DNA from: Tetracentron sinense
Taxonomy: Eukaryota; Streptophyta; Magnoliopsida; Trochodendrales; Trochodendraceae
Assembly: GCA_015143295.1 (NCBI GenBank)
Contig: JABCRI010001343.1
Location: 682,001 to 746,000, forward strand
Direction of reading: 5' to 3'
DNA length: 64,000 nt
How positions within the stretch are numbered: the stretch's first letter is position 1; each line of letters starts with the position of its first letter. The position numbers were made by a program, and so were the translations under genes. The notes beneath the pieces are model-generated. The model saw only the letters and a list, made by a program, of their open reading frames with translations. It ran no database searches and had not been told where the DNA came from. Below are positions 1 through 64,000 of the stretch, piece by piece.

Positions 1-2173
1 ATTATCGTTTCGATCATCAATCATGTTTCATTTTGAGTCCTAAGACTCTATTAATTGGCCACAGCCCACAAATGTTTAGCTTAAAGTCTCTAAATCATAA
101 CCATAATACATTCACTCATTTAGACTCACCCGAACATGACAAAACCTTGGGTATACCAACCCAACTCACCTGGAATCCGACGATTCCATACCGACTATGA
201 GTCCACCAACTCAAACAAATACACCAACTCTGAGTATACCAACTCAGACCACTTCGTATCCGAAGCTTACACACACAACATGGGCATTCACCCAATAAGA
301 ACATTTTTCCATTCAATTGACTGTCCACATCTACCGTGTATTCGCCGCCATCGCCCTGGGTATCAGTTATGAAGGAACCCCGACCAACCTGCCTACCGTC
401 ATCTTCTGGCTAGTCTACGGAGGAACCCCGACATCTATACCAATGCCGACATCTCCTGACGTTCCACCAAGAAGGGACCCCGATAGACACGGTGCCGACA
501 TCTTCTAACCCACCCAGAGAGGAACCCCGGACTATACACTATCTGATGTTTAGCCACTTTAAACTCCCTAGGACTCCGACATCTCCTGACTACCAGTCAC
601 GGAGGAACCACGGGCCATGCAGGACACCGCCACTCCTGACCTAGTCCAAGAGGCACCACGGACGACCTAGACAAACAGACCGACATCTCCCGACTATCAG
701 TCACGGAGGAACCCCGGGCCTTACTGGACACCGTCTCTCCTGACCTAGTCAAAGAGGAACCACGGACTATACTTAACCCTGGTTAGATTTTCTAACCACA
801 GGTTAACCCCAGTTAACCCAAGCCTCGCTTGATTAACTGAAATACTTGGGCCTCGCACCCGTGAACCAACTCCGGTAACACACCGTCCCGTTAGGGAGCG
901 TTTCCAGGCTAATGGATGTCTCCATAGCCTTACAAGACATGCAAAACAACTTTTCGTCACTCTAGGGTGGCGATACAATTTACCCGGGACCCGATCTGGG
1001 CTCCCCGAGGGACCACATAAAATCGCAACATCACATAGGGGTCTTCGACCCTTTTTCATTCACGTCAAAAGACATGCATATACATCACATGAAATAATAT
1101 AGCAAAATAAGCGGAAAAATGAGAAGAAAAGATAGGGGTTTTACTGTTTCACGCGTTTCGAGGCCTCGTAGGCAAAAACGGATGTCACCAACGCGTTCCC
1201 AACGACGATCAACCCCGGGGTAGAGCGCATGCAACTTTCTCTCTCCACTTTCTCTCTCTACCTTTTTCTCTCTCTCTCTCTCTCTACACACAAAACGAGA
1301 CGCCGGAGAGAAAATCGAAAAACCTCAAGGACCCACTTCTCTCTTCTTTCTCTCTCCTCTTTCTCTCTCCTCTTTCTCTCTCCTCACTTTCTCTCTCTAA
1401 AATCTGTTGTGGCAGAAATCTCCCACTGTTGCAAAACCGTGAGATTAAAAGGAGCTGCCCCTATTTATAATACAAGGGTCATGTGCCATGCACATGACCA
1501 CCATCAATGGTCCCCGTTGACCAAGTCAATGGGTTGACCATTTGACTATTATTCCGTATTTTCTCGCATATACGGCCTCCGTAATCCTACTTAATGACAT
1601 CCGATTTTGACGAAACTTTAGGTGACCGAACTTGGAGCAGTCCGACACCTATTGTAAAAATTTCAGGGAAAAATACTGAGTTCTGACAGCTACACTTTAG
1701 TCCGGAAGAAAATTGCAAAACCCACTAATTTCCTTATTTCGAATACAAAATAGGCTGCCGTTTCTTCGTTTGAGATAACTAACTGCCGAGACGACAGACA
1801 TTAGTCCCCACGGCCGACTGACACGCATTAGTGCCAACCGCACGGATTTCTATTAGGATCTCTAACAGATATTGGGTCCCACTTAATTTCTAGAAGTATG
1901 AAAAATTCCCGTTTTTCTCAATTTTATCACACATAATGGCCCCGCGGTCCCGTGAAATGGTACATGAAGGAACCGATACGGTAGGGGTATGTCCCGGCAG
2001 TCGACCGGCACACTGTGTGCGAATTTCGCTAAACGATACTGAGATTTCCTCGGTGCACTTCAATCCCGAGCAAAGTTCACTTTTTATTAATTTAACAAAT
2101 AATTAACTAATTAACCTACATTAAGGACCCATAAACACATAATTTTATTATATTAAAATTCCGGGTCGTTACA
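1..2173 (-). mobile_element. Long LTR of a Ty3/Gypsy-like element, cut by window start
   Basis: Read on the minus strand, the sequence begins TGTAACGACCCGG at 2173, a start seen in many plant Gypsy LTRs. A TATA-like box (TATAAATAGGGG on the minus strand, near 1460-1475) marks a promoter of the same orientation. CT-rich tracts lie at about 1235-1400, and a tandem repeat built on AGGAACCCCGACATC lies at about 370-770. The far end is outside the window, so it cannot be told whether this is a solo LTR or one end of a longer element. It lies next to the 3'-most visible exon of the ABCB gene. The family call is by terminal motif only. It is a fossil by context. Confidence 0.6.
1229..1400. repeat. 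CT-rich simple repeat
   Basis: Interrupted (CT)n and CTCTTTCTCTC tracts lie inside the LTR, downstream of its minus-strand TATA box region. Open frames across it are low-complexity artefacts. Confidence 0.8.
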
Positions 2174-3123
2174 ATTCTTTAGTCGGAGTAAAAAAGTCGG
2201 TCAAAGACTCAAAAGTTGTTGTTAATGCCTCAGGACGTGAAGAGTCCTTGGAATAAATGAGTTGTTTTTCCCAGTGTTTTAAAACCCGAAACTCGACTCG
2301 ACTCGGAAACTTACCGAGTAGAGTCAACTCAGGCAAAACTACACCTAATACTCAAACATATATAATATTTTTCTAATACTATAAATATGTGTATAAATTT
2401 AAATTAATGATAAACCATGCCTAAAATGAGATATATGATTCAATCTATGCTAAACACCCCTCCTTTTGTTTCATATTTATAATTAAGAATGGGTGGGGTG
2501 TGTTAAAAAAAAAGAAAAAAATATATAATTTAGTCACTCGGGTAGGTGGTTTACTCCATTTTTAGTATAAACAAAAAAAGTACAAAACTCGGGCAAGTCG
2601 GGACAAGTCAGAGCGAGTTACTCAGTTTTCAGAGTCAAAACCGAGTTTTACCTCAAACTTGGCGAGTTACTCGGTTTTCAGTGTCAAAACCGAGTTTTAC
2701 CTCAAACTCGACTCAAAACTTGACCGAGTGATAAAAACACAGATTGGAAACATTTTAGCATCCACTAAGGGGTGAGCACCAGTTATTCATGCAGCCCTGC
2801 TAAACCAAAAAAATATTTAGCAGAAGGTGGAACTTTTCCATTGTCACATGTTCACTAAGGAAAATTTATGTGAAGGAGAACCGTATCTAAAACGCTACAA
2901 CTCAAGTAATCATTCTAGTCTGAAGGATATAAGCATCATAGGAGCTATCTAACCCTATAAAAAAATTAGGATTAAGACTAAAGATAGGGCATGATATGAA
3001 TAGTAAATTATAAGGAACATAACTTTGCAATGGATTTATTTGAGAGGACAAAAACACTTAGCAAACAGGGAAATGCCTATTTCCAATAAAAATACAACCG
3101 AAAAATAAATGACAGCTGCATAC
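2174..3123. other. Intron or flank of the ABCB gene with a CAGTGTTTT-ended repeat
   Basis: No coding signal was seen here. At about 2272-2742 a repeat built from ACTCG/CGAGT words is bounded by imperfect inverted ends (CAGTGTTTTAAAAC on the left; CTGTGTTTTTATCAC when the right end is read on the other strand). This resembles a non-autonomous hAT-like element. I could not find a convincing 8-bp duplication, so the class is tentative. The next ABCB exon was looked for on the minus strand and not found. Confidence 0.45.
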
Positions 3124-4627
3124 CTTCCTAGAAACTGTCCGGATTGTTCGCAATGCTACCTTAGAAAATACAGCAGTTCGCAATTCTGCCAAAAAGAATA
3201 CCTCCAACTATTAGTATAAAAGATAAACTAAACACGAAAAATACATGAAGCAGAAATTAAAATGTTAATAGAACAATACTTAGAGAAAATAAGAATCAAA
3301 TGCAAGCTCTCCTTAGTTTAAGGCACAAGAAACTATCCTTAGGAGTTCCAAATACAATTTGGAATTCAAGTAAATCCAAGTCTATACAAATGTAGCTATT
3401 ACTTCCTGTTAATACCATTGCAAGCAGATGCCCCAGCCCGTGCTATTCCATATCCAACTAGAACAGCTGTTGGGCTCACAAAAAGTGCTAAAAGAGTGGA
3501 ATTAGCAGTTGTAAATGAGGCAAGCGCACTGGCAGTCCCAGTTGCAATTGTTAACCAATCCACCGCAAGCTTGAACAGGAAAGGTACCTGAACATTTAAA
3601 ACCTGTAGGATAACAACACAATTACTAGTTAGGTAACTTTCCGCAGCTTCAATGACTATTTCTGTCATTTGAAAATCAAAGAAAATATATTTCTTGAAAA
3701 ATGATAATAACATTTGGGGGAGATATAAGATAAACGAAGAAACAGCCCTCACCTTTGACCCAATCAGCAGACCCAATGCCATTATCACCCTCAAACGGAA
3801 TTCCAAGTTATCTTGCAACCACAAGTACTTAGCAAGCTTATTGAGGATTCTCATGTCTGCCATTTGTTCTTCTGAAGGTCCTTTTATGACGGGGGAAGTT
3901 TGGATTGGCTTTCCAACTTGCTTTGGGCCCGTCACATCGCTAGCTGATGTCGAGAACAGTGCATATCCCTTCTGCATCGAACTCTGTTTACAGGTATGAA
4001 TTAGACAAGCATTCCTTTGACAAGTCCAGAACGAAAGCAAACAACACGGGCAGTTTTCCCCTATAACCTAAACATCACTACTACATGAAAAATGTAGATT
4101 TACTAACAATCATAATAATTTGTTACTTTGCAAGAAATCTCTTAAACAAAAGCCCCCGCTAAAATACATAGAAATGCACAAACATGTGCCTATGATTAAA
4201 TGCATTGTGCAATTTGATATGCACGATCAGTTGCATAAATTAATGGAAGCATGAACTCCTCCTGCATTCGGGTATGAAAGTTGTAGATTTTATGTTTTTT
4301 TTAAAGATGGATATTTTGACTTACAGAGTCTCGATAGGGTCTGCTCCCTCCGGTCAAAGGAGAGTCGGACAAAAACCCGTTTAGATGCTTAAAGAAACCG
4401 CCATGGTTGCGCCTATTAGCCAATCCTCCGGTACACATACAATTACTATTATTCAGGCCTTGAACACCACTGCAAACATGGTGTTCTTGAGAAAACCTAG
4501 AAAATTTAATCAAATTATGATCAAAACGGCGTAAATACACTGCATTCCGACATATTCGATGAGCGTTCATCTCTCCTTTGCATCGGACAACCGCGCAAGC
4601 CCTGAAGCACCTCAAAGCAGCTAACAT
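3124..4627 (-). CDS. Mitochondrial half-ABC transporter (ATM3/ABCB25 type), first four coding exons
   Basis: Exons on the minus strand are 4627-4325, 3983-3753, 3602-3416 and 3185-3124, all with GT-AG introns and matching phases (0, 0, 1, 0). The 101-codon first exon is rich in Arg, Cys and Asn and starts MLAALRCFRACAVV, consistent with a mitochondrial transit peptide. The second exon carries SSMQKGYALFSTS and ADMRILNKLAKYLW, the third LNVQVPFLFKLAVDWL and VGYGIARAGASACN, the fourth ELRTAVFSKVALRTIRTVSR. These match the N-terminal and first transmembrane part of plant ATM3/ABCB25 as I remember it. That inner-membrane exporter supplies a sulfur compound for cytosolic iron-sulfur and molybdenum cofactor assembly. 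The remaining membrane segments and the whole nucleotide-binding domain are not seen. The next exon should follow below 3124, but an LTR occupies 1-2173, so the gene is either truncated or continues outside the window. The visible exons contain no stop or frameshift. Confidence 0.85.
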
Positions 4628-5234
4628 CCTTGATTCTAGAAATTCCTATCGGGTTCTAGGGTTTAAGAAAAAAATACAAGCTGTATGCGACGGAAGCATT
4701 TCGAGTGAAGTGAATCTTGTAAAACTCACTGTTACCGGATGCTGTGGAGATTTCTTCGTCGATGCAGAAAGAATAAGGATACAAAACCCTAGTTCGAGAG
4801 AGAGATTTAAAACCCTAGAATAGAGAAAATACTGGATACATCAAATGATTAGCTTTAAAAATAGCAAGGAGCGGAAAGAGAGTGGAGAGAGTGAGAGGCG
4901 TATACATACATCATACCGTTGAAGAGATGAAGTGTGAAACTGAAAAGTCAACAAAAGAAAAGTCAATAAATCGAATGGTCAGGATCACAGATTTGCAGGT
5001 GAATTAGGGAGGTGAAACTGGAAAAAACCGATTAATAGTCAAGAAAGGAAAAGTCGGTAAATAGAAGGGTCAGATCACAGATTCACAAGTAAAATTGTTC
5101 CAAAATCCTCACACGCTGACACCGTCGTTCTCATAAACCCTAAGCCCTCTCTGGAACTGTCTCATAAACCCTAAGCCCTCTCTCTCAATCTCAATCTCTC
5201 ACTGGAAATGTGATGGCAAAAGCGAAGAGATTTG
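4628..5234. promoter_or_regulatory. Shared divergent promoter with AAACCCTA (telo-box) motifs
   Basis: About 607 bp separate the start codons of the minus-strand ABCB gene and the plus-strand PPR gene. Five AAACCCTA motifs are present: 4657-4664 (as TAGGGTTT), 4784-4791, 4810-4817, 5135-5142 and 5166-5173. The last two lie in a short direct repeat (CTCATAAACCCTAAGCCCTC). Telo-box motifs are known in promoters of plant ribosomal and organelle-biogenesis genes. That they act here is inference. No clear TATA box was seen on either side. Confidence 0.5.
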
Positions 5235-8200
5235 ATGAGTAGTCTCCTTCGAAGCTCAGCGTCAAGGCGTTCGATCGGTATCATAATCTGCAACTATTTC
5301 TCGGTTAGGCGAATCTCTCTCCATCCGAAGTTAGCAAGAGAAACCACCAACAAAGATTTTCAGGTAGACTACCATTACTCTTTATTTACTTACTCCATCG
5401 AGGATTCCATTCTGAAATATAATCTCTCTCACACGCGAATAGGCGTATGTTATGTTTCATACATTTTTCCATAAAGATCAAGCTTTCGAGCTTAAAACTT
5501 TGAGCCTGTTTACATCTTTGGAATTGGAACTACTAAAGTGCCCATTTCCACCGTCCCGCTGTCATGCCATGCCGTGTCCTTTTTTTTTTTTTTTTTTGTG
5601 GTTTAAGGGATGCATTCCGTTGAGATAAGGAAAGAGTTGAAATTGAACTTCTTTTATTTTCTTCTCTTAAGAATCTTTCCTTTTGTGTAAAAAAAATTAT
5701 TTACTTTTGAATTTGATTGCTTTGTCGATGATTTCCTCTTTTTATGAATTTTCTATTATTTATTGTTCCCCTTTCAAAATTTTGAATACAGTCATCTCTC
5801 TTGCGTTGCATAGGTGTCTCTAAATGGACAGAAATTAGCTCATTTTTATTATTTCGAGTCATATGTAATGTAGCCATTGTCCTATGGTTTTGTTTTAGGG
5901 ATGGCCATATTTTAAACTATCTAAATTGCTTACTCTTGACAAATTGCAAGTACAAAAAGAAGATAAACTAGCTATTGTACCCATAGTTACCAAACACCCA
6001 TATTATACCCCGTATAATACTTTTAGAGGGCGTCGCCGTTTAAAACTCTGTACTTTTGCCATGTTACGTGTTATACCCGTTTAATACGCGAATTATGTTT
6101 TAAAAGCGTACTCTTATTAAATGCACATTTTGTATTAAAAGATTGTTACTAGTTAATATCATGATTTTTATTTATGTATAATTATTAATTATTTTTTAAT
6201 TTCTCGGTGCTTTTATCAAGTTTTTGCCGTATAACACCCGTACTTTGCGAACGGATCATTGTCGTATTATACTCGCATCCATACTTGGTAACTATGACCA
6301 TAGTTACCAAATACTCATATTATACCCATATATTATTTTTAGAGGATGTCGCCGTTTAAAACTCCGTACTTTTGTCATGTTACGTGTTATACCCGTTTAA
6401 TATGCGAATTACGTATTAAGTGCGTACTTTTATTAAACATATATTCTATATTAAATGATTGTTATTAGTTAATATCATGGTTTTTATTTCTTTATAATTA
6501 TTAATTTTTTTTAATTTCTCCTTACTTTTGTCGTGTTTTTGCCGTATAGTACTTCCTGAATGGACCACTGCCGTATTATACCCGTATTTGGTAACTATGA
6601 TTATACTTGATATCAATCAAAGACAGGAGACTTAATAGGTGATCCTTTATCGGCTATGCCTTCGGATTATATCCAACTAGAGTGACTTAAACCTTAACTG
6701 ACTGATAGGGAAGGTTCAATGACAAGTCATTTTAGTCTTATGTTCTCTATTATGGAGAGGGTCCAATTCCTTTTCATTCCCCACTACTAAAACCTTAGTT
6801 TTTATCGATGAGCTCTACTTTAAGCTTCCCTTCTTCTTTGCTTACTATTATACTTCCTCCACTCCTAGTGAAGAAGGAAAAAATATATGCCAGCTCATTT
6901 ATGCATTTGGAAATATCTAGTCTAGTCTAGTCTAGTCTTATCGTCTCCTTATGTTTTAAAGGAGTTCTAATTATCGTTGTAGTTGACATCCTATTACAAT
7001 TCAAACTCAACAGAAGTCCTGTTGGAACATTGTGATATAGATTTGGTTGAATCCTATGGTCTTTGCTCATAAATATAAATACCTACTTGTTAGCATGGTT
7101 TAAAATATTGATACGTATCGACCAATACATATCCTATTTGGAGCTACCTGATACACTTGTACTCTAGAAAAAAAAAAAACTTCATTGTAACAGGCTGATA
7201 CAGGCCCAATACACTCGATATGGGGATTTTCCAGTTAACTTTTTTTTCTCATTCCATTTACACTATGATCCACGATACTGACCCGATACACACAACTAAT
7301 TTACATAATATATTATTTAAGTAAATGATATTAACTTGATTTTATTTTCATTTACTTTAGATATTAATATGTAAATAAGGTTATCCCCCTAGTTGTGATG
7401 CCCCAGCCCAACCATACTTATCAGGAGCCACTGGTTATGAGATGTTCAGTCACAGTCTTCGATTGACAGTTATGGACAGATCATGACTCAGCAGCAGGCA
7501 TATGTACAAATGTACTTGGGCATGTACTACACGATGATGACTTGGACACAGTGGTGTCATCATGTCTTGATCACTTATAATGTATCATTCTACTCAATTC
7601 CTGATCCCACAATGATAGAGTATGAGCCGGCACGAAGCTCAATGTGATATTGAGCTTCTATCATGTATGTAATTTGATTTGTGAATACAAGGTTCTATGT
7701 ATTTTCATATTTTTTATTTATGAATGCAAGTGAGCTTCTATCACTTGGTTAAGTAACTATGGTTTGTATTTTCATACATCTTTCTCAACGCGCTTGCCTT
7801 TTTTAACTTATATATAAATTTGTTAACTCTCATATGTATGATTATAAATGTAGTTAAAGGGCTTCATTTAGTTTATTTTTAGCTTATATTTGCATTAAAG
7901 AAGTTTTATTTAAGGTATCCAAGTTTTTCCTTGCGTATCCAAGCTTTTTTTAACGTATCCTGAATTTTTCTGCCGTATTCAACCGATACGATACCGATTC
8001 GCCGAAATGTATCCTATTTTGGACTTACCGATGCGGCGACCGATACCGATATTTTGAACCATGCTTGTTAGGATCACATGATTGGGCTTATGCCAAACCA
8101 AGAGGTGACCCACCACTACCAATTGAATGGCATAGAGGACCTGCATGTGTGTCACCAAACACAACCATGTTTCAGAAATAAATTAAAAAAATACAGCCTT

Positions 8201-11200
8201 GTTTTATTTCATACTTTATAATGAAGAGATGGGTAGCGCATTGAATGAAACCTGGTTATTCTTTATGGTGAGGTAGGGTGACTAGATACCTTGAAACTTG
8301 ACAATACCAAATTAAGATTTATACTGTAGTATGATTTCCCCCCCTTTTTTTTTGATAGGTAATCAAGCAAGCAATATATAAATAAGGCAAACAAATACAA
8401 CAAGAGCAAAACCAGAAAAGAGTTCACAAGTTCAACCCTGGAAGCAGAAAAAGATGTAAAACAAACAAGTGTATCCCTAAGAGACCCCTATAACAGCCCC
8501 CCACAACCCCTCAGAACTAATCAACAAGCCAAGGACGCAGATCCACTCCCTCTTGTCTGATGGGTGAGCGGGCTCTAGCACATATACGGGATGGGGAGGA
8601 GACAAAGTCCTCAAACACTCTCTTGTTCCGCTCTTTCCATAGAGACCATGCAATAACACCTGACATCACTGACCAAATCACCTTCCTTGATCCATCCCCC
8701 TCCTTGATCCATCCCCCCTGCGGGAAAGACCACTCCACTCCCACTCGGGAAATAAAGAAACTCCAAATCGCACGAGCAAAGAAACAATGAAAGAGCAGGT
8801 GGTCTACCAATTCTTTTGCCTGGAGACACATGAAACATCAATTTGTCATCCTCCACCCTTTACTCTTCATGTGATCACAGGTGAAAATCTTATTCAAAAT
8901 CACATTCCATAGAAAAAATGATACTTTTAAAGGAATACCAGGATTTGACACAGTCCTATGAGGAAATTGTTCAGTTTTAACCGACCTCAGCGACTGTACT
9001 AGTGAGCTTACTGAAAAGCGGCCTTTGTTGCCTCTAGACCATCCTCTACAATTGGGGCCTTGATATGACGGGGGAGGTGACCCCAGACGCTCTACCAACC
9101 TACCAAAGTCTTCAGTTTCCCCATCTTAGATTTCTGAGGTAAGAAATATATGTAGGATACCTATTAACAAGATTAATATTTGGAAGTAACTTAATATGTT
9201 ATCTCATTTTATGCGTTTGATACTTTTTATGGATTGTTATAAAATTCTGATTAGGGAACTAGACTTGGCTGCAACTGACCAATGGGGTGTTGCCCTTTTC
9301 TATTAGTAACTGTTTTTTTAAAGTAATAAAGGGCAACTAACATATGATTGACTAACAAAATCTGACTTGGCAGCACCCCATCTGATGGTTGCAGCCCAGA
9401 GCTGCAATCTTGGTTGCTAACAAGTCTGGTTCCTAGTTCAGAGCCCTATAAAAATATATTCAAACTTCCATATCATATGCCTTTGTGTCCGTACCTCAGA
9501 CCTCTTGAGGAAGTATTGCATGTAGTGACATCCCATAATAGATGGTGGGGCCTATCTGGCCTCTGATTTAATAAGCTTTTATACTCATTATATCAGATTC
9601 TACAGTTGATGTCGCTCAAAGATATGCGGTACTTTGTAATACAGTACAGGGGTTGTCGATCCACAAAGAGCAGTGAAGATAAGGAACAATAGTAGAAAAA
9701 AGGGGTTTATAGAATTTTTGATAGAGATAGTTCAATTAATTTAGGGAAATTATCGGTGAGAAAAAGTGTCAAGACATCGGGTTTCCTCCCCTTAATGGTG
9801 CAATGTCAATTTGATTATCCAAGTTATAACTCAATTGAGGGTTTCAAATCCCAAACCCTCAATCGGAAGATTTAGAATTTCAGGTTATAACAAAAGGCTA
9901 AAATCAATTTCCAATCAATTATTCAAAACAAGTTTTAACTCAAGCATGCACTTTATCATAAAAACTCGATGCAACGATATACCCGGAGGCAATACCGCAA
10001 CAAAAAATAATATCCGCTAAGATGAAGGTTCTTCGTTTGAGAAATCAAGAATTATTGCTCAACTATGAGAAAAGTCAGACTGATTCAATTGAAAGAGAGA
10101 TCAAACAAGAAGAACAATTAATATAGAATCATAAACGTTAAATACACTAATTGGATTAAATCAAACTAATATTACATCATTAAGAGAATTCCACCTAGCC
10201 AAGGCTAGGGATTTAGCAATCCATACAAAGGAAAAACTAAAACAATAAGAGAAAAAAGTGAATGAGAAAAGTTCAGAGAAAGCTAAAATCTCTCTCATTT
10301 TAGGTTTATATAAGACTAAAGGAAAGAAAAGAAAGGAAAATAAGCGAAAGAGAAACTTCTAATTACAAAATTCCAACCAAAATTGCACTTCCCTCAACAT
10401 GACGAAATGTTTTGACCCCCTTAAACGTTCGAATGAAGAGATCTTCCTGAAATACAATTTTGTTCTCCTTTGAATCTGTTTTCCAAAGCATCTGACCTTA
10501 GAGTCAAAAGTTATGAACAAATTAGTAAGTACTATCCAGTTTAGACGGGAATCTGGGAAATCTTCCTTCTTTGAGAATTGATTGCTAAATAATAGCACTC
10601 CTCTAGCCATCCATGAAATTTCTTTCTTTTGTTGTAGATTTAATTGACTTCCATTAAGCTCCTTACTTGAATTCTAAAATCCACCTAAAATAGAGAGTTC
10701 TTGTGACCAAAAATAGATTTTCTCCTTTTTCTAAAATAGAAACATCAATATAGCACACTTTTCTTTCTAATTTAAGAGAGTTCTATCATTTTTATGCCAA
10801 AATCACATTCATCCATATCTTCCTAAGACTCTCCACCCAAGTGGTAGAATCTTTCTATACTTGGTCTTGGGCTTTGGCCTTAGACTTTGACTCTTTGACT
10901 TGAGACTTGGCTTCTGGAACTTAAGTTTTATCTGTTGATTTCCATAAAACTTCTTTACTTGAATTCTCTGCATGAAATAACATAAAAATGCTTAAAATTC
11001 ATAATCTATAAATGGGGAAACAAGTTTAGAATATAGACTTTAAATCCTGGATTCAGACTAGAAAGGGTGATAAAGGGTTACATAATAATTAGTTTGGAGT
11101 GCGCTTTTGCACACTCATCAACAGTCCATGGATAACCCATTTAACTGGCTGCAAAACCCTAAATACCATAGTTGCTAAAGCGAAAACAACAAGCCGGAAG

Positions 11201-12784
11201 CAAGGCTCAAAAAATTCTTTATAAATGAGAAGCAAGAAATTAGATATATGTTCCTCATTTTCATTATATTAGGATGGCTAGCTATACCTTTGATTTTATT
11301 TTACATGAGATATTTGTGAATTAGGTGCTTAGGTTTCAATCCAATGGTACATGCTTTGGACCTACACTCTAGGCTTTAGAGTTGGGTCTATCCAATAACT
11401 TCCTACATACAGAGACCTCTTTATTACTAAATGAGACATGATGGAAGCGAGCTTCTTGGGAAGCGAATCTAGGAAACAAGCTTACAACCTTGTACATAAC
11501 TTCCTTGCAACTATGCTAAATACGTGTTGATCAGGTGATAGAGAGAGAGAGAGAGAGAGATCCAACTTCTGATAAGATGTTGAGGATTGTCTGATTGTAC
11601 TTTTATGGCTGTGCCCCATCCAAGTATACAAGAGGTGGCCTTCTGATGAAGACTAGTATAGTTTTATAAATTTTAGATTCATGTTTTGTTTTTGTCTACT
11701 AACAGTTAAATAAATCCGACCTTTACTGCAGAATTGTATCACATCCATCCCACTTGCAGTTTACCCAATCTGGCCGTTTGTCTTCATTCTAAGTAAACCC
11801 ATTGTCAACTACCGATCATTAGCAACACATGCATCTCCTGATGAAGAAGAGGTGGCAGATGAAGCCTTCAAACAAATTCTCTCGGCAGTGGAAGCCAATC
11901 CAAGCTCCAGCAAGGAAACATATGCTATTTACATCAAGAAGTTGTGTAAAACTGGAAAAATATCAGATGCAGCTAGATTATTGCAGGGTGCACTTGATAA
12001 ACATATTTTTCTTAACCCGAACACATATAATCTCTTCCTGGTGGCCGCAGGTGAAGTGAATGACACTGATTTATTGTGTCAGATATTCAAGAATTTATTA
12101 CTGTCCTTTAAATCCCTTGATTCAACTTCTTACTTTAATCTTGCCAAGGCCTTTTCGAAGGTGAATGATTCCATCCAGTTGCTTAAATTTGTCAGAGAAA
12201 TATCAGAACTGACATTTCCAAGAAGCACCACAGTCATAAGAAGGATCATCTCTGGCTTTGCTGAATATAAGCAGATTGATAAATCCCTGCTGATATTTGA
12301 TCATATGAAGAATCTGAAATGTAAACCAGACATCATCACATATAATACAGTTCTAGCAATCTTGGGGCAGGCAGGTCGGGTAGATGAAATGCTCCATGAG
12401 TTTGCCTCCATGAAAGAGTCCAGCATGATCCCAGATATCGTGTCGTACAGCACCTTAATAAACAGCTTGCGAAAGGTGGGGAGACTGGATTTGTGCTTAG
12501 TTTTCTTGAGGGAAATGGGCAAGAGAGGAATCGAGCCAGATTTGCGAACCTACACTGCATTGATAGACAGCTTTGGCCGATCAGGGAATGTTGAAGAATC
12601 CCTGAGACTCCTTGCTGAGATGAAAAGGAGGCATGTCCGTCCTTCAAGCTATGTTTATCGGTCACTTATTAGTAGTTTAAAGAAGGTTGGGAAGTTGGAG
12701 TTGGCAAAGATTTTATTGGAGGAGATGAAGTCGGGTATTTCTGATCTTGTTGGTCCAGAAGATTTCAAGCGGAAAAACAGGTAG
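5235..12784 (+). CDS. P-class pentatricopeptide repeat protein, likely mitochondrial, two exons
   Basis: Exon 1 is 5235-5363 (43 codons, starting MSSLLRSSASRRSIGIII, Arg/Ser-rich like a mitochondrial presequence) and ends CAG|GTAGAC. Exon 2 is 11732-12784, after CTGCAG, and is open from its first base in the same phase, giving about 393 residues. The exon 2 product has at least four clear 35-residue PPR units near the C-terminus, with helices beginning YNTVLAILGQAG, YSTLINSLRKVG, YTALIDSFGRSG and YRSLISSLKKVG, plus degenerate units before them. There is no DYW or E tail, so it is P-class; such proteins bind organellar RNA. It resembles the small Arabidopsis mitochondrial PPR At1g11900 from memory, which is not certain. 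The joining of exon 1 to exon 2 across a 6.4 kb intron is inferred from phase and position; an extra exon could be missed. The stop is at 12782-12784. Confidence 0.75.
5364..5981. other. Start of the PPR gene's large intron
   Basis: The stretch is AT-rich with a T-run near 5581-5597. I see no coding or repeat structure beyond simple tracts. Confidence 0.5.
5982..6296. mobile_element. MITE with CATAGTTACCAA inverted ends, copy 1
   Basis: A 315-bp unit starts CATAGTTACCAAACACCC and ends TTGGTAACTATG, an inverted match to the start. The interior is AT-rich with TATTATACCCG-like words. It lies in the PPR intron, directly beside a second copy. Superfamily not assigned. Confidence 0.7.
6299..6599. 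mobile_element. MITE with CATAGTTACCAA inverted ends, copy 2
   Basis: A second, diverged copy (301 bp) with the same ends follows only two bases after the first, in the same orientation. The interior aligns throughout (GTCGCCGTTTAAAACTC, GTTACGTGTTATACCCG). The pair arose by tandem duplication or by a second insertion at the edge of the first. Confidence 0.7.
6600..7085. other. PPR intron sequence, no features seen
   Basis: There is a short TAGTC tandem run at about 6918-6938. Otherwise no gene or recognised repeat. Confidence 0.5.
7094..8063. mobile_element. hAT-like non-autonomous DNA transposon with 8-bp duplication
   Basis: A 970-bp element has inverted ends (CATGGTTTAAAATATTGATA at left; TATTTTGAACCATG at right). 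It is flanked by the identical 8-bp duplication CTTGTTAG at 7086-7093 and 8064-8071, the length typical of hAT elements. The ends carry CGATACCGATA-type words that recur inside. A Ser/Tyr/Gln-rich stretch at about 7400-7560 could be a remnant of coding sequence, but no open transposase remains. It sits in the PPR intron. Confidence 0.8.
8340..9120 (-). mobile_element. 5'-truncated LINE (L1-like) 3' end with zinc-binding RT tail
   Basis: The minus strand codes for the C-terminal zf-RVT region common to plant L1 LINEs: MKSKGWRMTN, then CLQAKELVDHLLFHC, then VIWSVMSGVIAWSLWKERNK. Two reading frames are used (9098-8838, then 8831-8517), so there is at least one frameshift near 8835. A T-run at 8345-8356 on the plus strand is the poly(A) tail. 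Most of the element (endonuclease and RT core) is absent, the usual 5' truncation. It lies inside the PPR intron, antisense to the gene. Confidence 0.8.
9121..11731. other. Remainder of the PPR intron
   Basis: No supported coding sequence. There is a (GA)n tract at about 11540-11560. The stretch 9600-11120 is AT-rich with poly-purine runs and words such as CTCAATTGAGGG, and could be an old unclassified repeat. The acceptor of exon 2 is CTGCAG ending at 11731. Confidence 0.45.
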
Positions 12785-13523
12785 TTCCAACTTTCTTGGT
12801 TGAGTTTCAAGCAACTATAAATTCTCAAATGGTACATGATTGGCTTGCTAACAAAGGATATATATTATGAAGGTTCCTTTCTTGTACTGCGCTTGGGTTT
12901 TGTATGTTAACGCATTTTTATTTATAGACAATGTTCGCAGCACAATGAGAAATGAGAACATTTTCTTACTTGTTTTAGTGATTCCACCATCTAACAAGTG
13001 CCAAAATAGATTGGTACTACTATTTTATCTTATTCCTCATTCAGGTGCCTACCTCTACTAATCTCCTCTTTTATCTGATGAATTGTTGGAGACTGTTGGT
13101 AATTTGTGCTTAGGCAAGTCCATTATCTACCACCTGAGTTATTCTGAAAAGATAAAAAAATTGAAATTAAATTTGGAATTACTCTGCAAGAAAACGCTTC
13201 TCTCAAGCATTTCAGCTCAGTTGAGCATATTTACATCCACCTTAGTTCATGATACTTTGCTACCAACGGAAAGAAAATAGTGGGACTGTAGCTCCACACC
13301 AAATTGAAAAGCAACTTCATTTATTTTTTGTTACAGGCAGATTAACTTCCCCATTGAACTTAATTGAAACCCCAAACTTTACTCTTCTATCTTTAAATAT
13401 AGCAAAGGAAGGTCAGAAATTACAATTTCCAAGTCCAACACCAACTCTACATCAACCCCCCCCGCCCAAAAAAAAAAACCCTTTGCTTTCATACAGAACA
13501 CTATCGAGCTTCAGAACTGTCAT
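12785..13523. other. Intergenic: PPR 3' side facing the MYB gene tail
   Basis: The PPR and MYB genes converge here. Only short simple tracts were seen (C-run near 13457-13463, A-run near 13469-13478). No gene recognised. Confidence 0.5.
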
Positions 13524-13842
13524 TCACTTGTTGAGTATCTTTTTTTTTTGCTGAGGACTTGTTAAGTATCTTGAAATCCAGAACTTCTCAATTTCTTCTC
13601 CTGTTCTTCCAGAGACTCTCCCAGCAATTAGAGACCACCTGATAAAAAATATTATAAATTCCCTCATATAAACACACTGAAAGACTCATATGAAGAAAGT
13701 GAAAAAGACAGTAAACCAACCTCTCTCCAGCCAGATTATACATCCTAGTAATAAGTGTTTCCTCGTCTTCTGAAAATCCAAGCTTAGAATCTCGACTGTT
13801 TTCCTCTGAATCAAACAAGCCAACATCAAAATGGAAAATCAT
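13524..13842 (-). CDS. Single-repeat R3-MYB protein (CPC/TRY/ETC-like)
   Basis: Two coding exons, 13842-13721 and 13638-13524, join across a GT-AG intron to give 78 residues. The product has one MYB repeat, SEDEETLITRMYNLAGERW then SLIAGRVSGRTGEEIEKFW, matching plant R3-MYBs that lack a transactivation domain. These compete with R2R3-MYBs for bHLH partners and repress trichome, root-hair or anthocyanin programmes. The bHLH-contact signature [DE]Lx2[RK]x3Lx6Lx3R is present except that the first acidic residue is Thr (TLITRMYNLAGERWSLIAGR). The third MYB-repeat aromatic is Trp. The start used here (MIFHFDVGLFDSEEN) assumes an acceptor near 13863 after a CT-rich tract. Alternatively the acceptor is at 13805 (TTCAG) and a further upstream exon supplies the N-terminus. 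The exon-like stretch at 14262-14320 could be the 5' exon. Confidence 0.75.
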
Positions 13843-14261
13843 GTTACATGACAAAATAATGGGCTTGAATTTGAAAAGAGAGAAAATAGGCCATTAATTT
13901 CAAATTGGTACATCTAAAAACAGATATGGCAGGATTAGAAAAGGAAAATACAGATGACATTTACTTTCTTTTGAATTGATACCCTGTATTCATACACATA
14001 AAAGGAGCTAAAGAAAATGATCGTAAAAAAATTGAGAAAAGGAAAATACAAATACATAATCCTACATACCTAAATAAGAGATCAAACCCTAAGGAACTTG
14101 CTATTCGAATTGGTTTACCCTAATTCTAATGTCAATCCGCCAACCACAACAAAGTTCTAATAAACAGCTGATCAAATCCTAACCCCTAAATCAAAACAGC
14201 ATGCAGAACCAAACAACCATCTAATTGAGATTCAAAGAAAAACAAATGGAGAGAAAACTTA

Positions 14262-14320
14262 CAGAGAATCGACGTGGGCAGCCTTCCGACGGCGGAAGCG
14301 GTGCGGCGGCATACGATGGA
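14262..14320 (-). other. Possible 5' exon of the R3-MYB gene
   Basis: The minus strand reads ATG followed by PPHRFRRRKAAHVDS and then a good donor CT|GTAAGTTTTC. Phase does not match the exon at 13805, and joining to the acceptor near 13863 places this reading out of frame. It may be untranslated leader or need an intermediate exon. Position and donor support it; function does not. Confidence 0.35.
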
Positions 14321-14339
14321 GACGAAAGGTGTGGTTCTT

Positions 14340-15603
14340 CCCTTCCAAAAGGTTGCCTCTAGCTCTGGTTTTTCTCAAACGAAAAAGATACATAACGTCG
14401 TTCCTTAACGGGAGCCTGTTTAAACCCAAACGAAAGCGAATAAAAAATTCAAACTCCCACCCAGGATCACCACCAGATGTCGCGATCTCTTTACTCCACT
14501 TCACTACCGGATAAACTCCTCCCGGTAGGTACTCTAGAGGATCTGCTGCCTTCCACATATAAATTGCTTTGAAAATATAGTTGAATTTGAAGTCACTTGG
14601 CGTCACGTGACTGGTTACACGGAATATTTTGGGAAGATATTTCTTGGGAGATCATGAAAAATACAATTTTCAAAACTTTCAAATTAAATGAGGGAATACT
14701 AAAAAGGAAAATATGTAAAACAGAATGAACTGCTGAACTAAATTTATAAGTCTTACTTTTAATGTTTATAGGAAAATTTACCAATATATTTTAATGTTTA
14801 TAGCTTTCACTTTTAGTTATCAATGTTGGAATTTTGTGTTACGAAGTTTATATTGTCTTAAATATCATTGATGCTCATTTCTGAGTATATTTGTGCAAAG
14901 ATGTAATATAAGAAAAAAAAATGACAATGAAAACAGAACATATCCCACTAGTTCAAACCTGTAAACTCTTTCCATGATTTTATAATTGTGCTGAATCAAA
15001 CAGACCCATTGGTTTGGACTTCAGAGGATGAAAAAACTTTGTTTTTTTCATAATATGCAAAAAGGAAAATGTAAAGGTCTCACTGTTATGCTGGTGTCAA
15101 CGTATTATTGAAGAAAAAGATCTCATTAATACATATCCATGTACAAGTGTTACTGCTATTCTGTATCAACAACCATTAGCCACCCCCGCAGGCAAGTAAC
15201 TTTCAATAGAAACACTATCATCAATACATGAGGTGAAAATCGCTCCCTTAAACACAATCCTTATCAACTTTGCTAGGATTCCATATGAAATAAATTTTCC
15301 AAAATGCTAAAATGCATTCCTTGATTACATATAATAATTATTTAAGATATTTGGTTGCAATTATAGTTGAAAAAAGAAAAATCAAGATCAACGCAATAGT
15401 TTGAGCATGAAACGTAAGAATATAACAGCCACTACTTCTGCAAAACCAAGAAGCATCTTAATTATCTGCAAAACAATGAGGATGCAGAAACTTTATTATA
15501 CAATCAGTGGGTTAAGAGAAGAGGAGTGGAATAACAGGTGAGCAAGCAAGGTTTATAGGGCAAAGGAAATCTAACAATATATGTCAACATTTCAAGCACT
15601 TAC
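14340..15603. other. Upstream of the MYB gene, no gene seen
   Basis: AT-rich sequence containing the presumed MYB promoter and the end of the SMC2 pseudogene region. I looked for the next SMC2 exon on the minus strand and did not recognise one. Confidence 0.45.
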
Positions 15604-16088
15604 CATGAGGTCCTTCGAAGCTGACAACATCTGAGTTTTCATCGTCTTACTCTTTTTGTCTAAATCTTTGAGTCTGCCCTCACAATTATTAGCATGCTCT
15701 TTGATCGATTTCTCAAGCAATGACACACTAGATACACAGTTCTCATACAGGAGTTGCTTTTCTTTAGCTGCTAGTTTTGCTTCTTCTAGCTCTTGCTAAA
15801 TCCTTGTTACTAGTTCAGCTAGCTACATCACACAACAAAACCTTTAAAGTCTAAATAGTCGTCGATATCAAAAGCAGGCAACATGAAGAGTAAAACCCAA
15901 ATGAGATTTTAGATAGCACTGCAGCTTCCGCTTAAATATATCTGTTATGTTGGAGAAGAAAGAAACACGACCTTATGGTGATCATTTTGCGCAGCTCTGT
16001 TCTGAAAAAGTGAAAGATCATATCATTTAAGTTCCAACTGCACTTTAAGGTCCGTGAACTTTTTCTGAAGAGGAAGGAGCTGAGTAAT

Positions 16089-17192
16089 CTGTAATGTCAA
16101 GACATGAAACACAGCAAAGGAACCAAAGTGTTAGTACAGCTTTTGGTTGCGTGCAGCTACAGTGCCTCCACAAGAAAATCGGGAATTTTGAAATTTACTA
16201 TCGCAAAAACCTGATCTCCACGAATACAAAATCAATCTACAGCGGGATAGTATAAAGGAAATCAAGTTTCTTTCCAGGGTTCCAAATGTATCTTTAAGTA
16301 GTTTTCGTGTTATGAATACAAATGCCTGTAGGCATCAATTACAGAATGTGTAAATAATCTTACATCCAAAGTTCTAAACTACATGATTAACATGCAAATA
16401 ATGTTATAAGAAAAATAAAATTAACTACTCCTCTTCTGAAGAGTGTGCCCAACATGTCTCTCCAACATGAAAATTTTGCAGAAAATTGAAATGTCCATTT
16501 TTAAAGGTTCCAAGAATCCAACACTACCATTGTGATGAGGGTCACCATCATCATCCAAACCTTATCCCAACTAGTCAAGGTCAACCACACGAATAATGTT
16601 GGATCATTCCTCTCTATCGAAAGCCATATATTTCCTTTAAATAAGCCTCTTCATTTTTCAATAATTCAATCCGAACCGAACGACTCCTCACTAGTGTTTT
16701 CATAAGCCTTCGTTGCAGACCACCCTTACCAGTCTTGCCATTCATTCATCTTAACATCCTCATCACCGGTAAGTTCAACATATGAACATGATGTTTCTTG
16801 ATCGCCAACTTATTATTATTGTCCATTAAAAACTTTATTTTTAATTTGATTTGTGCATGTCAATAACATAGTGTCCAAGAATCACATCTCCACTTCAGCT
16901 CTCCAACCAATTTCTATGGCAAACATGCTACTCAAACTAACCGATAAAAGAAAAACTTCCTCCTCAAACACTCCTTGAGTACAACCGATCAAAGACAGAA
17001 AGACTGGTTACTTTTGGATATTTGTTGGCCATCAATTCTAACTAACCCTTGCATTCTAAAGCCACTCTCTGTAATTGTAATGTTATGAGCCGTTTGGCAT
17101 CACTCTTGGTGAAGTCTTCCCACTCATGGGAAACATAATTAACCATAAAACACATTTGGTAGGATAAGATATGTCGACGATATTGTACAATA
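16089..17192. other. SMC2 pseudogene intron, no features seen
   Basis: AT-rich DNA without recognised genes. A short reading frame at 17042-17245 resembles no family I know and overlaps the LTR boundary. Confidence 0.45.
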
Positions 17193-18457
17193 TCTATTGT
17201 GAGCGCGGAGAATTCACTCACTGGGATTGGTTTTAGAGTCGCCACTTATTAATTCAGAAGGGATAAGTCCCCCGGGAATGTTGGATAAGGCTTGGTCCGC
17301 GATCAAAGATCGGGGTAAGAGGTTCGGTTAAGTTCGGGGAAGGGGTTAGGCACCCCGACACTTCCACACTTGGTGGTTCCCTACTTACTAGGTTTAAGCC
17401 AAAATAAAGATCAAGATTAATCGAATGCCATTAGTGCTTAAGTTAATACTAACCGGAAGAAAGTAAAAGCTAATTAGGGTCGGGCCCGTGTTGGGCTGCC
17501 TACGTACTCACATGAGGGGTGAGATCAGACCGAGCGTAGTTCTAGCACTTGAGCCCGTGCTAAGGCAATGGGGCGTGTGTGTGTGCACCAAGAGGTGGCT
17601 AATGGACCTAATCCGGCAGATTAGGGTTTTGCTTGACCGAGGCTGGTCAATGTGCAAAGGGATTGAGCCCGGAGGTAAAGGTGAGGCCCAGTAGGCCTAG
17701 AGTGTAGTCCGGTAGACTAAGAGAGATGTTAACCATGGGTTAGGATTGCTAACCGGGTTAAGAGGGTGTTAACCGTGGTTAGGGTTGCTAACCAGGGTTT
17801 AAAAAGTCCAAGAGTTGATTTTTTTGGTCTTTTGTATTTTTATGGATTTTTAGGGATTTTTCCATATTTTTTATAGGGTTAAGTGGTGCTTAACCATGGT
17901 TAAAAGTTAACCGGGGCCTATTTTAACCATGGTTAAGGGTCAAGGTTGGTCAAAAATGGGCCCAAAGGGTATGGCAGGGCCTAGAGTGGCCTCCTACCAA
18001 GTTTGGGCCTTGCACAAAGCCCGAAATCGAAATTTTACAGAATGGAGGTAAACAGATTACCTCCATTTCAGTAAAATTTTAACCAAGGTTTGTGAGGTTA
18101 TTAACTAGGGTTAGGGACCTCCCCCGGGTAAAGTAAGCACATGGATGGAAAGCTGGGAGTGCCATCTTTCAAATGGTATAGGTCTCAGCCTCTGAATAGG
18201 CCAGATGTGGGCCCCACAGGGACTCAAAGTCGGGTAAAAATTAGTCTGTAATGTAGGCATTTGAACTGCCGACACTATGGACAGTATTTTAACCCATGTT
18301 TAGGGGTCTGCTAACCATGGTTAGGCATGGCCCCTGAACCTAAAATTTTACAGGGAGCTAGGGGAGGTCAAGAGCTTTCCAACAAGCCTGGGGTGGACCC
18401 CAGAGGACTTGGCATGTGGGCCCCACAGGCGCCCGAAGTCAGTACCAAAATAAGCTC

Positions 18458-18600
18458 ATTATGTCGGTAAACCAAATGGGGACAAAGAGTTTTTAGGCTA
18501 TTTTGAGCATGTCGGTAAACCAAATGGGGACATTAAGTTTTTAGGCTATTTTGGGCATGTCGGTAAACCAAATGGGGACATTAAGTTTTTAGGCCAATTT
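18458..18600. repeat. Tandem repeat inside the solo LTR (about 47 bp, 3 units)
   Basis: Units share ATGTCGGTAAACCAAATGGG and AGTTTTTAGGC. Related single copies recur at about 19240-19318 with AATTCAAATGGGGACATTA. Confidence 0.75.
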
Positions 18601-19262
18601 TGTGTGGTCGGCACTGCTATTGCCGACCACTAGCAGATTTTTAGAAAAACCAATTTTTGCCCACTGGCTTTGAAGCAAAAGGGGTCTAAGGGTTCCCTCA
18701 TTGCCTGAGGGACCCCCAGACCCTATGGGGTGTATCCATGCACGTTGGGTGGGGTGTTGCACTCGAGCCTAGCCTCTAGGGAGTTCCCCACACCTATGGT
18801 GAAGGTGGGGGACCCCTATCCTTGGCTGTGGCAGCTATACAAATGAAAGGAAAGCCAAAGGGGGAACCCTGGATCAGGACCAGGGGTCCCTTACAGTTAG
18901 AGCAACAAAAAAGGGGTGAGGGATGATCCCTACCCTTGGATAATTTGCTACGGAGGCTATGGACGGAGCTGGACGTCCGGTGGCGGCGCCTGGGAGGTCG
19001 TGGAGGCCTGGTGGGGTGTTAGGATGAAGGTGGAGGTGATGGTCTCGGTTTTGACAGGGTTTCACTATGAAGAATGGGAGTGAAGAATGCATGGGGATGG
19101 CTTGGGATTTATAGGAGAGGAAGGAGGACGCCCAAGGGCATTTAGGGTATTTAGGGAAGGTCCAGGGACCAATGGGGGAGGTCCCAAGCCTCTGGTGGTG
19201 CTGCAGTGGAGCCTGCACACGCTAAACCTGAAAACACGATAATGTCGGTAATTCAAATGGGG

Positions 19263-19293
19263 ACATTAAGTTTTTAGGCTAAAAACTTAATGT
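19263..19293. repeat. Perfect 15-bp inverted repeat with 1-nt centre
   Basis: ACATTAAGTTTTTAG at 19263-19277 is followed by one G and its exact complement at 19279-19293, inside the solo LTR. Confidence 0.9.
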
Positions 19294-20015
19294 CGGTAAT
19301 TCAATTGGAGACATTACCGATTTCATGCTATTTCGGGCCAAACCCAAATCCACTTGGGTCAAAAGGGTTGTGGGCAGCCAATTAGGGCAATTCCCGCCCA
19401 TTTTGGATTTAGGGTTTGTGGGTCCCACCCATGTGATCCTCATGGGTTGAGGTGGGCCCAAGTGTGGGCCCTAAAGGCTATGGGCTTTGGTTTTTTGTGG
19501 TTTCTTGGGTTTTGAATGGACCTTGAGCCCATAGGGTTGTCCTAGGTCTTGGGCTAGGGTTGTGCTAGGGTTTGGCCTAGGGCTAGGTCTAAGGCTAGGT
19601 CTAGGGTTATCCTAAGGCTTTGTGTTAGGTTTCGGGTTTTGCAAAGCTAATGGGCCTTGAGCCCATAAGGGTTTACCTAGGTTTTTAGGGTTCTAAGGTT
19701 TAGGTCCTAAGGTTTAGGGTTTCGGGGGATGGTTAGTGTAAACTAACCCTAGTTAGGGAAGGTGTAAAAATTGGGTGCTTACATCTATGACATGGAGCAA
19801 AACCATAATTTTTCCTTTTTTTTTTCTTATAAAACAAGAGTAGGGGTTTGGGAATGACTCATTCAGACATTCCTCTTTCTATTTTTGTGGTATGAAGGGA
19901 AGGAAAGGGTTTTTGGAGTCAAGAAAAGGGATTTAAAGGATTTCGAAGATTTGAGAGATATCCATCAAATTGGAGTGAAATTACCCCACATTTTACAAAA
20001 TTTTCATAAGATGTA

Positions 20016-20610
20016 AGAAATTTCTTTTTTCTGATCGATAATCAAGTGGATATATAATATATTAATCAAAATGAGTTTACAAGCAAGAATATAAAGCATA
20101 AAAGAGTTTACAATGGCATAAACTAGAGCCTAAGACTAGTATACTAATATTTGCCCCTTCTTTGGAACCACGGCCCATATTGTGCTAGCATTTATCCCAA
20201 TTCCCAACACCTCACCCAAATCTACACCCCTGTTCCTACTGGAGACCCATTCCAAGGACATCAACCGGATTCGGGCCTGCATATTAGGTATAGAAGATGT
20301 GGAATTGTCAAAAACCCTCCTATTTCTTTCTTTCCAAATAACTCATGCAATGGCTCCAAGGAGAACCTCCCAAATAACACTCTTGGCATTATCCGCACCG
20401 ACCAATGTCCACCAAGATAAGAAGCTTTGGAAGGAAGAGGGGTAGATCCAATCCACCCCTATTCGAGAAAGAAAATACCCCCAAATGACACCCATAATAG
20501 GGCAGTGCATAAGTAGGTGATCAACTGTCTCTTCCGCTTGGAGGCACAAATAGCAACGATTTGTCAAATTGAGTATGAGAACCTCTTGATGCATTTACGC
20601 CAGATATTTA
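20016..20610 (-). mobile_element. 5'-truncated LINE tail (zf-RVT region)
   Basis: The minus strand codes NRCYLCLQAEETVDHLLMHC, GVIWGYFLSRIGVDW and KSVIWEVLLGAIA, the zinc-binding end of an L1-like reverse transcriptase. It is followed by a degenerate tail frame and a T-rich run at about 20020-20030 (the poly(A) end). It is similar to the copies at 8.3-9.1 kb and 31.3-32.8 kb, so the window holds three LINE tails. It lies within the SMC2 pseudogene intron. Confidence 0.75.
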
Positions 20611-22488
20611 AATGAAAGATTCGGATTTCTCGCTTTAGGGAGGAAAATTTTGGAAGAAAACTTTAATATTTTAAAATTTGAACTTAATTCTAGTTCAATT
20701 GAAGTAAATTTTGTATATGTTAAGTGTTTTGGCCCGATCTATAGATTAGCCTTTTCTCCTGGAAAACAAAATAATTTTTTCATAAAAAATAGATAAATGT
20801 TGAATGTTCAAATTTATAAATTGTTTTTTAAAAAAAGTTTAAGCTTAAGAGTTAAGACTAAGATTAATTAAATGATAAATATTGAAGGCCGATCTGTAAA
20901 TTGGCCATTTTGTTTTTATTTTTTGGACCAATGTTATATGTAATTATTTTAAATTCTAAAAAAATGTAAATTATGAAGTAATTGTGTATAAATTAAAATA
21001 AATAGATATAATAGATAGGAAACCATTGCATAATTATGACAAAAAAATGTTGATCGGTATGATAAGTTAATTATGTCCTATCCATAATATTTTTAAACAT
21101 TAATTAATGCATTATTGAAATTTAAGAAAAAACATATTATAATGATCATAAAATTAGTGATGTTTAATAAATGTCTTAGTTCAATCAAAAGTTATTTTTT
21201 AATGTCAATATCATGCTTAACTATATAGTATATTATTTTCATTGTACGTATGTGGAGAATCAGTAATATCAACACACTAGCAAGACAAGGATGTCTTCAA
21301 GCCTCCACGTAACTCCTTTTGATTCTGATTGTAGTCCTTGGGATAAGTTGGATTATTATAATGTATGGAAGACTTATTCTATATTTTTATTGTTATGAAT
21401 CTTATGAATTAAGAATTTATAATAGATTGAGGAATGAATGAATCATTTAATGTAGGTTAGTAATGAATTATGAATATTAATCAATCATAAATTATCGTCC
21501 GAGTACATCTTTGTCACATTCCCATTGCTTCTCTTGTGCACATTGAAGTTTTTTTTGAAGTTTTTTTATTTTCAAATGTGTATTTACATCTATTTTAACA
21601 TTTCATGAAGTTTCACTTCAAAATTTCATGTTTCTCCTATATTTTTTTTTCCTTATTTTTCCCTCAACACATGCCATATCCCCGGAAAATGATACATACG
21701 GTGATATATCCCCGATATATCTTTATCCAATCGGTTGATATAGACATTTAGAACCATGCTCCCACTCCCCATTCTTTACTCCCACCGAGCCACCGCTACC
21801 TTCTCCCCACCACGCTAACCATAACCACCCCCTCCCCACCACCAGGGGAGTAACCATTCACCACCCACATGGGATTTAGTACGCATAAGTGCGCCAGCTT
21901 TAGGATAAGCATTTTTATAAATTAAATGATATTTGATCAGTTTCTTATTACTCATCAACAAGAAAATTAGTTAATATTATAGCTATGGTCATCGTCCATC
22001 AACATGAAGATAATTGAATCATTTTCTTGATACGCAAATCTGGAATAAAATAAACCTTTTACCCCTAGATTTTTCTATTTTAACCTTTGGATATAATTGG
22101 CATATATGCACCAGATTTAGGATGATCATTTGTATACATAAACGATATTTGTTAAGTTTCGCATTCATCAACAAGAAAATTAATTAACTTACTTATTAGC
22201 TGGTCATTGCCCATCAACATGTGGACAATTAAATCATTTTCTTGATAAGCAAACTTCGAAATTAAGAAGGACCATTCACCCATAGATTCTTGTCTCTTCA
22301 TCTTTTGAAACCTCAATTTATGAAAATTAAAATCAAAGATACTCGATTAACTTTGGGAATAGATCAAATCTCATGCACCTAGGAATTAATTTTCAATAAT
22401 AACACATTAACGCAGGCATATAACCACTATCCAAAATGTAAAACCTAATTTTGTTTTGGCAAATTCCGTGATCAAAACATAGGCCATA
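20611..22488. other. AT-rich pseudogene intron, no gene seen
   Basis: There is a partial internal duplication of about 150 bp (GATATTTGATCAGTTTC at about 21927 against GATATTTGTTAAGTTTC at about 22145, each followed by CATCAACAAGAAAATTA). Nothing codes. Confidence 0.45.
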
Positions 22489-23660
22489 TGTTGGTGTAAG
22501 TCCTGGTCCAACTGTCATGGGTTATGGAGCTTGGTAAAGATGAAGAAAATTGAAGAACTCAACTTTCAAGCATCGCTTCCGGATTTAGGAAGGTAAAAGA
22601 CCTAGTGACCTAATACCTAGGTTGAAATTGACTTATATCATTTGAAGAAAAAACTAGGTGGTTAGTTTAGACTTAAGGAAAACTCTCAAGGTTGAGTTGG
22701 TGAAAAATCAGGCAAATAGGGAAACTGGTAGGCTTACCATGTGCTGATCGATCGACCCCTCCAGACGAGCGGTCAATCCCTTGCCTACTGATCGACCGCT
22801 CATCTGGAGGGGTTGACTCTTGCTCGAAAAGTTTTGTATGGTAAAATATTTCAAAGAGTGTAAAATTGACCGGTCGACCCCTTCAGAAGAACGGTTGACC
22901 CCTAGTGGATCGATCGACCGCTCCTCTAGAGGGGGTCGACCCATGTTGCTCTTGTTTGGTCTCCTATGTCATCTAAACTCTCTGAAACTTATAAATACAA
23001 ACCTTATAACCTAATTTGAGTGAATTTGATATATTTGTGAGAATGGAAACTAGGAAAACTATTCTAAGGTTTTCTATTCTTCGTTGTTGATCCTATTTGA
23101 TCCCTCCTCTCACAAACACTCTAGAGAATGCAAGAATAGCTTCTTATTCTTCATGCTTGCATTGTGCGATCTTATTTCGCTATGAGATCCCTCTAGAGTT
23201 GGTTTTGATAAATTGATTCAACAAACCCCGACACTTGTGAGTGTCTTTGGCCGATGTGTTAATCCGGAGCCTTTGCAGAAAATCGTGGTTTGGAAAGCTT
23301 CAAGAAGATTTGGCCGGTGTGGAACCGGAGCTGTTGTGGCAAAGATCGAACCGGCTGGTTCGTGGACTACATGATGAAGACTTGTACCGGAGAACGTAGT
23401 GTCGTGTCCGTGTTGGGTAAGGTCGTCCTGTACTTAATATTTTTCTCTTAGTGGATTGTTTGATTGGATGAGGTCTCATGGTTTTCCCCGAAAGAGTTTC
23501 CACGTAAAAATCTTTGTATGTTGGATTGTGAATGTGTGTTTATTTCTGACCAATTAAATTGCTAAATTAAAATTAGTTAGAAATTTTTAGGGTAGACCTA
23601 TTTCCCCCCCCCCCCCCCTTCTAGGTCATAGAGATCATCGATCCAGGTAATTTCACAAAA
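22489..23660 (+). mobile_element. LTR-like retrotransposon end with hairpin cassettes
   Basis: The stretch starts TGTTGGTGTAAG. It contains two long inverted repeats (22746-22817 and 22868-22942) made of GATCGACCCCTCCAGA-type arms, a C-run (about 23607-23620) and CCTTCTAGGTCATAGAG, a layout like some plant Copia LTRs. I could not fix the 3' boundary or a duplication, and no coding region follows. Treat the limits and the family as tentative. Confidence 0.4.
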
Positions 23661-24619
23661 TACAAAAATCCAAACCTATCTAAAATTTTCAGTCTTTTCG
23701 AACAAATACTCTATAACAGGGTTGAGGGTTTCTGTGAAAAAAATTGATTTACCCAAAGTTCCAAAACGGCCCCCAACTCAGCAGTTGATATATATAGACA
23801 CTTACAAAAGAAATTCTGCTGAAACACCAGAACTACTACGAAATGAACTAGAGAAATACAATCAGATAACAGACAGCTAGGATGCCAATGTATTAAAATA
23901 TAACAAGACAGGTACGATTCATAAACCTTTGAACGGAAGGTTGGATAATTCTTCTTAATGCTAAAAGTTCGCATGTGGAGACCTAGTATGCGAGGATATA
24001 CACAAATAGATATATGTATCAATAGATACAGACGTACAGAAACACAAACATAGACATGTACAAAAAAGAGTTAAAATTTTGATCGCACTGAAAAGTAATA
24101 AAGAAAACGAATAAAGGTGGACCTTGGCTTCAATTTCGGATAATTGCTTCTCATGAATAGAAAATTTTGATTCAGCCTATGCCAACGCATGAAGTTGCCT
24201 TAACAGTTCACCACCACCTCTACAAGCATAAATTTTTGTCATGTCAGAATCCTATTAGAAGTGGACGAGAACACTTTAAAAGTGACTTATAATACAGTTA
24301 TCGTAGCAATAAAAATTTGGTTTAAAGAAATCATTTAAATTGATTTTTATGTCTAATCTTTTGCAAGGATTAAACTATTGACTATATCAAGTGAAAGAAA
24401 AATATATGGAAACCAGCTCTAAAATTAGCATCTATTTTATGACGTGAATCAGGAGTGCTAGCAGAACAGTACTTACTTGCGACTACCAGCACCCAGTCAG
24501 CAGACCACTTGGTTGAAATATATCACCTTCAAGAGTTACACTTGGGGTGCAGATTTCCCTACTAAAAGCAACCTATGCCAAATTGATTAACGTGCAAATC
24601 AGATCATGCACGCTATCAC

Positions 24620-25024
24620 AAAATGGCTAATGGTTTCTCTTTAATAGAACACTGGGTTTTGATTTTAAGTAATTATAGCAATCAAGAAAATGAATGAATA
24701 TATGGCCAACTCCAATAGCGACATAGTGTAATTAAAATTATATAATAAAAATACAAGTATTTGTAAATTAATGATCTATCTTATTAGCCCTGTCTATGAG
24801 ATTCTGGCATGCACTGATGACTGATGTAGCATAAGTTCCACATTCTGGATAGCGAATTCGGAAGTGGGGCTAATGAACAATACCGTGAACAATAAGTGTA
24901 GGACTGTCGGAAGAAAAATACATTGAACAATAAGCATAGGAGTTTTCAAAATATTTTAATTGGTGTAGGATTTGTTCTAGAGAGTAAAAAATTAAGAATT
25001 GCTATAAGATTAGGAATGTGTCAT
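24620..25024. other. Intergenic, no features seen
   Basis: AT-rich, beyond the last recognised SMC2 remnant. No further SMC2 exon recognised. Confidence 0.4.
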
Positions 25025-25033
25025 AAATTAGAA

Positions 25034-25432
25034 GGAGTCAAATCCTCTACGGTGATAACCGGATTTGGCAAATCTGGTTATCACCCCTAGAGGTCGCCAA
25101 GTGTCTCCTTTGACACCCCTTAACCGTGGGTAAGGTTCACCCATCCCTAGGGTTCACCCAACCCTCCTTGTTTTTTTTTAAAAAATATTAATTCTTTTTT
25201 TAAAAAAAATTTAAAAACTCTTTTTGGAGTTTTTTTAATATTAAAAACAGTTTTGAATTTTAAAAAAAGAATTAATATTTAAAAAAAAAAAAAACCAAAG
25301 ATGGGTGGATGAACCTTAGGGGTGGGTGAACCTTACCCACGGTTAAGGGGTGTCAAAGGAGACACATGGCGACCTCTAGGGGTGATAACCGGATTTGCCA
25401 AATCCAGTTATCACAGTAGAGGATTTGGTTCC
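25034..25432. mobile_element. Mutator-like foldback MITE with 9-bp duplication
   Basis: A 399-bp element has inverted ends over most of its length. The left arm starts GGAGTCAAATCCTCTAC; the right arm, read in reverse, starts GGAACCAAATCCTCTAC. Arms of about 150 bp contain GATAACCGGATTTG, GGTCGCCA and a CACCCCTTAACC word. The 9-bp duplication AAATTAGAA (25033 and before; 25433-25441) suits Mutator-like elements. The centre is poly(A)/poly(T). Related words (AAGGGGTGTCAAAGGAGACAC) recur in the arrays at 38 kb, 53.8 kb and 55.6 kb. Confidence 0.8.
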
Positions 25433-25442
25433 AAATTAGAAG

Positions 25443-26105
25443 TTATTGCTTTGAATTAGAGTAACAGTAGGAGTCTAGTAAAGGGCTATAGAAAGGGGTG
25501 TGTCCATTCCAGTAGATAGAATGGTTTCTTTTTACGTTTTTTAATTTGTAAGGAGTTTTGTTGGGTAAAAATCTGGAATATATCATTTTACTAATAAAAG
25601 TAGGAGTATGCAAAACTTTATTTTGACGTAAATACCCTTTAACTTAATTTATTTAATACATAACTTCTAAGAGTCCGTCTATAATTGAGATAAACGGATA
25701 AGATTTGGGAGTATATTTGGGATTACACTTTCGGAGTATCCCTAGACTAATTCAACTTATAATATAAAACTTTAATTAAGTCACTATTTAATATTATGTG
25801 GGACCCATTATTAAAAGAGAGTTGATTTAGGACTCTACTATATTAGGGAAGAATCCTAAAAGAGAGTTGGTTTAGGACTCTATCATATTTCTATAGAAAG
25901 AGGATCTCTCCAAAAGGAAAGTTAATTGGTTTAGTATATATCATTTTACTAATAAAAGTACATTACATCAAAGTCATTAGGGCATAGTGACAAGGTAGGC
26001 TAAAGATTCTTTAGAGCAACTTCATCTGTGAAATCTTTCTCATAATCTTTCTTTTAAAGGATAAACATCCTTACATAGAAGGCTTTGCTTCTTGTGTCAT
26101 TGGTT
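25443..26105. other. Intergenic, short duplicated words
   Basis: TATATCATTTTACTAATAAA occurs twice (about 25577 and 25936) and GAGAGTTG...TTTAGGACTCTA also twice. This suggests an old Helitron-like or tandem-duplicated repeat. No gene. Confidence 0.4.
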
Positions 26106-26114
26106 GTTTTTAGG

Positions 26115-26320
26115 TGGAAATAGCCAAGGAAATGGACAAATCATCGGCAAAGTTGGATGATGTAGATGAGATGATATACTTAGTCATGGCTGCAGATCCA
26201 CAAGTGCAATCTATTTTAAGTAGTTTTGTTGATGTATGGATGCTGGTCATCACAACTACTTCTGATGAAAGGCGTAATTTTACAACTTCAATTGAAGACA
26301 GTAATCCTGGCACCTAAGGT
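26115..26320 (+). pseudogene. Exon-like fragment of an unrecognised protein
   Basis: A frame bounded by an acceptor (TTTTTAG|GTGGAAATAGCC) and a donor (CCTAAG|GTAAGAATTC) reads EIAKEMDKSSAKLDDVDEMI, MAADPQVQSILSSFVDVWM and TTTSDERRNFTTS. The composition looks like real acidic helical protein, not chance. The frame stops just before the donor, while a neighbouring frame runs through it, so it may be shifted. I do not recognise the family and saw no adjoining exons. It may be a gene relic carried between transposons. Confidence 0.4.
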
Positions 26321-27084
26321 AAGAATTCTGATTGATCATCATCAAACAATCAATAAGTGTGTCCATTTTTTTTCTTATGATATCATATCTCAAGAAAAAC
26401 GCTTTGTTTTTTAACCTACAAGGTTACAATGAGTAGGGTTATCTTTCTGTCAATCAATCTCTCTGACTTTACTTCTCATTCTGCTGTAGCAGTATATTTG
26501 TCACCATGAGTTAATGTAGCATCATCATGTGTAAAAAAGACTTAACCCAAACCCAAACCCATTCCAATACACGAAACCCAAACCCATACCTAGTCTTTGG
26601 GTTTAGGATGGAAGACTAACTTACTCGAACATCTGATTAAAATTATAATAAGTAGAAGTATAGCTTGATTAGACTTATAATAATAATGGGATAATTTCAT
26701 TAGAATTATAACGAGAAGTGTAGCTTTATTATAGTTCTAATTTCCATCAGAATTATAATAAGTAGAAGTATAGCTTGATTAAAATTATAATAATAGTAGG
26801 ACCATGAAACCCGGTATTACGTATGGAGTAATAAGTGTTATAATAATAGTAGGACCCATGAAACCCAGTATTACGTATGGAGTAAACTTTTTAGCTTAGA
26901 ATTATAATAATAGTGAGACCCATGGAGTTAGAAGTCTTGCTTTAGAACTTTTTAAAATATATCTATTTAGTTTTAATCTTTAGTCTTAACAATTCAGTAA
27001 AACTCTACCAATTCTAATTAAACATTGATTTTTTAGTCTTGTTTAAAAAATTAAGTTTTTCGTTAATGATGAAAAATTTATGCG
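26321..27084. other. AT-rich repeats before a Helitron-like end
   Basis: The words AATTATAATAAGTAGAAGTA and GAAACCCGGTATTACGTATG or near copies occur two or three times at about 26640-26900. No gene. Confidence 0.45.
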
Positions 27085-27109
27085 TGCATAGCACGTGCAC
27101 CACTACTAG
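27084..27109 (+). mobile_element. Helitron-like 3' end
   Basis: A short hairpin (GCGTGC ATA GCACGTGC) is followed by CACCACTACTAG and then T. Helitrons end with a hairpin near CTRR and insert before T. The matching 5' TC end was not located. Similar ends form an array at 40.3-41.7 kb. Confidence 0.5.
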
Positions 27110-27173
27110 TATATATAAATGTAATATATATAATATATATACACACCTGCATAAGGAGAAGGGATGACACATG

Positions 27174-27174
<1 letters not shown>

Positions 27175-27207
<33 letters not shown>
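27175..27207. repeat. (GA)n microsatellite
   Basis: A GAGAGA run of about 16 units. Confidence 0.9.
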
Positions 27208-27210
<3 letters not shown>

Positions 27211-27366
27211 TAATACGTGTACGAAAATATATCATGTATATACTTTTATTGATATGGGGGTATTTCCCATGGATAGGCAAGATGGTGCCTCCAGTGGGGA
27301 TTTTTACATATGGTAAAGACAAGGAAAATAAAGCAAGGGTGGCCTCAGAAATGTAATATATACAAT

Positions 27367-29848
27367 TGTCGCACCCCAAAACCCCACCTAAGAGAATGTG
27401 AGATCTTGGCATGCGACTTACTTAACAAACCATCCTATTAAAAGCATTTAAGGCATACCAAAAAATACGAACCTAAAAATTTCTTCAATTAATAACATCA
27501 ACTAAATCCATAATCCATAACTGCAACTGGAATATAATAAAATCCTGATCATCTATCATGATTATTAATCATAAAACTAAACTAAACATGATTCCCCATA
27601 AAGTCAATTAAAGTCTCCCTGAAATTTAAATACTAATAAATCAACTTCAACAATAGGGCCATCGATCAAGATCTCGTTCTTTTTCGGGATGATCACCTTC
27701 ATGTTCCTCTATGTATTTCTCTTCTTCCCACGGTCCAGGTGCACAGATATCAAAACCAGAACCTGCCGATAACAAAGTCATCGGCTAAGTAACAAATTAC
27801 TCTACATCTATAACGAACAATAGTAAACAATATAATGAATACTAACATACATGCATTTCATACCTCAGTTCACATACATAAATCAGAATGCGGAAACAAA
27901 CAGGTACATTATGTCAATTGCTTTCTTTTCTTTCTTTCTTATTTTCTTACATTCTTATTTTTCATACTTCTTACTTTATCATTTTATGAATAACACATCC
28001 ACATACATTGATTAATAAATTAAAATACCGTTTTACCGTATAAGGAAAGGGGTTACTATACTTTACTTTACCGAGATACCACCCTTCGTATATTATCCGA
28101 CACGAACGGTTTAGTACATTTTCCGGTACGACGGCTTACTTACTTTAACATACTTATCACCCTTTTGATGATATTCGGTGGTGCAAAACATAAACATGCA
28201 TTATCGCTTTTGTGTGTCTTTCTTTCTTACTTACTTACTTTGCTTTTGATCTTACTTGTAATCTTATTAGTACCCTTAATTTCTTCTTTATACATGTGCA
28301 TATTTTTCATTGGTAATTGCACAATGATACACCTTGGTTAAATTATACCTAAGACTAACCGTCAAGGGTTATAGGACATCTCACCATAGCGTTCTATTTC
28401 ACTATGTTAACTAGGCCTAGGCAAGCTTAACTCTCATTAAAGGTTCTTTTACCCAAATATATATCACGTATAAAAACATAAAATAAACACACAACTTTCA
28501 TATATCCAATAATTTAACAATCTATAATCACAGTTTATCTTTAATAGACATAAGTCACAATCTAATTTAAGCATCAAAACCCTCTTTTTAATCGAGATCA
28601 ATATCATAATTATACCACATATTTTATCAATAATAATTCTCATGAATTATAATCACAAAATCACACTAACATATAATCATAATCTCATAAATAATTCATC
28701 TCAATCATTCAAATTCCTTCATATATTTCATTCAACTTCATACATTCATCACATCCTCCTCATATATCCACATACATTCAATATAAATTTTAAATCCTCT
28801 TGTTAAAGTATAAACGAAGTATAAGCATGGTTATTCATATCCTAATCATCTTAATCACATCTTACTTTAATCATTCATGAAACAATAAATCAGGGATAAT
28901 AGTAATTTATAGATCTTACTTATCTTCACGTTCTTACTTAGATCTCTCTTTTAATTCCTCCCTTAGATTAATATTCAAGATATTGAGGACTAGGGATCGT
29001 TATTTACATCACTTGATCGTTTTCCTACGATCTATCGCTTGCGAATAAGACTTAATCTCGATCTTCAAGCCTTATTTTTTTTTTTTTTTTATCTAATCCT
29101 TGAACTCCTTAAGATTCCTCCTTTTGATATCTCAGAAAGCTCTCAATTTTCGCTCTTTTAGGTTTAGAAGCCTATAGAAACTTTGGATGGTTATTTATAG
29201 AGTTAGGGGAGCAAAGTGAACTTAAAAAGTCAAAAATCGATGTTTTTGCACATGTTTCAGCACCCACGGATCAATTGGCGAGTTTGGTCGATCAATCCTA
29301 GCCACCACCGATCGATCAGAGCTAGTTGGACCGATCGGTCAGATCCCATATATATATATATATATATATGTATTCCTAAACCTTACTCCGGTATTTTGCC
29401 CTTAATTTTTGAGTCGGTTATTGGAATTGGACGATTCAACTTGCATTGGAACCGTTATTCGAATGAGAACAATTTCTTGTCTAATAGATAAGTCTCAATT
29501 TTAAGTCCTTTGAGGTCAAAATGTCTTATCAAGTTAGATGAAGGTGAAAGCGAACCCCGAAACATTTGAGTTAATACTGAAAACTCAATGTTTGAACCCC
29601 TAGACTCCTAGAAGTTAGAAAATAGATACCTTAGCCTAATTTTAAGCAATGAGGTGCCCCTTAAACCCAAAACTTTTAATTTAATAATAATAATAAGTTA
29701 ATCACTATTATTATTATATAAGAGTTTACTAATCTAGGCATCCCACATTAATTCTCATAGGAACACATGCATTTAAAATCGGATGCATATTCCAAAGAAT
29801 TCATGTAAATGGCACGAATGCCGAGAAACTAAATTTTGGGTCTCTACA
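27367..29848 (-). mobile_element. Probable solo LTR, Gypsy-like, 2.5 kb
   Basis: The plus strand runs from TGTCGCACCCC to GGGTCTCTACA. Read on the minus strand it starts TGTAGAGACCC and carries CTATAAATAACC at about 29190-29205 as a likely promoter, so the minus orientation is favoured. Flanks ACAAT and ATAAT agree at four of five bases. No primer site follows at either end. The interior is AT-rich with a (TA)n tract at about 29348-29370 and a GATCGATC-rich stretch at 29272-29342. Confidence 0.6.
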
Positions 29849-31025
29849 ATAATATTCTCTTTGGTCTTCTGGTATTCTTTGAGAGTTTTCTAAAGTCTTA
29901 AAGATTCAATCCTTTGACTAATCGATTGATTGATATCCGCATATGGAGGGCCACTTCTCCTTTATATCTGAGAATGAGAAACTTGCGCATTCTCCCTTAT
30001 GGAGAGTGGAGTCTTCCTATAATCCTATGGATATGTGCCCACCCCACTTGCCCATTGACGGGCTTGTGGAGAGTTGAATCCCTTCACCTGGCGTCCTCCT
30101 CCTACATCTTACTAGAGAAGGGGGAATGGGCTGATACCTATTCTAAATCTTGGGAGGGAACATTTGCTAGAGAAGGGGGAATGGGCTGATACCTATTCTA
30201 AATCTTGGGAGGGAACATTTGCTAGAGAAGGGGGAATGGGCTGATACCCATTCTCGTAAGAACCTACATGAGATGATGAGAAAAGGAGGTCCCCTCTTTG
30301 TTGGGGCTCCCTCAACATGTGACAATCAGCCATTGGGGCAGCTGCTTGTTAATTAATGGAAAGATCTTCCCTTTTGAGGATCAAGGGTAGGATCCTCGTA
30401 GGATCCAAGGTCCCAAAAAAAAATGGGATCTTTGTTGGAGAATCCTTGTAGCTTTCAAAAGTTACTGCCAATAGTTGTGGCAATCTATTCTTTCCTTGGA
30501 AATCTTATTATAACATAAGAAATGCTAGTGAGACCGCAAAGGGCCGAGACCGTGCATCTAATGCACGGAACTCAAAATTTTATTGAATATGTTTTTATTT
30601 TTTTGAGTCTTGTGCATCACATACACGGTCTCGGTGTGGTCTTGGCCCTTTGCGGTCTCACTAGCATTTCTCATTATAATAGGGTTCCCTTCGAATGAGA
30701 AATATTCTTCCATTTTGCTATCACACTAAAGAGTACATATAGCACTCATGCTGTCAAGCCAAATGGCAGCTTTTTATTAATTGCCAATTTGCCACTATTA
30801 AGAGGGGTTCTATTAGACCTCCAACCGCTTGGTATACATGGCAATCTTTTCTACATTTGCAAAGGAGAAGGGTTAGGATGGCTCTTAGGCAACCATTTAT
30901 GATGTGGCAACCTGTGATTGACTACCCATTGAAAAGAAAATCATAAAACCCTTAAGCCGCTGAAAAAATAATGGTTGGCTGCCACCATGAAGGTTTTTCA
31001 GTAAGACCCTTATGCCACTGAACAC
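29849..31025. other. Intergenic with a 54-bp tandem repeat and a foldback element
   Basis: Three units of about 54 bp built on GAGAAGGGGGAATGGGCTGA lie at about 30114-30255. A foldback element follows at 30518-30673. No gene was recognised in the rest. Confidence 0.6.
30518..30673. mobile_element. Foldback MITE with TGAGACC arms
   Basis: The left arm AGAAATGCTAGTGAGACCGC continues GGGCCGAGACC, and its inverse closes the element at 30673. Arms are about 40 bp. ATTATAA occurs just outside both ends (about 30508 and 30672), a possible duplication. A relative with GAGACC and GGCCGAGACC arms lies at about 41225-41375. Confidence 0.7.
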
Positions 31026-31230
31026 ATGTGACAACCCAAGGTTGGTTGTGTTGATATATGTAATATCGGGGGTATATTTGTAAAAGGACATATATGTAAT
31101 GTTCTCTCTTAATATATATTTCTAGTAGGGTTCTCTATCCCTAACTAACCAATCTACCCTTATCTCTCTTCTTTCTCTCTTTCCTCTTGTGCTCTTCTCT
31201 AAACTCAATCTCCAATTTGGTATCAAAGCC
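31026..31230 (+). mobile_element. Copia-type LTR end and primer-binding site
   Basis: TTGGTATCAAAGCC at 31217-31230 matches the tRNA-Met primer site used by Copia elements, and the sequence before it ends like an LTR (CAATCTCCA). A plausible LTR start, TGTGACAACCC, is at 31027. The body of the element seems to be the Gag and RT relic at 33.1-34.4 kb, separated by a LINE inserted after about 31270. That link is inference. Confidence 0.4.
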
Positions 31231-31289
31231 TCAAAAGAACGAAGGAAGAGTTTGTTAAAACCAAAAGTAAGAACCAAATCTAAGACAGT

Positions 31290-32777
31290 TTAAGCCCCAA
31301 TGGTGGAAAGGTTTGCCAAGCGTTTGTCGAGGTGACAATCGTCTTATCTATCGAAAGGCAGAAAGTTGACTTTCATTCAAAGCACCCTAAGTAGTTTGCC
31401 AACCTATTACATGTCCACTCTCATCATCCCTTGCTCAGTTACACGGTCTCTCGAACATATGCAGTGGGAGTTCCTTTGGCACGAGAAAGGGGGCGGGTTC
31501 AATTATCATCTAGTTGAATGGGCTCACATATGTCACTCAAAGAGTGAGGGTGGTCTCAACATAAGGCCTCTGACGCTGGTGAATAAGGCGCTTTTGGAGA
31601 AATGGATCTAGAGGTTTGGGGAGAAAAGAGAGCTTGTGGCGGGTGGTGATTGTTGCCAGATATAGGGAGTTCACGTGCTAGGTCCCAAAGGAAGTTAAGA
31701 GGTCCTACGGGGTGGGAGTGTGGTAGGGGATAATGTTAGTTGCTCGCTTAGTAGTTCATTTTTCAAGTACAAGATAAATGACGGGTTTAAGGTTCAATTT
31801 TGGAATGACTTTTGGTGTAGAGCTTTCATATTACAGGATGATTTTGGTACTATCTTCAGCATGGTCATTGATAGGAACGCGTCCCGTAAGCGATTACATC
31901 GATAGGGTCAGCAGGAGGACAGTCTGTTGTCCAAGATTGAGAAGGATCTTAAATGATTGAGAGATAGTTGAGTTTGGGAGGCTTCTCGCGTGTTTGGGAT
32001 CATATCCCCCGGCTTCTAATGGTCGGGATTGCAGGGTTTGGTCTAAAGGCAACAAATGTCATTTTTCAGTGAGATCGCTAATTCAGGTGCTTGAGTCGGC
32101 TACATCAACCCTCTTTCCTCATAGGACAGTGTGAAATCCAAGCATTTCATGTAAAGTATCTTTCTTTCTATGGAATGCGGTTTTGAATAAGATTCTCACA
32201 TATAATCACTTGAAAAATATAGGGTGGAGGATGGCCAATCGTTGTTTTATGTGTCTCCAAGTGAAAGATTCAGTAAATCACATTCTTTTGCATTGCCTTA
32301 TAGCACGTGAGATTTGAAATTTATTTATTTCCCAAGTGGGCGTGGAGTGTGTCTTTCCATCTTCTTTTCACAACTTCTCATCCTACTGGGACTTGGTAAG
32401 TGGGGGTGGTTCAAGGATGGTTATCTGGGTGGTTTTGTCAGGTGCTATAGCGTGGTCTATTTGGAAAAAGATGAACAAGAAAGTCTTTGAGAACTCTATC
32501 TCTTCACAATATTTATGCCAGAAATGTCTCGTTGGTTTTGGAATGGGTCTCATCTGGAGAGTTGGAGGTGGATTTGGGCTTTCTACTAGTTTGATCTATA
32601 TAGCGGCTGAAAATCTACATTCAGAGGCTATCATGGCTTCTTCTTGTTTAGTCATGTTTTTCCTTTTTTCTGGTTCACACCCTTGTGAACTTTCACCTTT
32701 TTTTGTCTTTGTAGCTCTGTTTTTCTTCCATTAATATATTTTACCTGGATTATCAATTAAAAAAAACAAAAAAAAGA
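31290..32777 (+). mobile_element. 5'-truncated LINE with RT tail and poly(A)
   Basis: The plus strand codes TFIQSTLSSLPTYYMSTLII, HICHSKSEGGLNIRPL, then CFMCLQVKDSVNHILLHC with the zinc ligands, then RMVIWVVLSGAIAWSIWKK: the RT C-terminal and zf-RVT region of an L1-like LINE. At least three frame breaks or stops interrupt it (after NKALLEKWI, near 31905 and near 32320). It ends in an A-rich tail at 32758-32777. It is the longest of three LINE copies and the only one on the plus strand. Confidence 0.8.
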
Positions 32778-33049
32778 AGCAAGAAGACTCACAGTGACGT
32801 CACCAACCATACAGCTGACATCAGTTGTACGGCCTAGGCTGCCCATTGGGTACTTTAAAGGTAATTTTTTGGAGATCTTGATTTTAGAGGATTTTAGAAT
32901 CATATATTATGTGATTTGATTCAATATTGATGAAATTACAATGATTTAAAGGAAAAAAATATAGAAAAAAAAACTATTTCCGTTTAGAATTTTTTTCGCT
33001 CGAATGGGTTACTGTTCACACTGGTTATTGGTCATGGTTGGACCATTTT

Positions 33050-34440
33050 TGATAGGAACGTATTAAAACTGAGTTTCCTCAATTTGGATGAGATTTGAAG
33101 GAGTTATGAGGATTTTTTCATGCCTATTCCCTATCGTTTTTCACTGTTTTGAGGATTTTTATTCTCAGTTTGCTTATAACAGAAACTTAGATCACTTTTT
33201 TGGTAATCTTAATACTTTTGGACCATTTGTTGATGAGATGTTGATTGGTTGGAAGTGTGCCTCCATTTTTCCTTCTTAAGTTTCTCCTATTGATGCTAAA
33301 GTTCTTAATCCGTTGACTTTTTCCGACTCCGTTGTGCACTTTATCAACAATATTAAATTCAATGGTGATAATTTTCTTACGTGGTGATGCTTTATTGAAT
33401 TTTATATTGGGGGTCATTCTAAGATGGGGTATCTTGATGAGAAGACCCTATAGCCAGAGACAGGTATTTCCGAGATTGCTAAGTGGAATGCCGAGAATTG
33501 CATTATTTTGGGCTAATTGTTAATACTATGAAGCCTCAGATTGTAGGAAATTACATTTTCTATAAGAGTTGTCATGAGCTTTGGGAAGCTTTCATTCAGA
33601 CATATGCCCTAGTGGAAAATGATGCTTGGATCTACCAACTCACCCATGCGATTAATCATTTTCAGCAAGGGGATATGTCAATCTCTGATTGCTTTGGGGT
33701 TCTACAGCGTTATTGGGAAGAATTGAGTCATTATGAACCTCTGTCTGAGTTGTTCACTGCTTCTGCCAAGGTTATGACAAAGCGAATTGAGCATCATCGC
33801 ATTTATGATTTATTGGGTGGTCTTCGTGCCGAATTCAAGCAGTTGCATCCTCATATACTTGCCACATCTACATTGCCTTCTCTACGATCTGTGTATTCCA
33901 TGGTGATTGCTGAGGAACGTTGTCAGGACGTGATGCCCTTTAGTTTAATCATACCTAGGATATAGTTCCCCTTCCAGCTGAGAAGAAACTTGTGGGCTGC
34001 CATTGGATTTTAACTGTCAAACATGACTCTGATGGCAGTGTTGCTTGGTATAAGACATATCTTGTCACCCGCGGTTTTACTCAAACTTATGGGTTTGACT
34101 ATGATGCTACTTTTTCTCTTGTGGAAAAATTGACTTCTGTTCGTGTTCTACTCTCTTGTGGCAAATCAAAGTTGGCCTATCTATCAGTTGGACATCAAGA
34201 ATGCCTTTCTTCATAGGCATCTCACCGATGACGTAGATATGGATCCCCCTCCTGGTTTCTTATTTTAGGGGGAGTCTGGAAAGGTTTGTACACTTCAGAA
34301 GTCTGTATATGGTTTGAAACAATCACCTCGTACTATGTTCCACCACTTTAGAAATTTGAGTCACTTTGTCAAGGTTTCTAACAAAATTAATTCTTACCAT
34401 TGTGAGATTTCAAGTTTTACAATTTTTATGAGATTTGAAA
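33050..34440 (+). mobile_element. Broken Ty1/Copia relic: Gag and part of reverse transcriptase
   Basis: 33483-33965 reads as Copia Gag (CHELWEAFIQTYALVENDAW, then VLQRYWEELSHYEPL). A piece of RT follows directly (GCHWILTVKHDSDGSVAWYK, TYLVTRGFTQTYGFDYDATF), so protease and integrase are missing between them. The copy is heavily decayed with several breaks and clearly dead. It may belong with the primer site at 31217. Confidence 0.8.
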
Positions 34441-34639
34441 TCATTCATTTTGCTGCATTGAACTCTTAATGGAATCGCAACCCAATAGGTGAAAAAAACA
34501 TATAGTTCTCAAAAGAAAATGCATTTTGTTTTGGGATATTTTATTGAACACATGAGAGGAGAGCAAGTGGGAGCTGCCATTTTGTTCATGTCTAAGCTCG
34601 AGGACTAAGAGGACCTGTACATTTTGGATCAAGTAGTCA

Positions 34640-36290
34640 TGTCATGAGTGCTTGTAGCTACCAGTGTAAGTGATTCAAGTTATGAGAGATACACAGACAA
34701 ATCAAGAGACGAAAGGACTTCTTGTTATCGCCTAAGTTCTAAAGATATCACTCTTCAAAATGACTCCTTCACTGAAAGTCTTGAATATTTGAAGAAGAAT
34801 AACGAAGAAGATGAATAGTAAACTCTAAAGTCGAATTTTACCAGAGGATAAAATAAAAGAGAATAAAGCATTGGTATATTCAAAAAGGACGGTTCGAATT
34901 TTTGGCACTAATAATAATGATCGAATACGTGTTAGAAATGTATTATGCATACTAAAGAAGATTGACGCCTAGATTTCTCCAATTTGATGCAGTAATTAAT
35001 GCCTGCAAAACCGTCATTGCGGCTTCCCAGACACGGGGCTGAATGTTGATGATTTTCGGGATGACTGTCATGTATACAAACAGTCACATGTGATGACAGC
35101 ACCCGACTAATAAATGCTTGATTCGGCGGATTATTTAACGTCAAGATAGGTATTCAGCGAGGAATTTGCCACCATGCAACCTGTGCGCTCTGCATAGGCT
35201 CTCAGGAGGAACTATGAATGGAAAGGCTATCATATCCCTGTAGGAATGACGTCATACGTGCCCCACATCATTTCTCCGCCGCATGCGTAACTCCCAGTTG
35301 AACCTAGGCACTTCGTCAGGGGATTGGTGTGTGGGTCATGGCCACTATCTATCCCGTAGGTATGGTGGTAAGGGTGCCCCATATCCTATCCCGTCGGCAT
35401 TGGTACTCTGACCTAATGGCCAGGAGGGCGTTATGAGACGTCGTCAAATCCCTATAATCCTCTATAAGTTATGTCTTGCGTATTTATACTCATCTCAGTG
35501 GCATGAGTAACATATGCCTGAGGGTGGAGGGAATTGCTCGCCCAACAGATGAATAAATTTCTACCACATTGTGTTCGCCACGAGGATTAGAAGACCTGGC
35601 AATTTTTCTCCATATGCCACCTAGAATTATATTTGGAAGGCATGTGACCTGACTTCCATGTATTGAACCCTCTTTCTCTCTGGGGTGTTCTAGGATTTGT
35701 GGTTTGAAGGGTGCCGAGGAACGTGTTAAGGATTGGGACAACATGAATAATGAATCTCATACTTGGATTATCATGACTCCTTTCTTTAACTCATTACTTA
35801 TCTTATGATAAATGGTGCTTAGGGGGTATGTTGGTCATTACATCCTAAGGTAGTTATAACTAACTTGTTGAGTTGTCAGGAGCATATTTTTGACAGCTGG
35901 CTATGAGCTGTCGGAGCGTATGAGCTGTCATACCCCTAATGAAATCGCATATCTCACTTTGGAAATCTATAAATAGAGGACCTTCCCTACGAGTGAAGTC
36001 AGGACTGTCACTTGGAAAGAACACAAGCTCCTTCAACATTTTAGTTTCTCTAAACACACCAATTATCCGAGATTAAGTTCTTGTTCTTCCTTCTTTCCTT
36101 TGATTCATAACCTAGATCATCTCTCTCATTTTTCTGTCGTTTAACCTAATTTCTATTTTTTCAAGAAGATATGAGCCAAAATGGCTAGAAATGCTGATTT
36201 AGGTTGGTTTATATTGTAGATCTCACCCAAATTTCTTGCTTAATTCATTCAAATTCAAACAATCCGAATTTCGTATCAACATGCTCTTTA
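34640..36290 (+). mobile_element. Possible LTR with TATA box, boundaries unclear
   Basis: TCTATAAATAGAGGACC at about 35966-35982 is a strong TATA-like signal followed by a CT-rich leader (about 36040-36140). CCGTAGGTATGGTGGTAAGG and CGTCGGCATTGGTACT look like internal LTR subrepeats. No open protein is present. A possible end is GTATCAACA at about 36280. Ends and family are not proven. Confidence 0.35.
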
Positions 36291-36494
36291 TTATATAGAC
36301 TTATATACAACATGTTTTCGTATGCACAAAGAATTCTATGAGAGGATGTTTTCGTATACACGTATCTTTTTAACCATAGTTAAGAAACTTTAATCCTAAA
36401 ATTGATTATTCCAATTAACCTTAATTTTTACAATAACAATTCAAAATAAATAAGTTTCATTTCCTATGAAAGCCAATTTCTATGAGAGAGGATT

Positions 36495-37467
36495 TGGACT
36501 AGGGGTGGTTAACGAACCATCTTGCTCGTGAACATCTTGATCTCGTTAAAAGCTCACTTGAGCTTGTTATTTAATAAACAAGTCAAGCCCGAACTAAATT
36601 TTCAAGCTCGTTGAATTAATGAGCCAAGCTTGAGCATGCAAGTACTTGGCTCGTTAAAAGTTGGCTCGATTATGTATAAAAGTACAGTGAGTATAGCAAA
36701 ATTTATGTATACGTAATTATCCTTCACCTTACTTTATTATTGATAAATAGAAGTAGATTATAATTCCAAAAATAATACACCACCTCATACTTATCCATGA
36801 AAAGAAAACATGTCCTATTAGTAGGGCCCACCAATAGCTTCTCCTGATACGTAAGATGTGGTCTTGATTAGAATTCCAAGCTCCTCTTTTAAATTGATTA
36901 TAAGTACTTACTATCAATAATGACTCCATTAAAACGAGTCATTATTTTTTGTACATTTATAAGTGGGACCCATAAATAATCAATTATTAGTAACTTTTAT
37001 TAAATTTAAATTCATATAAGAAAATTTAAATTTAATTACCAAAATAAATTTTATAAAACATGCTAATATATTATAAAATTAACTAATATAAAGAGATTAA
37101 CGTCTAATTAAAATATATTAAGAATTAGATTATTTAAAAATCTATGTTTTTCATTAATAATAATAAAAAAAAAGTTATAGATGCAAAGCCTGTGAACCTT
37201 TATTAATATATATATACTTAATCAAAAATATTTAAAATATACTTACTTTTTTTAACCTGGATTTTTTGCAGACCCTCGGTCCAACAAGTTTTATTAATGA
37301 AAAGGAAAATTAAAGAAAAATAAGTAAGTAAAGATTAATAATATATAATTTGTTTTACATGATAAGAATATGGGGAGTGATAGTATGCGCATCTGCGTTC
37401 CTCGGATGCTTTCTCAAACCTACACTTTCTTAAGCCTATGTGTAGCAGCTTTTTAAGAAAAAGTTAT
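36495..37467. other. AT-rich intergenic with CTCG/AAGCTTG repeat pieces
   Basis: Words such as TTGAGCTTG, CAAGCTCGTTGA and GCCAAGCTTGAGC at 36500-36670 match in reverse the stretch at 39180-39330 (CAAGCTTG, AAGCTCCATTAA). The two could be halves of one element split by later insertions. No gene. Confidence 0.4.
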
Positions 37468-37475
37468 CCCAAGAT

Positions 37476-37767
37476 TGGCCTCGGATTGTCTCTGGCGAAG
37501 CCAGAAAGGGCTCTCGGGGCTCCATACATTGTGCGACAGTTGGCGTAAAAATGGGGAGAAGTCATTTTATTTTCTACCCATGATTTTGACTTCTCCCCAA
37601 TTTGATATCTCTCCCCCTTATTCTCACACACTTATCGCCACATGTCTTATTATGTGTGGGGAAGTCAAAATCATGAGCCCCATGATTTTGATTTCTCCTC
37701 CACTTGTCCCCTATTCTATGGAACCCCGAGACAATCCCTTTCTGGCTTCTAGAGACAATCCAAAGCC
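37476..37767. mobile_element. 292-bp foldback MITE, copy 1
   Basis: Inverted ends TGGCCTCGGATTGTCTCTGG and the reverse of GAGACAATCCAAAGCC, with internal words TTTTGACTTCTCCCC in both orientations. An identical 8-bp duplication CCCAAGAT lies at 37468-37475 and 37768-37775. A sister copy of the same length is at 53038-53329. Confidence 0.8.
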
Positions 37768-37938
37768 CCCAAGATCTTCTCTATCCTTTCTCTTGCTCAT
37801 TTCTCTCTCCTCATCCTGTTTTCTCTTCTTTCTCACGTAGCCCCCTTGTCTTATCGCATTGCATATGTCCCTTTTATCTTCTTTTAACTTTTGTTAAGAT
37901 TTATTAATTTAATGGTTATTTTTAAAAAAATTATATTT

Positions 37939-38640
37939 TTAAAAACTAAGGGTAGATGGATGAATCCAAGGATGAGTGGCTTAACCACAGTTAGTAGGTG
38001 TTAAAAGGGACACATGACAACCTGTAAGCTCGAGCAATATTAATTGTGTTTTAGGTCAATCAACTCAAGCTTAATATTTTTTCTTACTAAAAACCAAGGG
38101 TAGATGGATGAACCCTAGGGGTGAATGAATCTTAATCACAATTAGTAGGTATTAAAAGGGACACGTGGCAACATTTAGTAACACATTAATTGTGGTTGAG
38201 GTTAAACAACCCAAGGTTAATATTTTTTTTGTTTTTTCTCTAAAAACTAAGAGTAGATGGATGAACCCTAGGATTGATTGAATCTTGACCACAATTAGTA
38301 AATGTAAAAGGGACATGTGGCGACATGTAAGCACACATTAACTATAGTTTAAGTTAAACAACCCAATGTTAACATTTTTTATTTTATTTTCCTAAAAACC
38401 AAGGATAGATGGATGAACCCTAGGGGTGAGTGAATCTTAACCACAGTTAATTGGTGTTAAAAGGGACACGTGGTGACATGTAGGCACGCATTAACGATAG
38501 TTTAAGTTAAACAACCCGAGGTTAATATTTTTTCTTTTTCTAAAAACCAATGATAGATGGATGAACCTTAGGGGTGAATAAATCTTAACCACAGTTAATT
38601 AGTGTTAAAAGGAGCACATGGTGACATGAGGAGAGATAAT
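37939..38640. repeat. Tandem array, five units of about 149 bp
   Basis: Each unit carries AAAAACCAAGGGTAGATGGA, GTGAATGAATCTTAACCACA and GTTAAAAGGGACACGTGGC, beginning near 37941, 38089, 38243, 38393 and 38535. The units resemble one arm of the Mutator-like foldback at 25034-25432, so the array probably amplified from such an arm. Confidence 0.75.
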
Positions 38641-38785
38641 TGAGGAAAAGACAAAATAGGATAAGTGGAGAAAGAGAGTCAGTTACGTGTGAGAGAGAGA
38701 GAATGGATGAGGAGAGAGAATGAGAAAGAGAGAAAATAGGAAACTGGTAAAGAACATTTAGGGGTAGCTTTTTTCTTTTCAAAAC

Positions 38786-38990
38786 GGCAAAAGATTTACT
38801 CTATTGCTCACCAGAGTCTGGCAACGCCATCAGTGGACATGTGGTAAGAAAAAAGAAAAAAAATTAAATAGAAAAAAGTCAAAAAACATGCGGGAAAAAA
38901 TTTGGACTTCTCTCCAGATGTTTTTTTTCGTGGTGATGGCGTTGCTCACCAGAGGGATACTCTGGTGTGCAACAGAGTAAATCTTTTGCC
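38786..38990. mobile_element. 205-bp foldback MITE with likely 9-bp duplication
   Basis: Left end GGCAAAAGATTTACTCT and right end AGAGTAAATCTTTTGCC are exact inverses. A second inverted pair (TTGCTCACCAGAG and its inverse) lies inside each arm. Flanks TTTCAAAAC and TTTAAAAAC agree at eight of nine bases. A related end sits in intron 1 of the P450 gene. Confidence 0.7.
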
Positions 38991-39380
38991 TTTAAAAACT
39001 AGTGCACATGTAGGCTAGAGAAACATCCGCATTCTTATGAAGGAACACGGATGCAGAACGTTTCCGCTAAGAGTATATGTTATACAATTATAAACTTATA
39101 CTAAAATTGTAGTTAACATTGTAATTTTGTACATAATTAGGATAAGAAAATAAAATTTTCACCTAATTAATACAAATAGGTATATCCAATGAACAAAGCT
39201 GCTTGCGAAACGGTTCTAGTTCATTTATTAAAACTCAAGCTTGTTTAACTACTAAACAAACTAAGTTCAAGCTTGATTTCAAGCTCCATTAATTAACAAC
39301 CAAAGCTTGAAGACACCACTACCCAGCTCGAGAACGCCTCCATTATTATTCAAGACTCTAATTATTGGCACGTCAAGTTA

Positions 39381-39840
39381 ATTTGTAGGGTTGTAAAAAG
39401 CCCAATCGGCCCGTTAGTGTGGCTCAGCCCGAATTTTAGGCTTGAACGGGCCAACTCAAGCCTTAAAAAAAGCCCAAAAACTAATCGAGCTGAACTCGGG
39501 CCAACTCTTATGCGGCTCGGCCCGGTTCGATTGAGGCTTGGTTCGGCCCGAACTCGGCTCAGCTCAAATATTATTAAAAAAAAATTTAAAAATAAAAATA
39601 TTATTTATATATATCATTATTATATATATAAATAATATAAAATATTATTTTAAAAAAAGTATTTAAGCCGAGCACAAGCCAAGCCTTGCCCGGCTCGAGT
39701 TTGGATCAATTCTGGCAAAACCGAGCTTCGAGCCAGACTTTTAAATTCGGGTCGCGCTTTCAAGCTTCATTTCGGGCCGAGCCAGGCTTTGGCCTAGATC
39801 AAATCCTTTCAAGCCCGGCCGAATAAATGAGGTTTGTGGT
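39381..39840. mobile_element. Degenerate repeat of GCCCGGCTCGG words
   Basis: It begins TAGGGTTGTAAAAAGCCC, like the hAT-like end TAGGGCTGTAAA at 54696. It is full of GGCCCGAACTCGG and CAAGCCCGG words in both orientations around an AT-rich core. The right end was not found. Confidence 0.4.
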
Positions 39841-40307
39841 TTGTGTGTATCATTTTGGGCGACGTGTGAGCGAGGTTGTTAGTCATTACCACATGAAGCC
39901 GCTGTTTGTGAGACTAAAACTGTGTGCTGAGTCCCGCTGACGTTTTGGACAAGACTAAGGGCGTCTGAAATACGAAATTGAGGAACCTACGTTAGTCATC
40001 GTCCTCGTTATCTAACGACTTAGCCTTTTCTTTTGCAAACTTTTCATCTTTCATCAACCCAAGTCAATCCTACCATCGTCATACCGGACTTGGTTGGTTT
40101 TGTAGTCAAACCCTATGACCACGGCGTCCCAATAATTTAAAGAACAAAAATAAAGTAGAAGCATGATTCTTTGGTCCCTCTAGTCTCGAACAAACCTTCT
40201 AACATCACTTCTCAAAGTCTAAACTTTAAATAAAGTAGCCACGCGTACTCATTACCAAATATGTTCTATATTGCCTAATAAGTCTTTTCAACCACGTCTT
40301 TTCTTTA

Positions 40308-40787
40308 TCTTTCCTATTATAATGCGAGAGGCATGAGTGGATCATTTTTCCAAAATTCCAAAAATACCTTTATAATTGAGATAAACGGTTAAGATTATGG
40401 AGTATTTATGAGAGTATAATTTTTTTTTTGAAGAGTTATGGGAGTATAATTGGGACTACCCATAAACTGACTCTTAATGTTTTACATTTATTCTCAAACT
40501 ACCCTTGCCTAATTCCCAATCTAACCCTTGCTCATTTATCTATTTTGAATCACAGCCAATCGCGATTGAACTCAGGGAGAGTTCAATTGCGATTGCGGGT
40601 TAACACTTGTCCATTTTAACTCTTATTAATTGTGGTTAACTCCTTCCTCTTGCTTTCACGTGCATCGCACGTGCCACTAGCGAGTTCAATCGCACCCGCG
40701 GGTTAACACATGTCCATTTTCACTCTTATTAACTGTGGTTAACACCTTCCCCTCGCTCTCACGTGCATTGCATGTGCCACCCGCTAG
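40308..40787 (+). mobile_element. Helitron-like unit 1 with two 3' ends
   Basis: It starts A|TCTTTCCTATTATAATGC. It has two successive 3' signatures: hairpin CACGTGC ATC GCACGTG then CCACTAG (ending 40680), and a weaker copy with CACGTGCATTGCATGTGCC then CCCGCTAG|T (ending 40787). Words between include AATCGCGATTGAACTC and GGGTTAACACATGTCC. It has no protein, so it would be non-autonomous. Confidence 0.6.
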
Positions 40788-41209
40788 TTATTATAATACG
40801 AGAGCCTTGCGTAGATTGATGAATTTTCTAAAATTCTCAAACTACCCTTATATGAAAACAAAACATTGAATTAATGTTTTACTTTAATTCTCAAACTACC
40901 ATTTGTCTTTGATTTAATGTTTTACTTTACTTCACAAACTACCCCTTGCTCATCTATCTATTTAGAATCACAGCCAATCGCAATTCAACTTGGGGAAGTT
41001 CAATCGCACCTACACCTACGGGTTAACATGTGTCCTTTTTAACTCTTAATAATTGTGATTAACTCCTTCCCTTCGCGCTCACGTGCATCTCACGTGCCAC
41101 TAGCAAGTTCAATTGAACCCACGGGTTAACACGTGTCCCTTTTAACTCCTATTAACTGTAGTTAACTCCTTCCCCTTGCTCTCACGTGCATCGAATGTGC
41201 CACCGCTAG
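40788..41209 (+). mobile_element. Helitron-like unit 2
   Basis: It follows unit 1 directly (TTATTATAATACGAGAGCC), repeats the same body, again has two 3' hairpin ends, and finishes CCACCGCTAG|T at 41209. The 5' TC is lost at the junction, as expected if it inserted at, or arose from, the end of unit 1. Confidence 0.55.
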
Positions 41210-41224
41210 TATATGTTATAAGAC

Positions 41225-41375
41225 TTTACTACTGAGACCCCATTAAGGCCGAGACCATGTTCTAAAAGCATGAGATTTCAGGTGGAGCCTATTTCACATG
41301 GTAGGCCCCACTTGAAATCCCGTGCTCTTAGTGCACGGTCTTGGTGGTCTCGGCCCCAAGAGGGTCTTAGAAGCT
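41225..41375. mobile_element. Foldback MITE between Helitron-like units
   Basis: Arms contain GAGACC, GGCCGAGACC and ATGAGATTTCA, with inverses (GGTCTCGGCCCC, TGAAATCCCGTGCTCTTAGT). It is related to the element at 30518-30673. Confidence 0.55.
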
Positions 41376-41378
41376 TTA

Positions 41379-41663
41379 TCTTTACTATTATAATGGGAGA
41401 GGCAGGCGTAACCTGACTTTTCCAAAATTCCTAAACTACCATCATATAAAACAAAATTTTGATTTAATATTTTATTTTAATTCCCAACTACCCCTTGCTC
41501 ATCTATCTATTTAAAGAATATAATCACAGCCAATCGCGATTGAACTAGGGGAGAATTTAATTCAATCGCACCCGCGAGTTCACACGTGTCCCTTTTAACG
41601 CCTATTAACTATGGTTAACTCCTTCCCCTCGCTCTCACGTGCATCGCACGTGCCACCCGCTAG
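41379..41663 (+). mobile_element. Helitron-like unit 3 (285 bp)
   Basis: It starts A|TCTTTACTATTATAATGGG and ends with hairpin CACGTGC ATC GCACGTG plus CCACCCGCTAG|T. This is the cleanest unit: the TC start, 3' hairpin, CTAG end and A/T insertion site all fit the Helitron pattern. Confidence 0.7.
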
Positions 41664-42112
41664 TCCAACCGGCCACGACAAACCCAAAACCCATATCATT
41701 CGGGCATGGAAGGCTACACATGCATATAACAGAAGCCAACTCACATCTTCTCCCCAAGATATTACGGTAGTCGAGTCTCCCACAGTATTTTCTCTCCGAG
41801 ATATTGGGAAGCAAGGCTAAATCTACAGTATCTTGGCTAGACCTGCTCATATTATAGAAGGTTTGCATCCCATACCAAAGTCTCTAAAAACAAACATGGG
41901 AGGGTTTGGTCTTTTACACGGTAGCAACAAACGACCATTTACCTCATCCATGTGAATGTTGGATTCATCTGAACCTTTATATTCGGATTGGGCCTATAAA
42001 ACAAAATCCAGACGTCCCAAACATCCAACCAAGTGGTACAATCTTGACCGTTGTTTTTGCTATAATCTATTTTTTTTTCTTTTGCTAGCCCGTATTCCAT
42101 ATGTATTTCTCA

Positions 42113-42446
42113 GGAATGCTACTCCTACCCTCAGTCAACCCTTACTCTTACCCTTTACCTATTATCACCAAGGGCGGAGCCAGATGGGGCCAGGGGGGCT
42201 GAAATTTTGAAAAAAAAAGAACCCTTTCGTAAAACTACGGGTGCAACCTGGGAAAGGGGCGGTGCCGGGGCGACGGGGGACTCTAACCCCCTAAACTTCC
42301 GAAAAAAAAAATATATTATTTATAAACGGATACAAACAAATGTGCTGACCCACGAATTTGGCACTCAAAAAAAAAAATACAAAATTAGCTTAGGTGGTGG
42401 TGAATGGTAAGAAAAGAGTTGAGTGAGAGTAGGGCTAAGCACTCTT
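42113..42446. mobile_element. GGAATGCTA-ended MITE with a nested GGCGGAGCC repeat
   Basis: Outer ends GGAATGCTACTCCTACCC and, in reverse, AAGAGTGCTTAGCCCTACTC resemble the element at 46225-46366. A second sequence (AAGGGCGGAGCCAGATGGGG) is inserted at about 42169. CTCA flanks both sides. Confidence 0.5.
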
Positions 42447-42449
42447 CTC

Positions 42450-43470
42450 ATAGGATTCTCATAGGAGACTCAGGGTAAGCGGTTCTCTTGTCTTGCCGTT
42501 TCTTACACGTGCCCCCATATCTTCTTTACAGAAGATTCCAAAATCCAGCTACCAAGGAAAATATCAGACGTATTTATCTTTACTCTAGGAAAATGAGAAG
42601 CTTCATTGCTTCTGTTAGAAACTTAGAATCATTTCATCAACACACCCTCTTGTCCTTTACCCAAAAAAAACACACCCTCTTGTCCGGTTTTAACTGTGGT
42701 TAGGATATTAGCCTGACGTTAAAGCTAATCGCTTAAGTTCTTTAAAAAAGAAAGTCAATAAAAAATGAAAAAAATTGTTCGACGGGCTATATATTTTATA
42801 ATGAGCAATACTTCGCTCCTGGGGTGAGGAGCGAGGAGCGAACTATTGCTCCTCGGACCTTACAAAGCTCTTCAACTGCACTTCAACTATGGTTAAAAAG
42901 GTTTTAATTCTTGTGATTAAATTTTTTTTTTGAACCAAAGATAAATACTTTAACCCTGAAGGAAAGTGAATTTCAATTACAGTTAAAAGGGGACACATGG
43001 CAAAAAAAAAAAGGGTCCGGTGTCTCGGCTCGCTCCACCAGCAAGGAGGTGATTATTTCCCTTATATTTTATAATAGTAACGAACTAACCCTAGAGGATC
43101 TAAAGTCAAGTTTTAACTAACGATAATGGAAAGAGGCCAAACCCGTCCTTTTTGTATGCCCTGAGTCGGCAGCATTGACCCTAATGCATTCTCCTTGAAT
43201 TTTATAAAATCCCGATTACGTTAAGGGTTTGGGGTGTTTAATTAGCAAAAATGGAAATTAAGTAGAAGAAGGTTCGAAATAGCCCAAACTGATATTTCTT
43301 TTTGTAAGGAATCATGTGACCAGATAATAATTAATGTATTAGACTAGAAAGCCGCCTTGAAAGAAGGGTTTCAGTTCAATAGCAATCCTCGTGTTGAATA
43401 ATAGTATTCCATTTCCCGGTCCTGACGTCAAGCATGAATTCAATGATGTTTACCAACAAGTCCTCGAAAC
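42450..43470. other. P450 upstream region
   Basis: Mostly AT-rich. At 42800-43040 a stretch with GAGGAGCGAACTATTGCTCC and AGTTAAAAGGGGACACATGG looks like another copy of the foldback family at 25 kb and 55.6 kb. No gene. Confidence 0.4.
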
Positions 43471-43475
43471 CCAAA

Positions 43476-43483
43476 TATAAATA
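43476..43483 (+). promoter_or_regulatory. TATA box of the P450 gene
   Basis: TATAAATA lies 88 bp upstream of the start codon, in CCAAATATAAATAGATCC. Spacing fits a plant promoter with a short leader. Confidence 0.6.
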
Positions 43484-43571
43484 GATCCAAGCTGATCTAT
43501 GTATCAATTAAGTTTTTTTTTAAAAAAAAAAAACAAGCGAGAAAGATCGAGTTAGCTAGCTAGCTATAGGC

Positions 43572-45953
43572 ATGGATCTCCATATCCTTGTGAAGATCTT
43601 CTTCTCCCTAGCTTTGATTTGCCTTTTCAGCTTGCTTATACATCTCTATAATGTCCTCTTCTTGAAGCCTGAAAGGCTTCGATCAAAGCTTCGAAAGCAA
43701 GGGATTACCGGTCCTCCTCCTACTTTTCTCCTTGGGAATATCCGGGAGATAAAGAAGACCCAATCCACAGTGGCCAAGGCTCAAACGGATCATCATGAGC
43801 CCCTCACGCACAACTGTGGTGCATCTCTCTTCCCATTTTTCGACCAGTGGAGAAAGGAATACGGTATTTAATAATTTCTGTTTTTCTTTTCTTTTCTTCT
43901 TCCATACCATGCACCTGAACGGAAAAAGGTTTACTCTTGTGCTCACAAGAGTATCCCTCTTGTGAGCACAAGATCAACGGACCAAAAAAATTCAACACGT
44001 GGTCCATCTAGCTAGCCTCGTAATTGGTGGGCCACCTGTCGATGAAAGCTAATATATATTGGGGGGACTTTGAAGTTTCTCCAACTCAATAACTACTTTC
44101 TTTTTCGGGACTCTGCTCGCCGAAGAATTTGTATACGCATTGGGATACCCAAACTGATCATCCATACAATACCGAAAGAAAAAGAAGGGTTTTAACTCTC
44201 AACACCATTCCATACATCGATCCATTTTGTATTTTTAGTCGATCGTGACCATGACCATTTACTTGATCACTCTCCCTCTTTTCTTCTTCATTTCCCAAAA
44301 AATAAAAAATAAAAAACCTTTCCCATTGATTCTTACCATGCAGGTCCAATATTCATGTTCTCGCTCGGGAACATTCAACTGTTATATGTGAACCAACCTG
44401 AAGTAGTGAAGGAGATAAGCACATGCACGTCTTTGGATTTGGGGAAGCCATCGTATCAACACAAAGAGCGTGGGCCTTTGCTTGGCCAGGGCATTCTGAC
44501 TTCAAATGGAGCAATATGGGCCCATCAGAGGAAAATCCTAGCTCCTGAATTGTACATGGAGAAGGTTAAGGTAAAATCGATATCTATATATATCTTCAAA
44601 AATGGTTATATATATATGCTCGTCTACCTTGCGTCATTGTCTTCACCATTCATTTCATTATAATCCGTATTTCAATCCTTTGTAGGGAATGATGAACTTA
44701 ATTACGGAGTCTACAATTACACTACTAAATTCGTGGAAGAATAAGATTGACTGTGAAGGGGGAATCTCTGACATAAAAATCGATGACTATATGAGAAACT
44801 TCTCTGGAGATGTAATCTCTAGAGCTTGCTTCGGGAGCAGTTATTCCAAAGGAGAAGAGATATTCTTGCGGCTTAGAGCTCTTCAAGAGGCCATGTCTAA
44901 GAAAACTTTAGCTACTGGGGTTCCTGGCATGAGGTATATAAACGATCGATTAGGTTAATTGCTGCATATATATAATTGGTTAATGTGATTATAAATTGAT
45001 ATTGAAAAATGAATTATATATATATATATGTTCAGATATCTTCCTACCAAGAGCAACAGAGAAATCTGGGGATTAGAGAAGGATATCCGCTCATTGATCT
45101 TAAAGGTAGTAAAGGAACGTAAGGAAGCCACATATGAGAAAGACCTATTACAAATGATCCTGGAGGGCGCCAAAAATAGCGATCTAGGCCAAGATGCAAC
45201 AGACCGGTTCATAGTCGATAATTGCAAGAACATCTACTTGGCTGGGTATGAGACTACTGCAGTTTCAGCGACATGGGCCATGATGCTATTGGCTTCAAGT
45301 CCAGAATGGCAAGCTCGTGTTCGTGCTGAGGTCTTAGAAGTTTGTGGGGGTCAAATTCCGGACGCCGATATGATTCGCAAGATGAAGCTGGTAATAAAGT
45401 TACTTAATTTATATTATATTATATTAGGAAAATTAGTTCCTGATGATCAAGTCGAAAAGATAGAACTAGCTAGCTAGAGACTTGTTCTAATTGTTTTATT
45501 GGGTAACCATATCTCAATGGATGGCAGCTGACGATGGTGATTCACGAGTCATTGCGTCTTTATCCTCCGGTGACGGTCGTTTCAAGGGAGGCCTTCAAAG
45601 ACATGAAGTTTGGAGACATAGAGGTCCCAAAGGGTGTTAACCTCTGGACCTTGGTTGTGACATTGCACCAAGATCCAGAAATATGGGGACCGGATGCCCA
45701 CAAGTTTAACCCGGAGAGGTTTGCGAATGGAATCGCCGGTGCATGCAAACTCCCCTACATATACATGCCATTTGGGGTCGGGCCCCGAGTGTGTCTGGGA
45801 CAGAACTTGGCCATGATAGAACTGAAGATACTTCTGTCTCTCATTTTATCCAACTTCTCTTTCTCTCTTTCTCCCAACTATCGCCATTCTCCCGCGCTTA
45901 GGCTGGTTATAGAGCCTGAAGATGGAGTAAATCTTGTCGTTAAGAAGTTGTGA
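43572..45953 (+). CDS. Cytochrome P450, CYP714-like, five exons
   Basis: Exons 43572-43863, 44344-44570, 44686-44933, 45036-45390 and 45528-45953 join with GT-AG introns in phase to give 515 residues, normal for a plant A/non-A-type P450. In order: an N-terminal membrane anchor ([17 protein letters not shown]), a proline hinge ([10 protein letters not shown]), I-helix oxygen-binding AGYETT, ExxR as ESLR, PERF as NPERF, and the haem loop [10 protein letters not shown] with the thiolate Cys. All key motifs are intact. [17 protein letters not shown] and [13 protein letters not shown] resemble the CYP714 family, whose members oxidise gibberellins in the ER. The subfamily and substrate are inferred only. 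It stands alone between transposons, with no related gene near. The large first intron (480 bp) carries a hairpin. Confidence 0.9.
43935..43973. repeat. 17-bp perfect hairpin in P450 intron 1
   Basis: TCTTGTGCTCACAAGAG at 43935-43951 and its exact complement at 43957-43973 enclose TATCC. With its flank GGTTTACTC it matches, with changes, one end of the foldback element at 38786-38990, so it is probably a remnant of that family. Confidence 0.8.
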
Positions 45954-47235
45954 GTTATGATCACTCAAAGACACTTGAGTACAGAGCATGCAGTATTCTA
46001 GCTAGACGCAAAATAAGACAAGAAATGGTTATGTTCTTGTTCTATTTCTTATTTCATTACAGCCAGCTTAGATGTTTCTATGCGTTGGTGTATATGGTTT
46101 ATTACTAACTAAATAAGAAAATCTACATTGGTATTTTATTTTGCCTTAACTTGTTATTACTCCCTCAATTTTCTGATATTTTCCGCCCTTTCTTGTCAAG
46201 ATTATATAACTGGGTTAAAAAAAAGGAATGCTAGCCCTACTCTTATCAACCCATACTTTCACCCTTAATCAAGCACCTGTCCACAAAAAACTTTTTGCCA
46301 AAAGCTACAGAAAGTGATTGGTTGTGGGTTAGAGTATGCGTTGACTGAGAATAGGATAGCACTCTTCGGATAAAAATGGAGGAAAATGCTTTCAATTCAC
46401 ACGACCGGTACCCATCCTTAAAGATGGAACCAACTTGTCTGTGTTCTTCCATGTGGCAACCTAGATATGGAAACACGGTTTCTTCATATTTAATTCATAT
46501 GCATGCTCCATTATTCTCCCAAAACTCATTAATTTTCTAAGTACATATACTTGGGCGGAAAAATTCCTAGCTCTGACCCTGCGGGACACTAGACACATCC
46601 TCAAAAATTGGACGTTCTAGAATCCTGCATCCTCGCGACCCGTATTAGGTTGCCCTATGATGAGACGTTCTCGCAATCACTTTTCATTAAGGATATATCT
46701 AAGTATCAAATTAATTTGTTTTGTTAAAAGAAAAGGCAAGTAGGCAACACAGCATCACATCGTATTGCTAGCTACTATGTCATTGGCTTAATTATATATC
46801 CTCGTGAACTTAACAAATCTCATACTAGGCAGTCAGGATTGACTAACCCTATAGGAGTGAAACTTTGTTGTAGCCTAGGGTTACAAACAATCATTGTCTT
46901 ATAGAAGAACAAGTTTTTTATAATTATTAAAAATTATATTTAAAAAAACTTAATTAGCAATGCAATGTTCATTGTAGCCCAAGGCTATAAACAAATGTTG
47001 TCTTTTGAATAGATCAAAAAATGTATCAATTAGAAGGTCATTATAATTATTAAAAATTTAGATAAAAATGTAATACAGTAGTGAATCGGAAACATTTTTT
47101 GATGTGTGTAGAACAATAATTTCATGTAATTCTGGCCTAGAACAACCATTATTGTCAAGGGCATTGGTTGTTTAAAGTCCTAATGCGTAGAGAGGGCTTG
47201 GGATCGGAAGAAAAGCTCTACAATGGTCACCATTG
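45954..47235. other. P450 3' flank and intergenic
   Basis: A short foldback element lies at 46225-46366. The rest is AT-rich without a gene. Near-repeated words (CTAGGGTTACAAACAATCATTGTC and a copy about 115 bp later) suggest an old duplication at 46870-47010. Confidence 0.4.
46225..46366. mobile_element. Small MITE with GGAATGCTA ends
   Basis: Imperfect inverted ends of about 36 bp: GGAATGCTAGCCCTACTC at left; AGAGTGCTATCCTATTCTC in reverse at right. Relatives lie at 42113-42446 and 54183-54336. Confidence 0.55.
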
Positions 47236-47317
47236 TGTGTATACAGCAGAGCCAGGATCCTCTTGTAGGAGGGCTAACAATGGGGTGTGGGTTTTCGGGG
47301 GCAAACCCCTATTTATT

Positions 47318-47351
<34 letters not shown>

Positions 47352-49404
47352 AGAGCCAAGTTCATAGACCAACTTGTCATCAGTTGTTCCCTTTGCCTAT
47401 GGCTAGGTCATCTTCAATTAATATTTAAGTATAATACTTATTTTTTTTAATAATAAAATTTAGGGGCAACCCCTCTGCCCCCATGCCTATGAGGCTATGC
47501 ACTCTTAAATTAAATAATATCCAAATTTAATTTTTTTTGTCCTCAAAAGTTCAAGGGGTGCTATAGCCCCGCAGCCCCAGCTTCATCCTTGTGTTGGAAT
47601 TTGGCTCGAATTAGGCAAAACCCAAAGGGACGATCGATCGCCCACCAAAGGGGATCGATCGTCGGCGGGCGATAGATCACCCCTAGTGGAGATCGATCGC
47701 CCAGAGCATTGTGTGCATGGATTTCTTTCGAGAAATTGTTATTTCAAGTAGTTTTACGCTTTTAGAAATCCCTATTACGATTGGGGGACTTTCTATTAGT
47801 TTAGGGCTCTTGTTTAAGCCTATAAATAGGAAATTATGGGTCTAGGGTTTGTATCTAAGGATCAAGAGAATGTTTTTGTATTTGAAGTGGGAGATAATAG
47901 AAAGGGTTAGAACATATTAGGGCTTGGGAAAAGTTTAAGGGAGGATAGATAAAGATTCTTCTTTGGGTTTTCATAGAGAAGGTGAGGTGAATGCTTTAGT
48001 ACTGATTCCTCAAGGTTTCCGTGAATAAAGAAGTAATCGGATCTTGAACCGTGGACGTAGGCAGATTGTTGCCGAACCACGCATATCTCTTGTGTTCCTT
48101 TGCGTGTGTGTTTTAGTTTGTTTTTTTCCGTATGGTTATTTCTATTGTTACTTTTCCCACGACAAATTGGTATCAGAGCTTCGGGTTCATTATTTTTCAA
48201 TGGCTTTGATAAATTCTTGGTAATTTTTCCTAGAGAAGTTTGACGTAAAAGGGAGTTTCAATCTGTGGTAAAAGATGTCCTAGTTCAACAGGGCCTCGCA
48301 AAGGCATTAAAGGGGGATTCTGGTAAACCGAAAAAAATACCTGATGCGGATTGGAAAGACATTGAGGCGAGGGCAGTTAGCACAATATGTTTGTCTTGCA
48401 GAAAACGTGATGCATAACGTTATGGATGAGAAATCGGCATCTGATTTTTAGAAGAAGTTGAAAACGCTCTATATTGAAAAGAGCCTTACCAACAGATTAT
48501 ACTTGAAAAATGAGTTTAATACCTTAAAGATGGCGGAGAGTGCAAATCTCATAGAGCACATTAATGTGTTCAACCAGATATTGAATCAATTGCAGAAAGT
48601 TAGTGTCAAGGTGGATGAAGAAGACCAAGTCGTAGGGCTTCTTATATCACTTCCAGACTCATATGATCACTTGGTGACAACTCTCATGTATGGTAAGGAG
48701 ACATTACTGATGAAGGAGGTCACAGAGGCGCTACTCTCTTACGAGATTAAGCGGAAGTCATCGCATAATGAGAATAATCATGTCATGGTTGCTCGGCGAG
48801 GAGGAATGGACTTGGAGAGAAGATCTGGAAAAGGCATGGGCAGATCCAAATCCAAGGGAAAAGGCGGGGTCCAATGCTATCATTGCAAAGAATTAGGGCA
48901 CTTCAAAAGGGAGTGTCCGAGGCGTGCTGATAAGAATAGGAATTCTTCTGCAGCAATAGCAACGGACAATAAGGAATACATTGGAGATGCTTTCACAGTC
49001 TCCAAATGTATGGACAATTCTTCTGGTGAGTGGGTTTTAGATTTGGGGGCTTCGTGTCATATTTGCTCAAATAAGAAATTTTTTGATACATTTCAAAAGG
49101 AGATAGGAAAAGTGTTCCTGAGTGATAGATCTGAATGTGAAATCACGGGGTTTGGTAATGTAAAGATAAAAATATTTGATGGAGTTATTCGGACTTTGGA
49201 GGGGTAGCTTGTGTCCCTAAGTTGCGAAGAAATTTAATATCACTCGGCAAATTAGACTATAAGGGCTGTTGCTACACAGTTGCAGGTGGAGTAATCAAAA
49301 TAAAGCAGGGAAAGCAGGGATGCTTGGTTTTGATGAAATGAAAGAAGTGTGATGGTTTATATCTCCTGGAGGGGAATACGGTGGTAGGTGGAGCTAGCTG
49401 GACT

Positions 49405-51400
49405 TAAAACGGTTGAAAAATGACCGAAATGCCCCTATAGCGTAAAATGACCAAACGCCCCTGAAAATTGGTCAAAAGTTATGATTTCATCCGAAACAAT
49501 TTTACAAATTTTTCGGTTCAATTTTGGCTATTTTTGGGCTCAAAATAGGCTTAAAACGATAAAATAGTTTTTTCGGCAAATAGGAGCATAAACAAAAAAC
49601 CAAAAAAACTCATTTTTGAAGACCCAAACAGGCCCTAAGGGGCAAGCTCGCCCTTTTAAAAAGGCGCGGGACCATGTGGGCCCACTTGCACTACAAATTT
49701 CATTTTTTATTATTTTATTTATTCATAATAAAATATATTAAATCGCGCCTTTTAAAAAGGCGCGGATTTAGAAATATCGGTTGCCGACGCGTTGCCGACT
49801 CACTGTTCATACCGCTTTAACTATTCATTAAAATATAATAAATCGCGCCCTTAAAAGGCGCGGACCCCGTTTGAAAAACTATAAATACCCCCCACCCCTT
49901 TCTTTATTCTTCATTCCTTTCCACTTGCTCTCTTCTCTCTCCTCTTTCGAAAATCCCCCTTTTGGCGTCGGCGATCCCGGGAACTCGATTTCGAAGAATC
50001 GTTCTCGGGAGCACTTAATTCAGAGACCCTTTTGGGTTTCCTGGAAGGTAAATCGCCGAAACTCTGACGTTTGCTTTGTCATTTATTAGTCTAATTATTT
50101 TATTGTTTTTAAATACTTAGACTGCTTATCCTGTCGAACCCCTGCCCGGTTTTACTTAAACCCGGCTTACCCTGTCGAACCCCTGCCCGGTTTTACTCAA
50201 AACCCGGCTTACCCTGTCGAACCCTTGCCCGGTTTTACTTAAACCCGGCTTACCCTGTCGAACCCCTGCCCGGTTTTACTCAAAACCTGGCTTACCCTGT
50301 CGAACCCCTGCCCCGGTTTACTCAAAACCTGGCTTACCTTGTCAAACCCCTGCCCGGTTTTATTCAAACCCGGCTTACCCTGTCCAACATCTGCCCGGTT
50401 TTATTCAAACCCGGCTTACCCTGTCGAACCTCTGTCCGAACTTCGGTTCAAACATACCATACCCTGTCGAAACCCTGTCCGAATCTCGGCTCAAACCTTG
50501 ATTCAAAACCTCACCTAAACCATACCTAAAACCCTAATCAAACCCTAGTTGACTCCAGTTACCCTACCTAAACCCTAGTTACCCTACTAAACCCCAGTTA
50601 CCCTAACTGAACCCTAGTTAACCCTAGGTAGACCTTAGTGACCTCTAGTTAAACCTTAACTAAACCCTAAGTCAAACCTTACCCACCTAGTTGAACTTTT
50701 GTCTAGAAACTCCGCTCAAACTCTGTTTCAAATCCCATCAAACCCTAAACCCAAAGGCTCCTTGACATGAGCTAAAACTGTCCAAGTGCTCCTTGACATG
50801 AGCCAAAACTGTCCAAACGCTCCTCAGCACGAGCTTAAAAGGTCACCTCGCTCCTCTAACAGGAGCAAAAACCCCTGAACCATTCAAAAACACCCTAACA
50901 TCCAAATACCAATTTCAGCTTCTCAAACACCCATAATCCAAACACCCAACAAATCAAACTATCAACTCCCATCTGGAACTACGTGTGGCTTGATTCCACT
51001 GACTGTGGATACGTAGGCAACCCTGATCGGGTTCAGCTCACCTAGGATAGAACCCCTATCCTGTCCCGGCTTACTTAACATGTACATTACTGTTCATACA
51101 ATAGTTTGTCAAGCATATAGATGAAATACAAGTCTCTCTTATGGTTTCCCCCACGTTAATTCAGACTTAAGGAGTAGGTAACCATCTCCGGATGGGAGTT
51201 TAGGGGTGCCTAACACCTTCCCCTGACTCAAATGAACCCTTACCTTGAACTCTAATTCCAGACCAAAGCCTTATCCATCTTTAAGGGACCCTATTTCCCT
51301 CACAATCTAAATAGGTGGCGACTCTACTCTTTTCAACATTTTTAACAGCTATTCCTCTCGGGTCAATCCTGATCGGGAGTGGGGGTTAAAATGTATAGGT
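49405..51400 (-). mobile_element. Gypsy-like LTR nested in the Copia element
   Basis: Read on the minus strand near its start it has AGAGTCGCCACCTATTT and then GTTGCCTACGTATCC, the same order as in the LTRs at 17.2 kb and 57.5 kb, so it is a relative in reverse orientation. It carries about nine tandem units of 45-47 bp at 50128-50430 (TGTCGAACCCCTGCCCGG) and AAACCCTA-rich DNA at 50500-50760. Its exact ends are unclear; short CTGGA words lie near both. Confidence 0.6.
50128..50430. repeat. Tandem repeat, about nine units of 45-47 bp
   Basis: The unit core is CTTACCCTGTCGAACCCCTG followed by CCCGGTTTTACT and AAACCCGG. It lies inside the nested LTR; CCCGGTTT and AAACCCGG form a small inverted pair per unit. 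Confidence 0.85.
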
Positions 51401-52664
51401 CTGGAGGAAAATGAAAACCTGATGTTGTGCAGATGGTAGAAAGCTCACGTAAAGTCTATTTCGCAGTCGGTGCAGAGATGGGTATTCCGGTAGGTTTTCG
51501 TAAGGGTGGAGATGGTGATGATGTGCCTTTGACGGAGAGGACGGGTCTATGTCCTCGTCCGGGATTCTTCTAGATTGGAGAATGAGTTTTCAGGCTACAC
51601 ATGAGTTTTGACCATGTTTTATCGAATCCGGTGGAGTGTTTTCCGAGGTTGGATTCGAGGGTGTGTGTAGCTAGTGGGTCTCTTTCGCAGATGGTGCAGA
51701 GGTGGGCAATGTCAAAACAGTTGTTTGCGGTATTTGCAAACGGGTTTGCATTAATTGCAAACGAGTTTCAAAATTTTGAGAGAGATTTTGGTTCGAGGTG
51801 GAGGAGATTCCCGGATGTGGGCAATGTGGTATTCTATCTTGAAGGTTTGCTTGGTGATTAGCAAATCGATTTTTTTGGTTTCGGAGGTATCACAAAATTC
51901 TCGCAAAGGTGGAGATTGTTGGAATTTGGCTGGGCAATCGATAGATCGCCCCTAGTGGGGATCGATAGCCCAGAGCGCCGTGTGCATGGATTTCTTTTGG
52001 GAAATTGCTATTTCAAGTAGTTTTATGTTTTGAGAAATCCTTATTCCGATTGGGGGACTTTCTATTAGTATAGGGCTCTTGTTTAGGTCTATAAATATGG
52101 GATTATGGGTCTAAGGTTTGTATCTAAGGATCAAGGGAATGCTTTTGTAATGGGAATGAAAGATAATAGAAAAGGTTAGAGCATACTAGGACTTGGGAAA
52201 AGTTTAAGGGAGGGTAGATAGAGATTCTTCTTTAGGTTTTCATAGAAAATGTGAGGTGAGTGCTTTTGTATTGGTTCCTCAAGGTTTCTGTAAATAAAGA
52301 AATGATCGGATCTTGACCCGTGGTACGCAGGTTGTTGCCAAATCACGTATATCTCTTGTGTTCCTTAATTTGTATGTTTGTTTTGATTTATTCTTTTCCA
52401 TCTGTTTATTTCTATTGTTGCTTTTCCCACAACATCTTGTTCCCAAGCTACGCCTTACATATTTTTTTTCCCAAAAGTTGAGGGGGGCTTCCCCCCCAAT
52501 GTGGCTCCGCCCATGTCTGTATATAATATGAAATAGAACTGTTGTGGCATGTAGAATTTTCCCATGGATTCAAACTAAGAAAAAGAGGAGAAGAAAAAAT
52601 GGACTTTAGAAAAGACCAAAACTTTGAAATGGAGTGCATGAAACAGTGGGGGACTTTCACTTAT

Positions 52665-52847
52665 GAGATTAATTTTGAGCCGGAGCTCTCTTCACGGTGT
52701 TGAAGCAGAGCTCCCTTTTTTGCACTATGGGCATGGCAGGTTTGTAATTTTTTAAAACATGAAATTACAAGTTTGCCATTGGGATAGTGTAAAAAGGGGA
52801 GCTCCGTTCCACGCAGTGAAGCAAAGCTCCTCTTTGTATTTAAACGG
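52665..52847. mobile_element. Foldback MITE, GAGCTC arms, copy 1
   Basis: The left arm GAGATTAATTTTGAGCC, then GAGCTCTCTTCACGGTGTTG, is inverted at right (GGAGCTCCGTTCCACGCAGT). A reverse-oriented relative lies at 56618-56818. Confidence 0.65.
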
Positions 52848-53037
52848 TTCATTTATATAGAAAAAAGTCAACACTTACTTTTGAATGGAATGCTTGAAAC
52901 AGTAGGGGATGATCATTTTGAGTTCATTTATATAGATTTTCAGGGTGAAATCAGTACAAAATAAAATAAAATGAACAGTGGGACATTAGTTGAGATCGGG
53001 GAAACTGCAGCTAAAGGGCTTTAATATATTCCATGAG

Positions 53038-53329
53038 GCATCGGATTGTCTCTGGCGAAGCCAGAAAAAGCTCTCGGACATCCATAGAATGAGGGACATG
53101 TGGCGTTAAAAAGGGAGAAGTCATTTCATTTTCTCCTTCTGATTTTGACTTCTTCCCACTTGATATCTCTTCTCCTTTATCTCATACTTTATCACCATGT
53201 GTCATATAGTGTGAAAAAGTCAAAATCATGGGACCCATGATTTTGACTTCTCCACCACTTATCCCCTATTCTATGATTGCCCCAGACATGCCCTTTCTGG
53301 CTGCTTTGCCAGAGACAATCCGAGGCCAC
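53038..53329. mobile_element. 292-bp foldback MITE, copy 2
   Basis: The same family and length as 37476-37767 (TCGGATTGTCTCTGGCGAAG at left, GCCAGAGACAATCCGAGGCC at right). The 8-bp duplication TCCATGAG is exact at 53030-53037 and 53330-53337. Confidence 0.8.
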
Positions 53330-54182
53330 TCCATGAGAGTCTGCACGTCCCAGTGGATAGTGTTTGAATTGCCTAACAGTCATATTTCAACATGAAATTA
53401 CATCCAGAAGATTGAGTTTTTTTTTTGTAATCAGGAAAGGATAATGGGCAGCTGATGCTTGCTCATAAGTCAGAAAACTAAATCTGTCTGACTGACGTCT
53501 CTTGAACCGCAAATCAATTATGCTACTTTATATTCAGTTATTGCCCCAGATGTCAAAAGGGTTATTGCCGCAGATGTCAAAAGGTTGGTCAATTATGCTA
53601 CTTTATATTCAGTTATTGCCGCAGATGTCAAAAGGTTGGAAATTAAACCTAGTGGGGGTGGTAAAGTTTCTCTTACAGTGGAGTGTACTTATCCTGTTTT
53701 CATAATGACCGATACCAACTTCCAAACCCTAAGTCATATTATTAAGTAAAATAATCACCTCTTCATGCTGAGGGGGCGTCTCCCATGTGTCTTCCTTTTA
53801 AATCTTATTTAATCATGGTTAAGATTTATCTACTCTTAAGGTTCACCCATTTAGCTTTGGTTTTTTTAAAAATAAAATAAAAATAAATTAAATGATTAAA
53901 AAAAACTAACCCAAGTTAATAAGAGTTAAAGGATGGCTATGTGAAAGAATTTTGTCCCCAGTAATAATAATCATTCTCTGCATATAAAGACCGACAAAGC
54001 CGCCTACAAAGCTTCATTAATTTTCTTGACACCCATTCACACAGCACACAGCACAGGAAGACAAAGCCGCCAATCGAAATCTTCTACAAATGGCCGTCCA
54101 TGCCTAATAATCTTTAATCTTCAAATTGTAAATTGTGGCTCCTTGTTGTCCTGGTTACTATGCATGTCATTTCATGATAAGG
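53330..54182. other. Intergenic with short repeats
   Basis: Three copies of TTGCCGCAGATGTCAAAAGG or near forms lie at 53540-53640, spaced 22 and 62 bp. A partial foldback of the GTTCACCCATTTAGC family lies at about 53760-53950. No gene. Confidence 0.5.
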
Positions 54183-54336
54183 GAAGAATGCTAAGCATAC
54201 TCGCTCGCTCTCACAATCCCTACTTCTACCTTTTTTAGATAAAATAAATAAATAATTTTGTGAGAGGCCTACTGTTGGGTGAAACTCAATTGTTACAGTG
54301 AACATAAGGATTGTGAGAGTATGCTTAGCACTTCTC
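54183..54336. mobile_element. MITE with GCTAAGCATACTC ends
   Basis: Inverted ends ATGCTAAGCATACTC at left and GAGTATGCTTAGCAC at right, each next to TCACAATCC or its inverse. It is related to the GGAATGCTA-ended elements. Confidence 0.65.
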
Positions 54337-54695
54337 AATTATAGCTTGTGAAGCCCGACACTCAAAAAGCAGAGCAAATCTACTGTTCGGTACCTAACTC
54401 TTAGTTGATGTTAGATTCTACTATCTGTAATAAAAAAAAACCCGTTCATGGTGATTTTGAAAAGCACAATAAAAATAAAAAGAGATTAACTATGAATAGA
54501 TCTCTTGTTGCACAGATAGGCGGAGTCCAAAAATAAGCTTTGACATGGGTAGTTTTGCAATAACAAGAAAAAAAAATTTATGATAGAAAATAACTTTCTT
54601 TGTATTTGTAATTAACAAGCTGCCACTGCCGTAAGCCTTAATTTTTAGGTTGCTTCGATTGTATGTTTTTTTTTCTCCGTTATATGTTCAACGGG

Positions 54696-55173
54696 TAGGG
54701 CTGTAAATGGGTGTGGATATTATCCGTATCCGAGTCGTATCTGAATCCGTTTAATCGGATAATTATCCAGATAAGTATTCGGCGGAGCGGATTCGGATAG
54801 TAAAATACTATCCGTTTATAATCGGATACGGATTCAGATACTGTTATATCCGATCCGATAAATATCCGTCTGATTATATAATATATATAAATAATATATT
54901 TTAAATTTATAAAATTAATATAACATTTAAAATATTTTTTTTAATAAAAATTTATATATATTTTTAATATTAATTTATATTTTTTATATTTTTTAAAATT
55001 AATCGGATAATTCGGATACTATCCGAATCCGGATATTTTAATCGGAGTTGGATACGGATATCATATTTCACTATCTGTGGTATATTTATTCAGATTCGAA
55101 TATTGGATATATAATCGGATACGAATTCGGATATACCAATATCCACTCCAAATCCGCTCTGTTTACAGCCCTA
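54696..55173. mobile_element. hAT-like element with exact 8-bp duplication
   Basis: A 478-bp element starts TAGGGCTGTAAATGGG and ends CTGTTTACAGCCCTA. It is flanked by TCAACGGG at 54688-54695 and 55174-55181. The interior is dense in ATCCGTATCCG/CGGATACGGAT words around an AT core. It has no transposase. Confidence 0.85.
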
Positions 55174-55343
55174 TCAACGGGCATCTCCTATTCACAATTA
55201 TTCTCGTAGAAAAATATGTAAGAATTGTAAGACATAAACTAAACTAGTGAATATGTGGATTTACCCTCACAGACACATGGCACCTATGGTGAAATCTAAC
55301 ACCAAAATTTGTGTTAGGTACGTACGCAGGAAAAGATTCTCTC

Positions 55344-55428
55344 CAGGAGCGGAGCCAAGGGGCATGGCCCCCAAATTTTTTGTGATTTCTTCATGGAGTA
55401 GTAAGAAATAGTGGGTGGGCCCCTCTAC

Positions 55429-55459
<31 letters not shown>

Positions 55460-55940
55460 GAATTTTGTCTTATATAATATAATGGCCCTCACAATCTTTT
55501 TTACCATATATATAGTGGGGCCCCCAATGGAGTCCGGTTACCCTTGAGGTTAGTACATGTCCCATTGACACCCCTTTAACTATGGTTAAAATTTATGTAC
55601 TTTTAGGGTTCACCAATTTATCCTTGGTTTTTTTTTTTTAATATTAATTTTTTTTAACCTTAGGAATTAGTAAATTTTAACTAGGGTTCAAAAAGAAATT
55701 TGATATTAAAAAAAAACCAAGGATAGGTGGGTGAATCTTAACCCCAGTTAAGGAGCATTAATAAGGACACATGGCAACCTCAAGAGCATTATCGAGAAAA
55801 AAAATCTCAAAATAAAAAAAACTACCCAAAAAAATTTTCTCGAGGCTACGATCCCGAACCCCCAAGTTCCATACCCTCAAATCCATTATTTTATAATACA
55901 TGTATTTCGGCCCAATGAAAAATTCCTGGCTCCGCCCCTA
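55344..55940. mobile_element. hAT-like CAGGRGCGGAGCC element with nested foldback
   Basis: Ends CAGGAGCGGAGCCAAGG and CTGGCTCCGCCCCTA. The exact 8-bp duplication ATTCTCTC lies at 55336-55343 and 55941-55948. A 28-nt C-run is at 55432-55459. At about 55530-55795 a foldback of the Mutator-like GGACACATGGCAACCTC family is inserted. Confidence 0.8.
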
Positions 55941-56250
55941 ATTCTCTCCATACAGGCGTGGCTATGGACTGGCTTGAGCACCGACGCATTGAACAATCCG
56001 ATGATCCCATCCCAATTCTTTTATAGACAGGATTAAAAAGGCAACTATATATCTCCATTTCCTACCCAACTCAAATTCTATAATCTTCTTAAGCTTCTCC
56101 AATCTCCTTTCCTGTATGTATAACTGAGCTAAGATATCAAAACTAGCTGCTTTAGGGTATTTTCTGGATTGTGATCTCGAATATAATCTCGCTCCTATTT
56201 GTGCATTCCACACATTCCTACTTGGATCATGCTATCTTCATTCATACCCC

Positions 56251-56535
56251 CAGGGGCGGAGCCAGGATTCTGTTGTAGGGGGGCTAACAATGGGGGTTCG
56301 GGGCGTAGCCCCCGATTTTTTTTTTGGGGCCAAGTTCATGGAACATCACCTCTGTCTGTGTCTGTTTCGTAAAGAAAAAAATTTTCTCTCAAAAATTCGG
56401 AGGGGCTAGAGCTCCCCGTCCTCCGGCTCCACCCCTTTCCCAGGCTACACCCTTATTATTGCTATAATTAAAAAAAAATCAAAATTTCGGGGGGAGGGGC
56501 TGAAGCCCCCCTGGTTCCATGTGCCCCCCCCCAAA
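56251..56535. mobile_element. Another CAGGGGCGGAGCC element, end unclear
   Basis: It starts CAGGGGCGGAGCCAGGATTC, with GGGGCGTAGCCCCC words, and a likely right end CCTCCGGCTCCACCCCT near 56436, then a second similar tail (GGGGCTGAAGCCCCCCTGG). No clean duplication found. Confidence 0.5.
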
Positions 56536-56617
56536 ATTGCTAATAGAGGTAATAGAGGAATGCTAGCCATGCTCTCTCACAAAACATATTGTGTACTCCA
56601 CCTCTTTTGAAAAAACA

Positions 56618-56818
56618 GTTTAAATACAAAGAGGAGCTCTGCTTCACGGTGTTGGTGGAGCTCCCCTTTTGACATTGTGACGGTGGCAATGTTATAATTA
56701 TGTGTGTTCCAAATTGCCCAACCTCTTTCAATAATTACAACCATGCCATTGCCCTTGTGTAAATTGGAGAGCTCCACTTCAACGCCGTGAGGCAGAGCTC
56801 TGGCTCAAAATTAATCTC
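56618..56818. mobile_element. Foldback MITE, GAGCTC arms, copy 2 (reverse orientation)
   Basis: It contains AAATACAAAGAGGAGCTCTG and CTCAAAATTAATCTC, the reverse of the copy at 52665-52847. Arms of about 45 bp fold back. Confidence 0.65.
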
Positions 56819-56829
56819 TTGAAAATAAA

Positions 56830-57342
56830 ACAAAATTTTATGTGTCAGCTCACTTAGGGGCCCCACACAAGGTCCTTTGTTTCATTATCCAAAAGGGGGC
56901 TGAGTATAGAAATGTGAGTATGACACTCTCCTTCCAATTATAGTTATCCCATAGGTTTGGTTTGTTACCTGGGTTGGTGGTGGTCAAGGCCATTGAGCAA
57001 CCTCCTTGCCATGCTGATAAGTAATCAGGCATTGTGAACAATTCCACAGTGTGTGGATAGAGACCCTGTAACCTTTTCCTCATCAACAACCCCATAATGT
57101 GGTGTGGTTCAGCTATATTAAGATGATGAATAATGAGAACTAATGGCTAAGCCTCCATGCACTGCATGTACCCATAAATTCAGTCTCTATGTCGAGCTAT
57201 TTACATGAAAGAAATACACGCATCTATTTAGAAATTAAGAAATAATAGGCGAGCATTGTATCAAAGTTTGATTGATATTGATGAAATAAAGTGACCCTAT
57301 TTAGGATTGTATAAAGAGAAGCTTCCATATTTTTTTCTATTC
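56830..57342. other. Intergenic, no features seen
   Basis: No gene or element recognised between the foldback copy and the nested LTR element. Confidence 0.4.
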
Positions 57343-58453
57343 CTCTGTAGTAATAGAGTACATGTATGGTTATGATATGCATGAGATGCAGCATATCATA
57401 ACCATCATCACAATTGGAAGGATTTGGATTTAATATGAGATTGAGATTGAGATTTGATTAGTGTGAGCACGGGTTTTCACTTCCCTAATTAAATCTCACG
57501 AGATTTGAATTGTTTAGAGTCGCCACCTATTCGTTCAAATGCCTAAGTTTTTAAGATAATACTAATTTAAGAAAGAAAAGTTAACTAGGGTCAAACTCGA
57601 GTTGGGTTGCCTATATACTCACAAGGTGAGATAAGACTGAGCGTAGTTCTGGCACATAGGCCCGTGCCAAGGCTAGGGGGTGTGTGTGTGTGCACCAAGG
57701 GTAGCTAATGGACTAGTCTGGTAGACTAGGGTTTGGTTTATCGAAGTTGGTCAAGTTCATGATTTAAGCCCGGTAGGTTCAAGGTTTAGTCCGATAGACT
57801 AAGGATTAGGCCCGGTAGGCCAAGGGTGAAGCCCGGTAGGCTAAGATAAAGTTTGACTAAGGATAGGGTTGCTAACCGGGGTTAGGTCAAACTAACCATG
57901 ATTAGGATTGTTAACCACAGTTAAGGGAGGTATGATCAAGCTCGATAGGCTGAGATTGGGCCCGGTAGGTCAAGAGATTAGGCTCGGGGGGCCAATAGAT
58001 GTTAACCAAGGTTAAGGTTGCTAACCGGGTTAAAAGGGTAAAGTAACCATGGTTAGGACTGCTAACCATGGTGAGGAGGCCAAAGCAGTAACATTTTGAG
58101 CACATAGCAAAATTTCAGAATTTGATGAAATTTTCCAGATTTTTTCAAGGGTTAAGAGTTGCTTAACCATGGTTAAATAGATAAGTCATCATGGTTAAGG
58201 TTGCTAATCATGGTAAAATTGCCAAAGCAGGACATTTTTTGGTATTTCAGAATATTTCTGATTTTGGTGGTATTTTTCCAAATTTTATCGAGGTCAATGG
58301 TTGCTTAACTATGGTTAAAAGTTAACCAATGGTCGGTTTAACCATGGTTAAGGGTCTGGATAGATCAAGATGGGCTCAGAGGGTATGGCAAGGCCTACAA
58401 TGACCTCCTACCAGGTCTGGGCCCAGTGCAAAGCCCAAAATCACAGCAAGTCA

Positions 58454-59345
58454 GTAATGGCGGTAATGGGATTACCACCATTACAATAACATTTCTGACC
58501 AGGGTTTGCGAGGCCATAGGTTGAGTTAAGGATGTCCCCACGGGGTTATGAACCCATAGGGTGAAGAGGAAAGTGTCCTGAAGATCCCAAGCCTTTGGTG
58601 GGCCCTGTAACTACTCTGGAGTAGGTCCCACAATGGGCCAAAGGCCCTGTGCATGGTAGTCTGAAATGACGATAGATGAACTACCGTCATTCTGTCAGTC
58701 TGGGTTTAAGGCCCATTTAACCATGGTTAACTACAAAGGTTAGACCTGGAAAGACCAAGCCAGGTAGAGGAAGACCAGGGGGTCCAACAATGGCCCTGAA
58801 ATGGATCAAGGCCCACCAAAAAGGTTGCCAAAGTGGCTGTAATGGAAGACCCCAGGAATGGCAGTAATTATTCTACCGCCATTCCTGAATTTCTACAGAA
58901 AATGATGTTGAGGAAGCTCCTGGGATACCTGAGGTCTCCCCTAAGGGTGAGGTAGAGGTCCGAGGGTGGCTGGGTGTGAGCTAACTGTAAACCAACAGGG
59001 GTTCTCTAGGGAATTTTTGGAATCCCTTGAACTATTAAGGAGGGTAGCTTTTATAGAAAAAGAGGGAGACCCTGGGTGTAGCCTGAGGATTAAACCAGGC
59101 GTGGGGGACAAGCTGGAAGTGAGCCAGGGTAGTCAGGAGTGTGCTGCAAATTGATTTGCTGAAAAAGGATAATGGCGGTAATATCATTACCGCCATTCCT
59201 AAAAAGGGCAAGAATGGGAATGGCGGTAATTCAATTACCGTCATTCTGGGCTTTTGCTAGAAATGGGTCAACCCCCACACACTTGGGCCGTAAACCACTG
59301 TAGCCATTACTATTTTGGTAATAACGGTAATTTGATTACTGTCAT
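58454..59345. repeat. Scattered palindromes of the AATGGCGGTAAT type
   Basis: Inverted repeats occur at about 58454-58484, 58663-58691, 58854-58886, 59172-59198, 59216-59247 and 59316-59345. Example: AATGGCGGTAAT-ATC-ATTACCGCCATT. Arms vary among copies but stay largely paired. Confidence 0.8.
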
Positions 59346-60641
59346 TCAAGATTTTTGAATTTTTAGGGTGTGTGGACCCCACCCCAACGGTTCCTAGGGT
59401 TTGTGGGCCCCTGTTTGGGCCCACAGAAGGTTCTGGGCCTTGGATTTTAGGGTTTTTGGACCCTTGGGCTGAATTAGGTCGGTCTTCGCGTTTTTGCAGA
59501 AATTTCAGTAAGGGCTTTTTCGTCATTTGGGCATTTCATCCTTGCTTTATAAGCCTTGCACGAGCCTAAGGGTTTCATAAACCCTTAGGGCAGATATTTG
59601 AGAGAGAGTGGGAGAGGAGAAAGGGGTTCTAACCTAGGGTTTCATCTTGAGAGTGAATCAAGGGTTTAAACACCCAAGATCATCCCAAAAAGGGCGTGGA
59701 TTCATCAAATCCAATCTCAAACTCGTGTGGCATTCCCATTCCAAGCTAGGGCAGCGATCCTTGTTCTACGGCATTTTGAAAGGGGTTTCTTCCCCAAATC
59801 AAGCCTTCTTCAAGTAAGGGTTCTTCCCTACCATTTGAGGTTCGATTTCAAGGTTTCTTCAAGGTCAAGCCTTGATTTCAAGGTTAGTACACTCTACTAA
59901 CTTCATTAGTGATAACCTTGATTTTTCTTCCTCAAATATGATGATTTTATATGTTGTATGTCCCTTTTTATTGAGTTGTGATGAAATCCCTATAATAAAT
60001 AAGATAAATGGATAAAGGTGTGGAAATGTGTGAATGGATGGTGGATTGTGGCGAATGGGTGCCGTGTGGGGTGATGTATGTAATGGGATGGATAATGGTG
60101 GAAGGGCATTTTCAACATAATGAACATACCTTTGTGATGGATGAAAAACATGCACTAAGCAACTTAAATAAAAAGGCTATCATAGTGATGCTTACCAAGT
60201 GTTTGAGAAAATGTTTAAATGATGATTTGAATGAGTGAATTTGAATTATAAAAGCATGCATTGAGTTATTCTTTCTAAAATGCCTATCTTGATCAAATGT
60301 GCTACATGTCATTTACATTTCCATATGCTCATATTAAGAATTGAAATGCTATGCTCATGTGACCATCATACTCAAGTATGTCCTCATGCCTACCACAATT
60401 TCTACACACACGCACGCATGCTTGCATGAACTGGGTTTATTTCACGAGTATTAGTGCATGAGAAATAAAACGAGAAACAAGCATATGTCAAGGAGGTTGG
60501 TAGCCCAGGGATGTGCGGGTGCTAGCCTCTGGCTCACAAGTTAAACGAACATGAATATCAAGGGTAGGGCATATCCCTAGGATATGTCATACCTGGCTCA
60601 CAAGAAAACACGACGAGCAAGGATCAAGAAACATGGAAGGG

Positions 60642-60930
60642 TGTTAGTGTACTAAGACTAGGTACGAGCACTAACATCTGTTCCCCAACACGCATGAAAG
60701 TATGCTAGTGTACTAAGACCAGGTACGGGCACTAGTGTATGTTTCCAAGACAAGCATGAAAGGATGTTAATGTACTAAGACCAGGTACGGGCATTAACAT
60801 CTGTTTCCAACAAGTATGAGAGGATACTAGTATACTAAGACCAGGTACGGGTACTAGTATCTGTCTCCAAGCGATAATCAAGAAATATGGAAGGGTGATG
60901 ATGTACTAAGACCAGGTACGGGCATTGTCA
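60642..60930. repeat. Five tandem hairpin units with co-varying stems
   Basis: Left and right 8-nt arms are 60642-60649/60669-60676, 60703-60710/60730-60737, 60765-60772/60792-60799, 60825-60832/60852-60859 and 60896-60903/60923-60930, always 19 nt apart. The spacer is near constant, TACTAAGACCAGGTACGGG. Arms are TGTTAGTG/CACTAACA, TGCTAGTG/CACTAGTG, TGTTAATG/CATTAACA, TACTAGTA/TACTAGTA and TGATGATG/CATTGTCA. Each pair is fully complementary if G-T(U) pairs are allowed. Confidence 0.9.
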
Positions 60931-62639
60931 TCTGTTCCCAGGCAAACAAGAAAACTCATGAGCAAGTCAACAAGAACATACGCATAATACTCACTCACGA
61001 GACAAGAACCGGGCAAGAACCTAGTACGTCCGTCCAGTTCATAGTTCGGGTACTAGCTAAACCAGAACAAAACAAGGCAGGTGTGATTTCCACGATACGA
61101 GAACAAGTCATGACTTTTGGATACGAATTTACAATGCATGAGTTGATGTTCATGATTCACTTACGTGGTTATGTTGTTTTAGCTTCCGCGCTCTGAATTT
61201 GTATCTCTTGGGTGAACTGTATCATGTAATACATGTTATGCTATTGTTATTACTATTGTTAGTTAGTAGCTTGTACTCGCTGAGTATTCCATGCTCAGCC
61301 GTACTTTTATGTCGGAAGGTACATTATGCAGCATATGAACTCTTGCCCCTTGGATCGAGGCAGCTCGGGGTGAGCAGGAGATTCTTCGGATGGTTACCTA
61401 GATATTAGGAGACGTGGCGTATGGCCAACGATTGGGATGAGCGAGAGAGAGAGACATGTATTTTGGGATTTCCTTGGGTACCTAGGGTTAGACTAGGGTT
61501 TACTTAGGGTTAGGCTTAGGGCTCAACTAGGGTTAGGCCTAGGGTTTGACTAGGGTTTACCTAAGGTTAGGGTTTGTTCTAGGGTTAGGCCTAGGCGTGA
61601 CTAGGTTTTGACCAGGGTTTACCTAGGGTTTGACTGGACTCAGTTAGGGATAACCATGATTAATGAGATTAACCATAGTTAGGGCAGGATATAAAAATTT
61701 GGTGCTTACAATTAGGATTTGATTAGCATTAGATTAGGAATGGTTTGATTTATTTCTATATTTATCTATATACTATTATCTATTTAAACCCTAGTTGGGT
61801 CTCTTTGTAATCGTCTTGAGAATTCAATAAAATCAGTTTGTCTTTATGGTATCAGAGTGGGTCGATCCTACCCGACTTAAAAAATTTCTCTTGTTTACCT
61901 TTGTTCTTTAGTTGGCACGAACCTTTTCAGCGGGCGGCCTTCAATGCCTCCCGTCTGGTTTCCCTTTTTGTTTTAGGTTACATGCTATGGCTTTTGCGTC
62001 AATGGTGGTGGTAGTGGAGCTGCTGGGAGAGTGAATGAGGTGAGAAGGAAAATACTTCTCTTACAACCTTTTCTTGCGGGGTACTCCAAACAAGTCCACA
62101 CATACATACCACCATCCTAAACTCTCTGTATCTCTCTTTCTTTTCTCTAAGCCTTATCTTATTTTTTTTTTCTTCCCCTTTATGATCAGTTGCACCAAAC
62201 CTCCAGCCCCATCTTTTTCTTCAAAAGCAGCAGCCCTGGTTCACCGCTCATCACTGAAACCATTGTCCTAGGACGTGCTCGCAACAAGCACCCTTGTCCT
62301 ACAACCTTTAACCCTCGCCCCATGATCCTGCTAATCTTCCATACTGACGAGTGCTCCACATGCCTCAATGTGGTGGTAATTTTTTTTTTTTGAGTTTTCT
62401 TTGTCAAGATACAATGTTCTTGGGACCAATTTGGTCATCACTCATCCAACAGTTTCAATACCAAGACATCACCATAAGCAACAACTTCATCCAGTTTCAC
62501 GCCAATTCTTGATTTTTCCCTCTTGAATTGCCTTTCCGACGGGTTGAAGATGTAGCTTATTCGAGATGAAGAGGGATGCGATATGGTAGTGGAGGTTGCT
62601 GCCATAAATGTGTCAATGGCAGAAGGGGTTAGCCACAAC

Positions 62640-63000
62640 CTCACAGTCATCCCAAGGATGTGTCTGAAAAAAAAAATGTTGATGATTGTGTTGCAAAAAA
62701 CAAAAGGCTAAGGCTCACTTCTTTTTTTTTTTTTGGCCCATAGAGGCCCTTATCAAGACTTGTGACTCCTTTGGCAAGACCAAAGCCAAGATCACCAAGA
62801 TCCACTTTTCAAACCCATAGAGGCCCTTTTGAAGACCCGTGACCCCTTTGGCGAGACCATAGACACGATCACGGATGTCATTTTGAATTTGGCCAAAATA
62901 TGCCCATTTCATTGTCCAATAGGCTATTCGGCCCATTGAGGCCTTGACCCATCGATGTCCAGTCCTTTTCATTGACCCATTGAGGTCTAGCCCGTTGAGG
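62640..63000. repeat. Degenerate repeat in the small element's interior
   Basis: CCCATAGAGGCCCTT occurs twice (about 62739 and 62816) with GACCCTTTGGC...GAGACCA-type context, and similar GAGGCC words follow to 63000. No protein seen. Confidence 0.5.
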
Positions 63001-63406
63001 CCCGTATTATTCTCTCTTCATGCAACACATCAACAATAGTGACGATTGGAAACTCTCATCTGCAATGACATTAGAATGACTAGCAAGCTACCTTACCTAA
63101 TCAAGTATCAAACTCACGCATATTTTCAAATCTACATGAGTTTGAGGGGAAGTAATAGAGTACATGTATGGTTATGATATGTATGAGATGCATCATATCA
63201 TAACCATCATCACAATTGGAAGGATTTGGATTTAGTATGAGATTGAGATTGAGATTGAGATTTGATTAGGATTTGATTAGCATTAGATTAGGAATGGTTT
63301 GATTTAGTTTCTATATTTATCTATATACTATTTTCTATTTAAACCCTAGTTGGGTCTCGTTGTAATCATCTTGAGAATTCAATAAAATCAGTTTGTCTTT
63401 ACTCTG

Positions 63407-64000
63407 CTCCAACAACTAGAAACATTGATCTCTCTATTCATGATGGATCCGGATGAGAAATTGATTTGGCACTGTCCTGTTTCTGTATCAATGATCTACA
63501 TCGGTTTCGTCATGCTCCACTGTCATCCTTCACCAATTGTCCTCGCTGAAAAATTGACCTCTCACTTAGTTCTGTTGCTAGCTCGTTCCCCCCCTTCTTT
63601 TTCTTAAAGTAAGGATGTATTCTCGAGCTGAGCTTGAGCCTAGCTTCAAGATGCCCGAGCACGGCTTGAGCTTGATTGAGCTCAAATTTAATTCAAGCTG
63701 AGCCGAGCTCGGGTAGATTCAAGCTTAATTCGTGAAATTATCTTTTATAGTTTTACATTATTTCTAATAACATTGTTTTTTTTAATTAAATTATAATATA
63801 AGAAACTACAAAAATTAATATATTTCTATACAAAAATAAGATGTGGGGTGTTGTACCCTTCAATCCAGAGAGTAGAGAGTTAAGTGTTAGGTTAGGATTT
63901 ATGCTTTTAACTTCATAACTTTTTTTTTTGTTATTATTATATATATTTTAATTATTAAAAAAATCATTATAATATATGATAAATGAAGATAAAATTTTTT
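63407..64000. other. Window end, no gene
   Basis: A CTCGAGCTGAGCTTGAG-rich stretch at 63630-63730 resembles the repeat at 36.5 kb and 39.2 kb. The rest is AT-rich. Confidence 0.4.

Follow-up and report, generated by a model that had tools for sequence, protein, structure and literature searches.

Retroviral packaging signals sit behind the splice donor. In plants, gag-only non-autonomous LTR elements are known as TR-GAG, and we know of no hairpin array described in that class. To our knowledge, the cis-acting signals by which plant Ty3 elements package their RNA are poorly known. Family-specific tandem arrays are described for plant Ty3 elements (Retand), where they occupy the interval from pol to the 3′ LTR (PMC11963269, in the part of the article available to us); the words “hairpin” and “inverted” have no occurrence in the main text of that article, to the extent that it was available. 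Here, we describe an array of tandem hairpins within an LTR fragment in a window of 64,000 nucleotides (the whole stretch of DNA that was analyzed) from the Tetracentron sinense assembly, which comprises 1.16 Gb in 1479 contigs. The array is probably a tandem series of sense-strand RNA hairpins on the R-U5 or leader side of a long LTR in a Ty3-type group of elements, and we infer a function for it from the features described below.

The hairpins are built around the 19-nt loop TACTAAGACCAGGTACGGG, which starts at positions 60650, 60711, 60773, 60833, and 60904 of the window (unit-to-unit spacing of 61, 62, 60, and 71 nt), is exact in four of five units, and carries two mismatches in unit 1. 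A search of the window for TACTAAGACCAGGTACGGG with up to three mismatches returned five matches versus a mean of 0.00 in 100 shuffles. The five tandem units with a nearly constant 19-nt spacer, described in the earlier note, are therefore present. The arms assigned to them there do flank the spacer on both sides and pair fully, but their length of 8 nt was too short. Each of these units (type A) consists of a 15-nt left arm, the loop, and a 16-nt right arm with one bulged G; the stem has 15 pairs, with 11 inner pairs followed by the bulged G and then by 4 outer pairs. On the forward strand, the units occupy positions 60635–60684 (loop 60650–60668), 60696–60745 (loop 60711–60729), 60758–60807 (loop 60773–60791), 60818–60867 (loop 60833–60851), and 60889–60938 (loop 60904–60922). 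The outer four pairs co-vary too (GGAA/TTCC, GAAA/TTTC, and GAGA/TCTC). The G-T pairs noted before in units 2 and 5 were seen, but unit 1 also has such pairing, and the inner helix is closed by G·U in all five units.

The region 60490–60600, where further units of the same kind had been suspected, does contain two hairpins, but they are of other types. Hairpin H1 (60492–60530, forward strand), formed by GGAGGTTGGTA ... TGCTAGCCTCT, belongs to type B, and H2 (60562–60595, forward strand) is formed by GGTAGGGCATATCC cta GGATATGTCATACC with one more basal pair. A weak hairpin of yet another, fourth type, resembling type C, H8 (CTAGTAC ... GTACTAG), lies at 61021–61056 on the same strand; the type C array is known from another locus, L054. 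Thermodynamic support for the window hairpins taken alone is modest. The folding z values of units 1 to 5 were −2.5, −1.1, −2.8, −1.8, and −0.5 on the forward strand and −0.4, +1.3, −1.5, −1.3, and +0.4 on the reverse strand; for the whole hairpin region, z was −1.84, and 5 of 100 shuffles folded equally well.

When arm pairing was assessed in the window array, the true arms paired at 15 of 15 positions in all five units, compared to an average of 12.85 for swapped arms, and of 120 permutations, only the true arm assignment reached this. The true assignment was again the single best one, at 1 of 5040, 1 of 720, and 1 of 5040 permutations, in the sister arrays L079, L082, and L091, which contain 7, 6, and 7 units, respectively, each with 13 to 15 of 15 positions paired. 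The arms thus change together and every unit keeps its full stem, as had been claimed. Arms changing independently in other copies had been named as the outcome that would speak against this claim; sister arrays and family copies instead pair with different arms. Overall, the earlier observation of co-varying tandem hairpins is confirmed and is stronger than first described. Within each of the four arrays, units are 71.5 to 76% alike in their arms and 93 to 96% alike in their loops.

All 31 distinct type A units were then combined into one set (A2), in which 98.1% of 465 cells are paired. Double changes are found at 8 of the 15 stem pairs and one-sided changes at 5; one pair is invariant, and one departs only by an unpaired cell. 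The covariation score of A2 was 0.494 versus 0.262 ± 0.015 for shuffled sets (0 of 500 as high) and a slid maximum of 0.143; the type A rows are related, so that shuffled controls overstate significance and these figures are not probabilities. Two of the five covariation measures did not rise above the shuffles, namely, the number of double-change pairs (192 of 500 as high) and that of further pair types (497 of 500). A hand-chosen subset of 24 units (A1) gave a score of 0.486; two of the seven units outside it carry an arm mismatch.

The hairpins lie in LTR sequence, as the earlier note had stated, although what is present is a fragment lacking both LTR ends. Positions 59479–61481 (forward strand) correspond to nucleotides 394–2390 of an LTR 2.61 kb long that belongs to a gag-only Ty3-type element. 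The fragment matches 28 of 29 other first loci over ~2 kb at 98 to 99% identity and the remaining one over 1.5 kb. The whole element at one locus, L033, has two 2.61-kb LTRs (99.77% alike over 2611 nt) that start with TG and end with CA, a target-site duplication CTCTA, a primer-binding site (PBS) that we take to be a match to initiator tRNA-Met, and a purine-rich tract preceding the 3′ LTR. Its 2.8-kb internal region contains a gag open reading frame (ORF) of 401 amino acids with matches to Retrotrans_gag (1.7e-17), Ty3_capsid, and zf-CCHC (a zinc knuckle). No pol was found in the internal 2.8 kb of this one element, where the only further sense ORF of at least 90 amino acids is an overlapping one of 111 amino acids; the domain scan covered the 401–amino acid ORF only. 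With its LTR pair, target-site duplication, and gag without pol, L033 qualifies as a gag-only (TR-GAG–like) Ty3 LTR element, and the hairpin array is oriented in the sense of gag.

Two genomic sites, C12:13288781–13288929 and C12:13289010–13289209, match the sequences on either side of the window fragment at 89%. The 2003-bp LTR piece without ends therefore looks like a fragment inserted into other repeat DNA, perhaps by break repair. Directly after it, at 61482–61640, there is a degenerate telomere-like repeat, CTAGGGTTTGA, with related stretches at many genomic places. Two repeat pairs at 97% among 57349–57454, 61753–61846, and 63151–63401, together with the PBS-like TGGTATCAGAG at ~61849, suggest a small LTR element with ~4.3 kb of sequence, the LTR fragment included, splitting its 5′ LTR. 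A tandem array with a period of ~41 to 42 nt occupies positions 50083–50480. Elsewhere in the genome, three array copies in a row, spaced by ~5.43 to 5.45 kb, are found at C4:19698465–19709647 and C5:25711534–25722755, an arrangement that would be expected of LTR-internal-LTR-internal-LTR tandems. The upstream part of the LTR (L033 998–1196) contains repeated palindromes, e.g., ACCGATCGATCGGT, that are possibly promoter sites.

To the 3′ side of the array lies a 37-nt block (61279–61315, forward strand) that is part of a stem-loop and is followed by an acceptor-like site, GGAAG in the window. The block has 1842 exact copies in the genome (885 forward and 957 reverse), while a reversed-pattern control gave 0. 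Seventy-eight block-bearing regions, including the window, formed 14 clusters, one with 51 members and eight of them singletons. These regions were selected by the exact block at 70 of 100 places (of the 1842) on contigs C1 and C2 only; the remainder were the window, L031 to L033, and second blocks in the same loci. Folded representatives of all 14 clusters have at least two similar tandem hairpins before the block, as judged by eye, and array length across the family is 2 to ~10 tandem hairpins.

At least four stem types, A to D, occur at the same place in the LTR. Type A is found in the window copy and L079. Type B (GGAGGTTGGTA ... TGCTAGCCTCT) is the commonest: its exact arm pair is present in 244 of 361 candidates defined by their flanks, a set that includes chance hairpins, and in a tandem-repeat run (TRF, 30 loci) it was the commonest unit among the matches listed. 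Type C, from L054, has a 24-nt loop and 7 units, each with 7 of 7 inner positions paired; here, 144 of 5040 permutations equaled the true order, which is the count predicted for arm exchange confined to two stem classes. Type D has a period of 120 nt and is found in L047 and L048. Types A and B fit one frame, sharing a basal G·U and having CGGG or AGGG at the loop end, and by-eye comparison suggests that they are old relatives. A sister LTR adjoining L021 (in L031) is ~70% alike before the array, which here consists of four type B units in the corresponding position. A pair of the type B family with 7.6-kb spacing, of which two 1.2-kb pieces were analyzed, has open frames on the array’s strand that match reverse transcriptase, protease, and integrase (Integrase_H2C2, SH3_Tf2-1, RVT_1, and RVP_2, with rve below cut-off); as to a Tekay/Del chromovirus, the analyzed piece ends inside the SH3 match, before any chromodomain position. 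The array strand is the sense of gag or pol in both families checked.

Type B units have several fixed G·U pairs and a double change from GGAGG/CCTCT to GGGGG/CCCCT, but their stems are mostly uniform and therefore tell little about covariation, the test of which rests on type A. This uniformity, together with copy numbers that differ among type B arrays, is what slippage or unequal exchange in ordinary tandem repeats would produce with no structural selection. As an explanation of the arrays as a whole, such repeats are extremely improbable, since the permutation tests contradict them for the co-varying type A and since several different stem/loop types are found at one place.

In a DNA palindrome, G·T and A·C mismatches are strand-equivalent, whereas of the two only G·U pairs in single-stranded RNA. 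Among the 26 distinct type A arm pairs, with the constant wobble excluded, there were 26 G·U, 5 A·C, and 4 other mismatches. A sample of 100 units, the first of 1950 in the genome that match the loop exactly, contained 45 distinct variants with 26 G·U, 8 A·C, and 29 other mismatches. The sense strand folded better than the antisense strand in 30 of 31 type A units and in 85 of 86 type B units (the latter retained for comparison when 9 or more of 11 positions were Watson-Crick, G·U, or A·C). The excess of G·U over A·C and the better folding of the sense strand favor selection on sense RNA. We also performed a strand-blind scan of 78 copies that counted each distinct hairpin once; being noisy, it is not our main evidence. 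It yielded 202 distinct hairpins with 293 G·U and 135 A·C, chance hairpins and shared ancestry included. In the window cluster, the direction was contrary (18 A·C versus 12 G·U, chance hairpins included), and in L054, the counts were near even (7 G·U and 5 A·C). Shuffled copies gave 4 to 7.5 chance hairpins each versus 5 to 10 observed, and 3 of the 14 clusters were below, at, or near the shuffled count (5.5 versus 7.5 in L100, 5 versus 5 in L083, and 5.6 versus 5.0 in L045b). Single-stranded cDNA of the same polarity is an alternative to RNA that these comparisons do not separate; G·T pairs are weaker in DNA.

These results bear on the idea that the units are DNA palindromes serving as an LTR enhancer, either as dimeric transcription factor sites or as cruciforms. 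Tandem repeats in U3 are able to regulate transcription (PMC3601003, in the part of the article available), and some type A arms are palindromic in themselves (ACTAGT). However, palindromes of this kind should keep fixed half-sites around a free spacer, which is the opposite of what is seen here, and neither the strand asymmetry in G·U nor that in fold energy would be expected of them. We consider this explanation very unlikely and favor sense-strand RNA hairpins over DNA palindromes.

The earlier note had considered a fold under selection, either in RNA or in single-stranded DNA, along with a copying process; of these, sense-strand RNA is favored and copying is disfavored. Fold-back template switching or strand transfer during reverse transcription could rewrite one arm from the other with no selection involved, and arms that vary more than loops, as well as A2 double changes that have no wobble intermediate (G-C to U-A and C-G to A-U), agree with such a process. 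Yet it predicts Watson-Crick arms with no strand preference, while G·U exceeds A·C and 30 of 31 type A units retain the G·U at the foot of the stem. In addition, arm changes in genomic copies are mostly uncompensated. A loop-anchored search for left-arm letters absent from the window array found a complementary partner in 0 of 10 units at position −1, 1 of 35 at −3, and 10 of 55 at −5 (the lists overlap, with some units in more than one), and all ten compensated cases at −5 were C-G. We read the uncompensated left-arm changes as decay of dead copies, which by themselves give no support for selection. The ten C-G cases look like an older compensated state, of which 26 C·A cases perhaps represent the decay. 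By the counts from this search, genomic copies are not being efficiently corrected, and the double changes belong to replicating lineages. Since most genomic changes are uncompensated, no efficient arm rewriting acts on genomic DNA. Rewriting could be confined to replication or reverse transcription, but selection on RNA is the simpler reading, and copying overall appears quite unlikely.

The place of the array in the transcript was approached through the motifs that flank it. A donor-like motif, AAG/GTTAGTACACTCTACTAAC, is located at 59880–59900 on the forward strand, with a putative 5′ splice site after 59882. The donor-like AAG/GTTAGTACAC is present upstream of the array in 11 of 17 loci (10 of 14 clusters), and L086 has a variant. 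In L054, the sole donor-like match is inside the array and unrelated, and four loci have none; among loci without the motif, the upstream reach was only 1500 nt in L047, L054, and L059; L095 and L082 lack the motif with a reach of 1700 nt. At the other end, the 37-nt block runs into GG[CT]AG (GGCAG or GGTAG) in 15 of 17 representatives, a conservation that is partly by choice, as all 17 were selected for the block. Between the window copy and the sister LTR, both motifs are nearly identical, whereas the intervening sequence has mostly diverged. This pattern suggests that the array sits in a putative intron between the donor-like and acceptor-like motifs. A search for the putative spliced junction with up to 2 mismatches gave 0 genomic matches in the two families searched, and such absence of spliced genomic copies fits no splicing and unpackaged spliced RNA equally. 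A TATA-like box at LTR position 462 would put the array ~0.9 to 1.4 kb into the transcript; this position is uncertain because the sister copy lacks the box.

RNA hairpins bound by a protein combine a fixed loop with stem letters that are free to vary as long as they pair. The hairpins would thus act as folded RNA, with the fixed loop and the bulged stem base read by a protein while stem letters drift in pairs. We tentatively propose, with somewhat less than even confidence, that the reader is the element’s own Gag or a host RNA-binding protein and that the array tags the full-length genomic RNA to be packaged or exported. We rank packaging or sorting highest in view of the array’s position in the leader, the zinc knuckle of Gag, the sharing of the array with gag-only elements, and its possible removal by splicing; splicing control, export, and translation of the long leader are rival RNA roles. 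Lying between the donor-like and acceptor-like motifs, the array would be stripped from spliced RNA, and gag-only elements that carry it could borrow the machinery of pol-bearing relatives. A more far-reaching version, which we regard as unlikely, is a modular platform in which the loop types of one hairpin plan are recognition cassettes that can replace one another within a removable intron of the leader; each family with its gag-only partner would sort its own unspliced RNA into particles, and stem drift would limit mispairing and recombination between neighbors. If the proposed role is true, then a structured RNA module that can be tested is present in a very abundant plant LTR group, whose flanking block has 1842 exact copies; the module is common to gag-only elements and a family with pol, and the occurrence of several loop types at one place would allow partner specificity to be tested.

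In a search of window positions 59400–61600 with Rfam 15 covariance models, there were 0 matches up to E = 1. The literature searched (titles and abstract openings, with few subscription journals covered) yielded no account of tandem hairpins that co-vary within a plant LTR. Retand arrays are likewise tandem, family-specific, and carried by plant Ty3 elements but, according to the available part of PMC11963269, lie outside the LTR. Like TR-GAG, L033 combines an LTR pair, PBS, and polypurine tract with a single gag ORF and no pol. The likeness to the psi signals of MLV and HIV-1 consists in a row of stem-loops in the leader RNA of a reverse-transcribing element, possibly 3′ of a splice donor, and the array does have the conserved stem-loops on the genomic strand by which retroviral-type packaging signals are judged. 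Most type A and B units have UCUG at the base of the stem, which is reminiscent of the MLV NC motif (PMC2951377, partial text) but is a lead only, as the tetranucleotide is partly paired here and is UAUG in unit 2. Psi also differs in that 2 to ~10 tandem hairpin copies are present here inside the LTR, with drifting stems in type A, and the packaging role is putative. The tandem co-varying form is without precedent in the literature searched, and by class, the array belongs with the structured cis RNAs of LTR elements.
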